Assembly: GCA_026645935.1 (NCBI GenBank)
Contig: JAPKMP010000002.1
Span: 1-64,000 of the forward strand
Length of the DNA: 64,000 bases
Direction of reading: 5' to 3'
Origin: Candidatus Villigracilaceae bacterium
Lineage (GTDB): Bacteria; Chloroflexota; Anaerolineae; Anaerolineales; Villigracilaceae
Position numbers and translations under genes: made by a program. Shown here piece after piece: positions 1 to 64,000 of the stretch (position 1 is its first letter; each line of letters opens with the position of its first letter). The notes beneath the pieces were generated by a model. It was given only the letters and a program-made list of their open reading frames with translations. It was not told the origin of the DNA and searched no databases.

Positions 1-96
1 ACGGTGGCTGTCATGCTGGGCATTGCGTATGCCGCGAATATTGGCGGGCTCGCCCTGAAATGCAACTCTCATATCATCTCCACTACTACCCACTGA
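1..96 (+). pseudogene. SLC13-like anion transporter fragment (cut by window start, broken 3' end)
   Basis: The plus-strand frame open from base 1 to a TGA at 94-96 encodes a short stretch, MLGIAYAANIGG, that resembles the conserved core motif of SLC13/DASS sodium-anion symporters. In that family the motif is followed by a TPIGTPPN-type loop and several more helices. Here it runs into an unrelated tail of about 15 residues and a stop that overlaps the convergent aminotransferase by 11 bases. This suggests a transporter truncated by rearrangement. Only about 12 residues support the family call, so it is tentative. Confidence 0.3.
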
Positions 97-1279
97 TCAC
101 TGCTTGTTTCTCCGCCCACTCGACGATCTTTCTAAAACCATTTTCCACATCTTCATCCGAAGCAGCGATGCACATCCGCACGAAACCTTCTCCCTGATTT
201 CCAAACGCCGAACCGGGGACAAGTCCGACACCTGCTTCTTCGAGAATCCCTTCGCAGATCTCGAGAGAGGTCATTTTCAACGGGCGAAGATCGAGAAAGA
301 AATAGAATGCGCCTTGTGGCGGGGTGACGAGAACCTTGTCGCTTACGAGTTCACGCGCGATTCGCAGAACGGATTCGCGGCGTCGGGCATACCCGGCTCG
401 CATCTTGGCAGTGACTTGTTGTATCTCCGGGTCGGTCAATGCGAATGTTGCCGCTTTTTGAATGAAAGGAGCGACACACGTGATCGAGTTTTGCCCGGCT
501 TTCAAGGCGTTATCGATCACGGATGCGGGCGCGGCAAGAAAACCGACGCGCCAGCCTGTCATTGCATAGGACTTGGACAGGCTGTTGACGAGGAGCGTCC
601 GCTCTTTTGCGCCATCGAATGCTGCAGCGGATGTCGGCTTTTCCCCGTAAAAAAGGCTCGCATACACCTCATCGCTGACGATCCACAGGTTGTGGGCTTT
701 GGCGAAGTCTTGTAAATTTTGAAGGTACTCCCGCGAGGGATACGCCCCGGTCGGGTTGGAGGGATAGTTCAAAACAATGACCCGGGTTTTCGCAGTGAGC
801 GCCTTTTCCCAGGATTCGAACTGTGGGATGAAATTATTTTCAGCCGGAGCGGGCACGCGGATCACACTTCCCCTCAACATGATCGCCATATTGGAATGGG
901 TCGCCCACGATGGGTCGGGAATCAACACATCGTCGCCGGGGTTGAGGATGGATTGCATGCCGGTGTAATAGGCATGGATGCCGCCGTGAGTGACGAGAAT
1001 TTCCGAGGCGGGATCGTAGATCACGTTTTCATCTCGTTTCAATTTCGATGCGATCGCATCGCGCAGTTCGGGGTATCCGCGCGAGGGACCGTAATGGGTC
1101 AACCCGCTTTGGATGGCTTTCAGCGCGGCTTCCGCGATGGCGGGGTGGGTGCCGAAATCCGGGTCGCCGACCTGCAAGCCGATGATGTTCTTTCCGCTTG
1201 CCTTGAGCGTTAGGATCCGATCCGCCATGGCTACGGTGGCAGATTGCCGGATGAGATCGAATTGAGTGTTGAGAATCAT
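86..1279 (-). CDS. Class I/II pyridoxal-phosphate aminotransferase
   Basis: A 397-residue fold-type I aminotransferase of the aspartate aminotransferase group, full length for the family. Visible motifs: NYPSNPTG at 171-178, the SDEVY strand with the pyridine-nitrogen Asp at 203, the Schiff-base lysine in SLSKSYAMTGWR (K236), and the substrate-carboxylate Arg near residue 367 (GFVRMCI). It transfers amino groups between an amino acid and a 2-oxoacid in the cytoplasm; the exact substrate cannot be read from sequence. The ATG at 1279 is preceded on its strand by a TATAAT about 27 bases upstream. It is monocistronic, divergent from the TetR gene. Confidence 0.9.
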   Translation of the reverse strand: MILNTQFDLIRQSATVAMADRILTLKASGKNIIGLQVGDPDFGTHPAIAEAALKAIQSGLTHYGPSRGYPELRDAIASKLKRDENVIYDPASEILVTHGGIHAYYTGMQSILNPGDDVLIPDPSWATHSNMAIMLRGSVIRVPAPAENNFIPQFESWEKALTAKTRVIVLNYPSNPTGAYPSREYLQNLQDFAKAHNLWIVSDEVYASLFYGEKPTSAAAFDGAKERTLLVNSLSKSYAMTGWRVGFLAAPASVIDNALKAGQNSITCVAPFIQKAATFALTDPEIQQVTAKMRAGYARRRESVLRIARELVSDKVLVTPPQGAFYFFLDLRPLKMTSLEICEGILEEAGVGLVPGSAFGNQGEGFVRMCIAASDEDVENGFRKIVEWAEKQAVISG

Positions 1280-1387
1280 GGAACGACCGCTGAAGAAAAT
1301 TTCCGCATTATACCCTTTGGACTGCGCAAACTTTCATGGGATTACCTGTCTGCCATTCGAAGGGTGATGGATTTGGGGTATGGGACC

Positions 1388-1417
1388 TTGACAAACTTAC
1401 TATTTAGTAAGTATAAT
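1388..1417 (+). promoter_or_regulatory. TetR gene promoter: consensus -35 and -10
   Basis: TTGACA at 1388-1393 and TATAAT at 1412-1417 are perfect sigma-70 hexamers separated by 18 bases. The expected start point (about 1424) is at or just before the ATG at 1426, so the transcript would be leaderless. The spacer is almost entirely filled by the palindrome described in the next entry. Confidence 0.75.
1395..1412. promoter_or_regulatory. Palindromic operator 1, in the TetR promoter spacer
   Basis: ACTTACTA-TT-TAGTAAGT is an 18-bp inverted repeat between the -35 and -10 boxes. The same arms recur upstream of the hydrolase at 2016-2033. The position is that of an autorepressing TetR operator; bound protein would block RNA polymerase. 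Confidence 0.75.
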
Positions 1418-1425
1418 CTTTGCCC

Positions 1426-1998
1426 ATGACAAGGATCGAGAATTCCAAGCGGACGATACTGAACCTGGCTGAGTCCCTTCTTCAGGATAAGGGTTTCAAC
1501 GGTTTCAGTTATGCTCACATCTCATCCGAACTGGGCGTGAAGAATGCCGCCATCCATTATCACTTTCCAAGCAAAGAAGACTTGGGCATCGCCGTCATTC
1601 GCCGCTATCGCGAACGTTTCAAATTGTGGATCAATAACTCCCGCGTTAAAGACCTTACGCCGGAAGCCAAACTTGATTGGTTCCTTGGCATCTATACAAA
1701 CATGCGTGCAGACCAGGGCAAGGTCTGCCTTGTCGGCGCGATGGAAGCGGAATTCAATGCGATCCCGGATGGTTTGCGGGACGAAGTTCAAGGCATGCAC
1801 AAGGAATTGCTTGTTTGGCTTCAATCCACCCTGGAAGAGGGCAGGGATGGCGGGGTGTTTGCCTTCAAAGGCGAGCCTGCGGATAAAGCTGCGTTGATTC
1901 TTTCCACATTGCAAGGCGCTTTGCAAATGGCGCGCGCATTGGGCACGAAGAAGTTTCACAACGTGATCGAACAAATCAAACTGGACCTGCTCAAGTAA
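1426..1998 (+). CDS. TetR/AcrR family transcriptional regulator
   Basis: A protein of about 190 residues with an N-terminal TetR helix-turn-helix (about residues 6-52: LLQDKGFNGFSYAHISSELG, then AAIHYHFPSKEDL) and a helical ligand-binding domain, the normal size for the family. A TTG at 1420 would add two residues, but the ATG at 1426 sits exactly at the predicted transcription start, so it is preferred. Identical operators lie in its own promoter and before the next gene, implying autoregulation and control of the alpha/beta hydrolase 52 bases downstream. The ligand is unknown. Confidence 0.88.
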   Translation: MTRIENSKRTILNLAESLLQDKGFNGFSYAHISSELGVKNAAIHYHFPSKEDLGIAVIRRYRERFKLWINNSRVKDLTPEAKLDWFLGIYTNMRADQGKVCLVGAMEAEFNAIPDGLRDEVQGMHKELLVWLQSTLEEGRDGGVFAFKGEPADKAALILSTLQGALQMARALGTKKFHNVIEQIKLDLLK

Positions 1999-2015
1999 AT
2001 TTTTTTGCCGATAAA

Positions 2016-2033
2016 ACTTACTAGGTAGTAAGT
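2016..2033. promoter_or_regulatory. Palindromic operator 2, upstream of the hydrolase
   Basis: ACTTACTA-GG-TAGTAAGT has the same arms as operator 1 with a different 2-base centre, and lies 17 bases before the hydrolase ATG. It ends 7 bases before the AGGAG ribosome-binding site at 2041-2045. It implies that the TetR protein separately controls the hydrolase. Confidence 0.75.
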
Positions 2034-2050
2034 TAACAAAAGGAGAAACC

Positions 2051-2857
2051 ATGAACGTTTTAGAACCAAAAGTAGAATCGCAAGTCATTGTGAAAAAGGT
2101 CTATCGTACTTTTTTCAGCCCTGCCAGGTATGAAGTGAAATCGAACGACAAAGCCGTACTTTCCCGGGGAAATAATAATCGACTCCCCTTTGAAGGCGGC
2201 GAACTTGCCGTCACATCCTGGGGTGAGGACGGACCATCCGTCCTGTTGATGCATGGCTGGGGTGGCGCGCGCGCGCAAATGACGGGTTTCGTCGAGCCGT
2301 TGCTTGCATCAGGGTATAGAGTTGTCGCTTATGACCAGCCCGCGCATGGAGAATCCGACGGCAGGATGACCAATATCCTCGAGATTGCTCCCACCATGGA
2401 CCTGGTAATGCGGCGCGAAGGCAAATTCGATGCGATCATCGCCCATTCCTTCGGGACAATTGTCACTTCGTATGCGCTTGCCAGGCGAAACTTTCCGGCT
2501 CCATCCAAACTGGTTTATCTTGGATCGTTCAACCGGCTTTTGGATTCGCTTCCGCGTTTTCAAGCCATGGCGAACCTGCCGGATGAAATCATCCATGGAC
2601 TGCGAGATATGATCTCCGAAAACTTCGGCAGGGATGTATTGGAAGAGATCATCAATGAGGACCTGGTGAAAAAGATCCGCATTCCCGCCTTGATGTTCCA
2701 TGACCGCTCGGATAATGTCACACCTGTCGAAGACAGCCGCGCGATCGCAAATGCATGGAGTGAAGCACAGTATGTTGAAACCAATGGTTTGGGTCATCGC
2801 GGCGCGTTGCAGTCTGTGGAAGTGCATGAACAGGTCGTACGATTCTTAACTGTATAA
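2051..2857 (+). CDS. Alpha/beta hydrolase, probable TetR target
   Basis: A 268-residue cytoplasmic serine hydrolase. The oxyanion motif MHGWGGARA is at 67-75, the nucleophile elbow AHSFGT places Ser at 133, the acid is likely Asp221 (HDRSDNVTP), and the base is His249 (GLGHRGAL). AGGAG lies 5 bases before the ATG. Length and motifs suit the broad esterase/lipase group; the substrate is unknown. The adjacent TetR gene with matching operators suggests it is induced by a small molecule, perhaps a fatty acid or ester. A strong intrinsic terminator follows at 2884-2929. Confidence 0.87.
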   Translation: MNVLEPKVESQVIVKKVYRTFFSPARYEVKSNDKAVLSRGNNNRLPFEGGELAVTSWGEDGPSVLLMHGWGGARAQMTGFVEPLLASGYRVVAYDQPAHGESDGRMTNILEIAPTMDLVMRREGKFDAIIAHSFGTIVTSYALARRNFPAPSKLVYLGSFNRLLDSLPRFQAMANLPDEIIHGLRDMISENFGRDVLEEIINEDLVKKIRIPALMFHDRSDNVTPVEDSRAIANAWSEAQYVETNGLGHRGALQSVEVHEQVVRFLTV

Positions 2858-2883
2858 ATCCTTCAAACTGATCGTGAACGTCG

Positions 2884-2929
2884 AGATAGATCCGCCTTCA
2901 TTATTTGATTTGGCGAATCTATCTTTTTT
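2884..2929 (+). terminator. Intrinsic terminator after the hydrolase
   Basis: Stem AGATAGATCCGCC / GGCGAATCTATCT (12 of 13 pairs), 15-base loop, followed by a run of T on the plus strand. Confidence 0.85.
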
Positions 2930-2963
2930 CCACCTGCCCATTTGTCTAGGTACAATGCCAAAA

Positions 2964-3029
2964 GGGCGGGTGTTTTGAACTTTGTCACAACCTCGTAAGG
3001 AAACTCTAACCTTTTTCCTACACCCGCCC
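2964..3029 (+). promoter_or_regulatory. Long inverted repeat in the clpC upstream region
   Basis: GGGCGGGTGT (2964-2973) and ACACCCGCCC (3020-3029) are perfect 10-base arms around 46 bases that contain a second nested pairing (AGGAAA with TTTTCCT). A -10-like TACAAT lies just upstream (2951-2956) and a TAGAAT lies downstream near 3042, so the structure is either in a leader transcript or between two promoters of clpC. It does not match CIRCE. Confidence 0.5.
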
Positions 3030-3074
3030 CCCGGCTTTTTGGTAGAATCTCCAGCAGTTATTTAGGAGAAAATT

Positions 3075-5558
3075 ATGGCTGGCATGGAACGATTTACACA
3101 GCGGGCACGGCGCGTGCTTTCCCTCGCACATCAAGAGGCGGAACGCGCCCGCCAGAACAGCATTGGAACCGAGCACCTTCTCCTCGGATTAATGGATGAA
3201 GAAGGCGGCGTGGCGGGGCGCGTCCTGCGTGAACTCGGCATGTCATCCGACCGCGTGCGGGATGTAATTCATCGTATCTCCGGCAGTGTTCCCAACTTTG
3301 ACCCCAATCGCATCGAACTTGCGCCGGAAACCCAGCAGGTTCTCGAATATGCTGTCGATGAAGCCCGCCGGCTTGGTCATCACTACATCGGCACGGAGCA
3401 TATCCTGCTTGGGCTTGTCCGCGTGGATTCGACCGCGCTTGAAGCTCTTCGTCGACTTGGCGTGACTCCCGACCAGATTCGCCGCCAGACCCGGCGTGTC
3501 CTGAACGAATCCGCTTCGACCTCCGCGCCGACGCCTGCGGGACCCCAACCGGGCAGAGCCGCCCCGGGAGCGAATCCCAAGACTCCGCTCGTTGACCAGC
3601 TCGCCACCGACCTGACCTCCAAAGCCGAAGAGAAGAAACTCGACCCGGTCATCGGTCGCCAAATGGAAATCGAACGCGTCATACAAATCCTGGCGCGCCG
3701 CACCAAGAACAACCCCGCCCTCATCGGTGAACCCGGCGTGGGTAAGACCGCCATTGTGGAAGGACTCGCCCAGCGCATTGTGGACGGCGATGTGCCTGCG
3801 CCGTTGATGAACAAGCGGTTGTTGCAGCTTGATGTCGGTTCGCTCGTAGCCGGCACGATGTATCGCGGTCAATTCGAGGAAAGGCTCAAACGAATCATAG
3901 ATGAGTTGAAACAATCAGGCGCGATCCTGTTCATAGACGAGGTTCACATGCTCGTCGGGGCGGGAGCCGCGGGCTCCTCCGTCGATGCGGCGAACATCCT
4001 CAAGCCCGCGTTATCCCGCGGAGAATTGCAGGTCATCGGCGCGACCACGCTGGATGAATACCGCAAACACATCGAATCGGATGCCGCGCTCGAACGGCGC
4101 TTCCAGCCTGTGCAGGTGGATGAGCCCTCTGAAGAAGAGACGATCGAAATTCTCAAGGGCATTCGCAATGCCTATGAAGAACACCATCATTTGGTTATTT
4201 CAGATGAAGCGCTCAAGGCTGCTGCTCATCTTTCGACACGCTACGTCACCGAAAGATTTTTACCGGACAAAGCCATCGACCTGATCGACGAATCATCTTC
4301 GCGCGTGCGCATGTATAAAAGTCCCGCCGCCAAACAAGCCAAGGATCTTTTCAGCCAGTTGCGCCAGGCGCGCCAAAACCGCTCGCTTGCGAGCGAAGAA
4401 GGCAATACAGAAGATGTGCGCGAGTGGGAGGAACGCGAGATGGACCTCTCGGCGCAGATCGAACGCCTGCGCACCGGTTGGGATCGCGCGAACAGCCCTG
4501 TTGTATCCGCGGATGATATCGCCGAAGTCGTGTCGATGTGGACGGGTGTTCCGCTCATGCAGTTGACGGAGGAAGAATCGCAGCGCCTGCTGAAGATGGA
4601 GGAAGAACTTCGCAAAGCCATCATCGGTCAGGAAGATGCCATCATCGCGATCTCGCGTGCTGTGCGCCGCGCCCGGGCTGGTTTGAAGAATCCCAAACGT
4701 CCCATCGGTTCGTTCATGTTCCTCGGACCGACCGGTGTCGGCAAAACAGAATTGACGAAAGCGCTTGCCAAATTCATGTTCGGCAGTGAAGATGCCGCCG
4801 TGCAGCTCGATATGTCCGAGTTCATGGAAAGACATACAGCATCCCGCCTTGTGGGCGCGCCTCCGGGATACATCGGCTATGAAGATGCCGGCCAGCTTAC
4901 AGAAGCGCTGCGCCGCCGCCCGTATTCCATCGTCGTCTTCGACGAGATCGAAAAGGCGCACCCCGAAGTCCACAATATGCTTCTGCAGATCATGGAGGAA
5001 GGCCACCTCAGCGATGCGAAGGGTCACAAGGTGGACTTCCGCAACGCCATCATCGTAATGACCTCCAACATCGGCGCGGATGTCATCAAGCGCCAGTCCA
5101 ACCTCGGCTTTGCCCTCAAACGCGATGAAGTCACCGAGGAAAGACTCTCCTACGAAGACATGCGCAAGAAGTTGAACGAATCGCTCAAGCGCGCCTTCCG
5201 CCCCGAGTTTATCAACCGCGTGGACGCAGTGGTGATCTTCCGCGCTCTCAACAAGGATGACATCAAGCAGATCGTCAGCCTCGAACTGGACAAGGTCGCC
5301 CAACGCCTCAAGGACCACGATCTGAACCTGGTCGCTCAGCCCGAGGCTTTGTCTTTGCTGGCAGAGCAGGGCTATGACTCCGAGTTTGGCGCGCGCCCAT
5401 TACGCCGCGTGATCCAAATGAAAGTGGAAGACCCGCTTTCGGATAAACTGCTCTCCGGCGAATTCGTCGACGGCGACAGCGTCACCATCGTCGTGGACGA
5501 TGACGGCGAGATCGCGCTGGTGAAATCCGGCGAATCGGTTGCCGAGCCGAGTTTATAA
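3075..5558 (+). CDS. clpC: ATP-dependent Clp protease ATP-binding subunit, ClpC type
   Basis: An 827-residue AAA+ unfoldase that feeds substrates to ClpP. Two Clp N-terminal repeats occupy about residues 1-145. The first AAA domain has Walker A GEPGVGKT at 218-225 and the Walker B region ILFIDEVHM; a middle coiled segment lies around 415-460. The second AAA domain has GPTGVGKT near 551-558 and [13 protein letters not shown]. The loop containing SNLGF matches the ClpP-docking LGF type. Length and the short middle domain favour ClpC over ClpB. Start ATG has AGGAG upstream. No mcsA, mcsB or ctsR is adjacent. Confidence 0.95.
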
Positions 5559-5566
5559 ATAACTCA

Positions 5567-5599
5567 AGACCCTAAAGGTTTCCAAAACCTTTAGGGTCT
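5567..5599. terminator. Perfect 15-bp hairpin after clpC
   Basis: AGACCCTAAAGGTTT, a 3-base spacer and its exact reverse complement. There is no T tract, so it may be a REP-like palindrome that stabilises 3' ends rather than a classical terminator. It has the same architecture as the palindromes at 9669 and 58994. Confidence 0.6.
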
Positions 5600-5613
5600 G
5601 AAATTCTATATCG

Positions 5614-6666
5614 ATGAACAAACACGAACTTTTAAAACAAGCCGACTACAATTTTCAGCGTGGAAACCGCGAACTGGCGGGGAAGTACCTTTCAGACCTT
5701 CTCGCCATACAGCCGGACAACGAGGCCGCCTGGATGCTCCTTGCGCGCGTGGTGGAGGAAAAGGAGCGCAAGATCGAGTGTTTCGAGCGCGTGCTGAAGA
5801 TAAACCCGAAGAACGAAGAAGCCAAACTCGGCCTCATCCGCGTGCGCGCTGCCATCAGCCCGACCCTGCCCCTGCACAGACAGATAAAAAACCAAAAACC
5901 CAAAACCGGTCCATATCGAAAAATGACGCGCGGCGCGCTGCTCACGCTGATCGGGTTTTTATTATTCGGCACGACCACCTATGTGATCGCCCGCAGCAAT
6001 CCAAATTCGAAGATCGCTCAAGTTCTTGCGCTTGCAACACCGACCGCGTCGGCCAGTGCGACGCTTCCCGATAACGTCGCTCCCGAGACGCGAGCCGAGG
6101 TCAGTGAGTTGTATCCCGAGTATGCCCCGCTGTTGGATGCTCTGCTGGGTTTCGCCGTGGCGAATGCAGAGAACGGCATGGAGGGCGCGCCGGAACGTCC
6201 CGGCGACCGGATCATCACTTCCGACGCGACCGGGATGGAAACGAAGGAAATGCTTGAAAACAGCATGCCGCAGCCGGGCAGCATGACTTCTGTGACCATT
6301 ACCGAACAGCAGATCACGTCCTGGCTGGCAATGGAGATGAGGAACAACCCCGACCTTCCGCTGCAGGAAATTCAGGTTTACCTGCGGGACGGCAGGGTGC
6401 AGGTTTGGGGCATGATCAGCGGAAGCGGGAACTCCACTTCCGCCCTGGTCGTGGGCGAATTGACCATCGGCGAAAATAAACATCCTCATTTCACCATCGA
6501 ATCCATGCAGGTCGGGCAGCAGGTCGTCCCTGCGGTGCTTCTCTCACAGATGGAGTCATGGTTGAACCAATCTCTTAGCCGGCAGATCGATGAAGCGGTG
6601 CCCGGCTTGGAACTGGTGAGCGTCAAGGTCACCAGCGGGTTGGTCACGGTTTCGGGGACGAGGTAA
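5614..6666 (+). CDS. Single-pass membrane protein with N-terminal TPR-like helices
   Basis: 350 residues. The first about 70 residues are TPR-like (NFQRGNRELAGKYLSDLLAIQ, then DNEAAWMLLARVVEEKE and NPKNEEAKLGL). A transmembrane helix follows at about 111-130 (LLTLIGFLLFGTTTYVIA) and then an outside domain. The C-terminal part resembles the DUF2993/LmeA-like beta-rich lipid-binding fold in pattern (a TEQQITSWL start and short beta strands ending in VSVKVTSGLVTVSGT), but that assignment is weak. The cytoplasmic TPR would bind a partner protein. Function is unknown. A terminator follows at 6697. Confidence 0.65.
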   Translation: MNKHELLKQADYNFQRGNRELAGKYLSDLLAIQPDNEAAWMLLARVVEEKERKIECFERVLKINPKNEEAKLGLIRVRAAISPTLPLHRQIKNQKPKTGPYRKMTRGALLTLIGFLLFGTTTYVIARSNPNSKIAQVLALATPTASASATLPDNVAPETRAEVSELYPEYAPLLDALLGFAVANAENGMEGAPERPGDRIITSDATGMETKEMLENSMPQPGSMTSVTITEQQITSWLAMEMRNNPDLPLQEIQVYLRDGRVQVWGMISGSGNSTSALVVGELTIGENKHPHFTIESMQVGQQVVPAVLLSQMESWLNQSLSRQIDEAVPGLELVSVKVTSGLVTVSGTR

Positions 6667-6696
6667 CAACTTTCGGCGAAGAAAGAAGCGTGAAAG

Positions 6697-6719
6697 GTCC
6701 GCTGAAAGGCGGGCTTTTT
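6697..6719 (+). terminator. Intrinsic terminator
   Basis: GTCCGC / GCGGGC stem (one G-U pair), 6-base loop and five T residues. Confidence 0.7.
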
Positions 6720-6785
6720 GTAATCCTTTGTTAAGGAATTATTCGCTCCCAATCTCGTCTAATCCCATGAAAAGGAGAATTTATC

Positions 6786-7337
6786 ATGAACGCGAATTAT
6801 GAAACCATCACGCTGGCTGGGGGATGCTTCTGGTGTTTGGAGGCTGTTTTCGACGAAGTGAAGGGAGTGTTGTCAGTGGATTCGGGGTATTCCAACGGTC
6901 ATCTGAAGAACCCGACCTATCGGCAGGTCTGTAGCGGGGATTCGGGCCATGCCGAGGTGGTGCAGATCAAGTTCGACCCGGCGGTGATTGGTGTCCGCGA
7001 TATTTTGAATGTCTTTTTCGGAATTCACGACCCGACGACGTTGAACCGCCAGGGCGCGGATGTGGGACCGCAATACCGCTCGGGCATTTACTATCACACG
7101 CCTGAGCAAAAGGAGATCGCCGGGTCGCTCATCGATGAATTGAACGCGCAGAAGATCTGGGATAACCCGATCGTCACCGAGGTGGAGCCGGTCAAGGATT
7201 TCTATATCGCCGAGGATTATCACCAGGAATACTTCGCGAAGAATCCGTATCAACCGTATTGCATGGCGGTTGTCGCTCCGAAGGTAAGCAAGTTCCGCAA
7301 GCATTACCAGGAGTTGTGGCGGAAGCAGGCTGCCTAG
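6786..7337 (+). CDS. msrA: Peptide-methionine (S)-S-oxide reductase
   Basis: 183 residues, full length for MsrA. The catalytic motif GGCFWCLEA has the nucleophilic Cys at 14. Further conserved features are the GYSNGHLKNPTYRQVC segment, YRSGIYYH and the late HQEYFAKNP segment. It repairs oxidised methionine S-epimers in the cytoplasm. The start is supported by AAGGAG a few bases upstream. It is monocistronic, with a strong terminator at 7351. No MsrB domain is fused to it. Confidence 0.95.
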   Translation: MNANYETITLAGGCFWCLEAVFDEVKGVLSVDSGYSNGHLKNPTYRQVCSGDSGHAEVVQIKFDPAVIGVRDILNVFFGIHDPTTLNRQGADVGPQYRSGIYYHTPEQKEIAGSLIDELNAQKIWDNPIVTEVEPVKDFYIAEDYHQEYFAKNPYQPYCMAVVAPKVSKFRKHYQELWRKQAA

Positions 7338-7350
7338 TGCCGTAAAAGGA

Positions 7351-7379
7351 AAGCCATCAGCAAAGACTGATGGCTTTTT
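7351..7379 (+). terminator. Intrinsic terminator after msrA
   Basis: AAGCCATCAG / CTGATGGCTT perfect stem, 6-base loop and a T tract. Confidence 0.9.
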
Positions 7380-7407
7380 GATTTTAAAGGATCACACGGC
7401 GTGCAGA

Positions 7408-7413
7408 TATAAT
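7408..7413 (+). promoter_or_regulatory. -10 box of a probably leaderless MFS transcript
   Basis: TATAAT ends 7 bases before the GTG start at 7421, placing the transcription start at or next to the codon. No convincing -35 is visible. Confidence 0.55.
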
Positions 7414-7420
7414 TGCGCGG

Positions 7421-8671
7421 GTGAACACTTACCTTTCCCTTCTGCAACTTCGTCCAAAATATCGTTCTCTCTGGCTGTCGCAGGTGATCAGCCTGACGGG
7501 CGACTGGTTCAATACCATTGCTTCGGTCATCATTGTCAATCGTTACGCTGACTCGGGTCTGGCGGTGGGAGGTTTGTTCATCGCCCGTGCATTGCCGCCA
7601 TTTTTGCTGGGTCCTGTTGCGGGTGTGGTCGCCGATCGCTTCGACCGCCGAAGGGTCATCATCCTAAGCGATGTTTTGCGCGCCGCGATTGTACTTTGTT
7701 TTTTATTGGTGGACCGCCCGGAAAGGTTGTGGCTCCTCTATCTGTTGACCGTCCTGCAGTTCAGCGTATCGTCATTTTTTGAACCGGCGCGCGCAGCGCT
7801 CACACCGGCTCTGGTGGAACCGAATGAACTGCTTACCGCCAATACGCTTGCGAGCGTCACCTGGTCTGCGATGCTGACGTTGGGCGGCGCGATTGGGGGA
7901 TTGACCGCTTCGCTGTTTGGCGTGCCGGTTTCTCTTGTTGTGGACTCGGCGAGTTTTCTCCTATCGGCGATCCTCGTTTGGAACATCCCGGGTCAGTTCC
8001 GATCGCAGGAGGCTCACGCGCTGGAAAGCGGATGGAAAAATTTTGTGGATGGACTGAGTTACGTCCGCAAGAACCTGGATATCGGAATGCTGACATTGGT
8101 CAAAGCCTTGGGGCAGGTGGGCAGTTTCGATATCATCGCCGCGTTGTATGCCTCGCGCCTCTTTCGTTATGGGCAGGAGGGAGCGACAACGCTGGGCCTG
8201 ATGTTTACAGCCTTTGGCGTAGGCGCGGTCATGGGTCCGCTGATCGCGAACCGCCTGGGCGATTCAAGCACAGTCTGGTTGAGGCGCGCCATCCTGGGCG
8301 GATTCCTTTGCATGCCCGTTGCGTGGTTCATTGTCGGTCTTGCGCCTTCGCTGCCGATCGTGCTGCTGGGATGCATCCTGCGCGGCATGGGCGGCTCGAT
8401 CAATTGGACGTACAGCGACGTGTTGCTGCAAATGTCCGTGCCAGACCAATTGTTGGGGCGTGTATTTGCTTTTGACTTTGCAGTTTTTACCCTGGCGGTT
8501 TCGATTTCCCTTTGGCTGACCGGCTTCATCACGGATGAGTTCCATCTTGCTCCGCGCGCCATCGTGCTGTTATTGGCGATCGGAAGTCTGGCTCCACTGG
8601 CTGTATGGGGCTATGCTTTGCGTATGAGACCACACATTTCGGAAGCATCTGCATCGATCCCGAAGGTATAA
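7421..8671 (+). CDS. MFS transporter, EntS/macrolide-efflux type
   Basis: 416 residues with about 12 transmembrane helices. The MFS signature appears as GVVADRFDRRRVII between helices 2 and 3. The overall pattern (LSQVISLTGDWFNTIAS at the start, FFEPARAALTPALV in the middle) is that of the MFS_3 group, which contains enterobactin and macrolide exporters. It is an inner-membrane proton-coupled exporter of unknown substrate. The GTG start is chosen because it follows the -10 box at leaderless distance and opens directly into the first helix. Confidence 0.85.
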   Translation: MNTYLSLLQLRPKYRSLWLSQVISLTGDWFNTIASVIIVNRYADSGLAVGGLFIARALPPFLLGPVAGVVADRFDRRRVIILSDVLRAAIVLCFLLVDRPERLWLLYLLTVLQFSVSSFFEPARAALTPALVEPNELLTANTLASVTWSAMLTLGGAIGGLTASLFGVPVSLVVDSASFLLSAILVWNIPGQFRSQEAHALESGWKNFVDGLSYVRKNLDIGMLTLVKALGQVGSFDIIAALYASRLFRYGQEGATTLGLMFTAFGVGAVMGPLIANRLGDSSTVWLRRAILGGFLCMPVAWFIVGLAPSLPIVLLGCILRGMGGSINWTYSDVLLQMSVPDQLLGRVFAFDFAVFTLAVSISLWLTGFITDEFHLAPRAIVLLLAIGSLAPLAVWGYALRMRPHISEASASIPKV

Positions 8672-8683
8672 CAAAAGATTTGT

Positions 8684-8689
8684 TATACT
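8684..8689 (+). promoter_or_regulatory. -10 box of a probably leaderless dus transcript
   Basis: TATACT ends 9 bases before the ATG at 8699; no Shine-Dalgarno sequence is present between them. Confidence 0.5.
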
Positions 8690-8698
8690 TTCCCCGCC

Positions 8699-9676
8699 AT
8701 GAACGAGAGTAAGACTCCAAACTTCCATATCCGCGACCTTCCCATCTATGGCGACGCCATTCTCGCGCCAATGGACGGGTACTCCGACTGGCCCTTTCGT
8801 TCCATTTGCCGCGAGCTGGGCTCTGCCATGAGCTACACCGAGTTCATCAAGGTGGAAAAGATTCTCAGCAAATCCAAACAGCCTGCCAAGAGAATGTATT
8901 TCACCGAGCCGGAACGCCCGATCACGTTTCAAATTTACGGCGACGATCCTGACCTTATTTTGCAAGCGGCGTTGAAAATTCAGGAGAACGATCCCGATGT
9001 GATCGACCTCAACATGGGATGCCCCGCCAAAACCATCGCGGACCGCGGCGCGGGCGTGGGCATGATGCCTTCCCCTCTGCGCATTGCGCGGACGTTTCGC
9101 AAACTCGTCAGGCATTTACGCGTGCCTGTTACAGGAAAAATCCGCCTTGGCTGGGAGAGGAACAAAAACTACAAACTCATCGCGCGAATCGTCGAAGAAG
9201 AAGGCGGCTCGCTGATCGCCATTCATGGACGCACGAAGGAACAACGCTATGCGGGGAACGCCGATTGGGACGCCATCGCCGAAGTGAAGTCCACTGTCAA
9301 GATCCCCGTCATTGGAAGCGGCGATGTGAAGACTGTCACGGATATCGACCGCATGAAGGCTTATACAAACGTGGATGCGGTGATGATCGGCCGTGGGGCG
9401 ATTCCCAATCCCTGGATTTTTTCACGTCTCGATCGCGACCAGGTCCCGCCGGAGATGATGAAAGAGACCATCCGCAAACATCTCGCAAGGAGCGTTGAGT
9501 TCTATGGCGAGGAAGATGGTCAGCGTCTGTTCCGCAAGAACGCGGTCCAATATGTGATGATGAATCATCTCACACGCGATGAACGCCGCGAAATTCTACG
9601 TTCTCGTCCGTCTGCCGAGTTTTTGGAACTGCTTGAAAGAATTTACGACTCGCCCATTCTTCAGCTACAGACCTGA
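8699..9676 (+). CDS. tRNA-dihydrouridine synthase
   Basis: 325 residues, an FMN TIM-barrel enzyme that reduces uridine in the tRNA D-loop with NADPH. Motifs: ILAPMDGYSDWPFR at the start of the barrel, catalytic Cys108 in DLNMGCPAKT, HGRTKEQRYAG, and the phosphate-binding segment GSGDVKT with VMIGRGAIPNPW. The C-terminal helical domain is present. It could be DusB-like, but the subgroup cannot be fixed by eye. Its TGA stop lies inside a 34-bp palindrome. Confidence 0.93.
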   Translation: MNESKTPNFHIRDLPIYGDAILAPMDGYSDWPFRSICRELGSAMSYTEFIKVEKILSKSKQPAKRMYFTEPERPITFQIYGDDPDLILQAALKIQENDPDVIDLNMGCPAKTIADRGAGVGMMPSPLRIARTFRKLVRHLRVPVTGKIRLGWERNKNYKLIARIVEEEGGSLIAIHGRTKEQRYAGNADWDAIAEVKSTVKIPVIGSGDVKTVTDIDRMKAYTNVDAVMIGRGAIPNPWIFSRLDRDQVPPEMMKETIRKHLARSVEFYGEEDGQRLFRKNAVQYVMMNHLTRDERREILRSRPSAEFLELLERIYDSPILQLQT

Positions 9677-9702
9677 CAGGTATTCGAAAACCTGTCAGGT
9701 CT
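9669..9702. repeat. Palindrome overlapping the dus stop codon
   Basis: Arms AGACCTGACAGGT and ACCTGTCAGGTCT (13 bp, perfect) around 8 bases. The dus TGA (9674-9676) is inside the left arm. It probably acts as a 3'-end hairpin. Confidence 0.85.
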
Positions 9703-9707
9703 TACCT

Positions 9708-9713
9708 TATAAT
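9708..9713 (+). promoter_or_regulatory. -10 box of a leaderless transcript
   Basis: TATAAT ends 6 bases before the ATG at 9720, directly after the dus 3' palindrome. Confidence 0.6.
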
Positions 9714-9719
9714 AACAAT

Positions 9720-10208
9720 ATGATCCTCGACCTTCCCTATATTCTCGAAACGCGGCGCAATCACGCGCTCGAACACGCCACCATTCATCTGCTTTCGCGA
9801 AAACACCCCGGCAAACGCATGGCGGGACATTCCAACCCCACCGGTTTTTTTCTGCTCGGCGATCTGGTTACGCAGGATATTTGGTCGGCAGCGACGGAGG
9901 CGTATACCCGACTCAACTCCGGTGAAAGCGGATTGGCGATTCATCCGGGCTGCGGCACCAACCTTGCGACCACCGCGCTTCTCTCCGCGACCTTTGCCTG
10001 GTTCCCGCTGCGAGGGACACGGTCCATGCTGTGGCGGTTGATGTTGGTTCCATTTGCATTGATGTTTGCGGTTGCGGGATACCAGCTCAGCAAGCCGCTC
10101 GGACCGTGGCTGCAGAAATATGTCACCACCGAAGCGGATTTGGGCGAAATGAAGATCGTGGATATTACGCCTGTTCGCAGGGGCGTGCATCGGGTAATTA
10201 CCAGGTAG
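9720..10208 (+). CDS. Small membrane protein with an RRNHALEHATIH motif (DUF6391-like)
   Basis: 162 residues. The frame is open further upstream inside dus, but the ATG at 9720 has a perfect -10 box at leaderless distance and begins MILDLPYILETRRNHALEHA, so it is chosen. The N-terminal RRNHALEHATIHLL block with two His and a Glu could bind metal. A later HPGCGTN block precedes two hydrophobic segments (TTALLSATFAWFPL and WRLMLVPFALMFAVAGYQL). I recall similar proteins under a domain of unknown function in cyanobacteria and Chloroflexota; no role is assigned. Confidence 0.65.
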   Translation: MILDLPYILETRRNHALEHATIHLLSRKHPGKRMAGHSNPTGFFLLGDLVTQDIWSAATEAYTRLNSGESGLAIHPGCGTNLATTALLSATFAWFPLRGTRSMLWRLMLVPFALMFAVAGYQLSKPLGPWLQKYVTTEADLGEMKIVDITPVRRGVHRVITR

Positions 10209-10232
10209 GGACACGATATATCGTGTCCCTAC
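10205..10232. repeat. 28-bp perfect palindrome overlapping a stop codon
   Basis: GTAGGGACACGATA followed directly by its reverse complement. The TAG at 10206-10208 is the stop codon of the preceding gene. Confidence 0.9.
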
Positions 10233-10241
10233 GATTTCAAC

Positions 10242-11210
10242 ATGCCGGCCATTTTCCTCCTCTACGGAAACGACGAATTCGCCATCGCGCGCAGGATCAG
10301 GGAATTCGAGTCCGAGTTCACTGACCCGACCGCGGCGGAAATGAACACGACCCGCCTTGAAGCGCGGACGATGACCGAGAACGGCCTCAACAACGCGGTC
10401 AATGCCATGCCCTTCCTCGCGCCGAGGAGATTGGTCTTCATTGCCCAGCCTTCCGGCAAATACAACAAGCCGGAATTGCGCCGGAAATTTTTGGAATTTC
10501 TGGAAAAGGCGCCCGACTCGACAAAGCTGGTAATTCACGAATCCATCGAGCCGAAGGAGGCGGAAAAGCATTGGCTGGTGAAGTGGGCGGATAAAAAAAA
10601 GCCGCTGGTAAAAACGCAGGCGTTCATGCTCCCGCGTCTGAAAGACATGCCCGGCTGGATCGTCAATGAGGCAAAGAATCAAGGCGGGAAAATGGAACCA
10701 AGCGCCGCGGCAAAACTCGCCGAAATGACCGGCGTGGATACCCGCCAGGCGGGGATGGAGATCGCCAAGCTGCTGGCATATGTCAACTGGGAGCGACCCG
10801 TGCGCGGGTCCGATGTGGAGGCGGTTTGCATCGTCACATCGCAGCAAAGCGTGTTCGATTTCGTCGATGCGTTATCGCAGGGGAATGCCAGGGTTGCGCA
10901 AAAGTTGTTGCATCGTCTGTTGGAGAGCGAAGACCCGTTCTCGCTGTGGGGGATGGTGGTGCGCCAGTTCCGTTTGCTGATTCAAGCCAGGGAGATTTTG
11001 GACGGGCGCGGGAACAAAGACGACGTGGCGCGGGCATTGAGCGTCCATCCTTATGTGGCGGAAAAAGCGACCGCCCAGGCTGGACGGTTCTCGATGGACT
11101 CGCTGGAGGGAATTTACCATCGCCTGCTGCGAATCGACGAGCAGGTAAAAACAAGCCAGGTCACACTGGACCTGGCTCTCGATACGCTGGTGGTAGAACT
11201 GGCGCGTTAG
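10242..11210 (+). CDS. holA: DNA polymerase III subunit delta
   Basis: 322 residues, the normal size of HolA, the clamp-loader subunit that opens the beta sliding clamp. It begins MPAIFLLYGNDEFAIARRI, where the family has its degenerate P-loop region. It continues with LVFIAQPSG in the first domain, and has the typical C-terminal segment SVFDFVDALSQGNARVA with LLIQAREIL. It overlaps nothing and lies 33 bases after the preceding gene, separated by the palindrome at 10205. The convergent small gene starts 3 bases after its stop. Confidence 0.9.
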   Translation: MPAIFLLYGNDEFAIARRIREFESEFTDPTAAEMNTTRLEARTMTENGLNNAVNAMPFLAPRRLVFIAQPSGKYNKPELRRKFLEFLEKAPDSTKLVIHESIEPKEAEKHWLVKWADKKKPLVKTQAFMLPRLKDMPGWIVNEAKNQGGKMEPSAAAKLAEMTGVDTRQAGMEIAKLLAYVNWERPVRGSDVEAVCIVTSQQSVFDFVDALSQGNARVAQKLLHRLLESEDPFSLWGMVVRQFRLLIQAREILDGRGNKDDVARALSVHPYVAEKATAQAGRFSMDSLEGIYHRLLRIDEQVKTSQVTLDLALDTLVVELAR

Positions 11211-11213
11211 TTT

Positions 11214-11585
11214 TCACGGCACGAAATCAGTGGTCGAGATTCCCCCGATGAGCGCCAGGATCAACACAAGACAATAAGGCGCAAGGCAGAGAAAATTCAG
11301 CGCAAGCCCGGCAATTGCCAATCCGCGTTTCGGGTCTTTATTCCGGAGTGCGAGGATGCCGAAGGCAACTCCCGCGCCTGTCAATACTATGGTAAGTATC
11401 GCCATGACGGCACCGCCGCCGAAGATAAGCGTATAACCCGCAGTTTCGCCGTCCATGCCGAAGTTGAGTCCACCTTCGGTCATCACTCCGAAGAGGAGAA
11501 AATACACGCACCAGATCACTGCGACGAGAATGGCGAGGATGAAGGAGAATGTGCCAAGCCGGGTCTGTTTTTCAGGGGGTTGCAT
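11214..11585 (-). CDS. Small membrane protein, DUF4190-like
   Basis: 123 residues with three or four transmembrane helices. A short cytoplasmic tail leads into FSFILAILVAVIWCVYFLLF, then a helix around 55-75, a short basic turn (GILALRNKDPKRGLAIAGL) and a last helix. The last motif, a hydrophobic hairpin flanking an arginine/lysine turn, is the usual DUF4190 pattern. It is convergent with holA. No function can be given. Confidence 0.6.
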   Translation of the reverse strand: MQPPEKQTRLGTFSFILAILVAVIWCVYFLLFGVMTEGGLNFGMDGETAGYTLIFGGGAVMAILTIVLTGAGVAFGILALRNKDPKRGLAIAGLALNFLCLAPYCLVLILALIGGISTTDFVP

Positions 11586-11714
11586 GGGTGACTCCGTGAT
11601 AAGGTTTTTATTCCAGTTCAGGGTAAACTTTCAAGGCGAGAGAATTGTAATGCGAGGGTATAATTTTAGATAGTTCGTTTGAAAAACCAAAAGATTGTAA
11701 TTTGGGAGATTCGC

Positions 11715-12623
11715 ATGGCTATTCCTGACTACCAATCCTTGATGTTGCCACTGGTTAAACTTGCTTCCGATAAAAACGAACATTCTTTACAAGAAGCGAC
11801 TCAAACAATAGCTAAAGAATTCAATCTTTCTGAAACTGACTTGGCGGAACTTCTACCGAGTGGAAGAAAGACCCGCTTTTATGACCGAATCGGTTGGGCT
11901 GTCACTTATCTTCGTAAGGCAGGCTTGTTAAATTCTCAAGGGAGAGGAAGGTTTCAAATTACTCAAAGAGGGTTGGATGTTCTAAAGAATCCACCACAAC
12001 GTATCAATGTCGAATTCCTTGAGCAGTACGAAGAATTTGTAGAATTTCGGACAAGGCGCGATAGGGAGGATGAAGAAGTACCAATAGTGGAAAAACTTGA
12101 AATTCAAACCCCAGAAGAAGCCATTGAAGCTGCCTACCAAAACCTTCGCCAAACCCTAGCTGATGAAGTTTTGCAAGCTGTAAAGAATTGTTCGCCAGCA
12201 TTTTTCGAAAGGCTTGTCATAGATGTTCTTGTTAAAATGGGATATGGCGGTACGCGTAAAGATGCTGGAAAAGCTATTGGCAGAAGTGGGGATGGTGGTA
12301 TTGATGGAATTATCAATGAGGACCGCCTTGGGCTTGATGTAATCTATATTCAAGCAAAGAAATGGGAGGGATCTGTCGGACGCCCTGAATTGCAAAAATT
12401 CGCTGGCGCATTGCAAGGGAAACGAGCCAAAAAAGGGATTTTCATTTCCACTTCAACCTTCACAAGTGAAGCAAAAGAATATGTGTCTCAAATTGACAGC
12501 AAAATCACTCTTATCGATGGAGAAGCCTTGGGTCAATTAATGATCGACTACAATGTAGGTATTAATTCCATCGCCACTTACGAATTGAAGAAGATAGATA
12601 GCGATTATTTTGTTGAAGAGTAA
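11715..12623 (+). CDS. mrr: Mrr-type restriction endonuclease (type IV-like)
   Basis: 302 residues from the ATG at 11715, which has GGGAG six bases upstream; a TTG at 11679 would add 12 residues. Residues about 3-92 form the Mrr N-terminal winged-helix domain (MAIPDYQSLMLPL). The rest is the Mrr catalytic PD-(D/E)XK domain: E165, D197 in GDGGIDGII, and Q213-A-K215 in IYIQAKKW. Enzymes of this family cut modified DNA. There is no methyltransferase partner nearby, as expected for type IV. The gene is visibly AT-richer than its neighbours, which suggests recent acquisition. Confidence 0.92.
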   Translation: MAIPDYQSLMLPLVKLASDKNEHSLQEATQTIAKEFNLSETDLAELLPSGRKTRFYDRIGWAVTYLRKAGLLNSQGRGRFQITQRGLDVLKNPPQRINVEFLEQYEEFVEFRTRRDREDEEVPIVEKLEIQTPEEAIEAAYQNLRQTLADEVLQAVKNCSPAFFERLVIDVLVKMGYGGTRKDAGKAIGRSGDGGIDGIINEDRLGLDVIYIQAKKWEGSVGRPELQKFAGALQGKRAKKGIFISTSTFTSEAKEYVSQIDSKITLIDGEALGQLMIDYNVGINSIATYELKKIDSDYFVEE

Positions 12624-12724
12624 ATAGCATATCGCTCTGATCTCTTCGACGAGTTTGGTTTAAACTCGGCTAAGAATCCCTAAAATAATCATAGAGATTC
12701 TTCGCTCAGAATAACACATAGAAA

Positions 12725-13666
12725 ATGACCAACCTCAAAACCGCCTCTGCCAGATTCGACTCGCTTACCAACGGAAAATGTCGTCCGCAGTCTGCCGCGT
12801 TGACGTTTGATTCGACAGGTGACCCGCGCGCGCTGGATCATTACTTTCCCATTGTGCGCCTGCTTGATGATGCCAGTTCGTTTTATCAACTCGTTCAGCA
12901 CATCGCGGAGCATCCCAACTTTGATTTGCAGCTGATCGGCGCGCATAAAGAAAATCTCACCTCTCAAATGCCCCCATCCGTGCGGCATCTCGTTGCAGGT
13001 CATCTCGCCGAAGTCTTCTACTTCCGGCAGGACATTCTTGCGCGTTTTCTTTCCAGTCCGCGCCATTTTCAACTGTACACCACGCCCGAAGCCTTTCAAC
13101 AGGATGGCGGCGTGGCTGGCGGTTGTTACAACCCCGCGCGCGAATCGATTCACCTCGTGCTATCGCGCCTCTTCGAAGGTTTCAACGGCGCGACGCCGGG
13201 CGTGTGTCCGTTCCTGCATGAGCTGGGTCACATGCTCGATGCGTTCGACGCAGGCTCCTGGTCCATGAAACGAGGCGAGGGACTGTATCCCGGATTAAGA
13301 GCCAGCGACGGAGATATCTTCACACCAAAAGCGCGGGATTATTTCATCAAAGGCAAACGCCTCGAGTTGACCCGTTACCTGTCCCGCTTCGAGGGAGATT
13401 TATCCCAGCCGATACCGATCGGGCATCCATACGTCTTTCAGAACGACGGCGAATTTCTTGCAGGCTATTTTGAGATGTTCTTCCGCAACCCGCATTACTT
13501 CGCCCTGCAAAACGCGGAATTGTTCATGGCATACGTTGAGTTGTTTGGCTATGACACGCGCCGCGCGTGGACGGAGGATTTCCCGCATTACGTCAACGCC
13601 AACCGCAGTTTTTATGCCAGCGGTCAAAAGCCGAATAAATCAGGCTTGAGCCTCCCTAAAGAGTGA
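12725..13666 (+). CDS. Putative zinc metallopeptidase (HELGH)
   Basis: 313 residues, no signal peptide, so probably cytoplasmic. The centre has CPFLHELGHMLDAFDAG, an HEXXH zinc motif (H165, E166, H169). About 75 residues on is NDGEFLAGYFEMFFRNP, whose Glu (243 or 250) would be a third ligand, as in gluzincins of the MtfA or lethal-factor type. A Cys-containing stretch GGCYNPARE precedes the motif. It is followed after 3 bases by a 97-residue gene, so the two are probably cotranscribed. The family is not recognised precisely. Confidence 0.6.
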   Translation: MTNLKTASARFDSLTNGKCRPQSAALTFDSTGDPRALDHYFPIVRLLDDASSFYQLVQHIAEHPNFDLQLIGAHKENLTSQMPPSVRHLVAGHLAEVFYFRQDILARFLSSPRHFQLYTTPEAFQQDGGVAGGCYNPARESIHLVLSRLFEGFNGATPGVCPFLHELGHMLDAFDAGSWSMKRGEGLYPGLRASDGDIFTPKARDYFIKGKRLELTRYLSRFEGDLSQPIPIGHPYVFQNDGEFLAGYFEMFFRNPHYFALQNAELFMAYVELFGYDTRRAWTEDFPHYVNANRSFYASGQKPNKSGLSLPKE

Positions 13667-13669
13667 CAC

Positions 13670-13963
13670 ATGGACGAAGATGAATTCGTCATCTTTGCCG
13701 AGCTGGAACGCGATAATTTCGAAGAGATTCTTGCCCGCCTGATGCAGTATTATCCCGGCATCCAATCCGGCAGGCAGGGCGACGACTGGATCTGGGTCCG
13801 TTTCGGTGACGACAAGGTGGAGATCGATTCATTCACATCCATGCAGTTGGAAGTGAAAGCAAAACGACAACAATCCGCCGTCGCTCGGAAACTCGTCAGC
13901 CTCATGGAACCCCGTTGGGTCTTGCAGGTTTTCGACCCACCCAAAGATGACCTAACCCGCTAA
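13670..13963 (+). CDS. Hypothetical 97-residue acidic protein
   Basis: A small soluble protein, MDEDEFVIFAELERDNFEEI at the start, with a mixed alpha/beta pattern and the segment DDWIWVRFGDDKVEID. It starts 3 bases after the putative metallopeptidase and is likely translated with it. Its last 12 bases overlap the convergent glycosyltransferase. I do not recognise the family; it may be a partner of the peptidase, which is only an inference from position. Confidence 0.55.
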   Translation: MDEDEFVIFAELERDNFEEILARLMQYYPGIQSGRQGDDWIWVRFGDDKVEIDSFTSMQLEVKAKRQQSAVARKLVSLMEPRWVLQVFDPPKDDLTR

Positions 13964-14881
13964 CTTCTTTTTTCGCCGCGCCAGCATTGCCTCGCGCAGC
14001 CTCCCCAAACCCAGCAAATTCAAAACCGCTGAAACGAAAATATTCATGCGCCTCAGGGCGACCGGCGGATAAATGAGCAAAGCCCGGAACCATGCCCTTA
14101 AAGCTTGTGCGGGCAGAACGCCGTCGAGCAGATAACGCGCGTCCACACGGAAGGCGGAGGCGTGGGCGCGTCGGTCGATCTTATGCAGGGTGGCTGCCAG
14201 GTCTTTATCCTGCGCGATGGTTTCCAAAATACGAAAGGCTTCACGTCCGAATTCGGCGGCTTTGGCGACGTTCTTCGCCTCGGCATGATAGCGCGCCGCA
14301 GACCAGGTTTGATCCACATGCAGGATGCGCCCGCGTTTGGCGATTTGAATCCACAACAGGTGGTCGAGCAGAAAGTGGAACGTGGAATCGAGCCCGTTCG
14401 TTTTTTGTAACGCCGAGCGGCGCATGAAAACGGCGGGTTGACCGATGATCTGAAAACACAGCAAATCTTCAAGCGTGAGTTGTCTGTATGTGAGCGTGTT
14501 GATAGTTTGCCCGTTCTCGTCCACGGCGAGCATGTTTCCATACGCCAAAAGGACATCAGGATTCTCTTCAAACACTTTTACCGCTTTGCTGATGGTCCCT
14601 GGCAGGTAGTAATCGTCAGAGTTGAGCCAGGCAACGATCCCGCCTCTGGCGCGGGCAAATCCCTTGTTAATGGCTTCCGCCTGCCCTCTATCCTTTATCG
14701 ATTCCCAGTGAGCCAATCTGTCCGCATACTTCTTGATAATCTCCACGCTGCCATCGGTGGAGGCGCCGTCCATGACGATGTATTCGATGCGTGGATGGTC
14801 CTGCTCCAACACCGAGAGAATCGTCTGCTCGAGATACCTGGCTTGGTTATACGAGGGGGTGATGATGGAAACGAGGGTCAT
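13952..14881 (-). CDS. GT2 family glycosyltransferase
   Basis: 309 residues. GT-A fold start VSIITPSYNQARYLEQTI, then DGASTDGSVEII for nucleotide-sugar binding, a second acidic motif WLNSDDYYLPG (DXD-type), and a C-terminal amphipathic segment likely to lie on the membrane. It transfers a sugar from a nucleotide donor to a growing surface glycan. It is the most downstream gene of the minus-strand glycan region and follows the polytopic transferase, with a short palindrome between them. Confidence 0.88.
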   Translation of the reverse strand: MTLVSIITPSYNQARYLEQTILSVLEQDHPRIEYIVMDGASTDGSVEIIKKYADRLAHWESIKDRGQAEAINKGFARARGGIVAWLNSDDYYLPGTISKAVKVFEENPDVLLAYGNMLAVDENGQTINTLTYRQLTLEDLLCFQIIGQPAVFMRRSALQKTNGLDSTFHFLLDHLLWIQIAKRGRILHVDQTWSAARYHAEAKNVAKAAEFGREAFRILETIAQDKDLAATLHKIDRRAHASAFRVDARYLLDGVLPAQALRAWFRALLIYPPVALRRMNIFVSAVLNLLGLGRLREAMLARRKKKLAG

Positions 14882-14890
14882 AACAGATTG

Positions 14891-14917
14891 GTAGGGACGA
14901 CGCGTGCGCGTCCCTAC
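14891..14917. repeat. Palindrome between two glycan genes
   Basis: GTAGGGACG / CGTCCCTAC arms around 9 bases; the same GTAGGG...CCCTAC family as the elements at 10205 and 27615. Confidence 0.7.
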
Positions 14918-14920
14918 AGG

Positions 14921-16435
14921 TTACCTGAGGTCGTACAAAAGATATCCATCCCCTTGAACGGCAATGGGGTAAGTGTCGAGAATATTTTTCAAGCCGGGTT
15001 GTTTGTCCAATTGACCAAAGGCAGTGACGAGGAAATAATCCTTCCCCTCGGTCAATTCATCGAATTGCGCGGCGGTATCTTTATCGGGGTTGCGTTCCGC
15101 GCTCAATTCGGTGGCGAGGGGCCACAGGTCCACTTTGCGCCAGCCGTACATCATCAAGCGATAGCCATAATCCTGCGTCAACGCGATGACCTTTGCATCC
15201 GCTGGGAAGGCTTCGCCGACTTGATTCCAAAACGCAGGCTCATGATGAAAATCCTCCGCCGCGAGGACGGATCGCGCCGCATAAGCCTGATACCCGATCA
15301 CAGCAATGACCAGCGCGACGAAACCCGCGCGTCCGACCCCGCTGATGGTTGATACATATTCTGTGAGTGGATTCAACGCCACCGCCAATCCCAGCGCAAT
15401 GACGGGAATCAGTTGAATGTGATAGTAGCTATGCGTGTACATCTGGAAGGGCAAAGTCAAGCCGTAAAGCAGGTAGCCGATCCATAAACCAACGAGCAGC
15501 CAGCGCATCCGGGACGGGGCGATGAGCGCTCCTGCAATGCCGAGGAAGAGAATGGTCAGCCCAAAGAGGCTGCCGAGAAACGCCAGCCATTTGGTGTAGA
15601 AGTCGGTGTTGGTAATGAGATCGACCAGCGCCACCGTCCATGCAAAGAAATATTCAGTGGAACGACCCTGGTTGAGAAAAACGTAATGGATTAAAGCTGG
15701 CATGACCATGAGTCCAGCCATTGCCCAGACCTGCTTCAATTTCCAGAAACCTTTCCCGAGTGTGAACAGGACCAAAGCGGTGGTGGCGGCTGCAACCATA
15801 AAAGCGATGACGACCTTGACCAGTGTGGCAAAACCGAGGAAAACAGCGGCAAGGATCGCCCATTTCCAGGTTGACCTCACCCCCAACCCCTCGCCTGACA
15901 GGAGAGGGGAGTTGTCCTCACTCCAACGGTAGAGGAAGTAAATGCCGATGACAAAGGCAGAGGCCATCAAAGGATCGGGTTGGAAGGAGCGGCTGGACTG
16001 TACGGAGAATGGTAGCACGAAATAATATGCCATTGCGATCAACGCCGCCCATGGAGAAACAACACGGCGCATCAGGTCGATAAGAGCCAGGCCCGCCGCC
16101 AGCCAGAAAAAGGTCAGCCACACGCGGGCAACGGCGATGTTCTCTCCACCCGTGAGAAAGTAGCTGTAAGCGACAATGGATTCGATGATGGGAGGTTCGT
16201 ATTTCCCAACAGCATTCGCAAATGATGCCGCAAGCCCACGCTGTTCCTCACTCGCCGAGGGTAATGCGTTGTAATAGATTTCCCTGGCGACCAGCGAATT
16301 GCGTAACTGGCGCGAAGGTTGAAAATCCAATGGGGGATCGGTCAGATCGAGGAGTCGGAGGAGTCCGCCCAGGGCGAGGAGAAGGATGAAGAGGAAGGAC
16401 CAGCTATGAGGTCGGGTTTGAGGCGCGGAGTTCAT
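14921..16435 (-). CDS. Polytopic membrane glycosyltransferase (GT39/ArnT-like)
   Basis: 504 residues from the ATG at 16435 (a TTG one codon upstream is possible). It has about 10-12 transmembrane helices. The first outer loop holds DLTDPPLDFQPSRQLRNSLVAREIYY, in the place where GT-C enzymes carry their catalytic Asp, followed by a Glu-Pro-Pro-containing loop. Such enzymes use lipid-linked sugars outside the membrane. An 18-residue insert near the middle (EDNSPLLSGEGLGVRSTW) is encoded by a dispersed repeat at 15875-15918. Confidence 0.75.
   Translation of the reverse strand: MNSAPQTRPHSWSFLFILLLALGGLLRLLDLTDPPLDFQPSRQLRNSLVAREIYYNALPSASEEQRGLAASFANAVGKYEPPIIESIVAYSYFLTGGENIAVARVWLTFFWLAAGLALIDLMRRVVSPWAALIAMAYYFVLPFSVQSSRSFQPDPLMASAFVIGIYFLYRWSEDNSPLLSGEGLGVRSTWKWAILAAVFLGFATLVKVVIAFMVAAATTALVLFTLGKGFWKLKQVWAMAGLMVMPALIHYVFLNQGRSTEYFFAWTVALVDLITNTDFYTKWLAFLGSLFGLTILFLGIAGALIAPSRMRWLLVGLWIGYLLYGLTLPFQMYTHSYYHIQLIPVIALGLAVALNPLTEYVSTISGVGRAGFVALVIAVIGYQAYAARSVLAAEDFHHEPAFWNQVGEAFPADAKVIALTQDYGYRLMMYGWRKVDLWPLATELSAERNPDKDTAAQFDELTEGKDYFLVTAFGQLDKQPGLKNILDTYPIAVQGDGYLLYDLR
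15875..15918. repeat. Dispersed C-rich palindromic repeat inside the GT39-like gene
   Basis: The block CCTCACCCCCAACCCCTCGC, a 5-base turn and GGAGAGGGGAG form a hairpin-like element of a kind widely dispersed in bacterial genomes. It is read in frame by the host gene as part of a cytoplasmic or outside loop. Confidence 0.65.
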
Positions 16436-16492
16436 CAATGTATCCGTAATTCGTGATACGCAAATCTAAAATCGCAGATCTGAAATCGTCAA

Positions 16493-17305
16493 TCAGAAGA
16501 GGGAATTGTATTCGACTTTGGGGAAGACGGTTAATTTGCCGCCGACGGTTGCGTCGACGACTTGACGCCCGGCTTTTTTGTAGGCTTCGCGCGCCATGAT
16601 GTAGCCGATCTCGGATGTGTCGAGATCGGGGAGTTGCCACCTGACTCCCTTGCCGAAATAATTCGGCATGAAATGATTCGGGTCATCGCCTTCGGAGGTG
16701 ACGGTCTTGTTCGCATCGCCCTTCGAGGCAAAGTTATGGTCCACGCCGATGAGCACGACCTGATCGAAGCCCATGTGGAATGCGATCTGCAGTGCCACGG
16801 TGGTGACGGTCGCGCCCTCCCACACGCGCCCGCGCACATCGGAGGAAAATTTCGGACCGGTATATGAGGTGTAGATGAAGTTGGTCGTTTTGTTATAGGT
16901 TCTATCGGTGAAGAACCGGTGCGAGCGCCAGGAGAGAAATTTTGGCATCGTCAACGCGGAGATATCTTCGACGAACTGTTCGATGACCAGGTCGTTGATG
17001 GAGGCGAAATAAGTGGTTTGGAACCCGAGCTCGGGGAATGCAACATAGAATCGATTCATCCCGAACGTGATCTCATCTCTGAGTTTGGAAAGGTCGGTCT
17101 GCTTGAGCGATGGTCCGTTGCCGATGATGAAGGCCCGCCTGCCTTTGTGAATATCCTTATACGCGGCAAGACGTCCGATGCTTTCGCGCCGCCAGGGATG
17201 AAGGTAGGCGGCGGGAAGTTCGGGCAGCCTGCGGAGAGAATCGTTGACGGATCGCGCCGCATTCCAAGCCGAAGACGGGACGATGCGTTTGAGGGTTTGT
17301 TTCAT
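16493..17305 (-). CDS. MptE-like (DUF115) protein
   Basis: About 270 residues; the ATG at 17305 is used, and a TTG two codons earlier is possible. It has the hallmark RRAFIIGNGPSLKQTDLSKL near residue 55, then FGMNRFY and ALQIAFHMGFDQVVLIGVDHNF. These are features of the 6-hydroxymethylpterin-diphosphokinase-like family, which also includes the Maf-type glycosyltransferases that add nonulosonic acids. In this glycan context, with a CMP-sugar synthetase nearby, a glycosyltransferase or sugar-binding role is more plausible than pterin metabolism. Confidence 0.75.
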   Translation of the reverse strand: MKQTLKRIVPSSAWNAARSVNDSLRRLPELPAAYLHPWRRESIGRLAAYKDIHKGRRAFIIGNGPSLKQTDLSKLRDEITFGMNRFYVAFPELGFQTTYFASINDLVIEQFVEDISALTMPKFLSWRSHRFFTDRTYNKTTNFIYTSYTGPKFSSDVRGRVWEGATVTTVALQIAFHMGFDQVVLIGVDHNFASKGDANKTVTSEGDDPNHFMPNYFGKGVRWQLPDLDTSEIGYIMAREAYKKAGRQVVDATVGGKLTVFPKVEYNSLF

Positions 17306-17307
17306 GC

Positions 17308-17685
17308 TCAAGCGGTATAGTGATCCTTGAGGGGAATAAGATTGGCGAGAATGACAACGTCCAGCAGGGCGACGATGATGAAGAAAAAATCCGGGAAGCC
17401 GAAAACCGCCAGGAAGATGTTAAAAGCTGCGATGAAGATGACCGTGAAGTAGATCCAGGCTCCGTGCTGATTCAAAACCCGTGCGCCGAAGAGAAGGGAT
17501 AACGCCGCTGTCAAAAAGAAAAAGCCGACCATGGCAGCTGTCCAGCTGTTGCTGTCTTCGACCATTTTATAGACGTAGAAGACTCCCAGCGCCAGCCATA
17601 GGACGAAATTGACATGGAAAAGTATCCGTGCGATGAAGATACGCGATAGATTCGTTTCGCGCGTTCGTTTTCTTACGCTTCTCAT
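17308..17685 (-). CDS. Four-helix small membrane protein, paralogue A
   Basis: 125 residues: a basic N-terminus (MRSVRKRTRETN) and four hydrophobic segments, ending IPLKDHYTA. The last two helices resemble those of the next upstream gene in spacing and in residues such as AAFNIFLAVFG versus LALNIVLPVFD, so the pair looks like an old tandem duplication. It sits between the MptE-like gene and its paralogue. Function is unknown. Confidence 0.6.
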   Translation of the reverse strand: MRSVRKRTRETNLSRIFIARILFHVNFVLWLALGVFYVYKMVEDSNSWTAAMVGFFFLTAALSLLFGARVLNQHGAWIYFTVIFIAAFNIFLAVFGFPDFFFIIVALLDVVILANLIPLKDHYTA

Positions 17686-17707
17686 GCGGTTTGTTCGCGG
17701 GTCATCC

Positions 17708-18061
17708 TCAGGCGGGCAGGAAATCCTTCCGCGAGATGTAAAGCAATGCCAAAGCGACCACGTTCAAGAGAATGAAAAACATATCCGCCAGCCCGACCTG
17801 GTCGAAGACGGGAAGAACGATGTTCAGGGCGAGGATGACGAAGGTCAGCCAAAAGATGCCTTTGCTCCGCCGCTTCAGGCGGAAGTAACAGAACAAGAGC
17901 ACAACAGCCTCGATCAGCATGACAAAAGCGTAGATCGCGATCCAGCCTGCTGCGTCCGGGTTCACGCCAAGGCGCGTAAGGGAACCGATGCTGAAGAAAG
18001 CCAGGACACCTGAAGTGATAAGGACGAGATACCGGGCGTACAGCGATAGTGAGGATTGCAT
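17708..18061 (-). CDS. Four-helix small membrane protein, paralogue B
   Basis: 117 residues with four predicted transmembrane helices and a short tail ending YISRKDFLPA. It is similar in length, topology and C-terminal half to the downstream neighbour. It starts 4 bases after the SDR gene ends, so it is probably in one transcript with it. Function is unknown; a role in membrane organisation of the glycan machinery is only a guess. Confidence 0.6.
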   Translation of the reverse strand: MQSSLSLYARYLVLITSGVLAFFSIGSLTRLGVNPDAAGWIAIYAFVMLIEAVVLLFCYFRLKRRSKGIFWLTFVILALNIVLPVFDQVGLADMFFILLNVVALALLYISRKDFLPA

Positions 18062-18065
18062 GGGT

Positions 18066-18821
18066 TTACTCCGTACTTAGTCTCGCTGTTGCGCCGCCGT
18101 CCACGATCATGGATTGACCGGTCATGAAGGAGGATTGTTCGGCGTCGGCGAGAAAATAAATTGCGTTGGCAATTTCGGCGGGCGTGCCAACACGACCGTT
18201 GACGGTTTTACGCGCAAGATTATCCAGGCGTTCCTGCATGTCGCCGTGACCGGCGTGTCCGCGGCCGAGACCGGCGCGCAGCATGGGTGTATCCACGGCG
18301 CCGGGCAGAATGGCGTTGACGCGGATATTATCCGGCGCGAATTCGATTGCCATGGCGCGGGTGAGGGCAAGCAATCCGCCCTTGGAAGCGGCATAGGCGG
18401 CGATATTGGCGGAGGTCTGCACGGCATGGACCGAGGAAACATTCACGATGGAACCGCCCTTCCCGGCTTTAAGAAGCGGATGCGCGAGTTTGACTCCCAA
18501 AAATACCGAACGGAGATTCGCCGCCATGACCGCATCCCACTCCTCGACGCTTGTTTCCACAAGCGGTTTTGCCACCTGCACTGCGGCATTGTTGACGAGC
18601 GCGTCGAGCGAGTCGGTGACGGCTTTGACCTTCTCGAATATGCCTTCCATTTCCTCGGCGCGGGCAATGTCAGAACGGATGAACAGACCGTTCCCGGGGA
18701 AATCCGCGCCGAAGTCGGAGCGGTCCACTCCGATGACGCGCCAGCCTTTTTGAGTGAAGAGAGCGACAGCCGCGCGCCCGATGCCGCCTGCCGCGCCTGT
18801 GATAAGGATTGTTCTGGTCAT
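18066..18821 (-). CDS. SDR family oxidoreductase
   Basis: 251 residues, classical short-chain dehydrogenase. The cofactor motif TGAAGGIG is near residue 8, with NNAAVQ around 89, the catalytic Ser in VNVSSVHA, the YAASKGG Tyr-Lys pair, and the C-terminal GQSMIVDGGATARL. An acidic-looking VDRSD after the second strand suggests NAD rather than NADP preference. It oxidises or reduces a small alcohol or sugar; the substrate is not readable. The ATG lies 6 bases after a minus-strand TAAAAT, consistent with a leaderless start. Confidence 0.9.
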   Translation of the reverse strand: MTRTILITGAAGGIGRAAVALFTQKGWRVIGVDRSDFGADFPGNGLFIRSDIARAEEMEGIFEKVKAVTDSLDALVNNAAVQVAKPLVETSVEEWDAVMAANLRSVFLGVKLAHPLLKAGKGGSIVNVSSVHAVQTSANIAAYAASKGGLLALTRAMAIEFAPDNIRVNAILPGAVDTPMLRAGLGRGHAGHGDMQERLDNLARKTVNGRVGTPAEIANAIYFLADAEQSSFMTGQSMIVDGGATARLSTE

Positions 18822-18827
18822 TGGACA

Positions 18828-18833
18828 ATTTTA
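18828..18833 (-). promoter_or_regulatory. -10 box of a possible leaderless SDR transcript
   Basis: TAAAAT on the minus strand ends 6 bases before the SDR ATG. Confidence 0.4.
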
Positions 18834-18882
18834 CGTCGAAATTCAGCTTTGTGCCCGGGGTTTCACCTCATCCACTATTTTG

Positions 18883-18943
18883 CGCAAAGACGCCAGGACT
18901 CAAAGAAATCATGATTCTATCCTCCAACCCCGGCGCCTTTGCG
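18883..18943. repeat. Imperfect inverted repeat between glycan genes
   Basis: CGCAAAGACGCC (18883-18894) pairs with GGCGCCTTTGCG (18932-18943), 11 of 12. It probably is a dispersed repeat; the 151-base gap holds nothing else obvious besides the SDR promoter. Confidence 0.5.
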
Positions 18944-18972
18944 TTGAAGCTCGTCATATCTCATTCATTAAA

Positions 18973-20538
18973 TCAATCCGTTTCCAAACGGAAGATCAAA
19001 CATTCATCGATCCTATTCTCGATGCGATAATTCGCTTCAACGAACTCGAAAACCTCGTCCATACCTGGTTGGATGTACATTTTTTTCTTCGCCCCGGGGA
19101 TATCGTATTGTACTTCGCGAGTGACAGGGTCCAGGGATGGGATGGCGTCCACGGAGCGGGAACAGTCGAGGATCAGCTCGGGCGGATTGCTTGTCAGATC
19201 ATCATAGTAACTGTCTTCGATCTCCTTGGTAAGCGAACCTTCCAGGAAAAGCGGATAATACAGATACTTGACCGGCGAAGCGCGCCCGGACATGAAATTG
19301 ACGCTCATCTCGGGGTACCATGTCAACAGGCGGTCTTCTGGTTTGCTGTTGTCGCGGATGTAGGCAGAGACCGGGGTGATGTATTCGCCGCCGCCCGCAC
19401 GGATGGTTTCGCCGTATCTTGCCCACGAAGATGGCGAAATGGCGAATAACATGATGATAAGAACCGCGCCGGCGATCACGCTGAAGCCGTCATTCCAGCC
19501 TTCCAGCGAAGGGACTTTGAACGCCGCCTGCCAAAACTCGGCGAAGACAAAGGCGGAATAGACCGCGACCGCCAGAGTCCAGCTGATGTAATAGTGGGTG
19601 AAATTCCTGCCGGAGAGATTGCTCAGCACGATCTCGACCGGGAACCAGATCAGCAGGAATGTCTCGAAAACAGAGACCTTTCGCTGAACAAAGCTCATCA
19701 AAACACGCAAGCCAAGCAACAGCCAGGCCGCCAGCGTGAACCAGCCATACCACCCCATGCCGTAGCGGCCAAAGCCGCCGAAAATATCCAGCCATTCGCG
19801 TTCCTTCGCGGCGGAATAGGAGAAGTTGAAAACGATGGAAGCATAGATCAGCTCTTTCGCATCGCTGACGATGGCAAAGTAGATCGTCCACAAGATCAAC
19901 GGCAGGACGAATCCCACCAGTAATGCAAGAAGGATGCGCAACACCTCGCCGTAATGACGTTTGAAGCCGTAAAAGAGAACGATCGCGCCGAGGATCGCGA
20001 TCAGCCCGCCGATATTGTTCGCGCGGAAGGTGAAACTCAAGCCGAAGAACGCGCCGACCCAGATGTACTTCCAATAGTTCCGCTCCACATCCACCATCGA
20101 AAAGAAAAGCACAAGCCCGGCGGCATTGAAAAGCAGGGCATACTCTTCGGTGTAATTTCCATAGCCAAGCGCCACGCGCAAACCAAGTCCCGCCAGAGTG
20201 GCGCCGAACAACGCTGCGCCGATTCCCCAGCGCTTCGAAAGTGTGTCGTACAAAAGCAACAACACTCCAAAGATGCAAAGGAACTCGATAAGCCAGACGC
20301 CCCAGCGCGAGCCGCCTCCCAGCAGCAAACCCAGCGCATTGATGTAAAAAATACCGGGTCCTTTCGAGTCCCAAAAATCCTGATATGGAATCCTGCCATC
20401 CAGGATCTGACTGCCCGCGTAAAGGAAAAATCCGCCGTCGCGCGCAGGCGCGCCGAGAGATGGATTGGCAATCTCCAACACGAACGCTGTCAATAAAAAT
20501 AAGAATACAAAGGGTAATATGATGCGAAGTTTTTTCAT
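18973..20538 (-). CDS. Polytopic membrane protein, probable GT-C glycosyltransferase
   Basis: 521 residues from the ATG at 20538, which overlaps the upstream TGA as ATGA (translational coupling); the longer in-frame extension has no support. It starts KKLRIILPFVFLFLLTAF, then has the outer loop PSLGAPARDGGFFLYAGSQIL and DFWDSKGPGIFYINAL, a pattern typical of ArnT/GT39-like proteins with an Asp in loop 1 and DxKGP in the second motif. About 10 helices and a soluble C-terminal domain follow. It likely transfers a sugar from a lipid carrier on the outer face. Confidence 0.72.
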   Translation of the reverse strand: MKKLRIILPFVFLFLLTAFVLEIANPSLGAPARDGGFFLYAGSQILDGRIPYQDFWDSKGPGIFYINALGLLLGGGSRWGVWLIEFLCIFGVLLLLYDTLSKRWGIGAALFGATLAGLGLRVALGYGNYTEEYALLFNAAGLVLFFSMVDVERNYWKYIWVGAFFGLSFTFRANNIGGLIAILGAIVLFYGFKRHYGEVLRILLALLVGFVLPLILWTIYFAIVSDAKELIYASIVFNFSYSAAKEREWLDIFGGFGRYGMGWYGWFTLAAWLLLGLRVLMSFVQRKVSVFETFLLIWFPVEIVLSNLSGRNFTHYYISWTLAVAVYSAFVFAEFWQAAFKVPSLEGWNDGFSVIAGAVLIIMLFAISPSSWARYGETIRAGGGEYITPVSAYIRDNSKPEDRLLTWYPEMSVNFMSGRASPVKYLYYPLFLEGSLTKEIEDSYYDDLTSNPPELILDCSRSVDAIPSLDPVTREVQYDIPGAKKKMYIQPGMDEVFEFVEANYRIENRIDECLIFRLETD

Positions 20539-21485
20539 CCCTTCCTCGCTTGCATCCCCAGCCCCTCCACCAGGTTCTTGATCGTGTTCCAATGCACACG
20601 CTCCCACGCCGCCGGGCTGGAATTGGAATTATGCGGCGCAAGCAGGACGTTATCCATCTTCAATAAAGGACTGTCTGCTGGCAATGGCTCGAACTCGAAG
20701 ACATCCAGCGCTGCGCCTCCCACCTGACCTGAAACCAGCGCCGCGACCAGGGCTTTTTCGTCCACGATGGGACCGCGCGCGGTGTTGATAAGAACTGCGC
20801 CGGGTTTCATCAGCGCGAGGGTTTTGGCGTTGATGAGATGATGCGATGTCGTATTGAGATCGCAGTTGACGGAGACGAAATCGGAATTGGAAAGTAGCAG
20901 GTCGAGAGTGGTCATTTCGATGCCGGTCTCGCTGACGAAGACATGATCAATGTCAACGATGTCTGTGCCGAGGACTTTCATCCCGAATGCTTTGGCTCTT
21001 CGCGTGACCGCCTTGCCGATATTGCCCACGCCGATCACCCCGAGCACGCATTCGCTCAACGCCCGACCGGGAATCTTTTCCCATTTGCCGTTCTTCATTT
21101 CCCTGTCCATCCACGGACCACGGCGGGCGAATTCGAGCATATAGCCCAACACCGTATCTGCGACCGGGGTGGTGAACGCATTCGGCGTTCGCCCAAGCTT
21201 CACCCCGAGCCTCGCGCAGGCTTCGGCGTCGATGGAGTCGACGCCGGTTCCCCATTTCGAGATGACCTTCAATCGCGGCGAGCAGGCTTCGATGACGCGC
21301 GCAGTGTAACGGTCATCCCCGCAGATCGTCCCGTCGAACTGACCGGCGTACTTGAGGATATCCTCCTCTTCCATGCGTTCCTGTACATCCGGCACGATCA
21401 GATCGATGCCGTAGTCCGCAAGAACGGGGCGGAAGCGCTCCAGAAATGGAATCATGTAGGGGGCGGTCATCAAAACGGTGGGCAT
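20535..21485 (-). CDS. D-2-hydroxyacid dehydrogenase (phosphoglycerate dehydrogenase-like)
   Basis: 316 residues, NAD-dependent. The cofactor motif GVIGVGNIGKAVTRRA is near residue 145, the substrate Arg-Glu-His triad appears as NTARGPIVDE, the Glu in FEFEPLPAD, and the His in LAPHNSNSS. It lacks the ACT domain of full-length SerA. Stop and start codons overlap with the downstream membrane protein, and 3 bases separate it from the upstream one. Such enzymes in glycan clusters make 2-oxoacid or keto-sugar precursors; here the substrate is unknown. Confidence 0.88.
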   Translation of the reverse strand: MPTVLMTAPYMIPFLERFRPVLADYGIDLIVPDVQERMEEEDILKYAGQFDGTICGDDRYTARVIEACSPRLKVISKWGTGVDSIDAEACARLGVKLGRTPNAFTTPVADTVLGYMLEFARRGPWMDREMKNGKWEKIPGRALSECVLGVIGVGNIGKAVTRRAKAFGMKVLGTDIVDIDHVFVSETGIEMTTLDLLLSNSDFVSVNCDLNTTSHHLINAKTLALMKPGAVLINTARGPIVDEKALVAALVSGQVGGAALDVFEFEPLPADSPLLKMDNVLLAPHNSNSSPAAWERVHWNTIKNLVEGLGMQARKG

Positions 21486-21488
21486 GTA

Positions 21489-23516
21489 CTACTCGCAAAT
21501 TTTCTTTGTAATGAGTTCGTTGACCTCATCCGAAAGCGCTTCGTTCCCGTCAAGGTACTTCATATTGTTGCAGACCTGCAAACGCAGGTATTTATCGAGG
21601 ATGACCAGCTTGGTCATCTTGTTGATCTCATCGACGTTTCCCTGAACTGCGTATGCCTGCATGAAGGGAATCCACTCGAGCGGGTCGTTTGGATAATAAC
21701 CCTTGTTCAAAGCCTCATCGAGCAGGTTTGTGACGGTTGCCCAATCGCCGCGCTGACGGGCAAGGTCCGCTTGTTGATAATGGTAACACCAGCCGCGTTC
21801 GGGCTCGCTTCCAAAAATATCCTGGGGAACATCGGGGACGTCGCCGTCGGTCAGGACAGATTCCAATCTAGAGAACGGCGCGACCATCACAATGCGCCCA
21901 TCGTCGAATGAATTCAATTCCGGCGAAGCCCCGTTGATGAATCGCACGCAGCTGTTCGGGCTGGACTGCGCAATTACCAGGACATTGCCAAAATCACGCT
22001 CAAGATAATTGCCGCGCCGCAGCGGAGTCTCCACGCCGCCGTTCGTCGTGATCTGCGTCACCGTATTGCCATCCAACACTGCCGCAGGCAGTTTTATAAA
22101 CAACGGATTGCCGCGCTGTTCTTCAGGGTAATAAATAAAATTCGCCGGACCCCAAATGAAATAATCCTCGCTCAAAGAACTACCCGGGTACAGAACGATC
22201 AATGTCACGCCTTCCCTGATGTTCGGCGCGCGCCAGGCAACCTGCCACCAAAAATTGCGCGTTGCCTCGGTCTCATCCGCCACACGGACGGCGTTGCCGT
22301 GATGGGTCAACACTGAAACGCCAAGCAGAAAAGCTGCCAGCCCCGCGCGTAAAGAGCCTGGGTTTATCCGCTCGAGGATGACCGAAAACAGGATACCCAC
22401 TCCAACCGCAGGCGCGAGAGCGTAACGGGAATAATCGGGTATTGTGACGTGCCGATTGACAAGGATCACGGGAATTAAACATGCGACGATCGTGATGAAC
22501 GCCAGCCAGATTTGTTCCCTCATCTCACCGGAGCCATTGCCTGATTCGTCGTCCCCGGTCTTTTCTCCACCCCGACGCAAATAGAAAAGCAGCAGGGCAA
22601 TCGCCAACGCCGCCAGCCCAAAGCCGGTGAATGCATCGCGCAAACGTAGGGAAAATCCGAGAAGATTCAACGGGGTTGTCCACGCCACCATGACGACCTT
22701 GAACACATCCTGGATTAGATAGTTCAGCCACCACAACGCGGTCAATGGCGACTCGAACAGCGAGGACAATTGCAGATTGACATCCGTTGCCTTGCGTTCC
22801 GCTTCGAAGAAGACCAACCGCCAGACGAGGAATCCGCCCGCGCCCAGTAAAAACGGAAGGGCAGTCACCGCAGCCGATTTCATTCGCGATGAGAAAGTCT
22901 GTTCCGTTTTGCGGAGGTGCAGAATAGCGATCATTCCAAACCGCAACGCTTCAAACCCAAGAAAATATTCCACCAAGCCGAGGTAGGTCCATGCCAATAG
23001 AATTGATGTAATGGCAAACATCCAACGTGACAGGGGCGTCTGCGCTTGAATCGCTTTCAAAGTCAAAGCCACAGAGATCAATCCGCAGGCGAGGCTGAAG
23101 AGCTGCGATTGGTAATCGATGGGATTGACCTGCGAGAGAAATCCCGGGTAGATCAGGAATAACAACGCCGCGATCCAGTTAAACGCCGTTCGGCGCCGCC
23201 AAAGTTGATTCCCGATCCAGAACAGTGCCGACGCGCTGACAATGCGGAATAAAAACGCGCTCAAGTGAAAGTAAAGGGGATTCATCCCAAACAAAGTGAA
23301 CGCCGCCTGCATCACATAGCCCCGTAGCGGACGGTCTACACTGAAGACATTGTGGAAGAATGACGCTCCTCCCACGTATCCGTCGAACATCAAATACCAA
23401 TCGTCATTGATGTAGCCCATCCGCGCCGCGAAGGGGAGGTAGGTCACAGCGCCGAGAAGGATCAGGAACAGGGTGCCGAACCAGAATGAACCGAGTTTGT
23501 CTTTGAGGGTTTGCAT
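21489..23516 (-). CDS. Large polytopic membrane protein, probable glycosyltransferase or ligase
   Basis: 675 residues with about 11-12 transmembrane helices in the first 420 and a soluble C-terminal region. The first outer loop has ARMGYINDDWYLMFDGYVG, an acidic pair after helix 1 as in GT-C enzymes. The C-terminal part contains a TPR-like stretch (GWCYHYQQADLARQRGDWAT, then LLDEALNKGY). It starts the three-gene coupled block with the dehydrogenase and the second transferase. The exact activity is not recognisable. Confidence 0.65.
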   Translation of the reverse strand: MQTLKDKLGSFWFGTLFLILLGAVTYLPFAARMGYINDDWYLMFDGYVGGASFFHNVFSVDRPLRGYVMQAAFTLFGMNPLYFHLSAFLFRIVSASALFWIGNQLWRRRTAFNWIAALLFLIYPGFLSQVNPIDYQSQLFSLACGLISVALTLKAIQAQTPLSRWMFAITSILLAWTYLGLVEYFLGFEALRFGMIAILHLRKTEQTFSSRMKSAAVTALPFLLGAGGFLVWRLVFFEAERKATDVNLQLSSLFESPLTALWWLNYLIQDVFKVVMVAWTTPLNLLGFSLRLRDAFTGFGLAALAIALLLFYLRRGGEKTGDDESGNGSGEMREQIWLAFITIVACLIPVILVNRHVTIPDYSRYALAPAVGVGILFSVILERINPGSLRAGLAAFLLGVSVLTHHGNAVRVADETEATRNFWWQVAWRAPNIREGVTLIVLYPGSSLSEDYFIWGPANFIYYPEEQRGNPLFIKLPAAVLDGNTVTQITTNGGVETPLRRGNYLERDFGNVLVIAQSSPNSCVRFINGASPELNSFDDGRIVMVAPFSRLESVLTDGDVPDVPQDIFGSEPERGWCYHYQQADLARQRGDWATVTNLLDEALNKGYYPNDPLEWIPFMQAYAVQGNVDEINKMTKLVILDKYLRLQVCNNMKYLDGNEALSDEVNELITKKICE

Positions 23517-23527
23517 GGTGGATTCTT

Positions 23528-23626
23528 GTCATTGCGAGGAGTGACGCCTCGGCGCCACAACAAAGCAATCACCTTATCGACCAGGAGATTGCTTCGGGCG
23601 GAGAGAACACCGCCCTCGCAATGGCA
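23528..23626. repeat. MITE-like dispersed repeat
   Basis: Outer arms GTCATTGCGAGG / CCTCGCAATGGC and inner arms AAGCAATC (23563-23570) / GATTGCTT (23587-23594). It fills almost the entire gap between the CMP-sugar synthetase and the polytopic protein. The CATTGCGAG...AAGCAATC layout is a widespread non-coding element. Confidence 0.75.
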
Positions 23627-24289
23627 TTAGTAACTTTTCCTCATCAAAAAATCGCAGATCTCGAAATCGAGTTCTTCGTCGATGTCCCAGGCTTCGGCGG
23701 CGTCAACCTCGAACATCAAGGGTTTATCGCCGATGCGGTGTTTCTTGCGCTCCAGGTTTTCGCGCGTGAAGATATAGATGCAGGAATTTTCCTCATACAC
23801 GGGCGGGAGGTCCTGCGTTTGAATCAACTCGAGCGGGTTGTGGTTGATGGCGCGCCCGTCCTGAAAGTACAATCGGGTTTGCAGACGGGTGACGGAGAAG
23901 AGGGAATCGTACTTGGGGAAATTGGTAATTAGGAATTGAATCGCGCGTGAAACCGTTTCAGGTTTGAGCAGTGGGTTGGTGGAGTGGGTCTGCAAATAAA
24001 AATCCGCCCGCACCTGAGCAGTATCGTACAGCAGGATGTCGTTCATGGGAACGTCGTCGGCGCGGAGATGCTCGGGGCGCGGAATCAACTTTACGTCAGG
24101 AAAGAGGCGGCGAATTCCATCCATCACCGGCTCGGAGTCTGTATCCACGATCACGGTTTCGATCTCGGTCACGGATTTCAGCGTTTCCAATATGTGTTGA
24201 TAGAGAGGCTTGCCCGCAAGGGGGCGGTAATTTTTCCCGGGCACGCGCTGGCTGTGATGGCGCATGGGGACGAGGGCGGCGAGTTTCAT
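23627..24289 (-). CDS. neuA: Acylneuraminate cytidylyltransferase family protein (CMP-sugar synthetase)
   Basis: 220 residues from the ATG at 24289; a longer frame to 24316 is less likely because a TATAAT lies 7 bases before 24289. The N-terminal motif LVPMRHHSQRVPGKNYRPLAGKPL is diagnostic for CMP-sugar activation; later come VDTDSE and the QTHSTNPLLKP segment. It would couple CTP to a nonulosonic acid, KDO or related acid sugar. No NeuB-type synthase is visible in the window, so the sugar must be made elsewhere. The symbol is used in the broad family sense. Confidence 0.82.
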   Translation of the reverse strand: MKLAALVPMRHHSQRVPGKNYRPLAGKPLYQHILETLKSVTEIETVIVDTDSEPVMDGIRRLFPDVKLIPRPEHLRADDVPMNDILLYDTAQVRADFYLQTHSTNPLLKPETVSRAIQFLITNFPKYDSLFSVTRLQTRLYFQDGRAINHNPLELIQTQDLPPVYEENSCIYIFTRENLERKKHRIGDKPLMFEVDAAEAWDIDEELDFEICDFLMRKSY

Positions 24290-24296
24290 TATGGAG

Positions 24297-24302
24297 ATTA
24301 TA
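24297..24302 (-). promoter_or_regulatory. -10 box of a leaderless neuA-like transcript
   Basis: Minus-strand TATAAT ends 7 bases before the ATG at 24289; no Shine-Dalgarno is present. Confidence 0.6.
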
Positions 24303-24334
24303 CCGAATTGGCTCACCCCGGTGGTTTGTTTTCG

Positions 24335-25828
24335 TTAAGGCGGACATGTTCCTGGTTGAATGGTAAAGTCATATCGGGCGGGTGGATTGGAAAAATAGCT
24401 TACATCTTCAAGCAGTGGATAACCGGCATCGAAAATAGAATTGAAAACGACACGAAAACTGTTGACGGGCGATATGGATGGGTAGAGAATTTCCCCGCCT
24501 TCTGGCAGATGGTATGCATTCAAGATTTTCATGCGATCGGCGGGATCCCGCGGAGAAGGACCATGATCGCCTTGAAGGATGATGATGGGAGCCGTTTGTG
24601 ACCCTCGAATCAACATATCCAAACGCGGCAGTATCGCCGTGCTGATAAATTCCGCCATGTTCGCGTACCCGTCGCGGGAATCCACCTTATCCGGCGGGAT
24701 AGGCGCGCCGTTCCCGTCGAAGACGTTTGGCTCATGAGGCGCGATTATATGGATGAAGACAAATTTGGGTCCTTGGATTTTGACAATGGATTCGAGTTCA
24801 TCCAGTGCCAGCAGGGTGCGCCTTCGGAAGTTTTCACCGTGAATGTCATCAAGGTTAACGATGTCGAGATCATCCAATACTCTCGCAAATGTGGATAACA
24901 GGATGACTACTTCGAATTCGGTGATCGGACCCGGCGGCGGTGAAACGTATACGTCCGCGTCTCTCCATTCCGCCCAGTAGAATCCGCTCGCGAAAGCAAC
25001 GGTCTTGTAACCGGCGTCGGATAAACTCCTGCGCACAGCATTATTCTCAAGCATTTTATACAAATTTATCAGGTCGGTTTCCCCGGGGGGAAAGGCATCG
25101 CTAAGGTTCCGGACATAGTCCATGTTGAGAGAGGATGATAAGGACAGCCCTGTACCTGCATAATTGCTCTGACTGCATTTCGCTATATAAAAACCCATCT
25201 CTTCAAGGGATGCGAGGAAGTTGCTGTTGTCATACCCATAAGGCTGTAACGCATCGGAACGTCCGTAACCGTCCAGTATGATGTAATAAATGTCCGGCAA
25301 TGGCTGGTCAGACCTCGACTTAACCGCATGGTCAATCTTTGTGGAAAACGGTATGGTTTTCGCCGAATAATATCGAATGGACTGCATGGCCGGGAACAAC
25401 AGAAGAATGATGGCTGCCAAGTTAATGCTGGTTGTGATGTCTTGTTGGGTGGAATTTTGCCTGGCAGAGGAAACCCGCCAGATCAGGAGGAGTAGTAACG
25501 CCAGCCAGATCAATGCGAGCCAAAAGGCAGGGATTACGATTTTCAGAGATGCCAGTCCGCTCCTGGCAACACCGTAGAGGAAAAACCATGTCAGAGTGAG
25601 TGAAGTCAAAAAGGCGGCTTTATGCCGGTCATGCGTTCGCCAGACGCAGAGTCCTTGAAGAGCCGCTCCCGAAAAAAACGAGAGTAACAAGGGACGGATG
25701 AATCCTTCCGGCGGCACGCCATGAATGTTGTGCGCATATAACCGGAATATGAAATATATGCCAAGCAAAAAAGGATGCGAGGATGAACGCAGAAAGCGTT
25801 CTGTATTTTTTCGCAACACCGATAACAA
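24335..25828 (-). CDS. Membrane protein with an alkaline-phosphatase/sulfatase-fold domain
   Basis: 497 residues from a TTG at 25828; the frame upstream closes at the GNAT stop, so no ATG start exists. Four or five transmembrane helices come first (FFLYGVARSGL and VIPAFWLALIWLALLLLLIW). An outside domain then starts LPDIYYIILDGYGRSDAL, with the metal-binding Asp of the superfamily. It continues with FVFIHIIAPHEPNVFD and IILQGDHGPSP, giving further metal ligands. The nucleophile region reads SNYAGTGLSLSSSLN. It may be a phosphoglycerol or sulfate-group transferase or hydrolase acting on surface polymers. Confidence 0.7.
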   Translation of the reverse strand: MLSVLRKNTERFLRSSSHPFLLGIYFIFRLYAHNIHGVPPEGFIRPLLLSFFSGAALQGLCVWRTHDRHKAAFLTSLTLTWFFLYGVARSGLASLKIVIPAFWLALIWLALLLLLIWRVSSARQNSTQQDITTSINLAAIILLLFPAMQSIRYYSAKTIPFSTKIDHAVKSRSDQPLPDIYYIILDGYGRSDALQPYGYDNSNFLASLEEMGFYIAKCSQSNYAGTGLSLSSSLNMDYVRNLSDAFPPGETDLINLYKMLENNAVRRSLSDAGYKTVAFASGFYWAEWRDADVYVSPPPGPITEFEVVILLSTFARVLDDLDIVNLDDIHGENFRRRTLLALDELESIVKIQGPKFVFIHIIAPHEPNVFDGNGAPIPPDKVDSRDGYANMAEFISTAILPRLDMLIRGSQTAPIIILQGDHGPSPRDPADRMKILNAYHLPEGGEILYPSISPVNSFRVVFNSIFDAGYPLLEDVSYFSNPPARYDFTIQPGTCPP

Positions 25829-25843
25829 AATGTGAAATCCCGG

Positions 25844-26668
25844 CTATAAAATCCGCGACATCTGCCATTGCGAGAGCGACTCGCGCGTCATACCGACGTG
25901 TTCGAAGATGAATCCCATTTCTTCGGGGTAGATCGGGGAGACATGCCAGACTTTGTTTGGGAATTTGGCGAAAAGCGCGCGCATCAGGACCGCGCTCAAG
26001 CCTGCGCCGCGCGACCGGGCTTTGACCAGCACCGATTGGATGGCGATGTCGGTCGCTTCGGGATTGCTAATGAGGCAGTAGGCGTCATTGAGTCGGAACG
26101 CGCGCGATGGCGGCGTGTGCTGCATGATGGTCGTGCCGGAAAGCTGCCAGGGCAGGTCTATCATGCCGTGATAGGTGACCGTGCGCGCCAGTTCGCGGAT
26201 GTCGATCTCTTCGATATCCACATCAGACTCGACCTGCGGGTTTTCGAGTTTGTAACCGACCAACCTGCGTATCTTTATGAAACCAACCTTTTCGTACAAC
26301 TTCACACCCGCTGTGTTCTGCTCGATGACTTCGAGCAGCATCTCTTTTTCGCCGCGCGATTTTGCCTCTTCGATGAGTTTCTCCATTGCCCGCGTTCCCA
26401 CGCCGCCGTTACGGGCATTTGTCGTAATTCCCATCGCCGCGAGTCGACTCGTCCAGCCGCGGCGGGCAATGAAGGCAACACCGACGGGCTCATCGTCTTT
26501 CATCAGGACGCGGCTGGCTGTCAGATCGATCCCATCCCGTCGGATCATGGTGTGCAATGCCGTCTCGTTGATGCTGATGGGGACGGGATAACCCTCGAAA
26601 CTGCGCGTCATCAAGTCCGCGAGGAAGGGGATGGGGTGGGAGGAGGCGGGGGTGAGGGAGAGGGTCAT
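25844..26668 (-). CDS. GNAT family N-acetyltransferase
   Basis: 274 residues. The acetyl-CoA loop is seen as ITTNARNGGVGTRAMEKLIEEA, followed by LEVIEQNTAGVKLYEKVGF. The C-terminal half has a second GNAT-like pattern (YCLISNPEATDIAIQSVLVKARSRGAG), so it may be a tandem or degenerate double GNAT. The start ATG overlaps the upstream glycosyltransferase stop (ATGA), and also lies 8 bases after a TATAAT inside that gene, so it can be read from two transcripts. It may acetylate an amino sugar; the substrate is unknown. Confidence 0.82.
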   Translation of the reverse strand: MTLSLTPASSHPIPFLADLMTRSFEGYPVPISINETALHTMIRRDGIDLTASRVLMKDDEPVGVAFIARRGWTSRLAAMGITTNARNGGVGTRAMEKLIEEAKSRGEKEMLLEVIEQNTAGVKLYEKVGFIKIRRLVGYKLENPQVESDVDIEEIDIRELARTVTYHGMIDLPWQLSGTTIMQHTPPSRAFRLNDAYCLISNPEATDIAIQSVLVKARSRGAGLSAVLMRALFAKFPNKVWHVSPIYPEEMGFIFEHVGMTRESLSQWQMSRIL

Positions 26669-27603
26669 TTTTTGTGATTATACCGAATCGGTTCCACGTC
26701 CCTCTTTCTTTCCTCTTTTCTCTTTCTCTCACGCGCATAGTAGAAAGTTTCTCTTAACTGCGGCGTGACCAGGCTTGTCTCACGGTGACCGATTCTCGTC
26801 CCATGAAATTGCGCCAAGCGGAACCAGAAAATTGACGTAAGGCTTATCAGCAGAACTCCATCGCGCGCGGCGTGCCAGAGATCGCTCAAAATATTTGTGA
26901 TGGTCAGGCGGACAAAATCGTAGAAATTGAAATGCGCTTCGGGGTAGATTCTTCGCAATGCCATCGCTTCGCGGCGGTAGCGGTTGTAGACCCCTCGTGG
27001 GGTTTCGTTGTGGACGTGGATGATCTCCGCCTCGGCAACGTAGGCAATCTTATATCCCTGTCCCTTCGCCCATTGACCCCACTCAACGTCTTCCAGTCCG
27101 GTCAGTGTTTCGTCATAAGGGTGTTGTTCCCACAGACCTATGCGAATTGCAGCGTTGGCGTTGTTACAAAATGATGTGACCTGATCCATGTTGCTCGCGT
27201 CGGGATACCACTGATGGAATATCTGATGCTCGGAATATTTCGAGCCCTCGTAGCCGCGCTGTTTGCCATAGGTGAGGGCGACTTTCTCGTCTTGAAAAGG
27301 CTTGAGAAGAGACTCCAGCCAATCGGGATAGACGGGATAGGCGTGTGCGCTGGCGATGACGATGAGCTCCCGGCTCGCGGACTTAATCCCGAGGTTGAGC
27401 GAACGCCCAAAGGTAAACTCCGCCGGGGGGATGTGGACGATCTTCACGCCAAATGATTCCGCGATCGAACCCGTCGAGTCGGTCGAACCCGAGTCAACGA
27501 GGATGACTTCCACATCCTTGATGGTTTGCTGTTTGATTCCCTCCAGCAAACGCCCGATGTGTTTCTCCTCGTTATAGGCGCGGATGATTAATGAGCAGTT
27601 CAT
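26665..27603 (-). CDS. GT2 family glycosyltransferase
   Basis: 312 residues; CSLIIRAYNEEKHIGRLLEGI begins the GT-A fold, with DSGSTDSTG for the nucleotide, a SASRELIVIASAHAYP segment in place of a simple DXD, and LTGLEDVEWGQWAKGQGY, the ED acceptor motif common in rhamnosyl and similar GT2 enzymes. The C-terminus is long and basic. The stop overlaps the GNAT start. It adds one sugar to a surface glycan; donor unknown. Confidence 0.88.
   Translation of the reverse strand: MNCSLIIRAYNEEKHIGRLLEGIKQQTIKDVEVILVDSGSTDSTGSIAESFGVKIVHIPPAEFTFGRSLNLGIKSASRELIVIASAHAYPVYPDWLESLLKPFQDEKVALTYGKQRGYEGSKYSEHQIFHQWYPDASNMDQVTSFCNNANAAIRIGLWEQHPYDETLTGLEDVEWGQWAKGQGYKIAYVAEAEIIHVHNETPRGVYNRYRREAMALRRIYPEAHFNFYDFVRLTITNILSDLWHAARDGVLLISLTSIFWFRLAQFHGTRIGHRETSLVTPQLRETFYYARERKRKEERKRDVEPIRYNHKK
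26677..26682 (-). promoter_or_regulatory. Internal -10 box for GNAT, inside the GT2 3' end
   Basis: Minus-strand TATAAT encodes Tyr-Asn near the end of the GT2 protein and ends 8 bases before the GNAT ATG. Confidence 0.5.
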
Positions 27604-27614
27604 AATTTCATCGC

Positions 27615-27637
27615 AGGGGCGAGGTCACCTCGCCCCT
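27615..27637. repeat. Palindrome overlapping the sulfotransferase stop codon
   Basis: AGGGGCGAGGT, one base and ACCTCGCCCCT. The TAG stop of the minus-strand sulfotransferase (27636-27638) overlaps the right arm. Confidence 0.85.
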
Positions 27638-28481
27638 ACCAGGAATTATCCTTTTCATACCCCAACTTCAGCAGCAAATCTCCCGCCGCTTCCTTGAATA
27701 ATTTTTTATGCTCGTCTGTAAAATATTTCTTCCATTCACCCGTCTTGCCGGAGCGGAAGGTCGGGGACTTGGTCGGGTTGATGGAGGCTTCGAGGGAATC
27801 AAGGATCAACTGCCGGGGAGCGGGAAGCGTGACACGGCTGAGGAGGTGATTCATGATCGAGGTGAGAGTCTCAGCGCGGGCGTGCATCAAATCCTCGAAG
27901 TGAATTTTCAAAACTTCGGGGCGATCCAGCCAGCCGAGATAAGGCTTAAATCGTTCGGCGATGTTTGGGAATTCGACATCGGCGTCGGGACGTCCTAGAA
28001 TACTGGCTTTGAGTCGCGCATTGAAATCGGGCAGGGATCGATAATATTCGTGATGAACATGCCGCGCTTCCATGTCGGTGACGTAAAAGACATGCGAGAC
28101 GACCACATCGCGCGGGTCGCGGTAAATAAAAAAAGGAACGAATTTCGGCGAACTAACGCGGGCGACAACTTCGGGCCGGGCAAAGAGATGCGCGGAGGCG
28201 ATGTCGCGCGGGCGAAGCGAGTCAAGCCACTTCAAAGCCTGCTCCGGGTCGCGCTTCTTTCCGCTTTCGCCTTCGTACTCGGCGTAGAAAGAGCGCAGGC
28301 GTCTGGCATACGGCGCGACGTTCGAGAAGCCGAGAAGGATTTGATCGAGTAAGTGGGTTCCGCTCTTTGGGAAGGATATGCCGAGAAGCGCGGGCAACTC
28401 TGCGGGCGCAGAAGCGAAGCGCAGGCGCTGAAAGCTTTTTTCGATGTGATAGACTGTGGAGCGCAGGAACGATTTCAGCAT
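27636..28481 (-). CDS. Sulfotransferase domain protein
   Basis: 281 residues from the ATG at 28481, which lies 6 bases after an AT-rich TTAAAT box. The frame is open to 28682, but the added residues are low-complexity and overlap the divergent gene. The 5'-phosphosulfate loop is GISFPKSGTHLLDQIL and the 3'-phosphate motif is FIYRDPRDVVVSHVFY, both diagnostic for PAPS-dependent sulfotransferases. C-terminal KTGEWKKYF matches the GxxGxxK-type dimer and PAPS motif. It would sulfate a surface glycan or lipid. No PAPS synthesis gene lies in the window. Confidence 0.85.
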   Translation of the reverse strand: MLKSFLRSTVYHIEKSFQRLRFASAPAELPALLGISFPKSGTHLLDQILLGFSNVAPYARRLRSFYAEYEGESGKKRDPEQALKWLDSLRPRDIASAHLFARPEVVARVSSPKFVPFFIYRDPRDVVVSHVFYVTDMEARHVHHEYYRSLPDFNARLKASILGRPDADVEFPNIAERFKPYLGWLDRPEVLKIHFEDLMHARAETLTSIMNHLLSRVTLPAPRQLILDSLEASINPTKSPTFRSGKTGEWKKYFTDEHKKLFKEAAGDLLLKLGYEKDNSW

Positions 28482-28554
28482 GCAGGTATTTAACCACAAA
28501 TTCATCCGCGAGACCCGCGAAGGGATTCCGGGTTCTATTGGTTGAGGAAACCCC

Positions 28555-29148
28555 TTGAAACGAACCATTTTCAATACCCCCATCTTGAGTCCGATTTTAC
28601 GCATGGTCAGCAACTCGTTGATGCGCCTCGCCGGATGGCACGTGGAGGGATCTCTGCCGGACCTCGGCAAATACCTGATCATCGGCGCGCCTCACACCTC
28701 GAACTGGGACTTTCTCCTGTTTCTCGGGGTTATCTTTCGCCTGAAAGCGGACGTGAAATACATGGGCAAAGCAGAACTGTTCCGCAGCCCGATCGGTTGG
28801 TTCTTCTATTGGAGCGGCGGCATCCCCGTCGACCGTTCCAAATCCTCCGGTTTGGTCGAACAAATGGTGGAGGCGTGCAACCGCTCCGATAAATTCATCC
28901 TGACCATTGCGCCTGAGGGAACCCGCCACGGCGTGAAGGAATGGAAGCGCGGCTTCTATCACATCGCCAAGGGCGCGGGAATACCGCTGGTATTCGCAAA
29001 GGTGGACGGCAAACACAAGACGATGCGCGTGGGCGGGGTTTTTCATTTGACGGACGATATGGAAGCGGACATGCAGGCGATCCAGGATGCGTTCAAAGGG
29101 ATGGTGGGAGTCAACCCGAGGAAGAAATACATTACATTGGAAGGTTAA
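28555..29148 (+). CDS. 1-acyl-sn-glycerol-3-phosphate acyltransferase family protein
   Basis: 197 residues, short PlsC type. The acyltransferase motif HTSNWD gives His47 and Asp52, and APEGTRHGVKEWKRGFYHIA is the acceptor-binding motif. The start is a TTG with GAGGA six bases upstream; an ATG at 28603 would remove 16 residues. It is divergent from the sulfotransferase. It adds a fatty acid to a lysophospholipid or a similar lipid at the membrane; the truncated length and MRVGGVFH end suggest the group acting on varied acceptors. Confidence 0.85.
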   Translation: MKRTIFNTPILSPILRMVSNSLMRLAGWHVEGSLPDLGKYLIIGAPHTSNWDFLLFLGVIFRLKADVKYMGKAELFRSPIGWFFYWSGGIPVDRSKSSGLVEQMVEACNRSDKFILTIAPEGTRHGVKEWKRGFYHIAKGAGIPLVFAKVDGKHKTMRVGGVFHLTDDMEADMQAIQDAFKGMVGVNPRKKYITLEG

Positions 29149-29223
29149 AGCATCGAATGCGACAAGAACGGTTGTTGAATTCGATTTTGGTTGATGTTAT
29201 ACTTTGGACATCAAAGGTCCGTA

Positions 29224-30969
29224 ATGGACCAATGGTGTATGAAGAGGCCGCCTTCGACGAAGCCGATCGTACGTGGGGAGGGATTTGATTTTTTTCGCCA
29301 GATCTACGAAAACAACCTGGATGCGATTTTTCTGACAGCGCCCGACGGCAGGATCAATGCCGCCAACCCGGCCGCCTGCGAAATGTTCGGCATGACTGAG
29401 GAGGAGATAATCCGCGCCGGTCGTCAGGGACTACTCGATACTTCCGATCCGCGTTTTGCGGCGGGTTTGGAAACGCGTGAAGAAACAGGGATGGTCCGCG
29501 TGGAATTGACCGGTGTACGGAAAGATGGAACGAGGTTCCCATTGGAATTAACCTCGGTGGTCTTCAGGGATCAACGCGGCGATTTGCTGACCAGTACGAT
29601 CATCCGGGAAATTTCAGAACGCAGGGACCTGGAAGCCCGCTTGAAGGAAAACAATGCGTGGCTTGAGAGGCTGCTCGAACGCCTGCCTGACGTCCTGTAT
29701 ACGCTCGACCTGAAAGAGCGAAAGACGAAGAATTTCAACCGCAGTTCCTTCCTGGGATACAGTTATGAGGAATTGAGCCAGCCCGGCTCGATACAAGCAT
29801 CCATTCATCCGGAGGATGCCGCCGCTGTTGCCGCCTACCATCAAAAGATACACCAGGGTGAAGGAACCGAAAGCCTGGAATATCGGGTGCGCAGCAAGGA
29901 GGGCGAATGGGAATGGGTGGACAGCCGGAAAACCGTCCTCACCCGCAACCCGGATGGGTCACCCCGCGAGATCATGGTCCTCCTGCGGGTGATCACTGAC
30001 AGGAAACGGGCGGAAGAGCAGGTCGCGTATCACGCCCGGATTTTGGAAAGTATCAATGACATCGTCGTCGGCACGGACGAAAACTTCAACATCAGATACT
30101 GGAACAACGCCGCGGAACGTATATTTGGCTGGAGGGAGGAAGAGGTCCTGGGTAAGGATGTTTCAAAGGTTTTAAGAACAACTTTCTTCGATGGCGGACG
30201 CGAAGAGTCCATTCGCTTGATCAGCGAAACAGGCACATGGAAAGGGGAGGTGATCCAGTTCACCAAGGACGATCAGCCCGTCAATATCGACGCGAATATC
30301 ATGATGATCCGGGACAGCGCGGGGAAGGCGGCGGGCTTTGTTTCTGCCAACCGCGATATTACCCTGCGCAAACTGGCGGAGGAAAAATTACAGCAGGCTA
30401 AAGATGCTGTCGAAGTAGCGTACGCGGAACTTGAACATGCGCTGGCGCGCGAACAACTACTGGCGCGCACCGACAGCCTGACAAAATTATTCAACCGCCG
30501 TCACTTTTTCCTGCTCGCCGATCATGAGTTTTCGGTCGCGATGCGTTATGAACAGCCGGTCTCCGCCATCATTTTCGATGTCGATCATTTCAAGAACGTC
30601 AACGACCGGTGGGGACATCACGTGGGAGACGAGGTATTGCGACATGTTTCCCGCATCGCGCAGAAACAGGTGCGCGCAGCGGACATCCTCGCGCGATATG
30701 GGGGAGAGGAGTTCATCATCCTGCTTCCGAACAGCAGTGCGGAGGAGGCTGCAAATGTGGCGGAACGCATACGAAAGAAGGTAATGGCTTATCGCATCGA
30801 CCCGGAACATACGCAGGCGGGCATAACCGTCAGTGTGGGGGTGGCTGAAAAGGACGCAAGGGTGCAGGTGCAGACGTTGGATGATCTCGTCCGACGCGCG
30901 GATCATGCGCTCTATGCCGCAAAGGGGGCCGGGAGAAATTGCGTGAAGATTTATCAGGCATCTGTGTGA
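29224..30969 (+). CDS. PAS-domain diguanylate cyclase
   Basis: About 581 residues from the ATG at 29224, which has AAAGG six bases upstream and a TATACT at 29198-29203. Three PAS/PAC units lie in the first 380 residues: IYENNLDAIFLTAPDGRI, then WLERLLERLPDVLYTLD and ILESINDIVVGTDENFNI. A short coiled coil (KLQQAKDAVEVAYAELEHAL) links to a GGDEF domain with LTKLFNRRHFF and the active RYGGEEF. No transmembrane helix, so it is a cytoplasmic sensor making cyclic di-GMP. The RXXD inhibitory site is not obvious. Confidence 0.92.
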   Translation: MDQWCMKRPPSTKPIVRGEGFDFFRQIYENNLDAIFLTAPDGRINAANPAACEMFGMTEEEIIRAGRQGLLDTSDPRFAAGLETREETGMVRVELTGVRKDGTRFPLELTSVVFRDQRGDLLTSTIIREISERRDLEARLKENNAWLERLLERLPDVLYTLDLKERKTKNFNRSSFLGYSYEELSQPGSIQASIHPEDAAAVAAYHQKIHQGEGTESLEYRVRSKEGEWEWVDSRKTVLTRNPDGSPREIMVLLRVITDRKRAEEQVAYHARILESINDIVVGTDENFNIRYWNNAAERIFGWREEEVLGKDVSKVLRTTFFDGGREESIRLISETGTWKGEVIQFTKDDQPVNIDANIMMIRDSAGKAAGFVSANRDITLRKLAEEKLQQAKDAVEVAYAELEHALAREQLLARTDSLTKLFNRRHFFLLADHEFSVAMRYEQPVSAIIFDVDHFKNVNDRWGHHVGDEVLRHVSRIAQKQVRAADILARYGGEEFIILLPNSSAEEAANVAERIRKKVMAYRIDPEHTQAGITVSVGVAEKDARVQVQTLDDLVRRADHALYAAKGAGRNCVKIYQASV

Positions 30970-31043
30970 AGCCCGGCTGACCGACGGACGGGTCTCCCTT
31001 GATGCCGGCAATAAAGACGCGCTGATAAAACCCGCCTCTTCGT

Positions 31044-32300
31044 CTATTTATTCCCTTTTTCCCGAATATCCTTTACGATCCTTCCATCTTTCATTACGAG
31101 GGAGATGTTATCGACCTTCTCCAGCGAGCGGATGTCCTGAATGGGATTCGTTTTCACGAGGATGACGTCCGCCAGTTTGCCGGGTTCAATCGTCCCGACC
31201 TTATCTTCCCAGCCCAAACATTCCGCCGCTTTCTTCGTCGTGGCGACGATCGTCTCCATCGGCGACATCCCCACGTTGACCATCAAACCCAATTCGCGCA
31301 GGTTCGTCCCATGCGGCATCACGCCAGCATCGGTGCCCATTGCAATCCGCACTCCCGCTTTGTGAGCGCGGCTGATGCTCTCGCTGTGGATCTCCACCAC
31401 CTCGCGCGCCTTGCGGACTCCGTACTCGGGCATTCCGCCTTTCTCTCCCGCTTCAAGCACGGCGATTGGCGCGAGTAAGGTTGGCACAAGGAACGTCCCG
31501 TGTTTTAGCATAAGTTCGATGGCTTCATCGTCGAGATAGATTCCATGCTCGATGGAATGGATTCCCGCGCGGATGGCGTTCTTGACCCCTTCCGCTCCCT
31601 GCGCATGCGACATGACTTTCACGCCTCTTCGATAGGATGCCTCACGCACGATCACTTCCAACTCTTCCGGCGAAAACTGAACGAACTCGGGGTGGTCGGT
31701 GGGACTCAACACCCCGCCGGTCGAACAAATTTTTATCACATCCGCCCCGGCTCGCAGCACCTCGCGCACTTTTCTGCGGCAATCCTCGACCCCATCCACC
31801 CGGCAGGACGGGAAACCAGGATACGGCATGAACAGATCATATTCCATGCCGGAACGCATCCAGCCGTCGCCGTGACCGCCAGTGATGGTCAGCACACTGA
31901 TGCTGATCTGCAAACGTGGACCGACGATCACGCCGCTTTCCACCGCCTGCTTGACTCCCGCATCCGCGCCTCCCGCATCGCGGACGCTGGTGATTCCCGC
32001 ATCGATGGTGTTCTTCAAGTAATTGACCGAGTTGTAAAAACGCATCGAGAACGGCGTGACCATGTCGCGCGCGATATTGACTCCCTCGAGCATCACGTGG
32101 ACATGCGTATCGATCATGCCGGGCAGGATGTACCCGCCGCCCGCGTCGATCTCAGTAACTTCAGTATCCGGCTGGCGGATGTTCCTCCCCTGGCCCACAT
32201 CCAGGATGAGATTGTCCTTCACCAGCACGGCAGCATCCGCCAGCGGAGCCTTGCCCGTGCCGTCGATCAACGTACCGTTGCGAATCAAAATGGAAGACAT
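31044..32300 (-). CDS. Metal-dependent amidohydrolase
   Basis: 418 residues, imidazolonepropionase-like amidohydrolase. It begins with the small beta domain and GKLADVI-type return at the C-terminus. The metal motif is MIDTHVHVMLEG, followed by the Lys in GADVIKICSTGG, His in VMSHAQG and IHSIEHGIYL, and Asp in AMGTDAGVMPHG. These match cytoplasmic enzymes such as Xaa-Pro or N-acyl-amino-acid amidohydrolases. GAGGTG precedes the ATG. It is convergent with the diguanylate cyclase. The substrate cannot be set. Confidence 0.9.
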   Translation of the reverse strand: MSSILIRNGTLIDGTGKAPLADAAVLVKDNLILDVGQGRNIRQPDTEVTEIDAGGGYILPGMIDTHVHVMLEGVNIARDMVTPFSMRFYNSVNYLKNTIDAGITSVRDAGGADAGVKQAVESGVIVGPRLQISISVLTITGGHGDGWMRSGMEYDLFMPYPGFPSCRVDGVEDCRRKVREVLRAGADVIKICSTGGVLSPTDHPEFVQFSPEELEVIVREASYRRGVKVMSHAQGAEGVKNAIRAGIHSIEHGIYLDDEAIELMLKHGTFLVPTLLAPIAVLEAGEKGGMPEYGVRKAREVVEIHSESISRAHKAGVRIAMGTDAGVMPHGTNLRELGLMVNVGMSPMETIVATTKKAAECLGWEDKVGTIEPGKLADVILVKTNPIQDIRSLEKVDNISLVMKDGRIVKDIREKGNK

Positions 32301-32365
32301 GGGGTCACCTCATGAGGAGCGAAATGATCTGACAATAAAAGTATAGCAAGGGGATCTAAGAAAAG

Positions 32366-32941
32366 CTAGACATCATACTGCCCGATATCCTGAAGATCGT
32401 TCGACAGGTAATACGTCTGCGCGGGGAGGAGGACGTGCTTCCGCTGGTAGGTGGCGTAGACGGTGGTGCAGGATGTGCGCGGCAGGCGTTTGATCAGTGA
32501 AGAATCGTACAGAAGTATGGAACGGTTTGTGATCTTTTCGATCACTGTCCAATGGTCGTGATACCCCTGCAAGCCGAGGACGATCGAGCGCCCGGGAGTG
32601 CCGTCCAGGAAGGCTTGCATCGATTTCCAGAACGTGGTCAGGTCGGGGTTGGGCACGCCGCGGAAGGGGATTTCCACGTTGGCGATGCGTTTCCTGCCGG
32701 CGATCTTGTTGAGGATTACGAGCATCTCCTTGTGGATGATGCCGTCGATCAGGAATTTGCTCAAGAGCCTGCGCCGCGAAAGATAATGGATCAAATAGTT
32801 GAACAATTTCTGCGTATCCTCATCGGAGGAATGATTGACGATGCGCTCGGCGTTGATGATGCTGTACAACCCGCAGAGCGAATCCAGACCGCCCTGCTGA
32901 AAGGGCGGCAAGCCGGGCATCAGGCGGTTCGATCTGCGCAT
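32366..32941 (-). CDS. Putative papain-like (C39-like) cysteine protease
   Basis: 191 residues. GGLDSLCGLYSIINAER places a Cys at 23 in the first helix, GYHDHWTVIEK gives His128/130 at a strand start, and LLYDSS gives an acid at 146: the Cys-His-Asp order of papain-fold enzymes such as C39 or BtrH-like. It is short, with no signal peptide or TM helix. I do not recognise a named family. Upstream is the MBL gene on the same strand, 174 bases away. Confidence 0.5.
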   Translation of the reverse strand: MRRSNRLMPGLPPFQQGGLDSLCGLYSIINAERIVNHSSDEDTQKLFNYLIHYLSRRRLLSKFLIDGIIHKEMLVILNKIAGRKRIANVEIPFRGVPNPDLTTFWKSMQAFLDGTPGRSIVLGLQGYHDHWTVIEKITNRSILLYDSSLIKRLPRTSCTTVYATYQRKHVLLPAQTYYLSNDLQDIGQYDV

Positions 32942-33074
32942 GGGTAATGCAAATCCTAAGAAGGAAATATGGGTAGGAATGGCTGCAGTGGTAGCAAAGC
33001 CTCGGAATCTCGATGCAGGTAAGGGCTTGGCTTTAGGCGGGCGTGCGATCCGGTGAAATTTACCCCGGAAATGC

Positions 33075-33111
33075 AGGATGTTGCAGTCCTGTCTTGCATC
33101 TGCAACATCCT
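33075..33111. terminator. Hairpin after the MBL hydrolase gene
   Basis: AGGATGTTGCAG / CTGCAACATCCT perfect 12-bp stem with a 13-base loop, directly after the minus-strand stop. There is no T tract on the minus side. Confidence 0.55.
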
Positions 33112-33115
33112 TGTT

Positions 33116-33946
33116 TTATTCGCCGTGCATCTGGCGGTGCAAAGCGCGCAGGTTGCGCCGGTGCAGGGTCTCCGCCAGCCCGCCGAGGTAGACACGGCTC
33201 TTGCCGCAATCCTCGATGGAGACCTCTTCGAGATATTCCTCGGCGTTCTTGCGTTTGCCGCCCGCTTTGACCGCTTTCTTGATGTTGTTGAGGTAACTGA
33301 TGTTCTCGCGCACGGCGGCGTCGATCTCGCCGCGCAGGATGATGTCGCCGTGGCCCTGGACGATGTTTTCCAGACCCATTTTGCCGATCTTCTTGACCGA
33401 GGCGAGCATGTCGTCCACGTCGCCATCGACGACGTAGGGCAGGGGCATGAAGGCATCGCCCGCAAAAAGGACGCGGTCTTCCTCGACGAGCACCGAAATG
33501 CCGTCGTGGCTGTGACCCGGCGAGGTGGTAATGATGAGATTCTTCTTGCCGACCCGCAGGGTCATCTCGCCCGTGTCGAAGGTGAGGTGCGGCGGCACGA
33601 TCTTGACCTGCCTCAGGCTTTGATTCTGTTTCTGTGCGCTTTCGAGCGAGGCGACGCCCTCCTCGATCAGGTACTTGCGGCAACTCGCATGCCCGATCAC
33701 CACGGCACCCGGGAAGAAACAATTGCCCCAGCAGTGGTCGGCGTGATAGTGCGTGTTGATGATGTAACGCGCCTGTACGCCAAGTTCATGTTCGATGAAC
33801 TCGCGCATGGTCAGCGTCTCTTCGGGCAGGGCAAGCGTATCGATGACCACCGCCCATTGCGGACCGACGATGACGCCTGCCGTCACCTGGGCGTAGACCT
33901 CGCTTTGAAACCAATATACGTTCTCTGAAACTCTTTCTCGGTGCAT
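33116..33946 (-). CDS. MBL-fold metallo-hydrolase
   Basis: 276 residues. The metal motif NTHYHADH has His66, His68, Asp70 and His71; later ligands are TTSPGHSHDG and FAGDAF. The layout resembles quinoprotein-relay SoxH-like or beta-lactamase-like MBL proteins. A long basic helix closes the protein (AVKAGGKRKNAEEYLEE). The function and substrate are unknown. A clear Shine-Dalgarno is lacking; the ATG at 33946 is the first that includes the conserved N-terminal strand. Confidence 0.85.
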   Translation of the reverse strand: MHRERVSENVYWFQSEVYAQVTAGVIVGPQWAVVIDTLALPEETLTMREFIEHELGVQARYIINTHYHADHCWGNCFFPGAVVIGHASCRKYLIEEGVASLESAQKQNQSLRQVKIVPPHLTFDTGEMTLRVGKKNLIITTSPGHSHDGISVLVEEDRVLFAGDAFMPLPYVVDGDVDDMLASVKKIGKMGLENIVQGHGDIILRGEIDAAVRENISYLNNIKKAVKAGGKRKNAEEYLEEVSIEDCGKSRVYLGGLAETLHRRNLRALHRQMHGE

Positions 33947-34133
33947 AATTCAGCCTTCCAGCCGACCTTCCTCCCAATTTCCCAAATGATTCGGTGAAGG
34001 CGGATAATTTTGTCGCTTGTTAATAGCACATATTCAAAAAAAATTCAAGATGTATAGACAAAACCGGTTTCCCGCCCCCGTTTTGACCGGTATAATGACT
34101 TCAAGCGGTCCAACCCAAACAACAGGAGGAAAG

Positions 34134-35063
34134 ATGGTTCGAAAGTTTGCTCTCGTTTTGATATCCGCTCTTCTCACGGGATGTGGTTCTTTGGCGACTC
34201 CCGAACCGGCAGCGACCTCAACCCAAACCTTTTCCCCAGCGCCTCAACCCACGCATACGCCTGTTCCCACACCCACTGCGACTCCTGCGCCGAAGGCATT
34301 GACCGTCGAAGCCGACGGCTTTCGTTTGTCCGTCCCCCCAGAATTGGATTTCGACCTACAAGGAAAAATGGTGGGTGTCTTCGACCAGGAGGGAAAACTC
34401 ATCATTTCCTTTATAAGGACCGACTATGATGCGTCATCCAATTCGCTCCGGGATGTCATCGATATGTTTCTGGATGAACTTACCAGTAGCGCGGGTGAAT
34501 TCGTGCAGGGCGAGTCTTCTCCGATCAACATTGGCGGAGCGGAAGGCATCTCGGTGGCACTGACCGGAATCCTTTTCGATGCGCCCATCGAAGGCGCGGC
34601 GGTTGCTGTCAATCCGCACTTAAATTCCGTCTTCTTTGGGCTTGGAGTTTCCAACCTTGCAGAAGACAAGGATTTATGGAAGACCACCGGTTCGAATCTC
34701 TTTCAATCCCTGGTCGACTCGGTTGAGTTTATCGATGTCCAAACCAGCGTGGGGACATGTACCGTCAGCGCGGATAAGACCTATGGGTTTACCGAAGAAA
34801 ATCCGATCCGTGTTGGAGGCGACTGGCTCGAAGGTCCCGCCCGCGAAGAAGCCTATCTCGATAACCTGCTTGGTCCAAATGGCGAAACGCTTAAGTACGA
34901 ACGCGAAGGTTCATTCTCCAGCGGCGACACGATCCTGGATAAATATCATGTCGCAGGTCCCGGCATCGACGTTGTTTTGTATCTTGATGAATATAGTTAT
35001 ACGCCCCCATTAGCCCCTGTCGGTTTTACCTGCGTGGGTGAGTTTCCGTTGACTGCGCCGTAA
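34134..35063 (+). CDS. Secreted lipoprotein, unknown function
   Basis: 309 residues from the ATG at 34134, with AGGAGGA four bases before it; the longer frame is not supported. The signal FALVLISALLTGC ends in a lipobox with Cys17, followed by a Thr/Pro-rich linker (TPVPTPTATPAP). A domain of about 150 residues with SFIRTDYDASSNSL and a second beta-rich part with a Cys pair (GTCTVSAD and VGFTCVGEF) follow. It is anchored outside the membrane. No family is recognised. Confidence 0.65.
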   Translation: MVRKFALVLISALLTGCGSLATPEPAATSTQTFSPAPQPTHTPVPTPTATPAPKALTVEADGFRLSVPPELDFDLQGKMVGVFDQEGKLIISFIRTDYDASSNSLRDVIDMFLDELTSSAGEFVQGESSPINIGGAEGISVALTGILFDAPIEGAAVAVNPHLNSVFFGLGVSNLAEDKDLWKTTGSNLFQSLVDSVEFIDVQTSVGTCTVSADKTYGFTEENPIRVGGDWLEGPAREEAYLDNLLGPNGETLKYEREGSFSSGDTILDKYHVAGPGIDVVLYLDEYSYTPPLAPVGFTCVGEFPLTAP

Positions 35064-35068
35064 ATGGT

Positions 35069-35139
35069 CTGTCACCCTGAGCGGAGCGAAGGGTCTCTGG
35101 GGGTCTTGTGGAGATGCTCCGCTTCGCTCAAGGTGACAG
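35069..35139. repeat. Imperfect inverted dispersed repeat
   Basis: CTGTCACCCTGAGCGGAGC and its imperfect reverse complement end the lipoprotein gene region and precede the convergent E3 gene. The GTCACCCTGAGCG-type end is common in dispersed elements. Confidence 0.7.
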
Positions 35140-35154
35140 AAACAAAATGCGCGC

Positions 35155-36543
35155 TTAAATGTGTATCGGCGTTCCCTCAGCGCCGTGAGCGGCTTCCATC
35201 AAAACTTCGCTCAAGGTCGGGTGCGCATGCACGTTGCGCGCGATCTCGTGCGGGGTCAATTCCATCATGCGCGCGAGAGTCAGCTCGGGGAGTAACTCGG
35301 TCACTTCAGGACCGATCATGTGCGCGCCCAAAATCTCGCCGTATTTTTCATCCACGACCAGTTTGACGAAACCGGCGTAATCGCCCATTCCCAGCGCCTT
35401 TCCGTTCGGTTGGAAGGGGAAACGCCCGATCTTGACGCTGTGACCTTTCTCCCTTGCCTGCGCTTCGGTGTACCCGAACGAAGCCACCTGCGGGTGACAA
35501 TACGTGGCGCGCGGCATCATGTCGTAATCGAGCGTGATCGTTTCCACGCCTGCGATGTTTTCGGCGCAAATGATTCCCATCGCCGAGCCGACGTGCGCCA
35601 GCATGAGTTTGCCGGTCACATCGCCGATCGCCCAAATGCCAGGGACGTTGGTCTGCATCTTTTCATCGATCTCGATGAACCCGCGCGGATCCACTTTGAC
35701 ACCCGCCGCCTCGAGACCCAGCCCCTTGCTGTTCGGCGTGAAGGAGGTTGCGACCAACACCTGATCCACTTCGAGGGTCTCATCCGGTAATTTGACTTTC
35801 ACCCCTTTGCCCGCAACAGCGATGCTTTCGAACTTAACGTTCGTCTTGATCTTGATCCCCGCCCTGGTCAGTTCCTTCGTCAATTCCTTGCTGACTTCTT
35901 CATCTTCCCTCGGCAGGATGCGCGGAAGCAGTTCGATGATGGTCACATCCACACCGTAGGAATTCCAGATCGTCGCGAACTCCGTTCCAATCGAACCGCC
36001 GCCCACGATCACCGCCGAATTGGGGAGCGATTCCTGCATGATGGCTTCCACGTAGGTGAGGATCTTTTTGCCGTCCACGGTCACGCCGGGTAGTCGAGCC
36101 GCGCTCGCGCCGGTGGCAACGATGATGTTCTTCGCTTTGAGTTCTATCGTCTTGCCGTCGTTTCCCGCCACGGAGACCGTGTCTTTCGATTTGAACGTCG
36201 CCGCGCCCATGAACACGGCGATGTTGTTCTTCTTCATCAAAAAACCGACGCCCTTGACGAGCCGGTCCGAATTCGAGCGCGAACGTTTGAAGGCGATGCC
36301 ATAATCCAGTTTCAGGTTATCGAACGAGAATCCGAAATCCTTTGCCCGGTGACGCAGGGTATGCGCCACCTCCGCATTCTTGAGCAGGGATTTCGAGGGG
36401 ATGCAGCCAATGTTCAAACAAACGCCGCCCAGCCATTGCTTGTCCACGATGGCGACCTTTTGCTTCAACTGCGCGGCGCGGATCGCAGCAACATAACCGC
36501 CGGGTCCTGCGCCGATGACAACCACATCGAAATTTTCAGCCAT
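35155..36543 (-). CDS. lpdA: Dihydrolipoyl dehydrogenase (E3)
   Basis: 462 residues. FAD motif VVVIGAGPGGYVAAIRAAQL, redox-active disulfide GGVCLNIGCIPSKS with Cys42 and Cys47, NAD-binding VIVGGGSIGTEFATIW, second FAD motif GIWAIGDVTG, and the C-terminal His-Glu pair in HAHPTLSEVLMEA. It reoxidises lipoamide in the 2-oxoacid dehydrogenase complex, whose E1 and E2 lie 1.6 kb upstream on the same strand. AGGAG precedes the ATG and a TATAAT lies about 35 bases before it. Confidence 0.96.
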   Translation of the reverse strand: MAENFDVVVIGAGPGGYVAAIRAAQLKQKVAIVDKQWLGGVCLNIGCIPSKSLLKNAEVAHTLRHRAKDFGFSFDNLKLDYGIAFKRSRSNSDRLVKGVGFLMKKNNIAVFMGAATFKSKDTVSVAGNDGKTIELKAKNIIVATGASAARLPGVTVDGKKILTYVEAIMQESLPNSAVIVGGGSIGTEFATIWNSYGVDVTIIELLPRILPREDEEVSKELTKELTRAGIKIKTNVKFESIAVAGKGVKVKLPDETLEVDQVLVATSFTPNSKGLGLEAAGVKVDPRGFIEIDEKMQTNVPGIWAIGDVTGKLMLAHVGSAMGIICAENIAGVETITLDYDMMPRATYCHPQVASFGYTEAQAREKGHSVKIGRFPFQPNGKALGMGDYAGFVKLVVDEKYGEILGAHMIGPEVTELLPELTLARMMELTPHEIARNVHAHPTLSEVLMEAAHGAEGTPIHI

Positions 36544-36608
36544 TGAGGGGAATCTCCTGAATTTAAAAAGATTAAAGGCGATTATACCCTTAACCTTTTT
36601 GGTTATTC

Positions 36609-36636
36609 GTAGAACAAGTCCATGGGCTTGTTCTAC
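36609..36636. repeat. 28-bp palindrome overlapping the dienelactone hydrolase stop
   Basis: GTAGAACAAGTCCA and TGGGCTTGTTCTAC, 13 of 14 pairs. The minus-strand TAG at 36633-36635 lies within it. Confidence 0.88.
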
Positions 36637-37289
36637 AGTGAGGCTTTCATGAACTCAAACGTCCGCACCCATGCCAACTTGGCGGCAGCGGAGTCGTATT
36701 CGGGGCGGTCCTCTTCCACGAACCAATGGGCAGTTTTCGGGTAGATATGAAGCGTCGGGTCAATACCGGCATTCTTCATTGCCTGTTCCATCCCGCGGAC
36801 GTTGTCCAGCGATTCCCATTCATCCGTTTCTGCGTAATGTCCCAAAACCTTTCCTTTCATTGTACTGAAATCCACGTCTCCGGTGCCGTAGAATAAAACA
36901 ATGGCAGAGATATTGGGGTCGCTTTCTGCCATCACCAAAGACCACCAGGTGCCCATTGAGAAACCGATCACGCCAATCTTGTTTTTCGTCAGCGAGACAA
37001 GATGCTCCTTCGCGGCTCTGACGATATCACCTATCAATTCAGGATTTGTCCCCTCTGTTAAACCTTGTAACTCTTTGGCTTCATCAATTGTCTTTGCAAC
37101 GCGACCGTCGTAGTAATCAGGCGCGAGGGCTGTATATCCATGTTCCGCAAGTTGATCACAAACCTCTTTGAAAAAGGGTTTTAATCCCCACCACGAAGGC
37201 AACACCAATACGCCCTGCCCACCATTGGAAGGGGAGGCGAGATACGCATTAACCGACCTGTCGTTAACTCTTAATTGAATGGTGGACAT
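36633..37289 (-). CDS. Dienelactone hydrolase family protein
   Basis: 218 residues of alpha/beta fold. The nucleophile elbow is GVIGFSMGTWW with Ser111 (true dienelactone hydrolases have Cys), Asp156 is in HYAETDEWES, and His188 in KTAHWFVEED. The substrate is unknown. AAGGAG is upstream of the ATG. It lies between E3 and the methyltransferase but has no clear link to the dehydrogenase complex. Confidence 0.87.
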   Translation of the reverse strand: MSTIQLRVNDRSVNAYLASPSNGGQGVLVLPSWWGLKPFFKEVCDQLAEHGYTALAPDYYDGRVAKTIDEAKELQGLTEGTNPELIGDIVRAAKEHLVSLTKNKIGVIGFSMGTWWSLVMAESDPNISAIVLFYGTGDVDFSTMKGKVLGHYAETDEWESLDNVRGMEQAMKNAGIDPTLHIYPKTAHWFVEEDRPEYDSAAAKLAWVRTFEFMKASL

Positions 37290-37339
37290 GGCAATCTCCT
37301 TTTCGTCATTGTAAGTACATTTGTTCTAATTTGCAAGCA

Positions 37340-37365
37340 AAAGAAAAGGCGACGAAAGCCGCCTT
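37340..37365 (-). terminator. Intrinsic terminator, minus strand
   Basis: AAGGCG / CGCCTT stem with an 8-base loop, followed on the minus strand by TTCTTTT. It ends the E1-E2-small-gene transcript before the dienelactone hydrolase. Confidence 0.75.
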
Positions 37366-37371
37366 GGGGAT

Positions 37372-37848
37372 CTAAAACCACCGCCTCACCCTGGACTTGT
37401 AGCCGGCATATTCCCCTTTGAATTTTTTCTCCAGGTAGGCTTCTTCCTTCTCGATGACCAGCCGACTCATGGTCGTGGCAAAAAACGGCGCGGCGACCAA
37501 TCCCCACAGCGTCCCATACGCAAGCGGAAATCCGATGACCATCAGCACAAAACCAAGATAGATCGGATTGCGCGTGAAGCGGTAAATACCGTCGGTCACC
37601 AGCGCCTTGACCGAACCATGCGGGTCGAGGGTTGTATGCGCTTTGCGGAATTCGATAAACGCGCCCACACCGAAAAGAAAGCCGATAAAGGTGAGTCCCA
37701 ATCCGCCGTTCTTCATGGTCTGCGACATGCCTGCCAAAGCGGGGATGAATTGTCCCAGCAGCAATGCGACGATAATGTAGAAGATCGCCACGATGGGTGG
37801 ATGAATGTATTTATTTATGGCGGGACTATCTTTTTGTTTTTCGCTCAT
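37372..37848 (-). CDS. Isoprenylcysteine carboxyl methyltransferase-like membrane protein
   Basis: 158 residues with four transmembrane helices. The C-terminal half carries the family motif GIYRFTRNPIYLGFVLMVIG, then a last helix and EKEEAYLEKKFKGEYAGYKSRVRRW, which is the signature end of PEMT/ICMT methyltransferases. They methylate small or lipid substrates with SAM; the real substrate here is unknown. The start overlaps the upstream gene by 4 bases. Confidence 0.85.
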   Translation of the reverse strand: MSEKQKDSPAINKYIHPPIVAIFYIIVALLLGQFIPALAGMSQTMKNGGLGLTFIGFLFGVGAFIEFRKAHTTLDPHGSVKALVTDGIYRFTRNPIYLGFVLMVIGFPLAYGTLWGLVAAPFFATTMSRLVIEKEEAYLEKKFKGEYAGYKSRVRRWF

Positions 37849-38171
37849 TCACTTTCCTCGGTTTCGAGCCGGGCTTTCAGCGGAGGCATGTGCCAGAACC
37901 ATTCCATCCAATCCGCGTAGGGGACGTCCTTTTGTTTGGTATATGCCCAAATGTCGGCTTTGAGGCGGTGACGGTCCCACCACTCGCTTCTTCGAATAAA
38001 TTGCAGTTTTCCAGACCACAGGATCGTACCGCGGGGGTTGAAAATGGTAAGCTGCCAGCCGTCGCGGAGAGGGAAGAACTTATCTGAGCCGTCCGGCTGG
38101 AAGAAAAACTCGATCCGCCCCTCCCAACCCTGCTCCCAATATGCCATCAATTCGCCGTTGTAACTTTTCAC
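37845..38171 (-). CDS. Hypothetical 108-residue protein
   Basis: A small soluble protein rich in Trp (WEQGWEGRIEFFF and RRSEWWDRHRLK) with an antiparallel beta pattern. Its end overlaps the methyltransferase start by 4 bases and it begins 26 bases after E2. I do not recognise a family. Confidence 0.5.
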   Translation of the reverse strand: MKSYNGELMAYWEQGWEGRIEFFFQPDGSDKFFPLRDGWQLTIFNPRGTILWSGKLQFIRRSEWWDRHRLKADIWAYTKQKDVPYADWMEWFWHMPPLKARLETEESE

Positions 38172-38196
38172 TTGAAACCTGATTCTCGCAGCTTTA

Positions 38197-39420
38197 TTAT
38201 GCCCAATTCTCCAACGTCGCTTTGACCTTCGCCAAAAACCAATCTGCAGATGCGCCGTCGAGAATGCGGTGATCGAAGACGAAAGACAGATAGACCATCG
38301 GGCGAATCGCGATTGCTTCGTCTATAACAATAACACGTTTCTGCATCGCGCCGACTCCGAGGATACCCGCCTGCGGCTGGTTGATGACGGGGAAGGCGAA
38401 GAGCGATCCACTCACGCCGTGGTTGGTCAACGTGAACGTGCCGCCTTTGACCTCATCCGGTTGGAGTTTTTTGTTTCGTGAGCGTGTAGACAAATCATTG
38501 ACTGACCGAGCCATCGCCAGCAAAGATAAATTGTCGGCATTCTTGATGACAGGCACGATCAAGCCTTCCTCGCCAAGGGATACCGCCATACCCAAATTGA
38601 TATTTTTATGGATCAGCAGACCTTCATCCGTCCATGATGAGTTGGTTTGCGGGTACGCCTTCAGTCCCGCCACGATCGCCATCATGAAATACGCCGTGAA
38701 AGTGAGATTAACTCCATCACGTTCAAATGCCGCCTTGTTTGCGGCGCGGTGCTTGGCAACCCTGCTCATATCCGCTTCCATTACCGTCAGCACATGCGGC
38801 GACGTGTGCTTGGACTCGACCATGTGCGCTGCGATCTGCCTGCGGATGGTGGAGTGCTTAATGAGAGTTCCAGGTTGCATGTTGGCAGGCTGGAGATTCG
38901 CCGCTTGTGGAACTCGACCTCCAACCTTCGACTTGTGACCTTCAACATAAGACAGCACATCATTCTTCGTGATCCGCCCGTTCAGCCCGGTGCCGCTGAC
39001 CTGGGACAAGTCCACGCCATGCTCGGCGGCGATCTTTGCAACGACGGGGGAGATGAAACCAAGGTCGCGATTGGAAACTGGGGACTGGATATTGTTAACT
39101 GGTAATTGCGGCGCAGGGACAGCGCTTGTCACTGTTGGCTGTTGACTGCTCACTGATGACCGCCCACTGTCAACCGATTCTCCAGGCTGACCAATGATTG
39201 CGAGCAATTCTCCCACCTTCGCTGCAATCCCTTCTTGTGTGATGATTTTCAAAATTGTTCCCGTTGCAGGGGCGGGAATTTCCGTATCCACCTTGTCGGT
39301 GTTCACTTCGAGCAGCGGCTCCAACTCCTTGATCGAGTCACCTTCCTGCTTGAGCCATTTTGTGACCGTCACTTCATCCACGCCTTCGCCGAGTCTTGGA
39401 ACTAAAACTTTTGTCGCCAT
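38197..39420 (-). CDS. 2-oxoacid dehydrogenase E2 (dihydrolipoamide acyltransferase)
   Basis: 407 residues. The single lipoyl domain has Lys43 in EVNTDKVDTEIP, the peripheral-subunit-binding domain is at about 122-160 (ISPVVAKIAAEHGVDL), and the acyltransferase core ends with FVFDHRILDGASADWFL, whose His is catalytic. The linkers before and after the binding domain (residues about 84-120 and 161-187) are repeat-derived. It carries acyl groups from E1 to CoA. It follows E1 by 77 bases. Acetyl versus branched-chain specificity cannot be read. Confidence 0.94.
   Translation of the reverse strand: MATKVLVPRLGEGVDEVTVTKWLKQEGDSIKELEPLLEVNTDKVDTEIPAPATGTILKIITQEGIAAKVGELLAIIGQPGESVDSGRSSVSSQQPTVTSAVPAPQLPVNNIQSPVSNRDLGFISPVVAKIAAEHGVDLSQVSGTGLNGRITKNDVLSYVEGHKSKVGGRVPQAANLQPANMQPGTLIKHSTIRRQIAAHMVESKHTSPHVLTVMEADMSRVAKHRAANKAAFERDGVNLTFTAYFMMAIVAGLKAYPQTNSSWTDEGLLIHKNINLGMAVSLGEEGLIVPVIKNADNLSLLAMARSVNDLSTRSRNKKLQPDEVKGGTFTLTNHGVSGSLFAFPVINQPQAGILGVGAMQKRVIVIDEAIAIRPMVYLSFVFDHRILDGASADWFLAKVKATLENWA
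39067..39175. repeat. Dispersed direct-repeat tracts inside the E2 linker
   Basis: Runs such as AACAGTGACAAGC and CCAGTTAACAATATCCAG, imperfect relatives of common dispersed AACAGT/CAGT elements, are read in frame as an SSVSSQQPTVTS / LPVNNIQSPVSN type linker. Confidence 0.5.
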
Positions 39421-39434
39421 GATTTCCTCTTTTT

Positions 39435-39498
39435 ACCACAAAGGGTCACGAAGAAACACAAAGGAAAACCTTTGTGACCCTTTGTGCTCCTTTGTGGT
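39435..39498. repeat. Nested inverted repeat between E1 and E2
   Basis: Outer arms ACCACAAAGG / CCTTTGTGGT and inner arms CACAAAGG (39457-39464) / CCTTTGTG (39469-39476). The right outer arm reaches the first base of the E1 TAA stop (39498-39500). It lies in the E1-E2 gap and may affect mRNA processing or relative expression. Confidence 0.75.
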
Positions 39499-41909
39499 TA
39501 ATTGAATTTGGGATATGCAACACGATCAACTTCGTGCATGATCTCATATACCGCATCGAACACCGTTTCAGGATTCGGTTTTGACCAGTAATCTCCATCG
39601 CTTCCATACGCGGGACGATGCGCTTTGGCAGATAAAGTTCGGGCGGGCGAATCCAAATGGAAATACCCGCCCTGCCTCTCGATGACTTCCTGCATCATGA
39701 ACGCAGATGTGCCGCCTGGGACATCCTCATCCACGAACAGAATGCGGTTCGTCTTTTTAAGCGACTCGACGATCTTTCCGTGAATATCAAATGGCATCAG
39801 CGATTGAACGTCGATCACTTCCACATCAATGCCGACCTTGCTCAGTTTATCTGCGGCATCCATTACCACGCGGCAACACGCGCCGTAGGTGACGATGGTC
39901 ACGTCCCTGCCTTCGCGGATGATCTCAGGCACACCGAGCGGCAGGGTGATTTCGCCGATGTTATCGGGCAGGCGTTCCTTCACACGATAGCCGTTCAACA
40001 CTTCGATGACAATTGCAGGCTCATCAGATTTCAACAACGTGTTGTAAAAACCAGCGGCGCGGGTCATATCGCGTGGAACCAGAACATACATGCCACGCAC
40101 GAGATTCAAAATTCCAGAGATCAACGAACCCGCGTGCCAGACGCCTTCGAGTCTATGCCCGCGCGTGCGAACGATCACAGGCGCTTTCTGTCCGCCAGCC
40201 GTGCGCCAGTGGAGAGTCGCCAGGTCATCAGACATGACTTGCAACGCGTACAACACGTAATCAAGATATTGAATCTCTGCAATGGGTCTCAGCCCGCGCA
40301 TCGCCATGCCAATCGCCTGCCCCAAAATTGTCGCTTCGCGAATGCCCGTATCCGTCACACGGAACTCGCCGTATTTTTCCTGCATCCCTTTGAAACCCTG
40401 GTTCACATCGCCAAGTTTTCCAACATCTTCACCGAACGCAATCAATCGCGACTCACGCGCCAGCGCGGCATCGAACGCGGCATTGACCACTTCAAAGCCA
40501 AACATCGTCGGCGATGAATCCGAATACGCGGGCTTTACTTCCTCCACTTTCATCGCCGTGCCCGAATACAAATGCGAACCGTATCGCTCCAGGTTCAATG
40601 TATCGTTCTCGCGCTTCCATTGGATGAGAATTTGCTTCGAGGGATTCGACTCGTCCCGGAGGATTCTCAGCGCTTCATGCGCGATCGTGTGGATGTCGCG
40701 CCTCGTATACGACGGGAGAGTGGACAGCCGGTCCCTCAACATTCTCAACTCTGACGCTTTGGACGATGAGCCAGCGATCTCTTCGAGCATGTCCATCACC
40801 TGGTTGCGCTCGTCGCTAATGGGAGAGAGATACGCGTCCCACGCGGCTTTGCGGAATCCTTCTACAGCCTCGTAGTCTGCCTTTTCCGCTGAATCAAGCT
40901 CGGGCGCGGAAATGAGGCGCTGGGCAATTATCCATTCGCGCATCTTTTTGAGTCCGTCGAATTCCTCTTCCCATTTGAGTCGCTCAGGAGATTTGTATCG
41001 CTCGTGACTCCCCGATGTGGAATGACCCTGCGGCTGGGTCACGTCAATGACATGGACCAGCGCGGGGATGTGATGCTCGCGCGCGATCTCGGCTGCGGTT
41101 TGATAAGTTTCCAGCAGGGCTGGATAATCCCATGCGCGGACGGTGTAAAGGTCGAAGCCGTGCATACATTCTTCATCGGGGCAGGGGTCGCGTTGAAACC
41201 CGCTCATGATGGCGCCAATGTTTTCCTTGACCATCTGGAATTGATTGGGAACCGAGATGCCGTAGCCGTCGTCGTAGATGGTGATGACAGCGGGCGCTTT
41301 GAGCACGCCAATGGCGTTGACCGATTCCCAGAATAAACCTTCCGCTGTGGACGCGTTGCCGATGGTGGCGAAGGTCACTTCGCTGCCGTTGTTTGAAAAA
41401 TCCTTTTCGCCTTGCAGCTCTTTGAGTTTGCGGTACACGACCGATGCGTAGGCTAGCCCAACCGCCCTTGGCATTTGCGCTCCCGTCGGCGAAACATCGG
41501 ACGTGGTGTTGTACATCTGCGTTTGCGGACGCCACGAGCCATTTGGATATAAAAGCCGCGTGGCAAAGTGCGCGTTCATTTGCCGTCCGCCGCTGTGCGG
41601 ATCATAGGTGGTATCGGCATGCGCATACAACTGCGCAAAAAATTCCTGGATGCTCATCACGCCAAGCATGAACATCCAGGTCTGGTCGCGGTAATATCCC
41701 GAGCGCCAGTCGCCTTTTTGGAAGGCGCGGGCGATGGCGAGTTGGGCGATCTCTTTTCCGTCGCCAAATATGCCGAACTTTGCCTTGCCGCTCAATACTT
41801 CTCTTCTACCGATAAGCGAAGCCTGCCTGCTTTGATAAGCCAGGCGGTAATCCTTGATGATCTCTTCTTTCTTGAGGGGAAGCACTACAGATGCCTTTTT
41901 CCTTGGCAT
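39498..41909 (-). CDS. 2-oxoacid dehydrogenase E1, fused alpha and beta subunits
   Basis: 803 residues. The N-terminal half (about 1-450) is E1 alpha with the thiamine-binding GNASTAEGLFWESVNAIG and DDGYGISVP. The C-terminal half (about 470-803) is E1 beta with FGEDVGKLGDVNQGF, EIQYLDY and DEDVPGGTSAFM. Alpha and beta are usually separate genes; the fusion is uninterrupted and known in some bacteria. It decarboxylates a 2-oxoacid (pyruvate or branched-chain). AGGAG and a TATAAT precede the ATG. Divergent from the aminotransferase gene. Confidence 0.93.
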   Translation of the reverse strand: MPRKKASVVLPLKKEEIIKDYRLAYQSRQASLIGRREVLSGKAKFGIFGDGKEIAQLAIARAFQKGDWRSGYYRDQTWMFMLGVMSIQEFFAQLYAHADTTYDPHSGGRQMNAHFATRLLYPNGSWRPQTQMYNTTSDVSPTGAQMPRAVGLAYASVVYRKLKELQGEKDFSNNGSEVTFATIGNASTAEGLFWESVNAIGVLKAPAVITIYDDGYGISVPNQFQMVKENIGAIMSGFQRDPCPDEECMHGFDLYTVRAWDYPALLETYQTAAEIAREHHIPALVHVIDVTQPQGHSTSGSHERYKSPERLKWEEEFDGLKKMREWIIAQRLISAPELDSAEKADYEAVEGFRKAAWDAYLSPISDERNQVMDMLEEIAGSSSKASELRMLRDRLSTLPSYTRRDIHTIAHEALRILRDESNPSKQILIQWKRENDTLNLERYGSHLYSGTAMKVEEVKPAYSDSSPTMFGFEVVNAAFDAALARESRLIAFGEDVGKLGDVNQGFKGMQEKYGEFRVTDTGIREATILGQAIGMAMRGLRPIAEIQYLDYVLYALQVMSDDLATLHWRTAGGQKAPVIVRTRGHRLEGVWHAGSLISGILNLVRGMYVLVPRDMTRAAGFYNTLLKSDEPAIVIEVLNGYRVKERLPDNIGEITLPLGVPEIIREGRDVTIVTYGACCRVVMDAADKLSKVGIDVEVIDVQSLMPFDIHGKIVESLKKTNRILFVDEDVPGGTSAFMMQEVIERQGGYFHLDSPARTLSAKAHRPAYGSDGDYWSKPNPETVFDAVYEIMHEVDRVAYPKFN

Positions 41910-41950
41910 GCACTCTCTCCTGGGCAGGTAATGAAAGGGATTATAACGGA

Positions 41951-41956
41951 TATACT
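41951..41956 (+). promoter_or_regulatory. -10 box of a leaderless aminotransferase transcript
   Basis: TATACT ends 6 bases before the ATG at 41963. An ATG at 41957 follows at once but would sit inside the promoter. Confidence 0.5.
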
Positions 41957-41962
41957 ATGACC

Positions 41963-43099
41963 ATGTCATCCACCCTACAGACCGCACAAATTAACCTCCC
42001 AAAAGATTTCATCGATCTCGGCAGGGGCGATCCGGGGCTGGATTTACTGCCGCTTGGGCTGTTGCGCGACGCCGCGGCGCATCGGTTGAACCATAGCGAT
42101 AATGAAATCCTGCAATATGGCGCAGAGCGGGGCGACGGCTACTTCCGCGACGCGCTGGCGAAGTTTTTATCCATCCGTTATGGATTTTCCGTTTCGCGCG
42201 ATGACCTTTTTGTCACTTCGGGTATTTCCGCAGGGCTGGATCTGCTTTGTACTCTCCTGACCAAACCGGGCGATACGATTCTTGTTGAAGAACCTTCGTA
42301 TTTCCTGGCTTTGCAGATCTTTGCCGATCACGGATTGAACGTCGTTTCGATCAACACAGATGAATCCGGATTGGTTGTCGAAGATTTGATCCGCGCCTTG
42401 AAAGAATCCCGTCCCAAATTCCTTTATGTCATTCCCACATTCCAAAATCCAAGCGGACATACCCTTTCGCAGGAACGGCGTGACGAAATCGTGAACCTTG
42501 CAAAGAAACATGGTTTCCTGATCCTTGCCGATGAGGTCTATCACTTATTGAGTTATACCCAAACGCCGCCTGTATCCTTTGGTACATATATCGATTCAGA
42601 ACACGTTGTATCGCTCGGATCATTTTCAAAAATACTTGCTCCAGGTTTGAGACTCGGCTGGCTTCACGCCCACCCGGCGTTGATTCAACGACTCTCCACG
42701 TGTGGCTTGCTAAACAGCGGAGGCGGGATGAATCCCTTCACATCTGCCGTCGTTCGCAGTCTCATCGAAAAAGGGGATTTGGATAAAAACATCGCGCATC
42801 TGATTGATATGTACAGCAAGCGGATGCAGTCGACAGAACGATCCTTGAGGACCCATCTCCGCGCTGCTGAATTTTCCACCCCGCATGGTGGATATTTTTT
42901 CTGGGTGCGCCTGCCTGGAATAAATGCCGGTGAATTAAGGGAGAAAGCCCAGGAGTATCGGGTCGGCTTGCGGCAGGGGCTGCTTTTCTCCAGCCAGAAT
43001 GGGTTGAGCGATTTTTTCCGCTTGAGCATTTCCTTTTACGATGTGAACGAAATCGAGCAAGGGATAATGAGATTGAAGAAGTGTATTGACGAAAAATAA
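41963..43099 (+). CDS. MocR/LysN-like PLP-dependent aminotransferase
   Basis: About 378 residues without a GntR domain. It begins with PKDFIDLGRGDPGLDLLPLGLL, the start of the aminoadipate-type family, and has IPTFQNPSG, LADEVYHLL and the Schiff-base Lys in SLGSFSKILAPGLRLGW. It transfers amino groups between 2-aminoadipate or similar amino acids and 2-oxoglutarate. The 41963 ATG is chosen from the -10 distance. It is convergent with the iron-sulfur gene, and a palindrome overlaps its stop. Confidence 0.88.
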   Translation: MSSTLQTAQINLPKDFIDLGRGDPGLDLLPLGLLRDAAAHRLNHSDNEILQYGAERGDGYFRDALAKFLSIRYGFSVSRDDLFVTSGISAGLDLLCTLLTKPGDTILVEEPSYFLALQIFADHGLNVVSINTDESGLVVEDLIRALKESRPKFLYVIPTFQNPSGHTLSQERRDEIVNLAKKHGFLILADEVYHLLSYTQTPPVSFGTYIDSEHVVSLGSFSKILAPGLRLGWLHAHPALIQRLSTCGLLNSGGGMNPFTSAVVRSLIEKGDLDKNIAHLIDMYSKRMQSTERSLRTHLRAAEFSTPHGGYFFWVRLPGINAGELREKAQEYRVGLRQGLLFSSQNGLSDFFRLSISFYDVNEIEQGIMRLKKCIDEK

Positions 43100-43127
43100 A
43101 TGGCGGACATTTCTGTCCGCCATTTAT
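43096..43127. terminator. 14-bp palindrome overlapping the aminotransferase stop, bidirectional
   Basis: ATAAATGGCGGACA, 4-base loop, TGTCCGCCATTTAT. The TAA (43097-43099) is inside the left arm. It separates convergent genes and probably ends both transcripts. Confidence 0.8.
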
Positions 43128-43143
43128 CACTCTTCACTGTTTA

Positions 43144-45141
43144 CTATTCACTAACCTGCTTCATCCTCTCCACCACGATCTCCGCCACATCCTTCACCTG
43201 AATTTCACTTGAATCCCCCTTTGCCGCATCGGTCATCATCGTCAGACAGAAGGGACATCCCACAGCGATCGTATCCGCGCCGGTGGATTTGGCTTCCCTA
43301 AAGCGCGCCTCGTTCACGCGCGCGGAACCTGCTTCCTCTTCCTTCCACATCTGCGCGCCGCCCGCGCCGCAGCAGAAGGACTTGGCTCCGTTGCGCGGCA
43401 TTTCGATGGTCAGGACGCCCGCCGATTTCAGCGCATCGCGCGGAGAGTCCACTTCCTTGTTATGCCGTCCCAAATAACACGGGTCATGGAACGTCACTGA
43501 ATACTGTTCACTGCTCACTTCCAAACTGATCTTCCCTGCTCCCACCAACTCATTGATCAACTGAGTATGATGGATAACCTGGTAATTCCCGCCAAAAGCT
43601 GGGTATTCATTCCTGATGGTATGCAGACAATGCGGGCAGGTCGTCACGATTTGTTTCGGGGCGACCTCGTTCAAAATTTCAACATTCTGGGTTGCCAGCC
43701 CAAAGAAAATATCCTCGCGTCCGGCGCGGCGAGCCGAGTCGCCGGTGCAGGCTTCGTTCTTGCCAAGCACGGCGTAGTTCACGCCAGCGGTGTTCAGAAT
43801 TTTTGCGAAGGCTTGCGCGGTCTTTTGCGCGCGCGAATCCGTTGCGGGCGCGCAGCCGACCCACCATAAAATCTCAGGCTCGGCGTTTTGTTCGATGGTT
43901 GGCACATTCAAACCTTCCGCCCATTTCATGCGGTCGGCTTGTGAAACGTTCCATGGATTCTGATTCCGCTCCATGCCTTTGAGTGCCGTCTCCAGCTGTT
44001 TCGGGAATGCGCTTTCCATCATGGAAAGATTTCTGCGGATGTCGAGGATGTCGCGCATCGGTTCGTTGCCGACCGGGCAAATGTCCACGCATGCGCCGCA
44101 ACTTGTACACGCCCAAACCGCCTCTTCCGAGATGAGTTCGGTCATCGCCACATCGGTCGTGCCGCCGCCATTGAAGTGATACCGCTTGTTGATCTCCAAC
44201 GCGGCAGGCGATAATAATTTTCCAGTGTTATATGCCGGGCAAACTTCCTGACAGCGGAAGCACATGATGCAGGCATAGCTGTCCATGATCTGTTCCCAGC
44301 CAAGGTCTTTCATCTTCGCCGCGCCGAACTGTTCGATGCTTTGGTCTTCGAGATTGATGTAACTTAATTCGCCAATGGATTTTCGTTCGGGCTTGATCGC
44401 AAAATTGATCGGCGCAAAGAACAAGTGAATGTGTTTCGAATATGGGAAGTAAGGAAGAAACGCGACCACCGCACCGATGGATAACCAAAATGCGATATGT
44501 TCTCCCGCGACCAAAACCCCCGGCTCGACCCCCGCCCAAAGCTGGGATACCGCCGAGATGCTTGGCTGCCAGCTGTCCGTGTGGCCTGCCAACGCCAGGT
44601 TGAACGACTCCCCTAAAAAGCGCATCGAGTTATGGAGGAAGATGAACGTGGCGACAATGGCTGAATCGCGCATGATCCCGAATCGCGCTTTCGGATGAAG
44701 CAAAGTCGTCTCGCGGGTGGAGAGAGTCGCGGGTCGTAGGATGAAGCGGCGGATGACCATCGCCACGATGCTGAGGACGATGACGACATTGGCAATATCT
44801 GCAATGAGGCGGTACACATCCCCGAATGCACCGGTGTTATCGAGCAAGCGCCAACCGGTGTAGGCATAGATCAAATCCGCGAGGTTGATGAGAAGGAAGG
44901 AGAGGAATCCCCAGCCGATGAGCGCGTGAAGGATGGAGGTCCACAAGCGGAAACGAAAAACGGGTTGGAAAAATCCCACTTTGAGGATGAGTTCTCCAAC
45001 CCGTTTCCAGATCAACGACCAGTCCGCCTTTCCCTTTCCGCTGGCGATGTGACTGGCGATTCGCATCACGCCTTTGTAGGTGAAATATAGCGAAACCAGG
45101 ACTGAAATGGCAAAGAGGATTTTTTCAACAAGCGTCAGCAT
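43144..45141 (-). CDS. Membrane HdrD/GlpC-like iron-sulfur oxidoreductase
   Basis: 665 residues. The N-terminal about 250 residues hold five or six transmembrane helices with His residues suited to haem b (NarI-like). Two 4Fe-4S motifs follow: CIMCFRCQEVCPAYN (about 291-305) and CTSCGACVDICPVG (about 345-358). Two CCG domains end it (WWVGCAPATDS, HDPCYLGRHN, FCCGAGGAQ). This matches heterodisulfide-reductase-related quinone-linked enzymes. GGAGG precedes the ATG. In this locus it may exchange electrons between the quinone pool and a thiol/persulfide partner. Confidence 0.88.
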   Translation of the reverse strand: MLTLVEKILFAISVLVSLYFTYKGVMRIASHIASGKGKADWSLIWKRVGELILKVGFFQPVFRFRLWTSILHALIGWGFLSFLLINLADLIYAYTGWRLLDNTGAFGDVYRLIADIANVVIVLSIVAMVIRRFILRPATLSTRETTLLHPKARFGIMRDSAIVATFIFLHNSMRFLGESFNLALAGHTDSWQPSISAVSQLWAGVEPGVLVAGEHIAFWLSIGAVVAFLPYFPYSKHIHLFFAPINFAIKPERKSIGELSYINLEDQSIEQFGAAKMKDLGWEQIMDSYACIMCFRCQEVCPAYNTGKLLSPAALEINKRYHFNGGGTTDVAMTELISEEAVWACTSCGACVDICPVGNEPMRDILDIRRNLSMMESAFPKQLETALKGMERNQNPWNVSQADRMKWAEGLNVPTIEQNAEPEILWWVGCAPATDSRAQKTAQAFAKILNTAGVNYAVLGKNEACTGDSARRAGREDIFFGLATQNVEILNEVAPKQIVTTCPHCLHTIRNEYPAFGGNYQVIHHTQLINELVGAGKISLEVSSEQYSVTFHDPCYLGRHNKEVDSPRDALKSAGVLTIEMPRNGAKSFCCGAGGAQMWKEEEAGSARVNEARFREAKSTGADTIAVGCPFCLTMMTDAAKGDSSEIQVKDVAEIVVERMKQVSE
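43493..43522. repeat. Dispersed AGTGAACAGT-type repeat inside the iron-sulfur gene
   Basis: GAAGTGAGCAGTGAACAGTA on the minus strand encodes part of EVSSEQYSVTF, between the two CCG domains. The same kind of tract ends the gene (near 43130-43150). Confidence 0.5.
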
Positions 45142-45161
45142 GGCACCTCCATATCAACTTT

Positions 45162-45188
45162 GTAGGTCACGCTTAGAACGTGACCTAC
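45162..45188. repeat. Palindrome upstream of the iron-sulfur gene
   Basis: GTAGGTCACG / CGTGACCTAC, 10-bp perfect arms with a 7-base spacer, between the LysR gene and the oxidoreductase. It belongs to the GTAG...CTAC family. Confidence 0.8.
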
Positions 45189-45232
45189 TGGTTTATTCGT
45201 AAGTTTAACACAAGTTGGATTTACGCCGCAGG

Positions 45233-46168
45233 TTAAAACCTTGTCAGGCTGTTCCAGATCTCCGTATTCAAATGATCATGATGAGCCTGGGTAAATTCCC
45301 AAAACAGGGATTGGGCACGCGTGAAAGGATGATGGATGTGACGCGCGATGTAGACCGTCCGCTTGAGGTCGAGTTCACGCACTTCTACTTTATTAACCCG
45401 ACCAAAGGCGAGTCCGCGCGCCGCGACCATTTCAGAAACGAAGGCAATCCCTACACCGCGTTCGACCGCCATTTCGATGGCTTCGGGGTTGCCCAACTCC
45501 ATGACAACATTGAGCATGTCGGGTGTGATGCCGAATTTTTTCATCTCTCCCATGACCGTTTCACATGTTCCTGAAAATTCCTCGCGCATGATGATCTTCT
45601 GGCCCACAAGGTCGTCTGGGGTGGCCTGGCCGTTGGAAGCCCAGGGATGGTTCGCAGGAACGATCAGAAAGATTCGGTCGTCGAACAAAGGCTGGCATTC
45701 GATATCCCGGTGTTCGAGCAATTTGCTTGATACTCCCATGGGTATGTTCTGATCGCGGATGCGCTCGAACACATTATCTCGCGACATCACTTTGACGCGT
45801 GGGTGAATGGCTGGATATTCCTCCTGAAACATGGAAAGCAGCACCGGCAGCAGGTACTTTCCCGCCGAGGTCGAACAGCCGATGAGCAATTCGCCGCCCA
45901 CTTCATGGTTGATGTTGTGCAGGCTGTCTTCCATGATTCGCGCTGAACGCAGCATCTCGCGCGCCATCGGTAGAAGGGCTTCGCCCGCCTCGCATAACGC
46001 GATGGAACGTCCGCGCCGCAGGAACAGTTCCACGTTGTAGGCATGTTCCATCGCTTGAATATGCTGGCTGACCGCGGATTGCGACATGTGCAGGCGCCTC
46101 GCGGCTTTTGAGAAGTTCTTTTCCTCCGCTGCTGCAAGGAACACACGCAGGGATGAGAGTTCGATCAT
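45233..46168 (-). CDS. LysR family transcriptional regulator
   Basis: 311 residues from the ATG at 46168, with GGAG seven bases upstream; the frame to 46222 is less likely. N-terminal winged helix (LRVFLAAAEEKNFSKAARRLHMSQSAVSQHIQAME) and a CysB/CbbR-type effector domain follow, with GCSTSAGKYLLP and VERGVGIAFVSEMVAA. It lies between the rhodanese genes and the oxidoreductase on the same strand, so it probably controls this locus. A TTGACA -35-like box is at 46255-46260 on the minus strand. The effector is unknown. Confidence 0.9.
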   Translation of the reverse strand: MIELSSLRVFLAAAEEKNFSKAARRLHMSQSAVSQHIQAMEHAYNVELFLRRGRSIALCEAGEALLPMAREMLRSARIMEDSLHNINHEVGGELLIGCSTSAGKYLLPVLLSMFQEEYPAIHPRVKVMSRDNVFERIRDQNIPMGVSSKLLEHRDIECQPLFDDRIFLIVPANHPWASNGQATPDDLVGQKIIMREEFSGTCETVMGEMKKFGITPDMLNVVMELGNPEAIEMAVERGVGIAFVSEMVAARGLAFGRVNKVEVRELDLKRTVYIARHIHHPFTRAQSLFWEFTQAHHDHLNTEIWNSLTRF

Positions 46169-46293
46169 TTTTTTCTCCGTCTCTTCCGATAAGTAGCGGT
46201 GATGAGTTTGCTTGTTAATCATAAGTTCCTCTCAACTTCCCGGCTAGTGCCTATTGTCAATGACTCAAGGCTTCTGAATGGGTGGTTTGCCCC

Positions 46294-46333
46294 AAAAATA
46301 CTGCCCGCGGCGGTTTCTCCTCGCGGGCAGTAT
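46294..46333 (-). terminator. Intrinsic terminator after the first tetra-rhodanese gene
   Basis: ATACTGCCCGCG / CGCGGGCAGTAT perfect 12-bp stem, 12-base loop, then TTTT on the minus strand. It separates rhodanese and LysR transcripts. Confidence 0.85.
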
Positions 46334-46386
46334 TATCGTTATCGTCAGCTGCGGTTGATTAAGCCGGAACCGACACCATTAGTAGG

Positions 46387-48102
46387 CTATTTTGTCACAG
46401 GCAGTTCCGCCGCGATCCAGCCATTCATACCGCCATTCAGGTTGCGGACGTTGGAATAACCCAGGAATTGCAGGTACATCTGGGTCATGGCGCCGCGATG
46501 ACCGGAGGCGCAGATCACCATGATGGGGGCAGCCTTGTCGGCGGGGAGTTGGGCAAGATTGGCAGGTACGTCGTTGACGGGGATGTTGACGGCGCCTTCG
46601 ATGTATCCGTTGGCGGTCCATTCTTCCACAGTGCGGACGTCGAGCATGAAGGGGACGTTCCCGGCGACCAGTTCGGTATTAAAGTCGGGGGACTTGATCG
46701 CGCCAAATCCTTCGGGCAGGTTGCTCAGGTAGTTGTCGAGAGCGGCAAAGGTGGCTTCGTCCACTTCGGGAGCAGTGCCAGCCACCGGCGCGGCGGGAGC
46801 GCCCTTTTCCACGGGCAGTTCCGCCTTGATCCATCCATTGAGTCCGCCGTTGAGGTTGACCACATCGGTATATCCAAGCAGGCGAAGAGCCATTACGCCG
46901 AGGGAGCCGCGATGACCGGATGCGCAGGTGATGACGATCTTCTCATCCTTGCCGGGAAGTTTGTCCAGATTCTTGAGCAGGTCGCGAATCGGGATGTTGA
47001 TGGAACCGGCGATGAACCCATTGGCTTCAAGTTCAGAGGGTTCGCGAACATCCACGATGAAGGGCGGGGTTCCGGCAAGAAGTTCGTTGAGTTTGTCGGA
47101 TTTGATGCTGTAATATCCGGCATCGGTAGGTAGGTTGGTGATGAAGGAAGCCATCTCACTGACGAGACCCGCCACCGGCAAGCCGGCGGCTTTCCATCCG
47201 TTGAGGCCGCCGCCAAGGTTGACGACATCGGTGTATCCCATCAAACGCAATGCCATGGTGACCATGCTGCCGCGATGACCGGAAGCGCAGAGGATGACGA
47301 TGCGGGTGTCTTTATCCGCGGGAATCTGATCCAAGTTCGAGAAGAACTCACTGAACGGCAGATTGATGGAGCCTTCGATGTAACCGTCTTTGTCCCATTC
47401 GGCTTTGCTGCGGACGTCGACAACGAAGGGCAGGTCGGAACCGGTCAGTTCTTCCGCCAGCTTGTCTGATTTGACGGAATAGAATCCTTCAGGCATGTTG
47501 ACGAAATACTCATTGAGCAACTTATACAGAGCCTGGTTTTCGATGATGGCCGTGCTGACGGATGCAGGCGCTTCGGGGACGGATCCGGTAACAAGGGGCA
47601 GTTCGGCTTTTTTCCAGGCATTGTTACCGCCGCCGAGGTTGCGTACATCGGTATACCCCAGGAGTCTGAGCGCAGCCATGACCATGCCGCCGCGATGGCC
47701 GGAGGCGCAAGTGACGACAATGGGCTGATCGAGATCGGGGAGTTTATCTAGGTTGTTCAGAACGTCGCGCACCGGGATGTTGACCGCCCCCTCGATGTAG
47801 CCGTCCGCCTCCACTTCGGAGGGTTCGCGGACGTCGAGGATGAAGATCTCCTTTTCGGCAAGCTCTGTATTCAACGCGGAAGCAGATATGGAGCCGTAGC
47901 CTTTATCAGAGGGGAGGTTGGCGGCAAGTTCGGTGAACATCGCCAACACATCCGGCGCCGTTTCAACAACGGGCGCCTCGGTGACGACCGCCACTTCCTC
48001 CGTCGGTTCAACGACCGGTTCAGCGGCTGGGGCGCCGCACGCGCCGAGCATCAAGCTCAGCACGAGAAGCAGGGCAAAAAACAGTTGGAATTTCTTCGAC
48101 AT
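46387..48102 (-). CDS. Tetra-rhodanese lipoprotein, all four active sites intact
   Basis: 571 residues. The signal LSLMLGAC has lipobox Cys22, followed by a Glu/Val-rich linker. Four rhodanese domains follow, each with LDVR or VDVR then an active loop CASGHRG: Cys132, Cys272, Cys393 and Cys531. Each is about 120 residues, separated by a repeated linker with NLP or NMPEGF and ISV/IKS. Rhodaneses carry sulfane sulfur as a persulfide on this Cys. Anchored outside the membrane, it may move sulfur between donors and acceptors. AAAGGAG precedes the ATG. Confidence 0.93.
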   Translation of the reverse strand: MSKKFQLFFALLLVLSLMLGACGAPAAEPVVEPTEEVAVVTEAPVVETAPDVLAMFTELAANLPSDKGYGSISASALNTELAEKEIFILDVREPSEVEADGYIEGAVNIPVRDVLNNLDKLPDLDQPIVVTCASGHRGGMVMAALRLLGYTDVRNLGGGNNAWKKAELPLVTGSVPEAPASVSTAIIENQALYKLLNEYFVNMPEGFYSVKSDKLAEELTGSDLPFVVDVRSKAEWDKDGYIEGSINLPFSEFFSNLDQIPADKDTRIVILCASGHRGSMVTMALRLMGYTDVVNLGGGLNGWKAAGLPVAGLVSEMASFITNLPTDAGYYSIKSDKLNELLAGTPPFIVDVREPSELEANGFIAGSINIPIRDLLKNLDKLPGKDEKIVITCASGHRGSLGVMALRLLGYTDVVNLNGGLNGWIKAELPVEKGAPAAPVAGTAPEVDEATFAALDNYLSNLPEGFGAIKSPDFNTELVAGNVPFMLDVRTVEEWTANGYIEGAVNIPVNDVPANLAQLPADKAAPIMVICASGHRGAMTQMYLQFLGYSNVRNLNGGMNGWIAAELPVTK

Positions 48103-48133
48103 TTTTTCTTCTCCTTTTGAAGATTCTTTTTTG

Positions 48134-48156
48134 ACAAGCGCATATCATCCGCTTGT
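48134..48156. other. Hairpin between the two tetra-rhodanese genes
   Basis: ACAAGCG / CGCTTGT stem with a 9-base loop in the 71-base gap. No T tract; a possible mRNA processing or stabilising element. Confidence 0.45.
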
Positions 48157-48173
48157 AGTCTCAATAACAGTGG

Positions 48174-49880
48174 TCAATCCTCCGGCAGGATCTTCACATC
48201 GATGTAACCGAGGAAGTTCAGGTACATCTTGGCGATCGCGCCGCAATGGCCCCTCCCGCAGATGATCACGATGGGGGAGGATGGATCAGCAGGAAGGCTT
48301 TTCAGATTATTGGGAATTTCATTTACCGGCATATAAATCGCGCCTTCGAATGCGCCGCCAACGGGGATATTCGATTCGTCGCGGACATCCAAAATCAAGG
48401 GTGCTTCGCCGCTTTCTATCATTGCCTGTAATTCACCTGTCGTAAGGGTGGACACATCTTCCGACATGGCGGTCAGATAGTCGTCGAGGAGGGTGAGGCG
48501 GGTTTCATCCACTTCCGGCTCGGGAGTCAGGATTCTTGCAGGGGTGGGAAGTCCCGGTTCAAGCGAATATCCGGCCTTTATCCAACTCCCGATCCCGCCA
48601 TCCAGGTTGAGCACGTTTGTGTACCCCAGCGACCGCAGGGCAATCGCTCCCATCGCCCCGCTGTAGCATGGTTCGCAATAGACCACGATTCTTTGATCCC
48701 TGGCGGGTAGTTTGTCAAGATTATCGAGGAGGTCTGGGATCGGAATGTTCACCGCACCTTTGATATGGCCGGTGGATGCAACTTCATCCGGCTTGCGGAC
48801 ATCGAGGAGATAAACCGGCGCTTCTGCGCGGGCGGCTTCGAGGTTTTCGGCGGTGATGCTGTAATACCCCTGTTCGGAGGGAAGGTCTATGATGAACTGA
48901 CTCAGTACGGCCTCCCAATCTTCCAACCCGGTCACTTCATTGCCTTCCGCTCTCCATTCATTCAACCCTCCCGACAAATTGAATGCACTGGAGTAACCCA
49001 AAAGGCGCAGGGTCATTGTGACGATTGAGCTGCGGTGGCCGGAAGCGCCATAGACGACAATTCGTACGTCTTTTTCAGAGGGTAGTTGATCGAGCTTCCG
49101 AAGGAATTCGGGAAAGGGAATGGAGACAGATCCATCAATGAATCCATTTGCTTCCCGTTCCGCCTCCATTCGGACATCCAGGAGGAAAATTGAACCGTTT
49201 ATTAATTCAGAAGCAAGCGCCTTTGGTTCAATGGCAAGATAATCTTCCGGCAGGTTCGATAGAAAATCATCGAGTGCGTTGAAGAGATCCCGATCCACGA
49301 TGGTTGGAGCGCTGATGACCTCGGGCGCCTCGGGCATGCCGCCCGTGATGATCGGAAGTTTTGCGTCTTCCTGAGCAGTGCGGCAATCTCCCATATTACG
49401 GACGTTGACATAGCCCAACATCTTGAGAGCCATCAACGCAAACCCGCCTCGATGTTCGGAGCCGCAATAAATCACGATTCGATCCTCGGGATCGGGCAGT
49501 TTATCCAGGTTTTTCAACAGGGTTCGGAGTGGGATGTTAACGGCTCCATCCAGATAGCCGTCACTTTTAAGTTCAGCTTGTTCGCGTACATCGAGCAAAA
49601 AGGGCGGATTGCCCGCCGCCAATTCCTTGCTCAAGCTTGGCGCGCTGACCAACCCAAAATTCGAGTTGGCTGGGATCGATTTCCAGAAATCGACAAGCAG
49701 GGGTGGAAAATCCGTGGTGACAACTGAAATTTCGACTGGGTTGGAAATTTCTATGCCAGGGGTCTCGGTTGGGAGAAATCCCTCGTCAACGGATGACGAA
49801 GCGCACGCTCCCAGCAGAATGCTGAGGATCAGAGGGAGGGAAAAGGTGATGTGAAGTGAACTTTTCATTTCCCAAGCCAT
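48174..49880 (-). CDS. Divergent tetra-rhodanese lipoprotein, one active site lost
   Basis: 568 residues, collinear with the previous protein: lipobox LLGAC (Cys26) and four rhodanese domains. The active loops differ: CGSEHRG (Cys139), GASGHRS (Gly278 in place of Cys), CEPCYSG (Cys402, with a second Cys) and CGRGHCG (Cys541, also with a second Cys). Domain 2 cannot form a persulfide, while domains 3 and 4 gain vicinal Cys. ATG at 49880 directly follows the cytochrome TAA (TAAATG), so it is coupled; an inner ATG at 49868 is possible. Confidence 0.92.
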   Translation of the reverse strand: MAWEMKSSLHITFSLPLILSILLGACASSSVDEGFLPTETPGIEISNPVEISVVTTDFPPLLVDFWKSIPANSNFGLVSAPSLSKELAAGNPPFLLDVREQAELKSDGYLDGAVNIPLRTLLKNLDKLPDPEDRIVIYCGSEHRGGFALMALKMLGYVNVRNMGDCRTAQEDAKLPIITGGMPEAPEVISAPTIVDRDLFNALDDFLSNLPEDYLAIEPKALASELINGSIFLLDVRMEAEREANGFIDGSVSIPFPEFLRKLDQLPSEKDVRIVVYGASGHRSSIVTMTLRLLGYSSAFNLSGGLNEWRAEGNEVTGLEDWEAVLSQFIIDLPSEQGYYSITAENLEAARAEAPVYLLDVRKPDEVASTGHIKGAVNIPIPDLLDNLDKLPARDQRIVVYCEPCYSGAMGAIALRSLGYTNVLNLDGGIGSWIKAGYSLEPGLPTPARILTPEPEVDETRLTLLDDYLTAMSEDVSTLTTGELQAMIESGEAPLILDVRDESNIPVGGAFEGAIYMPVNEIPNNLKSLPADPSSPIVIICGRGHCGAIAKMYLNFLGYIDVKILPED

Positions 49881-51245
49881 TTATGGGACAGCCGTCGGCT
49901 CAACGACCTGAGGCGGCACCTGGTCCACGATCACGCTTTGGTTCGCCTGCAATTCGTCGGGATAAACTTTGTCGGCGGTAAGAAAGATCGCAGCATTCCC
50001 GTGGCAGGCATTGCAGGAGGAATTCTGCGGCGTTTCCAATTGAATATTATGAGGTGTGGAATAGACCCATGTATTCTTCATATCGAAAGCCGGAAGGAGA
50101 TTCTCGCCGTAAAAATTGTAGGCGTGCTCTGCGGCAGGGACATGCCGCAATACGACATATTCATACGGACGGTGATAGTTGGGGTCCGGATTTTTACCGA
50201 TGAAGAAGGATAGATAATCGCGCTCTGTCTGATAGAACGGATTCCCTGTTTTCTCACTCACCGCCACATGACAACCGTCGCAGCTTGTGTAAGAAACCGA
50301 ATGACAGACCTGGCACGCCAACTTATCCTTGTGGATGAGATGATTCTGGTTCGTATCGTTCCATGCGCCCATCTGGGCGTGACAGGATTCGCAGGAAGGT
50401 GTTTGCCCGCCGGCATAACGGTGGTTTTTCTGTATTTTTTCGATGCCTTCCGCCTCCGTATGGCATTGTGTACACGTCGCTCCCGGGTTGTGCATATCGG
50501 CGCCGCTATGGCAGCTTACACAGTTCATCCGCTCGAGTCGAAAATGCGCGTCCCCTGGGAGCCCTTCGTGTTTTCCCAGGTATTCATTGCCAACGCGGCT
50601 TCCGTGACAGGCGGTGCAATTTTGCGACATGGACGGGGTCTTCATGACGACATGTCCCTCGACGAAACCGCCTCCCACCTGATCGGGCTGACTGATATGG
50701 CAGTCACCGCAGCTTGCGTGGCAGCTCGCACAATGATTGCCGAACATCCTGTGCATGGCTTCCTGATCGGGCGATGCGTACATGGATTCGATCTCTGCCA
50801 GGTGGTTGACCCGTGAAAGTTTTTCCTTGATCACGTCCTCTTTCACGATCACTGTTCCTTCCTCCGTGTTGGGCGGGAAAAAATGACAATCCTGGCAGTC
50901 GGTATGACAGGAACCACAGTGCGTATTGAATGTCGCCATCAGGGTTGTGACCCGTGCCGCATCGTATTCCGGTTTGGATGCGCCCCGCGCCTCAAGGATT
51001 GTCCAGTATCCGTCTAATGTTGCATGCAGGCCCGAGCCCGTCATCGCCGTCTCATAATGGCAGTCATCACAAATTTTGGTCGGGGCTGAACTCGGGTCTT
51101 CTATCAACCCGATATGTGCTGTTTCTTTATCGCTCGACGTATTATCACCGCCATGGCAGCGCGTGCAGGCGAGTTCACCGTGCGGATCGGCGGGAAAATT
51201 TTCCGTATCGACGAGCACTTTCTCCCATGGCTCCAACGGAGCCAC
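49881..51245 (-). CDS. Multihaem cytochrome c, main part (13 CXXCH)
   Basis: 454 residues with 13 CXXCH motifs (CTRCH, CDDCH, CGSCH, CQDCH, CASCH, CGDCH, CTACH, CVSCH, CTQCH, CESCH, CQVCH, CDGCH, CNACH), paired in groups like other Chloroflexota or Deltaproteobacteria electron carriers. It ends with a Pro-rich tail. As an independent protein it would start at a GTG (51245) and have no signal peptide, so it could not be matured. It is in frame with the 80-residue lipoprotein just upstream, divided from it by one UGA and three codons. The two are almost certainly one gene. Confidence 0.88.
   Translation of the reverse strand: MAPLEPWEKVLVDTENFPADPHGELACTRCHGGDNTSSDKETAHIGLIEDPSSAPTKICDDCHYETAMTGSGLHATLDGYWTILEARGASKPEYDAARVTTLMATFNTHCGSCHTDCQDCHFFPPNTEEGTVIVKEDVIKEKLSRVNHLAEIESMYASPDQEAMHRMFGNHCASCHASCGDCHISQPDQVGGGFVEGHVVMKTPSMSQNCTACHGSRVGNEYLGKHEGLPGDAHFRLERMNCVSCHSGADMHNPGATCTQCHTEAEGIEKIQKNHRYAGGQTPSCESCHAQMGAWNDTNQNHLIHKDKLACQVCHSVSYTSCDGCHVAVSEKTGNPFYQTERDYLSFFIGKNPDPNYHRPYEYVVLRHVPAAEHAYNFYGENLLPAFDMKNTWVYSTPHNIQLETPQNSSCNACHGNAAIFLTADKVYPDELQANQSVIVDQVPPQVVEPTAVP
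51228..51244 (-). promoter_or_regulatory. SECIS-like hairpin downstream of the in-frame UGA
   Basis: On the minus strand TGGCTCC-GTT-GGAGCCA forms a perfect 7-bp stem with a G-first 3-base loop. The loop begins 17 bases after the UGA, inside the 16-37 range quoted for bacterial SECIS elements. It also overlaps the alternative GTG start. Confidence 0.35.
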
Positions 51246-51254
51246 CTCGCCCCC

Positions 51255-51497
51255 TCAGCCAGCTCCCGATGATTCCTTTTCGACCACCTCTTCCGGTTTG
51301 GCGGTATCGATCAATCTCTGTTTGTCAGTATGACAATTCCTGCATTCATTAAGGAAGACACCTTCGACAATGGGGGTGGAATCAGTGGATGGATCCTCCG
51401 CGCCGGGGGTTTCTGTGACTTGAGGTACGTCCGTACTTTTGCACGAGGTCAATAGGATGACCAAAATCAACAGGATGATCGGGATTCGATTTTTCAA
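51255..51497 (-). CDS. Multihaem cytochrome c, lipoprotein N-terminal part (haem 1)
   Basis: 80 residues: TTG start with GAGG five bases upstream, signal IPIILLILVILLTSC with lipobox Cys19, a Thr/Glu/Pro-rich linker, the haem motif CRNCH, then a Lys/Glu-rich run to SSGAG and a UGA. A protein with one haem motif and an abrupt end in a linker is unlikely to be complete. The downstream frame is the same and begins with a second Gly-rich linker, so the natural product would be one lipoprotein with 14 haems. Confidence 0.8.
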   Translation of the reverse strand: MKNRIPIILLILVILLTSCKSTDVPQVTETPGAEDPSTDSTPIVEGVFLNECRNCHTDKQRLIDTAKPEEVVEKESSGAG

Positions 51498-51506
51498 ATC
51501 AGCCTC

Positions 51507-51530
51507 TATTTGTGTATATTTTCACAAATA
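51507..51530. promoter_or_regulatory. CRP/FNR-family type operator upstream of the cytochrome
   Basis: TATTTGTG, 8 bases, CACAAATA: a perfect palindrome with the TGTG-N8-CACA spacing of CRP-type sites, centred about 21 bases before the TTG start. It overlaps a minus-strand TATACA that could be the -10. Confidence 0.6.
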
Positions 51531-51718
51531 ATTTTATTTCATCCCCTTATGGCTGCAAGTGATTTATATAACCTCCGCTTATCAGATTTGCTTATGGATT
51601 TTGATAACTCCCCCCATTCAGCCGATTCGGAAAGACCAAAATTGCCCGACAAATATTTATTGCTCAAGCTGCCGGGAGCATTATTTTGTAAGTTGATCAT
51701 GGAAAAACTGATGTAAGT

Positions 51719-51749
51719 AAAAAAATCCCGCGAGAGGTGCCCACGGGAT
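51719..51749 (-). terminator. Intrinsic terminator of the lysozyme-like gene
   Basis: ATCCCG / CGGGAT with a 13-base loop, then seven T on the minus strand. The other 200 bases of the gap to the cytochrome show no gene. Confidence 0.8.
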
Positions 51750-51774
51750 GATTCTTCCGCGCCTGTTTTAATTG

Positions 51775-53421
51775 CTACTGGCTGATATCGTTCACGTAAT
51801 CGACCGCACTGGAGCAGACGCCGACAAGATGCGGCGAGACGGTCTCCCATGTGAGCGGGAGGCCATTCGCAGCAAAACCGCCGCTGATCCCTTCGGCGAG
51901 ACATCCCCCGCCTGCGTTGTAATTGACGAGGGTGAACTTCCACAAGTCTTCGTACGAAGCGGCGCTTTCAGGTCTTGTGAGTGTGTAGTTGTAAACAACC
52001 TGCCCGGCTTGTTCGCAATTGGCGATGAGGGTGTGGGCGAAAACGCCGATGGAAAAATCCGCCTGTGAAAGGTCGAGCCCCAATGGACATTCTTCACAAC
52101 TTGCATTGACGCTTCCCACCAGCGCGCGCCTCAACTCCGCCTGAAGTTCTTCATCCAAATTGGCATAGCCCAAGCCGCAGGTTTCAGAGTCCATCACCAG
52201 CGGACAGAATTGATTGTAGAAGGAACCATTCCAGAAAAGGGTCGTATCCGCGCCGTTCTCGGTGAGTTGACCGAGACCGATGTCGGCGGCGCCTTGAAAT
52301 ATGCCGGGCCAGAACTGGCTCTCGCGGGCGAAAAGATTCTTGAGCAAATAAGCGGGGACGCTTGTTTCCTTTGATGTGTCGAGGATCAAGCCGTCGAATT
52401 GATTCTGCCATTGGCGCACCGCGTCGCGCGATTTCTCCAACCCGCATTGGTTGACGACATTGCCGGGTGCAAGCCCGCCATCCGGGCAGGAGCGGGCATC
52501 CACCACGCCTTGCAGGATAAGATTCGCTGCGAGATAAGTGTACGGGATGTCACTGCTCAGATCTTCGCTTTCAGTGGGAGTGCTCAGCCATTCAGGCGCA
52601 CCGCCGACGGGAGGGAAGACGCCCCAGGTCTCGGAACATGTCGCGCTGACGCCTCCCTGCCATTGCGATGAGAGGACGTCCACATACCAATAGAGTTGAT
52701 CGGGGTCGCCTTCGTCCACCTGCTTGACGCGGATTTGCGCCTCATACACGAGACTGGAGTCGCCGTAGGTCGAATACGCCCAAAAGGTCACTTCTGCGCC
52801 TTCGTCGTCCGTTTCGGGGATGCGGAATTTGCATATGCCGGTATCCTCGCAGAATAAGGATTGTCCGTTGTACGTGCCCTCTATTCGGTTGATCGATTCG
52901 TTGGGAAGGGGCTCCTGCCCGGTAATGACGAGGGTGGGTTGGGTCTCACAAATATTTGTCCCCGTGCTGAAGACAGGTTCACAATCTTCAAGCGAGATCC
53001 ATGCGCTGGCGGCAGGCAATTGCATGGCGATCTCCTTTTCCCTTGGTTCCGTGTCGATCAATAAAGCGTAGTAACCGTCGCAATTGCTCACATTGTTGAG
53101 ATTGCACATCGGCTGGGACATCCACTCGCGATAGATGATCGTGCCGCAATCGCGATAGACCTCGTCCGGCGTCGGCATCCCGTCGTGTTCGATGACGATC
53201 TTGCAGACGGAGGTCCTGTCCTTCCATTTGAGCAGTTCCCACTGGTAGGAGGTGTATTCGACGGCGATGATTGAGAACCGATCGGGACCGGGTGGGGGAT
53301 TGGAACCAGAATCAGGCGCGGGGTTGGAGCCGGAGGCGGGCAGGGATCCAGAACTGACCGCCATGTTCAGAACAGCGATCAAAATCAAAAGGATCCAGCT
53401 AGCCCTCTGGCTCTTCTTCAT
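51775..53421 (-). CDS. Secreted protein with a lytic-transglycosylase-like domain
   Basis: 548 residues. Signal peptide SWILLILIAVLNMAVSS and a Gly/Pro-rich linker. The middle about 250 residues are Cys-rich and beta-like, unidentified. The last about 190 residues have VPAYLLKNLFARESQFWPG (putative catalytic Glu near 366) and AADIGLGQLTENG, the GH23/SLT pattern for peptidoglycan cleavage. The start ATG abuts a hairpin T tract at 53422-53427, so its expression is probably controlled there or by read-through. Confidence 0.78.
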   Translation of the reverse strand: MKKSQRASWILLILIAVLNMAVSSGSLPASGSNPAPDSGSNPPPGPDRFSIIAVEYTSYQWELLKWKDRTSVCKIVIEHDGMPTPDEVYRDCGTIIYREWMSQPMCNLNNVSNCDGYYALLIDTEPREKEIAMQLPAASAWISLEDCEPVFSTGTNICETQPTLVITGQEPLPNESINRIEGTYNGQSLFCEDTGICKFRIPETDDEGAEVTFWAYSTYGDSSLVYEAQIRVKQVDEGDPDQLYWYVDVLSSQWQGGVSATCSETWGVFPPVGGAPEWLSTPTESEDLSSDIPYTYLAANLILQGVVDARSCPDGGLAPGNVVNQCGLEKSRDAVRQWQNQFDGLILDTSKETSVPAYLLKNLFARESQFWPGIFQGAADIGLGQLTENGADTTLFWNGSFYNQFCPLVMDSETCGLGYANLDEELQAELRRALVGSVNASCEECPLGLDLSQADFSIGVFAHTLIANCEQAGQVVYNYTLTRPESAASYEDLWKFTLVNYNAGGGCLAEGISGGFAANGLPLTWETVSPHLVGVCSSAVDYVNDISQ

Positions 53422-53460
53422 AAAAAACGGAGCTCGTCTTGATTATATAACGAACTCCGT
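53422..53460 (-). terminator. Terminator-like hairpin abutting the lysozyme-like start codon
   Basis: ACGGAGCTCG / CGAACTCCGT (9 of 10) with a 14-base AT-rich loop containing a minus-strand TATAAT, then six T directly before the ATG. It would end the ccm transcript and/or form a leader for the next gene. Confidence 0.7.
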
Positions 53461-53501
53461 GGGTTGGGGAAATTTGCCAGAATTGTTGAATGGCAAATTC
53501 G

Positions 53502-53657
53502 TTATTTTTTTTCCGTGTCCAGCGCCTCGTAGGTCTCGAGGTCGCGCTTGAGGTTGCGGCTGCGGACGTACATGCTCAGCAGGTAAACGCCCATGACCAC
53601 GAACGATACAATGAAGCCTGCGATCATGTAGTTATCGGTATTGGGAATGGAATCCAT
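53502..53657 (-). CDS. ccmD: CcmD-like small membrane protein
   Basis: 51 residues: MDSIPNTDNYMIAGFIVSFV begins a single transmembrane helix that ends at MYVRSR, with a cytoplasmic tail of 20 residues ending TEKK. Size, topology and position just after ccmC match CcmD, which helps release haem-loaded CcmE from the CcmABCD exporter. It starts 12 bases after ccmC stops and is followed by a terminator. Confidence 0.8.
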   Translation of the reverse strand: MDSIPNTDNYMIAGFIVSFVVMGVYLLSMYVRSRNLKRDLETYEALDTEKK

Positions 53658-53669
53658 TGGATGCTCCTG

Positions 53670-54368
53670 TTACATCGAAACTTTAAGTTTGAGATGTTCG
53701 ACCTTCTCCTCCAACGCACCGATGCGGATGCGGTGCCACATCAGGTCGATGAAGATGATGGTAAAGGCGCCGAGGGCGATGAACATGGCTGTCAGCATGT
53801 TCGGAGTCATATCGAAACCGCCTTGCGCCGCCGCACTGGCATTGCCGATGACAACCGGGTGAATGGTGCGGAAGAGGCGGATGACCATGAAGGTGATCGG
53901 CGCGCTGATTCCGCCCAGCAATGTATACACCGCTCCGAACCGCGCGCGTTTCTCGGGGTCTTCGATTCCGGCGCGGAGCATGAAGTAGGCGATGTAGATC
54001 AGTTCGGTCACGGCGGCGGTGGTAAGGCGCGGGTCCCACGTCCACCAGGTGTTCCAGGCGGGGCGCGCCCAGATCGAGCCGAGCACGATGGTGATAAAGA
54101 AGAACATGGTGCTCACTTCCACGGCGGCGAGCTCGAAGCGATCCCATTTCATATCTTTGGTGACCAGGTAGAGAATGCCCGAGACCGCCGCGAGGACGAA
54201 ACCGACCAGGGCAACCCAGGCTGTGCCGACGTGGAAATAAAACACGCGCTGGACGTTTCCCATCACGGCTTCGGTGGGGGCGTAGACCAGGGCGAAGTAG
54301 GTCGCGACGCCAAGCCCGATGATCGATAAAACATCGAGGATGGTTAGAAAGATTGGTTTTTGTTGCAT
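53670..54368 (-). CDS. ccmC: Haem exporter protein CcmC
   Basis: 232 residues with six transmembrane helices and the haem-handling WWTWDPRLTTAAVTELIY motif (WWD domain) between helices 3 and 4; conserved His residues flank it. It loads haem onto CcmE. AAAAGGAG lies upstream of the ATG. It is separated from ccmB by a 175-base gap holding only a small GGCGTT-AGAG-AACGCC hairpin (54526-54541). Confidence 0.9.
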   Translation of the reverse strand: MQQKPIFLTILDVLSIIGLGVATYFALVYAPTEAVMGNVQRVFYFHVGTAWVALVGFVLAAVSGILYLVTKDMKWDRFELAAVEVSTMFFFITIVLGSIWARPAWNTWWTWDPRLTTAAVTELIYIAYFMLRAGIEDPEKRARFGAVYTLLGGISAPITFMVIRLFRTIHPVVIGNASAAAQGGFDMTPNMLTAMFIALGAFTIIFIDLMWHRIRIGALEEKVEHLKLKVSM

Positions 54369-54543
54369 GGATAAACTCCTTTTGAGGATTTGCGATTTCA
54401 GGATTAGATTGAAGAACTCCGGCTCTTTCTGGATGTCGAGCTGAATCAGCCCATCAATCTCATCCTATCTGAAGGTTGGTTTCGCAGGCCGGGCTTTCAG
54501 CCTGATATTGTCTTTCGCATCTTTCGGCGTTAGAGAACGCCAA

Positions 54544-55233
54544 CTATTCTTCGACCACAAAATCGAAGACCATATAAGACACGGCAAGGAAGACCACGTC
54601 GTACACGATCAGGAGGTTGAGCGGCGTAAGGATCTCTTCGAGCGGAAGCCCGGCGACAATCCCGCCGCTGGCTTTGACGGACGCCAGCAGCACGGGCACC
54701 GCCACAGGGAATAACAAAATGGGAAGCAACACATCGCGTGTGCGCGTCTGCACCGACATGGCGGAGAGCAGAGTCCCGACCGCGATGTAACCGATGGAGC
54801 CGAGCAGCAATACGCCGATGAATTCCCACTGGAAGATCCGCGTTTCGTTGTAAAGCATTGCATACAAAGGCACGACGATCGCCTCGACCAAAAGCATGAA
54901 CGCCAGGTTGCTGACGGCTTTGCCGAAAAAGATCGCGGACCTATCCACCGGCGCGAGCAGGAGACCGTCCATACAGCCGCGGTCCTTTTCCACAGCCATG
55001 GAACGGTTCAAGCCGAGAGTCCCGGCAAAGGCGAATGTCGTCCACAACACTCCAGCCGTTACAGATTGCCGCACTTTCACATCCAGTTCCAGCGCAAAGT
55101 TGAAGATGAGAATAACCAACATTGAAAAGACCAGCATGGCGGAAAGCAACTCGCGGGAACGGAATTCAGCAGCGAGGTCTTTGCGCGCGATGGCGAAAAC
55201 GGCTTTGAGGAAGGATGGAGAGGGTTGGGTCAT
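54544..55233 (-). CDS. ccmB: Haem exporter permease CcmB
   Basis: 229 residues with six transmembrane helices: FRSRELLSAMLVFSMLVILIF at the start, then TAGVLWTTFAFAGTLGLNRSM, a cytoplasmic loop with EKDRGCMDGLLLAPVDRSAI, and four more helices. This is the ABC-2-like CcmB membrane unit. It begins 2 bases after ccmA ends. It provides the membrane part of the CcmAB ATPase. Confidence 0.92.
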   Translation of the reverse strand: MTQPSPSFLKAVFAIARKDLAAEFRSRELLSAMLVFSMLVILIFNFALELDVKVRQSVTAGVLWTTFAFAGTLGLNRSMAVEKDRGCMDGLLLAPVDRSAIFFGKAVSNLAFMLLVEAIVVPLYAMLYNETRIFQWEFIGVLLLGSIGYIAVGTLLSAMSVQTRTRDVLLPILLFPVAVPVLLASVKASGGIVAGLPLEEILTPLNLLIVYDVVFLAVSYMVFDFVVEE

Positions 55234-55235
55234 GA

Positions 55236-55934
55236 TCAGGCTTCCAACGCTTTCCTGTAAAAATCGAGCAGGTTGGAATTCTTGAAATCATCGCGCGTGC
55301 CAGAGGCGGCGATGACTCCTCGGGAGAGAACGTCGAACCGTGTGGCGAGGTCTTCGGCGCGGGCGAGGTCGTGAGAGGTCATGACGACGGTGCGCCCCTT
55401 CGCGGCGACGGAGCGCAGGACTTCATCGAGCATTTCCGATGCGTCCTGATCCAAACCGGTATAAGGCTCGTCGAAAAGGACAACTTCCGGGTCGTGGAGA
55501 ACCGCCCTGCCGATGGCGAGTCGTTGCTGCATGCCGCGCGAAAAAGTGCGGACGAGATCGCGTCGGCGTGGTTCCAAGCCGACCATGTTAAGGACATCCG
55601 TGACGCGTGAAGCGTGATGCGTGATGCCGTACATGCGGGCGTAGAACTGCAGATTTTCCTCCGCGGTCAGGTCGGGATACAAAAGAGGAAGATGCGAAAC
55701 CACTCCCAGCCTCGCGCGGACATTGGCAGATTCGTTCGGGAGGGAATATCCAGCCACCTTGACGCTTCCCAATGATGGGCGGGAAAGAGAGGCGAGAATC
55801 CTCAGGAAGGTGGTCTTGCCCGCGCCGTTTGGCCCGAGCAATGCCACGAATTCCCCCGGCTGGACATTAAAGTCCACCCCTTTGAGGATGGTCTTCAACC
55901 CAAAACGTTTGACGAGTTTTTTGACTTCGATCAT
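55236..55934 (-). CDS. ccmA: Haem exporter ATP-binding protein CcmA
   Basis: 232 residues. Walker A GPNGAGKTTFLR, signature FSRGMQQRLAIGRA, Walker B VVLFDEPYTGLD and a His switch in VVMTSHDLA. ATP hydrolysis drives release of haem-CcmE. Between Walker A and signature, residues ITHHASRVT are encoded by a dispersed TCACGC-rich repeat (55600-55627). It follows the cytochrome c lipoprotein, with a palindrome over that gene's stop. Confidence 0.92.
   Translation of the reverse strand: MIEVKKLVKRFGLKTILKGVDFNVQPGEFVALLGPNGAGKTTFLRILASLSRPSLGSVKVAGYSLPNESANVRARLGVVSHLPLLYPDLTAEENLQFYARMYGITHHASRVTDVLNMVGLEPRRRDLVRTFSRGMQQRLAIGRAVLHDPEVVLFDEPYTGLDQDASEMLDEVLRSVAAKGRTVVMTSHDLARAEDLATRFDVLSRGVIAASGTRDDFKNSNLLDFYRKALEA
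55600..55627. repeat. Dispersed CATCACGCTTCACGC-type repeat inside ccmA
   Basis: The run GTGACGCGTGAAGCGTGATG (plus strand) encodes ITHHASRVT on the minus strand. Similar sequence lies at about 57840-57885, upstream of the cytochrome gene. Confidence 0.55.
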
Positions 55935-55944
55935 TCAAGATCGT

Positions 55945-55976
55945 AATTAGTAATTGGTAATTACCAATTACTAATT
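55945..55976. repeat. 32-bp perfect palindrome overlapping the cytochrome stop
   Basis: AATTAGTAATTGGTAA plus its reverse complement without spacer. The minus-strand TAG stop (55971-55973) of the cytochrome c lipoprotein lies inside it. Confidence 0.9.
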
Positions 55977-57824
55977 GCCCTTCCTCTTTAGCACGCCCGT
56001 CAATTCTGCTCGGCGTTTTTTGTAGGCTTCGTCCGATATCTTCCCGGTGCGATGCAGGTCGTCGAGGGCGATGACTGCGTCCATAATGGACTCGGTATCT
56101 TCATAAGGTTCATCTTTCTCGTCATCCCCTTCCACATCGTCGTTTATTTTATTGCGGTCGCGCAGAAACATAAAGAGGCCGGCGAGGATGAGCGTCACGC
56201 CCAGGGCGCCGACGCCGATCAGAACAGTCTGGTTTTGGGTGATATCCGGCGACTCGGCAACATTTTGCGGTGCGCCTGTGAGCGTGAATTCAAAGGAGGA
56301 ATCCTTATCGATGCCGGGAGATGTGTATATATGGAAGTTCGCGCCCTGCATGGACTGAATTCCGCCATCGATGAAGGAGGCGCCTTTTGCCTCCACTCCT
56401 TCTGGCAGGAAAAGCGTGATCGAGCCGATGGGAAGCAGCGCGGTTTGAATGATCTTGGTTTCCTTCGATTTTGGAATTGTGGCGAAGGCGATCAACCCAT
56501 ATGGCTCTTCGCTGGGCGGCATGGCAAAACCGTCTTCGGTTGGGACGAAGGGTGCGCTGTTATCTGTGGTCTCGAAGCCGAGCCCGGTTGCGCCTTCAGG
56601 GAAGGAGATGAACGGGATATTCTGCGTGTCCGCCATTTTTATGAGGACGGTTTCTTCGCCTTCGTTCGTAATGAAATACACCGCAAAGATCTGCGCATCC
56701 TGCCCGGCAAGGTCGAAGAAGATCTGCAATTCCCTCACCTGCAAGGCGGATGTATCGTCTGTGGTTGGGAAAATGACAATGGGCTCAATCACGAGTTCGG
56801 AGGCTCCTGCGGGCACAACAGCAAACTCCGATTGATAATTCATGCCATTCACGTCCACTTCGGTGAGATAGATCTGGCTTTCGACGATCTCGACCTCAAA
56901 GACATAACTGCCGTCGGGGTTTACGTCGCCTTGTTGATTCAAAATCTCGGTGGGTCCGGCGCTGGGGTCTGTGCCGTGATCATATCCATGCAGTGTGACC
57001 TTCAAACCGGAGGGGAGGTCTTCGCCAGTGCGGTTCTCGATCTGGCCGCGGATGATGCTGACGGCCGCCTCTTCCGTGATTTGTGCCTGAGGCGTGCCTT
57101 CGACGGCTGTGCCTTCCGCTGACGGAGTCGCGGCCTCGGCGTTGACCTGGGTCTCGGTCGCTGAAACAGCCACCGGCGCGGGAGGAAGCGCGAACGTCAA
57201 CGTGCGGATATATGCTGCGACTGCGTACGCTTCATCTTCACCGAGTCCGCTCCCAAAGGCGGGGAAGTTCCCGCTCCCTTCGCGCATCATTCTTACCAGG
57301 TCGTCTTCAGACAACGCCGACATCATTTGAAGGTTGGTGAAGGCTTCGCTGCAGTCACCGCAGTTTTTCTCGAAGAGAGTTTTGCCGAGTTCGATCTGTT
57401 CGTTCGTGCTATGAAGAGTGAGGGCATACGCCACCACATCCCAACGCTCCTGGTCGGTGAGACTCATGAACGGCGGCATGAATCGCTCAAGGTTGCCTTG
57501 TGTGACCGTGGCATACCATTTTGCGGGAGACGCGTCGCGCGCAAATTCGGGCAGGCCGATCGGAATGACTGAAACGGGCAGGTCCGCGCTCTGCGGTCCG
57601 TCGCCCAGGCCTTTTTCGCCGTGGCATGCCGCGCATTTTTCTGTAAAGATGGCTTTGCCGTTTTCGATGTCCGGCGCCTGCTCGGGGTAGAGCGGACCGA
57701 GCGTGGGAACCGGCGTCGGCGGAATGTAATTGGGCGGAGGCGTGACATCCGCCGCGAGCGTGACGTTGCATGCGGCGAGCAGGAGGGTTCCAATTGCTAA
57801 AAGGACGATGTGGCGTAAATTCAT
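55971..57824 (-). CDS. Cytochrome c lipoprotein with a degenerate second haem domain
   Basis: 617 residues from the ATG at 57824 (GAGGAA upstream). Lipobox LLLAAC with Cys19; Thr/Pro linker; cytochrome c domain with CAACH (64-68) and MPPFM as likely axial Met. A second domain has CGDCS at 155-159, with Ser for His, so haem ligation is likely lost or altered. Beta-rich domains, one transmembrane helix (VLIGVGALGVTLILAGLFMFL) and a SHOCT-like tail (TGKISDEAYKKRRAEL) end it. It is inside the ccm operon. Role unknown; perhaps an electron carrier or scaffold. Confidence 0.8.
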   Translation of the reverse strand: MNLRHIVLLAIGTLLLAACNVTLAADVTPPPNYIPPTPVPTLGPLYPEQAPDIENGKAIFTEKCAACHGEKGLGDGPQSADLPVSVIPIGLPEFARDASPAKWYATVTQGNLERFMPPFMSLTDQERWDVVAYALTLHSTNEQIELGKTLFEKNCGDCSEAFTNLQMMSALSEDDLVRMMREGSGNFPAFGSGLGEDEAYAVAAYIRTLTFALPPAPVAVSATETQVNAEAATPSAEGTAVEGTPQAQITEEAAVSIIRGQIENRTGEDLPSGLKVTLHGYDHGTDPSAGPTEILNQQGDVNPDGSYVFEVEIVESQIYLTEVDVNGMNYQSEFAVVPAGASELVIEPIVIFPTTDDTSALQVRELQIFFDLAGQDAQIFAVYFITNEGEETVLIKMADTQNIPFISFPEGATGLGFETTDNSAPFVPTEDGFAMPPSEEPYGLIAFATIPKSKETKIIQTALLPIGSITLFLPEGVEAKGASFIDGGIQSMQGANFHIYTSPGIDKDSSFEFTLTGAPQNVAESPDITQNQTVLIGVGALGVTLILAGLFMFLRDRNKINDDVEGDDEKDEPYEDTESIMDAVIALDDLHRTGKISDEAYKKRRAELTGVLKRKGN

Positions 57825-57887
57825 GAATTCCTCGGTGGGTGTGATGCGTGAAGAGTGATCCGTGAATCGCGCTTCACGTTTCACTTG

Positions 57888-58397
57888 TTACTTCAAAGAC
57901 TTTCCGCAAGACGGGCAAAAGTTATCGGTGGTAAGCACGGGCTTGCCGCATGAAGGACAGAAACCGGCTGATTTACTTTTATGTTGTTTGCGCCGCGCTG
58001 CGATCATGGCTTCGATGTCTTCGTCGTTCACCTCAACCCCGGCGGAGGAAGAGTCGGCGCGCCCGGCTGCAGCGGCTTTTTCGATGCGGTCTTCGGCATT
58101 CTTCGCAGACGAAAGGATCGGTTCGAGTTCGTCGAGCTTGCGAAGGATCTCGGAACCTTTCTTCAACAATTCGGCGCGCTGCTCGGGGTAATCCTCTTCG
58201 GGGATCTTGCCGAGTTTGAAATCGAAATCGAGTTCCTGCAGCGAGTTGATGACGCGGTCGCGCTCGGCTTTCAAAGCCGAGATCTCGTGCATTTCATTCG
58301 TCGAGAGTTTGCGCGCGCGGATCATGAAGGGCGCGTAGAGGTACATGCCGGCGATCACGAGGACCGCCAGGATAAGGAAAATTGAACCCAGTTCCAT
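57888..58397 (-). CDS. CcmI-like membrane protein with zinc ribbon
   Basis: 169 residues: one N-terminal TM helix (IFLILAVLVIAGMYLYAPFMI), a coiled coil of about 60 residues (ALKAERDRVINSLQELDFDF and LLKKGSEILRKLDEL), and a C-terminal double CPSCG zinc ribbon. The first part is CcmI-like (a helix and an Asp/Glu-rich coiled coil), the ribbon is not typical. It lies between ccmG and the cytochrome c lipoprotein. It may hold apocytochrome at the haem ligation complex. Confidence 0.72.
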   Translation of the reverse strand: MELGSIFLILAVLVIAGMYLYAPFMIRARKLSTNEMHEISALKAERDRVINSLQELDFDFKLGKIPEEDYPEQRAELLKKGSEILRKLDELEPILSSAKNAEDRIEKAAAAGRADSSSAGVEVNDEDIEAMIAARRKQHKSKSAGFCPSCGKPVLTTDNFCPSCGKSLK

Positions 58398-58408
58398 TCG
58401 CTGCTCCC

Positions 58409-58978
58409 CTATTCCGCGTTTGCGATGAAAGCCTGGATTTCCGCCAGCGAGGCGAAGGGACCGATCTTGATCTGCCGCAGGACGCCTTCACGGTCGATCA
58501 AATAGGTTTCCGGCACACCCATCTGGCGGTTCAGAATGCTCGAAATGTTCGATTGCAGGTCCGGCGCGTTGGGGAAGGTGATGGCGAATTTTTTCAGATA
58601 ACCGAAAGCGCCTTCGGGCGTATCCACATAATCCACGCCGATGAAGACCACATCGCCGCGGTCTTTATACAATTGCCAGGCTTCTTCGAGTTCGGGCGCT
58701 TCCTGTTCGCAGGGTTTGCACCAGGATGCCCAAATATTGATGAGGACGACTTTTCCGCGCAGGTCGGAAAGTTTCATTTCAGGCGTGCCGTTGTATTCAT
58801 AGCCTTCGAAATAAACGAGGTCGAAATCCGGCACAGGCTTGCCGATCTCCGCCATGGGATTACTGGCGCGGTTCAACCCGAATCCCACCAGCGCAAGCAG
58901 GCCCGCAAGGAACACCCAAATGGTGATCTGCGCCCACATCGGCACGCTTCGTTTTGTCGGGGTCGATGACTCTGTCAT
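58409..58978 (-). CDS. ccmG: Thiol-disulfide reductase, CcmG/ResA type
   Basis: 189 residues: N-terminal membrane anchor (WAQITIWVFLAGLLALVGFGL) and a thioredoxin domain with WASWCKPCEQE (Cys87, Cys90), VDYVDTPEGAFGYL, and a cis-Pro loop GVPETYLID. It keeps apocytochrome CXXCH thiols reduced for haem attachment. It lies between ccmH and the zinc-ribbon protein, 11 bases from the latter. Confidence 0.92.
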   Translation of the reverse strand: MTESSTPTKRSVPMWAQITIWVFLAGLLALVGFGLNRASNPMAEIGKPVPDFDLVYFEGYEYNGTPEMKLSDLRGKVVLINIWASWCKPCEQEAPELEEAWQLYKDRGDVVFIGVDYVDTPEGAFGYLKKFAITFPNAPDLQSNISSILNRQMGVPETYLIDREGVLRQIKIGPFASLAEIQAFIANAE

Positions 58979-58993
58979 TGCATTCTCCGTAAG

Positions 58994-59027
58994 AGACGTG
59001 ACGGGTTTCTGAAAACCTGTTACGTCT
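58994..59027. repeat. Palindrome between ccmH and ccmG
   Basis: AGACGTGACGGGTTT / AAACCTGTTACGTCT, 13 of 15 with the two mismatches allowed as G-U pairs. It lies 4 bases below the ccmH stop and has the same GGTTT...AAACC centre as the hairpin after clpC. Confidence 0.7.
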
Positions 59028-59030
59028 GGA

Positions 59031-59546
59031 TTATTTTCTTTTTTTCAATTCTTCTTCCATCCGCTTTATGTATTCATCATCAACAGAGGATGGCTCCGCC
59101 TCTCTGCCCGAGCCTGAAGCGGATGCTGCAACTTTGGGTTTTGTCCACGCTCGAAACGCGTTGAAGAGTACGGCTGCTCCGATTAATAACAAAACCGGCG
59201 GGACGACGTAAACAAGCCAGTTGAATCCCGTGCGCGGCGGTTCGGAAAGCACGCGCGCACCGTAGTTGTTCACGAAATATTGTTTGATCTCTTCCTCGGT
59301 CCTGCCCTCCGCCAGCTGCTGGCGGATCAATTCGCGCCACTGGCGGCATGCTTCGGTCGGGCAGACATCCAGCGGCGTGTTCTCGCACACCGGGCAATAC
59401 AACTGCTTGGCGATCGCGTTGACCTCATCGTCGGTGGGGGTGGGTTCCTGGGCAAGGGCGGTCTGGTAAAACAAACCAGTTGCCACGAGAACAAACGCAA
59501 GCGCGAGAAACCCATAATTGGTAATTCGCAATTTGTAATTGTTCAT
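59031..59546 (-). CDS. ccmH: Cytochrome c maturation protein CcmH
   Basis: 171 residues: signal peptide, then the LRCXXC-type motif QLYCPVCENTPLDVC with Cys51, Cys54 plus extra Cys62 and Cys67, typical helices RQWRELIRQQLAEGRTEEEI, and a C-terminal TM helix VYVVPPVLLLIGAAVLF. It reduces or presents apocytochrome thiols to CcmF. The first about 12 residues (NNYKLRITNYG) come from a dispersed AATTAC repeat. It follows ccmF by 27 bases. Confidence 0.92.
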   Translation of the reverse strand: MNNYKLRITNYGFLALAFVLVATGLFYQTALAQEPTPTDDEVNAIAKQLYCPVCENTPLDVCPTEACRQWRELIRQQLAEGRTEEEIKQYFVNNYGARVLSEPPRTGFNWLVYVVPPVLLLIGAAVLFNAFRAWTKPKVAASASGSGREAEPSSVDDEYIKRMEEELKKRK

Positions 59547-59573
59547 TTCATCGATCTCCGATTACCAATTGTC

Positions 59574-61643
59574 TTAATCCGCCGCGCTTGTCTGTCGATT
59601 GACAACACCCACCTTGCGCCGGATGGGTTCGTCGGCCGGATCTTTATCGGGCCAGGCGGCGAAGATGAGACCGAGCAGGAAGGTGAGACTGCCGATCCAC
59701 AGCCAGTTCACCAGCGGGTTGACGTAAATCTTGAACGTCGCGCCCTGACTGGAAACAGGCTGCCAGTCCACAAGGAGGATATACAGGTCATCTCGCAGCG
59801 TGGCGTGTTGACCCGGGATGGTCATATTCTGTTGCGAGTCGTAGTAATAGTCGATGCGCGGGAAGAGCTGGCCAATGAAGACTCCGTTCTCGTAAATATC
59901 CACGACGGAGCGGGTGTAGTTCACGCCTGCACCAAAGTCATCCCATGAGGCGAGTTCGCGGTATTCCACGCGGTATTCGCCCAGTTCCAGGGATTCGCCC
60001 GCGGCGATCGTTCCTTGCGTTTCCTTCTGGAAGATCTCGATTCCCAGAATGCCGATCGCCATCAGCGCCATGCTGATGTGGATGATGTATCCTCCGTAAC
60101 GGCGGCGGTTGCGTCCCATCAGGCGGCCGAGGGAGGTGAAAAAGTTTTCGTTTTGGGCTTTCATCCTTGCGTTTGCACCGCGCCAGAATTCATGCACCGT
60201 TGCGGACAGCACAAAAGCGATGAGGAAGAATCCGATCAGGGCGTAGACGTTTTTTGTATAGGTGAAAACCAGCACAACGGTCAAAATGGAAGCGAGGAGG
60301 GCGGACTTCCACAAAGCGCGGCCGAGAGTCTGCACGGTGGAATGTCCCCACGCCGAAAGAGGCGCGATCGCCATCAAGAAAAGCAGGCCGGCAAACAATG
60401 GACCCGTCGCGCGTTCATAGTAGGGGGGACCAACAGTGATTTTCGTTCCGGTGAAAAGTTCCGATGCCAGCGGCGAGATCACGCCCCAAAAGCAGACGAC
60501 AAGGATGCCCATGAAGAGCAGGTTATTGAAAAGGAACAACGCCTCGCGCGAAAGCATGGATTTCATTTCCGTTTCGCTTTTCAATTCGGGCCAGCGTTTG
60601 ATCAGCAAAGCCACGGAGGAAATGAGCGTCAGCGAGACGAATGCCATGAACATCGGACCGATCGGGCTGTTCGCGAACGCATGCACCGATGAAAGAACGC
60701 CTGAGCGCGTCAGGAATGTTCCAAATACGACCAGCGAATAGGTCAGGATGACGAGGATCATGTTCCAGTGTTTGAGCAGGCCGCGTTTTTCCTGGATCAT
60801 GACGGAATGCAGGAACGCGGTCCCCGTCAACCACGGCATGAATGCTGCGATCTCGACCGGGTCCCAGCCCCAATAACCGCCCCAGCCCAGCACATCGTAT
60901 GCCCAGCGCCCGCCAAGGACGAGTCCCATCGAGAGGAAGAGCCACGCCCACAACGTCCAGCGGCGCGTGATGCGGATCCAGCGGTCATCGGTGCGGCCCG
61001 TGATGAGCGCGGCCATCGCAAAGGCGTAGGGGATGACGAAAGAGACAAAGCCGAGATAAAGCATGGGCGGATGAATGACCATGCCCGGGTGGCGCAGAAG
61101 CGGATTCAATCCCTGACCGTCTTGCGGGGTGAACACGGTCGCACTGGCGGATGGAGCAAACAAACTTGGAACGACCTGCCCGCCGACATCCCAGAAACGC
61201 GTGAACGGATTTTCGTAGAAGACCACCATGCCGACAAAAAATGCAAGTGTGATGGAGGAAACCACGATCACCCACGGCAGGAATTCAAGGTCGCGGTCCC
61301 ATTTGCGGATGGTGACTGCGGAAGTGAACATCGCCAGCAGCCATGCCCAGAACAAAAGCGAACCCGCCTGTCCGCCCCACCAGGCGGTCACTTTTAGGTA
61401 TGTGGGCATGCTTTGGCTGGTCACTTCGTACACGAATGAAACCTCGAAGTGATTGTTCACCAGCAGGTAGATCAAAACCGCTGCCGAAATCGAAATGAGT
61501 GGAAAAGTGAGCAATTGGGCGCGTCGCGCGCTCTCCACGAGGGAGGCGGATCCGTTGCGGACTCCGTACCAGGCGGCGAACCCGCTGTACACCGTGACGA
61601 TAAAACTTACCAATAAAACGCCGTATCCAAATTCTGGGAGCAT
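59574..61643 (-). CDS. ccmF: Haem lyase CcmF
   Basis: 689 residues, about 14-15 transmembrane helices. The WWD domain is seen in LGWGGYWGWDPVEIAAFMPWL, with conserved His nearby (MVIHPPMLYLGFVSF and FLHSVMIQE). The C-terminal outside domain is large (GTIAAGESLELGEYRVEYRE). It joins haem from CcmE to the CXXCH cysteines. The ATG at 61643 follows about 95 bases of gap including the ccmE terminator. Confidence 0.95.
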   Translation of the reverse strand: MLPEFGYGVLLVSFIVTVYSGFAAWYGVRNGSASLVESARRAQLLTFPLISISAAVLIYLLVNNHFEVSFVYEVTSQSMPTYLKVTAWWGGQAGSLLFWAWLLAMFTSAVTIRKWDRDLEFLPWVIVVSSITLAFFVGMVVFYENPFTRFWDVGGQVVPSLFAPSASATVFTPQDGQGLNPLLRHPGMVIHPPMLYLGFVSFVIPYAFAMAALITGRTDDRWIRITRRWTLWAWLFLSMGLVLGGRWAYDVLGWGGYWGWDPVEIAAFMPWLTGTAFLHSVMIQEKRGLLKHWNMILVILTYSLVVFGTFLTRSGVLSSVHAFANSPIGPMFMAFVSLTLISSVALLIKRWPELKSETEMKSMLSREALFLFNNLLFMGILVVCFWGVISPLASELFTGTKITVGPPYYERATGPLFAGLLFLMAIAPLSAWGHSTVQTLGRALWKSALLASILTVVLVFTYTKNVYALIGFFLIAFVLSATVHEFWRGANARMKAQNENFFTSLGRLMGRNRRRYGGYIIHISMALMAIGILGIEIFQKETQGTIAAGESLELGEYRVEYRELASWDDFGAGVNYTRSVVDIYENGVFIGQLFPRIDYYYDSQQNMTIPGQHATLRDDLYILLVDWQPVSSQGATFKIYVNPLVNWLWIGSLTFLLGLIFAAWPDKDPADEPIRRKVGVVNRQTSAAD

Positions 61644-61699
61644 AATGTTTTCCTAATATTTCCCCTCACCCCTGGGGATGGAATGAGGGAAGGAATGAA

Positions 61700-61731
61700 A
61701 CAAAACCTGATGGATACAACACCCATCAGGT
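61700..61731 (-). terminator. Hairpin terminator after ccmE
   Basis: ACCTGATGG / CCATCAGGT perfect 9-bp stem, 9-base loop, TTTTGTTT on the minus strand. It may lower expression of the rest of the operon. Confidence 0.75.
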
Positions 61732-61738
61732 CAATTGG

Positions 61739-62221
61739 TTAATTCGATGCCGACTGATCCGGCACAGCCTCTTCGTATTTTGTCGGGCACTTGAGCAGCA
61801 ACTCCTCGGCATGGAAAACGCCGTCTTCGCCGAGTTTGCCGGTCATGATCGCCTGCGCTTCGTTGCGGAGCAGGTCGGGCATGACGCCTTCATAAACGAC
61901 CTTGATGCGCGCGCGGCTTGGGTCGCTGACGGCTTCATGAAGGACGACCGCCAGACCGCCCTGCGCCTCGATCTCGGCGTTATCGCCGGGCACATGCGCA
62001 ATTTCGAACGTCAGGGTCAAAGTGCTCGCGTCATACTGGATCGTATCGCCCAGCACCGCCCCGGAGAGACGCAGACTCTTGTTCAAGGCCGCCGGACCCT
62101 CCGCTTTCAACTCGTCCACGGTCATGAAATACTCCGCGCTGGCCTGGGTGGACGAAGCGATGAGATATACGACAGCCGCCAGAATGAGCACACCGCCGAT
62201 GATGAATTTGTTTTTCTGCAT
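61739..62221 (-). CDS. ccmE: Haem chaperone CcmE, CXXXY type
   Basis: 160 residues from the ATG at 62221, with GGAGG five bases upstream; a TTG four codons earlier is less likely. One N-terminal TM helix, then the OB-fold (SLRLSGAVLGDTIQYD and GGLAVVLHEAVSD). The haem site is LLLKCPTKYEE with Cys145 and Tyr149, the CXXXY form, not the HXXXY of Proteobacteria. It ferries haem from CcmABCD to CcmF and starts the ccm operon. Confidence 0.9.
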   Translation of the reverse strand: MQKNKFIIGGVLILAAVVYLIASSTQASAEYFMTVDELKAEGPAALNKSLRLSGAVLGDTIQYDASTLTLTFEIAHVPGDNAEIEAQGGLAVVLHEAVSDPSRARIKVVYEGVMPDLLRNEAQAIMTGKLGEDGVFHAEELLLKCPTKYEEAVPDQSASN

Positions 62222-62452
62222 GAATGCCTCCAAAGGGAGTAATCTCTAATTTGAACAAACTGTGTCCATTTTTACATGATGAGATTAATCCGCCCTGAGT
62301 ATGACGGCGGAAGGATGTCACCTATTCGGCGTGACTTTATCCCAATTTGCGCAGTGACGATTTTCGAACAATACTCCAGCATGGATTCCATTGGGAGAGC
62401 CGGGCGCGGATGATTTTGATGGTATATTGTTCAAAACGAATGGAGGAAAAGG

Positions 62453-63811
62453 ATGCCCCATAAACTCATCCTGTTACTGATACTGACTTTGACCCTTATA
62501 ACCCCGACCTACGCCCAAGCCGCGCCTCACACCGGCGTTGAAGCGGATTCAGCGGAATTGGATTTTCCCAACGCTGTGACCTTTTCCGCCGTCATAAAAT
62601 CGAACGCTGATATCGTTTCCGTCACTCTTGAATACGGAAATGAACAGCTTACCTGCGGCGAGGTCATCGCCAAAGCCTTCCCAGACTTCCAACCCGGAAA
62701 ATCTGCAGACGTCTCCTGGACCTGGGATATGCGCCAGAGCGGTTCACTCCCGCCGGGCACGCAGATCTGGTGGCGCTGGCGATATACCGATTCGTCCGGA
62801 GCCGAGTTCGTCAGCGAAACCAAAACCACCACCTGGCTGGACGACACCCACGACTGGCAGACCGTCTCGAAAGACAACGTCCGCATTCATTATTATGGCA
62901 ATAACCAGGCGTTCGGTCAGACCATGCTCGATGCGGGCCTCGAAGGGTTGCGTCGCAACAAGGAACAGGCAGGCATGACTCCCGACGTTCCGGTGGATAT
63001 TTATGTATATCCAAACTATGAAGATATGCGCGACGCGATTCTCTACGAGCCGCAATGGACCGGCGGTCTGGCTTACTCGGACTTCAGCATCATCATCATG
63101 GGCGTTTCCGGCAACGCGAATTTCGACAAAGGCACCATCATCCACGAGTTGACTCATGTCCTGGTGGGACGGAACGCGTTTACCTGCATCGGCTTCATCC
63201 CCACCTGGTTGAATGAAGGCCTCGCCGTCTACAGCGAAGGCGGACCCGACTCGAGCATGCAGGCCCAGCTCGATATCGCCATCCGCGATAATACGTTATT
63301 CCCGATCCGCTCATTGGGCGGGAACTTTTCCGAAATTCCCGAAAAAGCATTGCTATCCTATGGGCAATCCTACAGCGTGGTAAAGTACATGCTCGAAACG
63401 TACGGGCAGGAGAAGATGAACCAGCTATTGACGGCCTTGAGCGATGCGGAACCTGTCGACGATGCCCTGGTGCGAACTTACGGCGTCGATACCGATGGGC
63501 TCGACACGCAGTGGCGCGATTCGCTGGGGCTCCCTGCATTGGTCGTTGTGCAAGCGACCGCCCAACCGACGCCAACCCATGTGCCGACCTTCATTCCCAT
63601 TGCTGGTATTCCGCAGGCGGTCACTCCCACACCGGGGGCGATTCCCACTTCATCATTCACAAATCCAGATCAACCCGTGCGGACAGGTCCGCCGCTTTCG
63701 CTGACGATTGTTTTGATATGTTTCTGCCTTGTCTTCCTTCTGGTCATCGGCGTGATCGCGCTCGGTTTTTTCGTTCGGTCCGGGAACGCCAAAGGAAGAA
63801 GGAGTGAATGA
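62453..63811 (+). CDS. Secreted/membrane gluzincin-like protein (peptidase MA type)
   Basis: 452 residues. Signal peptide ending at AQA; a beta-sandwich-like first domain (about 30-130) rich in Trp; then a zinc peptidase-like domain with HELTH (His231, Glu232, His235) and WLNEGLAVY (Glu255), the gluzincin set. A Thr/Pro-rich linker and one TM helix (SLTIVLICFCLVFLLVIGVIAL) anchor it at the C-terminus. It probably cleaves or binds peptides outside the cell. AGGAAAAGG precedes the ATG. The next gene starts 1 base after its stop. Confidence 0.75.
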   Translation: MPHKLILLLILTLTLITPTYAQAAPHTGVEADSAELDFPNAVTFSAVIKSNADIVSVTLEYGNEQLTCGEVIAKAFPDFQPGKSADVSWTWDMRQSGSLPPGTQIWWRWRYTDSSGAEFVSETKTTTWLDDTHDWQTVSKDNVRIHYYGNNQAFGQTMLDAGLEGLRRNKEQAGMTPDVPVDIYVYPNYEDMRDAILYEPQWTGGLAYSDFSIIIMGVSGNANFDKGTIIHELTHVLVGRNAFTCIGFIPTWLNEGLAVYSEGGPDSSMQAQLDIAIRDNTLFPIRSLGGNFSEIPEKALLSYGQSYSVVKYMLETYGQEKMNQLLTALSDAEPVDDALVRTYGVDTDGLDTQWRDSLGLPALVVVQATAQPTPTHVPTFIPIAGIPQAVTPTPGAIPTSSFTNPDQPVRTGPPLSLTIVLICFCLVFLLVIGVIALGFFVRSGNAKGRRSE

Positions 63812-63812
63812 G

Positions 63813-64000
63813 ATGAAAAGAATCATTCTTGGTTTTTTCGCGCTTGTTATTATCGGTCCGCTTACTCTCACCGCCAGCGTGCCGAACGCGCTTGCCTTGC
63901 AGATCGGCGTGCCTTTGGACCAGGCACTGGTTTATAACGGTGGCGAATCCGCCAATTTGCGTGATTACGACCCCGCTACTACATACAGCGCTGGCGATAA
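63813..64000 (+). CDS. Probable solute-binding protein, N-terminal part (cut by window end)
   Basis: The first 62 codons are visible: signal peptide IILGFFALVIIGPLTLTAS, then mature residues with NGGESANLRDYDPATTYSAG. That pattern resembles the start of family 5 peptide ABC transporter binding proteins. It starts 1 base after the gluzincin-like gene and is probably cotranscribed with it. The call needs the rest of the gene. Confidence 0.45.
   Translation, partial: MKRIILGFFALVIIGPLTLTASVPNALALQIGVPLDQALVYNGGESANLRDYDPATTYSAGD

Follow-up and report, generated by a model that had tools for sequence, protein, structure and literature searches.

Selenocysteine (Sec) in a multihaem cytochrome was proposed in 2007 for Geobacter GSU2937-2936 (PMC1914089), later designated ExtKL and clustered with a gene for the rhodanese ExtH and a LysR gene (PMC6148476, PMC5877670), and selenite and tellurite reduction have been discussed for the Geobacter ext genes. 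GenBank-annotated Sec also appears, in the selenoprotein table of PMC13188914, for an octahaem cytochrome of the tetrathionate reductase family (TIGR04315).

We analyzed a window of 64,000 nucleotides (contig JAPKMP010000002.1, positions 1 to 64,000) from a Candidatus Villigracilaceae bacterium of the class Anaerolineae (Chloroflexota), in which a multihaem cytochrome gene is interrupted by a single in-frame TGA. Its relevant features are the following:

45233-46222, minus strand: LysR regulator; best NCBIfam hit NF040786 (selenium metabolism-associated LysR), below cut-off (225.3 of 250 bits)
46387-48102, minus strand: second rhodanese lipoprotein, four domains, all with CASGHR loops
48174-49880, minus strand: first rhodanese lipoprotein, four domains (PF00581, four stretches); ATG directly after the cytochrome stop
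49881-51497, minus strand: predicted selenocytochrome gene; one 538-residue frame, Sec at residue 81, 14 CXXCH motifs
51228-51244, minus strand: predicted bacterial SECIS (bSECIS) hairpin; 7-bp stem, loop GUU, 17 nt after the UGA
51255-51257, minus strand: UGA very probably read as Sec; TGA in 97 of 103 homologues
51330-51344, minus strand: haem motif 1, CRNCH, 5' of the UGA, from the translation
51441-51497, minus strand: signal peptide ending in lipobox LLTSC, read from the translation
53670-55934, minus strand: three ORFs, ccmC-, ccmB- and ccmA-like cytochrome c maturation genes; only the ccmA model TIGR01189 above cut-off
59574-61643, minus strand: ccmF/nrfE-like haem lyase (E 2e-121, below the curated cut-off)

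Like ExtKL (NF040886), the window protein is a multihaem cytochrome with a predicted Sec and an annotation split by TGA (PMC5877670, PMC6148476, PMC1914089), and both have a rhodanese lipoprotein and a LysR regulator as neighbors. In the published descriptions, however, ExtKL has five haems, against 14 in the window protein and mostly 10-14 in its family; the TGA of ExtKL follows the haem part, whereas here it lies between haems 1 and 2; and the LysR gene is upstream on the opposite strand in Geobacter but downstream on the same strand here. Membership in ExtKL, considered as an assignment, is unsupported: the NF040886 model was absent from the hits of all 40 homologues compared at E 0.1 and, at E 1, from those of the window protein. 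ExtH/ExtKL is the closest analog, and the window cytochrome may, by this analogy, work likewise. The TIGR04315 model matched weakly in only 3 of 40 homologues (best E 5.5e-4). Models for ExtM, ExtN, ExtO and ExtS gave weak matches in 25, 7, 7 and 4 of the 40 (best E 4.6e-11, 1.4e-12, 2.6e-12 and 0.0082, respectively), and on the window protein ExtM and ExtS stayed far below cut-off; such matches likely stem from shared CXXCH repeats. No NCBIfam model scored above its cut-off on the window protein, solved structures gave weak matches only (best E 1e-6, to a cytochrome c chain), and an AlphaFold model of the cytochrome from three sequences had a pLDDT of 28. A plasmid tblastn search with the Sec region gave no match, and a literature search—with most subscription papers outside its reach—returned no title on a Sec cytochrome of Chloroflexota; the family was not seen in the consulted passages of the 2026 selenoprotein review (PMC13188914), and a search of PMC12013277 by text terms was without match.

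The cytochrome gene starts at a TTG (51497) and ends at a TAA (49883-49881), and the sole interruption of its frame is the UGA at 51257-51255, which comes after 80 codons and is itself codon 81. The next three codons, GGG GGC GAG, lead to a GTG (51245), the start of a separate 13-haem ORF. One CXXCH motif lies 5' of the TGA and 13 lie 3' of it; Pfam Cytochrome_C7 matches the post-UGA part at 45.3 bits (gathering 24.8), and the CXXCH motifs together with the export signal identify a multihaem c-type cytochrome. A crude lipobox pattern matches 71 of 96 cytochrome homologues. A preliminary description, made from the letters of the window alone, had reported this split frame, and its coordinates, single TGA, 17-base spacing and hairpin all proved exact on the minus strand. 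It left four explanations side by side (Sec insertion, stop read-through, a recent nonsense mutation and a sequence error) and proposed an alignment of homologues across the linker and a search for selA, selB, selC and selD. From sequence comparison, we conclude that the UGA very probably encodes Sec (Sec81) of one exported lipoprotein cytochrome with 14 haem motifs, positioned between haems 1 and 2.

The window protein, with its TGA read as a residue, matched 33 of 101 genomes including its own, among which G040, G045 and G062 were weak (E above 1e-4) and G079 contained a distant cytochrome. An N-terminal 95-residue profile (14 rows, cut-off E 1e-8) was applied to samples of the class (396 genomes) and of the phylum (400 genomes). 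It matched in 74 of the 396 Anaerolineae, the selenocytochrome family being present in 52 of 222 sampled genera of the class, and in 12 of the 400 genomes of the phylum sample, 10 shared with the class search and two from outside the class. Exactly one stop, always TGA, is present in 71 of the 76 listed class matches (the window's own included), as in 13 of 13 matches of the phylum search. After removal of nine second hits elsewhere in the same genes, 112 distinct profile rows gave an aligned set of 103 homologues, near-identical relatives being counted separately. The aligned codon is TGA in 97 of these, Trp (TGG) in two, and Leu, His, Val and Phe in one each, in a count that split frames at TAA and TAG and so is blind to them, whereas the read-through searches were not. 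An in-frame UGA conserved among homologues, as expected of a selenoprotein, is thus found in 97 of 103. Identity to the window protein is 40-80% in 40 diverse members, in which G-x-G-U-x-G and a downstream P, E, W and K are either unchanged or conserved at 90% or more. The alignment that had been proposed across the linker shows no Cys at the Sec site among the 103 homologues, a usual but not obligatory selenoprotein trait; nearly all selenoproteins have Cys homologues, according to the review PMC13188914.

Several other readings of the codon were considered. A genome-wide code with TGA as Trp was rejected, as TGA terminates 9 of 33 hand-picked long ORFs of the window (TAA 15, TAG 9). A nonsense mutation or sequence error is of negligible probability, nothing having been found in its favor, since the same TGA recurs in many separate genomes and families, including two genomes outside the class. 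Mechanical ORF calling yields two genes, a one-haem lipoprotein and a 13-haem cytochrome starting from GTG 51245, with the UGA as a true stop, and a G-rich stretch does lie directly 5' of that GTG; yet a genuine stop would be expected to change into TAA or TAG and the stop-tolerant searches list TGA only, the residues from UGA to GTG are conserved, the downstream half begins without a signal peptide, and two relatives have a rhodanese fused ahead of the cytochrome in a frame that still crosses the UGA, all of which makes this arrangement extremely unlikely.

The reading as Sec is further consistent with the RNA just 3' of the codon. The rule given for bSECIS elements in PMC13188914 specifies a loop of 3-9 nt, a stem of 4-16 bp, a G in the first two loop bases, a distance of 16-37 nt from the UGA and an MFE of -7.5 or lower. 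The window hairpin, TGGCTCC-GTT-GGAGCCA, falls within this rule, with a GUU loop at 17 nt, a perfect 7-bp stem (arms 51244-51238 and 51234-51228) and a fold of the 48 nt from the UGA at -18.0 kcal/mol. Among the 96 TGA sequences long enough to test, the best hairpin has a G among its first two loop bases in 95, and its loop starts 17 nt 3' of the UGA in 92; in L119 a loop of 7 nt begins at 15 nt, slightly short of the 16-37 nt range, L084 and L091 carry a shifted hairpin with the loop at 20 nt, and in L081 the usual hairpin is not the best one. When the 48 nt from the UGA are folded, all 96 reach -10.3 kcal/mol or lower; the core pairs tested are retained in the lowest-energy structure of 81 and are missing from that of the other 15, L084 and L091 included. 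Rfam gave no match for 50900-51600 at E 1.

Covariation was tested on 83 distinct rows with 500 shuffles and five measures. Paired cells make up 94.3%, the covariation score is 0.243 versus 0.080 in shuffles (0/500 as high) and 0.012-0.035 when the hairpin is slid by 1-3 columns, and cells changed on both sides number 46 versus 16.8 in shuffles (0/500 as high), while two weaker measures gave three double-change pairs (54/500 as high) and six further pair types (21/500). Pair 16-28, CG in 46 rows and GC in 36, occupies first codon positions, where coupling through the protein could be argued, an objection countered by pair 15-29, which uses the silent third base of codon +4. Codon +4 is GTC in eight rows, seven with GGN at codon +9 and the eighth (L084) on the shifted hairpin; three rows end codon +4 in A, two of them with GTA at +9 and one (L091) again on the shifted hairpin. 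On a quick tree built without the hairpin region, three C/G swaps are independent and both sides changed together in 3/3, too few events for significance (sign test p 0.25). Silent sites in the hairpin are frozen (Pro CCG 90/90, Leu TTG 85/88, Glu GAG 93/95) relative to gene-wide mean modal-codon fractions of 0.53, 0.57 and 0.69, respectively, means that include the hairpin columns. These patterns indicate that the hairpin is under selection as RNA.

The machinery for Sec insertion is present in the source genome (98.67% complete), where selA, selB, selC and selD were all found: tRNA-Sec (66.7 bits), selB (358.3), selA (536.8) and selD (361.9) score above curated cut-offs, and ARAGORN also finds the tRNA-Sec. 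The selD gene of this genome (G000:C30:11005-11934, L131) itself holds an in-frame TGA, and serves with its hairpin as a positive control: this type of selenoprotein is already known, and the geometry matches. Read by eye, its hairpin has the loop GGAT and the stem AGCGC/GCGCT, 17 nt after the TGA, although the computed fold of a longer selD stretch is a different structure. The two elements share the 17-nt spacing and a small G-first loop but differ in stem sequence, and the cytochrome hairpin is also frozen at silent sites over many genomes. selB scores above cut-off in 47 of 50 relatives, a set that includes cytochrome-less genomes, and in 37 of 41 genomes of a second set, with the source genome (G000) and G086 in both. 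Three TGA genomes (G401, G256 and G300) have no selB above cut-off, and each has selA or tRNA-Sec; from these sequences, the missing selB genes are likely gaps in metagenome-assembled genomes (MAGs). Among the four initial explanations, Sec insertion is strongly supported by the homologue TGA, the hairpin covariation and the sel genes, and the same evidence renders mutation, sequence error and generic read-through very unlikely. Ordinary sense codons in homologues and missing sel genes had been named as evidence against recoding; the genome has the sel genes, and sense codons occur in only 6/103 homologues, scattered among Sec rows on the tree.

The six non-TGA rows, placed among TGA rows, represent at least five changes on the tree, with L127 and L128 on long branches and of unsure position. 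The non-Sec genomes (G086, G160, G148, G359, G205 and G351) have tRNA-Sec in 6/6 and selA in 5/6 (not G205), so that Sec loss is not due to loss of the machinery. Such a loss had been hinted at as the source of sense codons by G148 (Leu; no selB at E 1e-50), and this reading was dropped as G148 has selA and tRNA-Sec. Both Trp rows (L023 and L102) keep a hairpin: in G160 it is retained, and a congener (G127) has TGA and a rhodanese, while in G086 it is compensated, with one codon deleted. In G351, one contig carries both a Sec copy and a paralog with Phe at the Sec site (L156); 7 kb separate this paralog from the rhodanese of its Sec sister.

The TGG codons together with the retained hairpins in L023 and L102 would fit a UGA read through as Trp, by near-cognate or suppressor decoding, with a hairpin that merely stimulates read-through. 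However, TGG is found in only 2 of 103 homologues though one step away, the other sense states are Leu, His, Val and Phe, the hairpin spacing is that of selD in the same genome, the genome holds a full sel gene set, and both Trp loci are without an intact adjoining rhodanese gene, unlike Sec loci. We consider Trp read-through very improbable.

The gene neighborhood was scanned in 40 wide loci with a rhodanese profile built on five rhodanese domains encoded in the window. Of 35 Sec loci, 34 have a rhodanese gene within 2 kb of the cytochrome and on its strand; in the exception (L158), the contig starts ~350 bases ahead of the cytochrome match. None of the 5 non-Sec loci has such a gene (L154 having only ~1.3 kb on one side). 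The rest of the 40 loci (444,713 bases) gave no rhodanese match. The two window rhodaneses, used in tblastn, have matches in 18 and 19 of the first 20 loci. Across independent pairs that differ in Sec, the rhodanese goes with Sec in 5/5 (L108 left out), for a sign test p of 0.0625, which is the limit for five pairs. Next to the Trp cytochrome of G086, tblastn picks up a rhodanese-like stretch of 31 residues (E 6e-8), perhaps a remnant. The preliminary description held that the Gly-rich linker argues against a catalytic Sec; as an argument against a functional Sec, this is left unsupported by the conserved motif around U and by the absence of the rhodanese that accompanies Sec loss.

Of 117 rhodanese domains, 112 retain the active-site Cys, and every one of 37 ORFs, with the fusions counted, has it at least once; in the first rhodanese lipoprotein of the window (48174-49880), one of the four loops is without Cys (YGASGHR). 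A crude lipobox pattern occurs in 17 of 35 neighboring rhodanese ORFs, and export is therefore supported for only part of them. In two relatives, the rhodanese and the Sec cytochrome are fused in one frame: L080:3-2489 (plus strand), from outside the class, has two rhodanese domains (Pfam), Sec at residue 414 of the fragment and a C-terminal hydrophobic anchor, in a frame open at the contig edge, and L117:1-2070 (minus strand) has one rhodanese domain. These results strongly suggest that Sec and rhodanese act together. Their tie—by neighborhood, joint absence and fusion—is new here.

Other neighbors are less constant. The first 20 wide loci include LysR in 11, NrfD in 7, a 4Fe-4S partner in 9 and an 8-haem cytochrome in 7, LysR being a large family whose counts do not imply orthology. 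At L149:10773-13867 and similar loci, an 8-haem cytochrome, a DsrO/QrcC-like 4Fe-4S protein and a QrcD-like NrfD stand beside Sec cytochromes, and these neighbors likely constitute a quinol link. In the window, the LysR gene at 45233-46222 perhaps encodes a selenium-responsive regulator of the cluster, judging from its best model, and ccm-like genes lie upstream of the selenocytochrome. The stretch 55971-57884 encodes a cytochrome-like protein with one CAACH and, in a second similar stretch, CGDCS without the CXXCH His.

SelB very probably decodes the UGA as Sec at the bSECIS hairpin just 3' of it. For the function, a more tentative scheme can be drawn, in which the neighboring rhodanese lipoproteins would carry sulfane sulfur (or selenium) to Sec81, which would bind it in a selenyl-sulfide or a comparable adduct. 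The haems would then reduce and release the bound sulfur or selenium, with electrons supplied, in some relatives, by the NrfD/4Fe-4S/8-haem quinol module, and the protein would be a respiratory or detoxifying chalcogen reductase. With substrate and electron direction as stated, we regard this scheme as possible rather than probable. A similar standing falls to a real Sec that instead serves selenite or tellurite reduction, or plain outer-surface electron transfer, rather than reduction of sulfane sulfur: the Geobacter extHIJKL cluster joins a rhodanese lipoprotein to a LysR gene and a cytochrome with a predicted Sec, and the window LysR is closest to a selenium-metabolism LysR model. Rhodanese domains, however, are best known for carrying sulfane sulfur.

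If sulfane sulfur or selenium is indeed delivered to Sec81, the Sec in a multihaem wire might, somewhat speculatively, be a docking point for rhodanese-borne sulfur or selenium, with the selenyl-sulfide reduced outside the cytoplasm, in a unit that arose separately from Geobacter ExtH/ExtKL and would represent a new kind of chalcogen reductase. Although present in 52 of 222 sampled genera of the class, the family is easily overlooked, because gene finders cut at the UGA and searches for Cys/Sec pairs would fail where no Cys form is seen. Given the tie to rhodanese, what Sec does in cytochromes can be tested directly.
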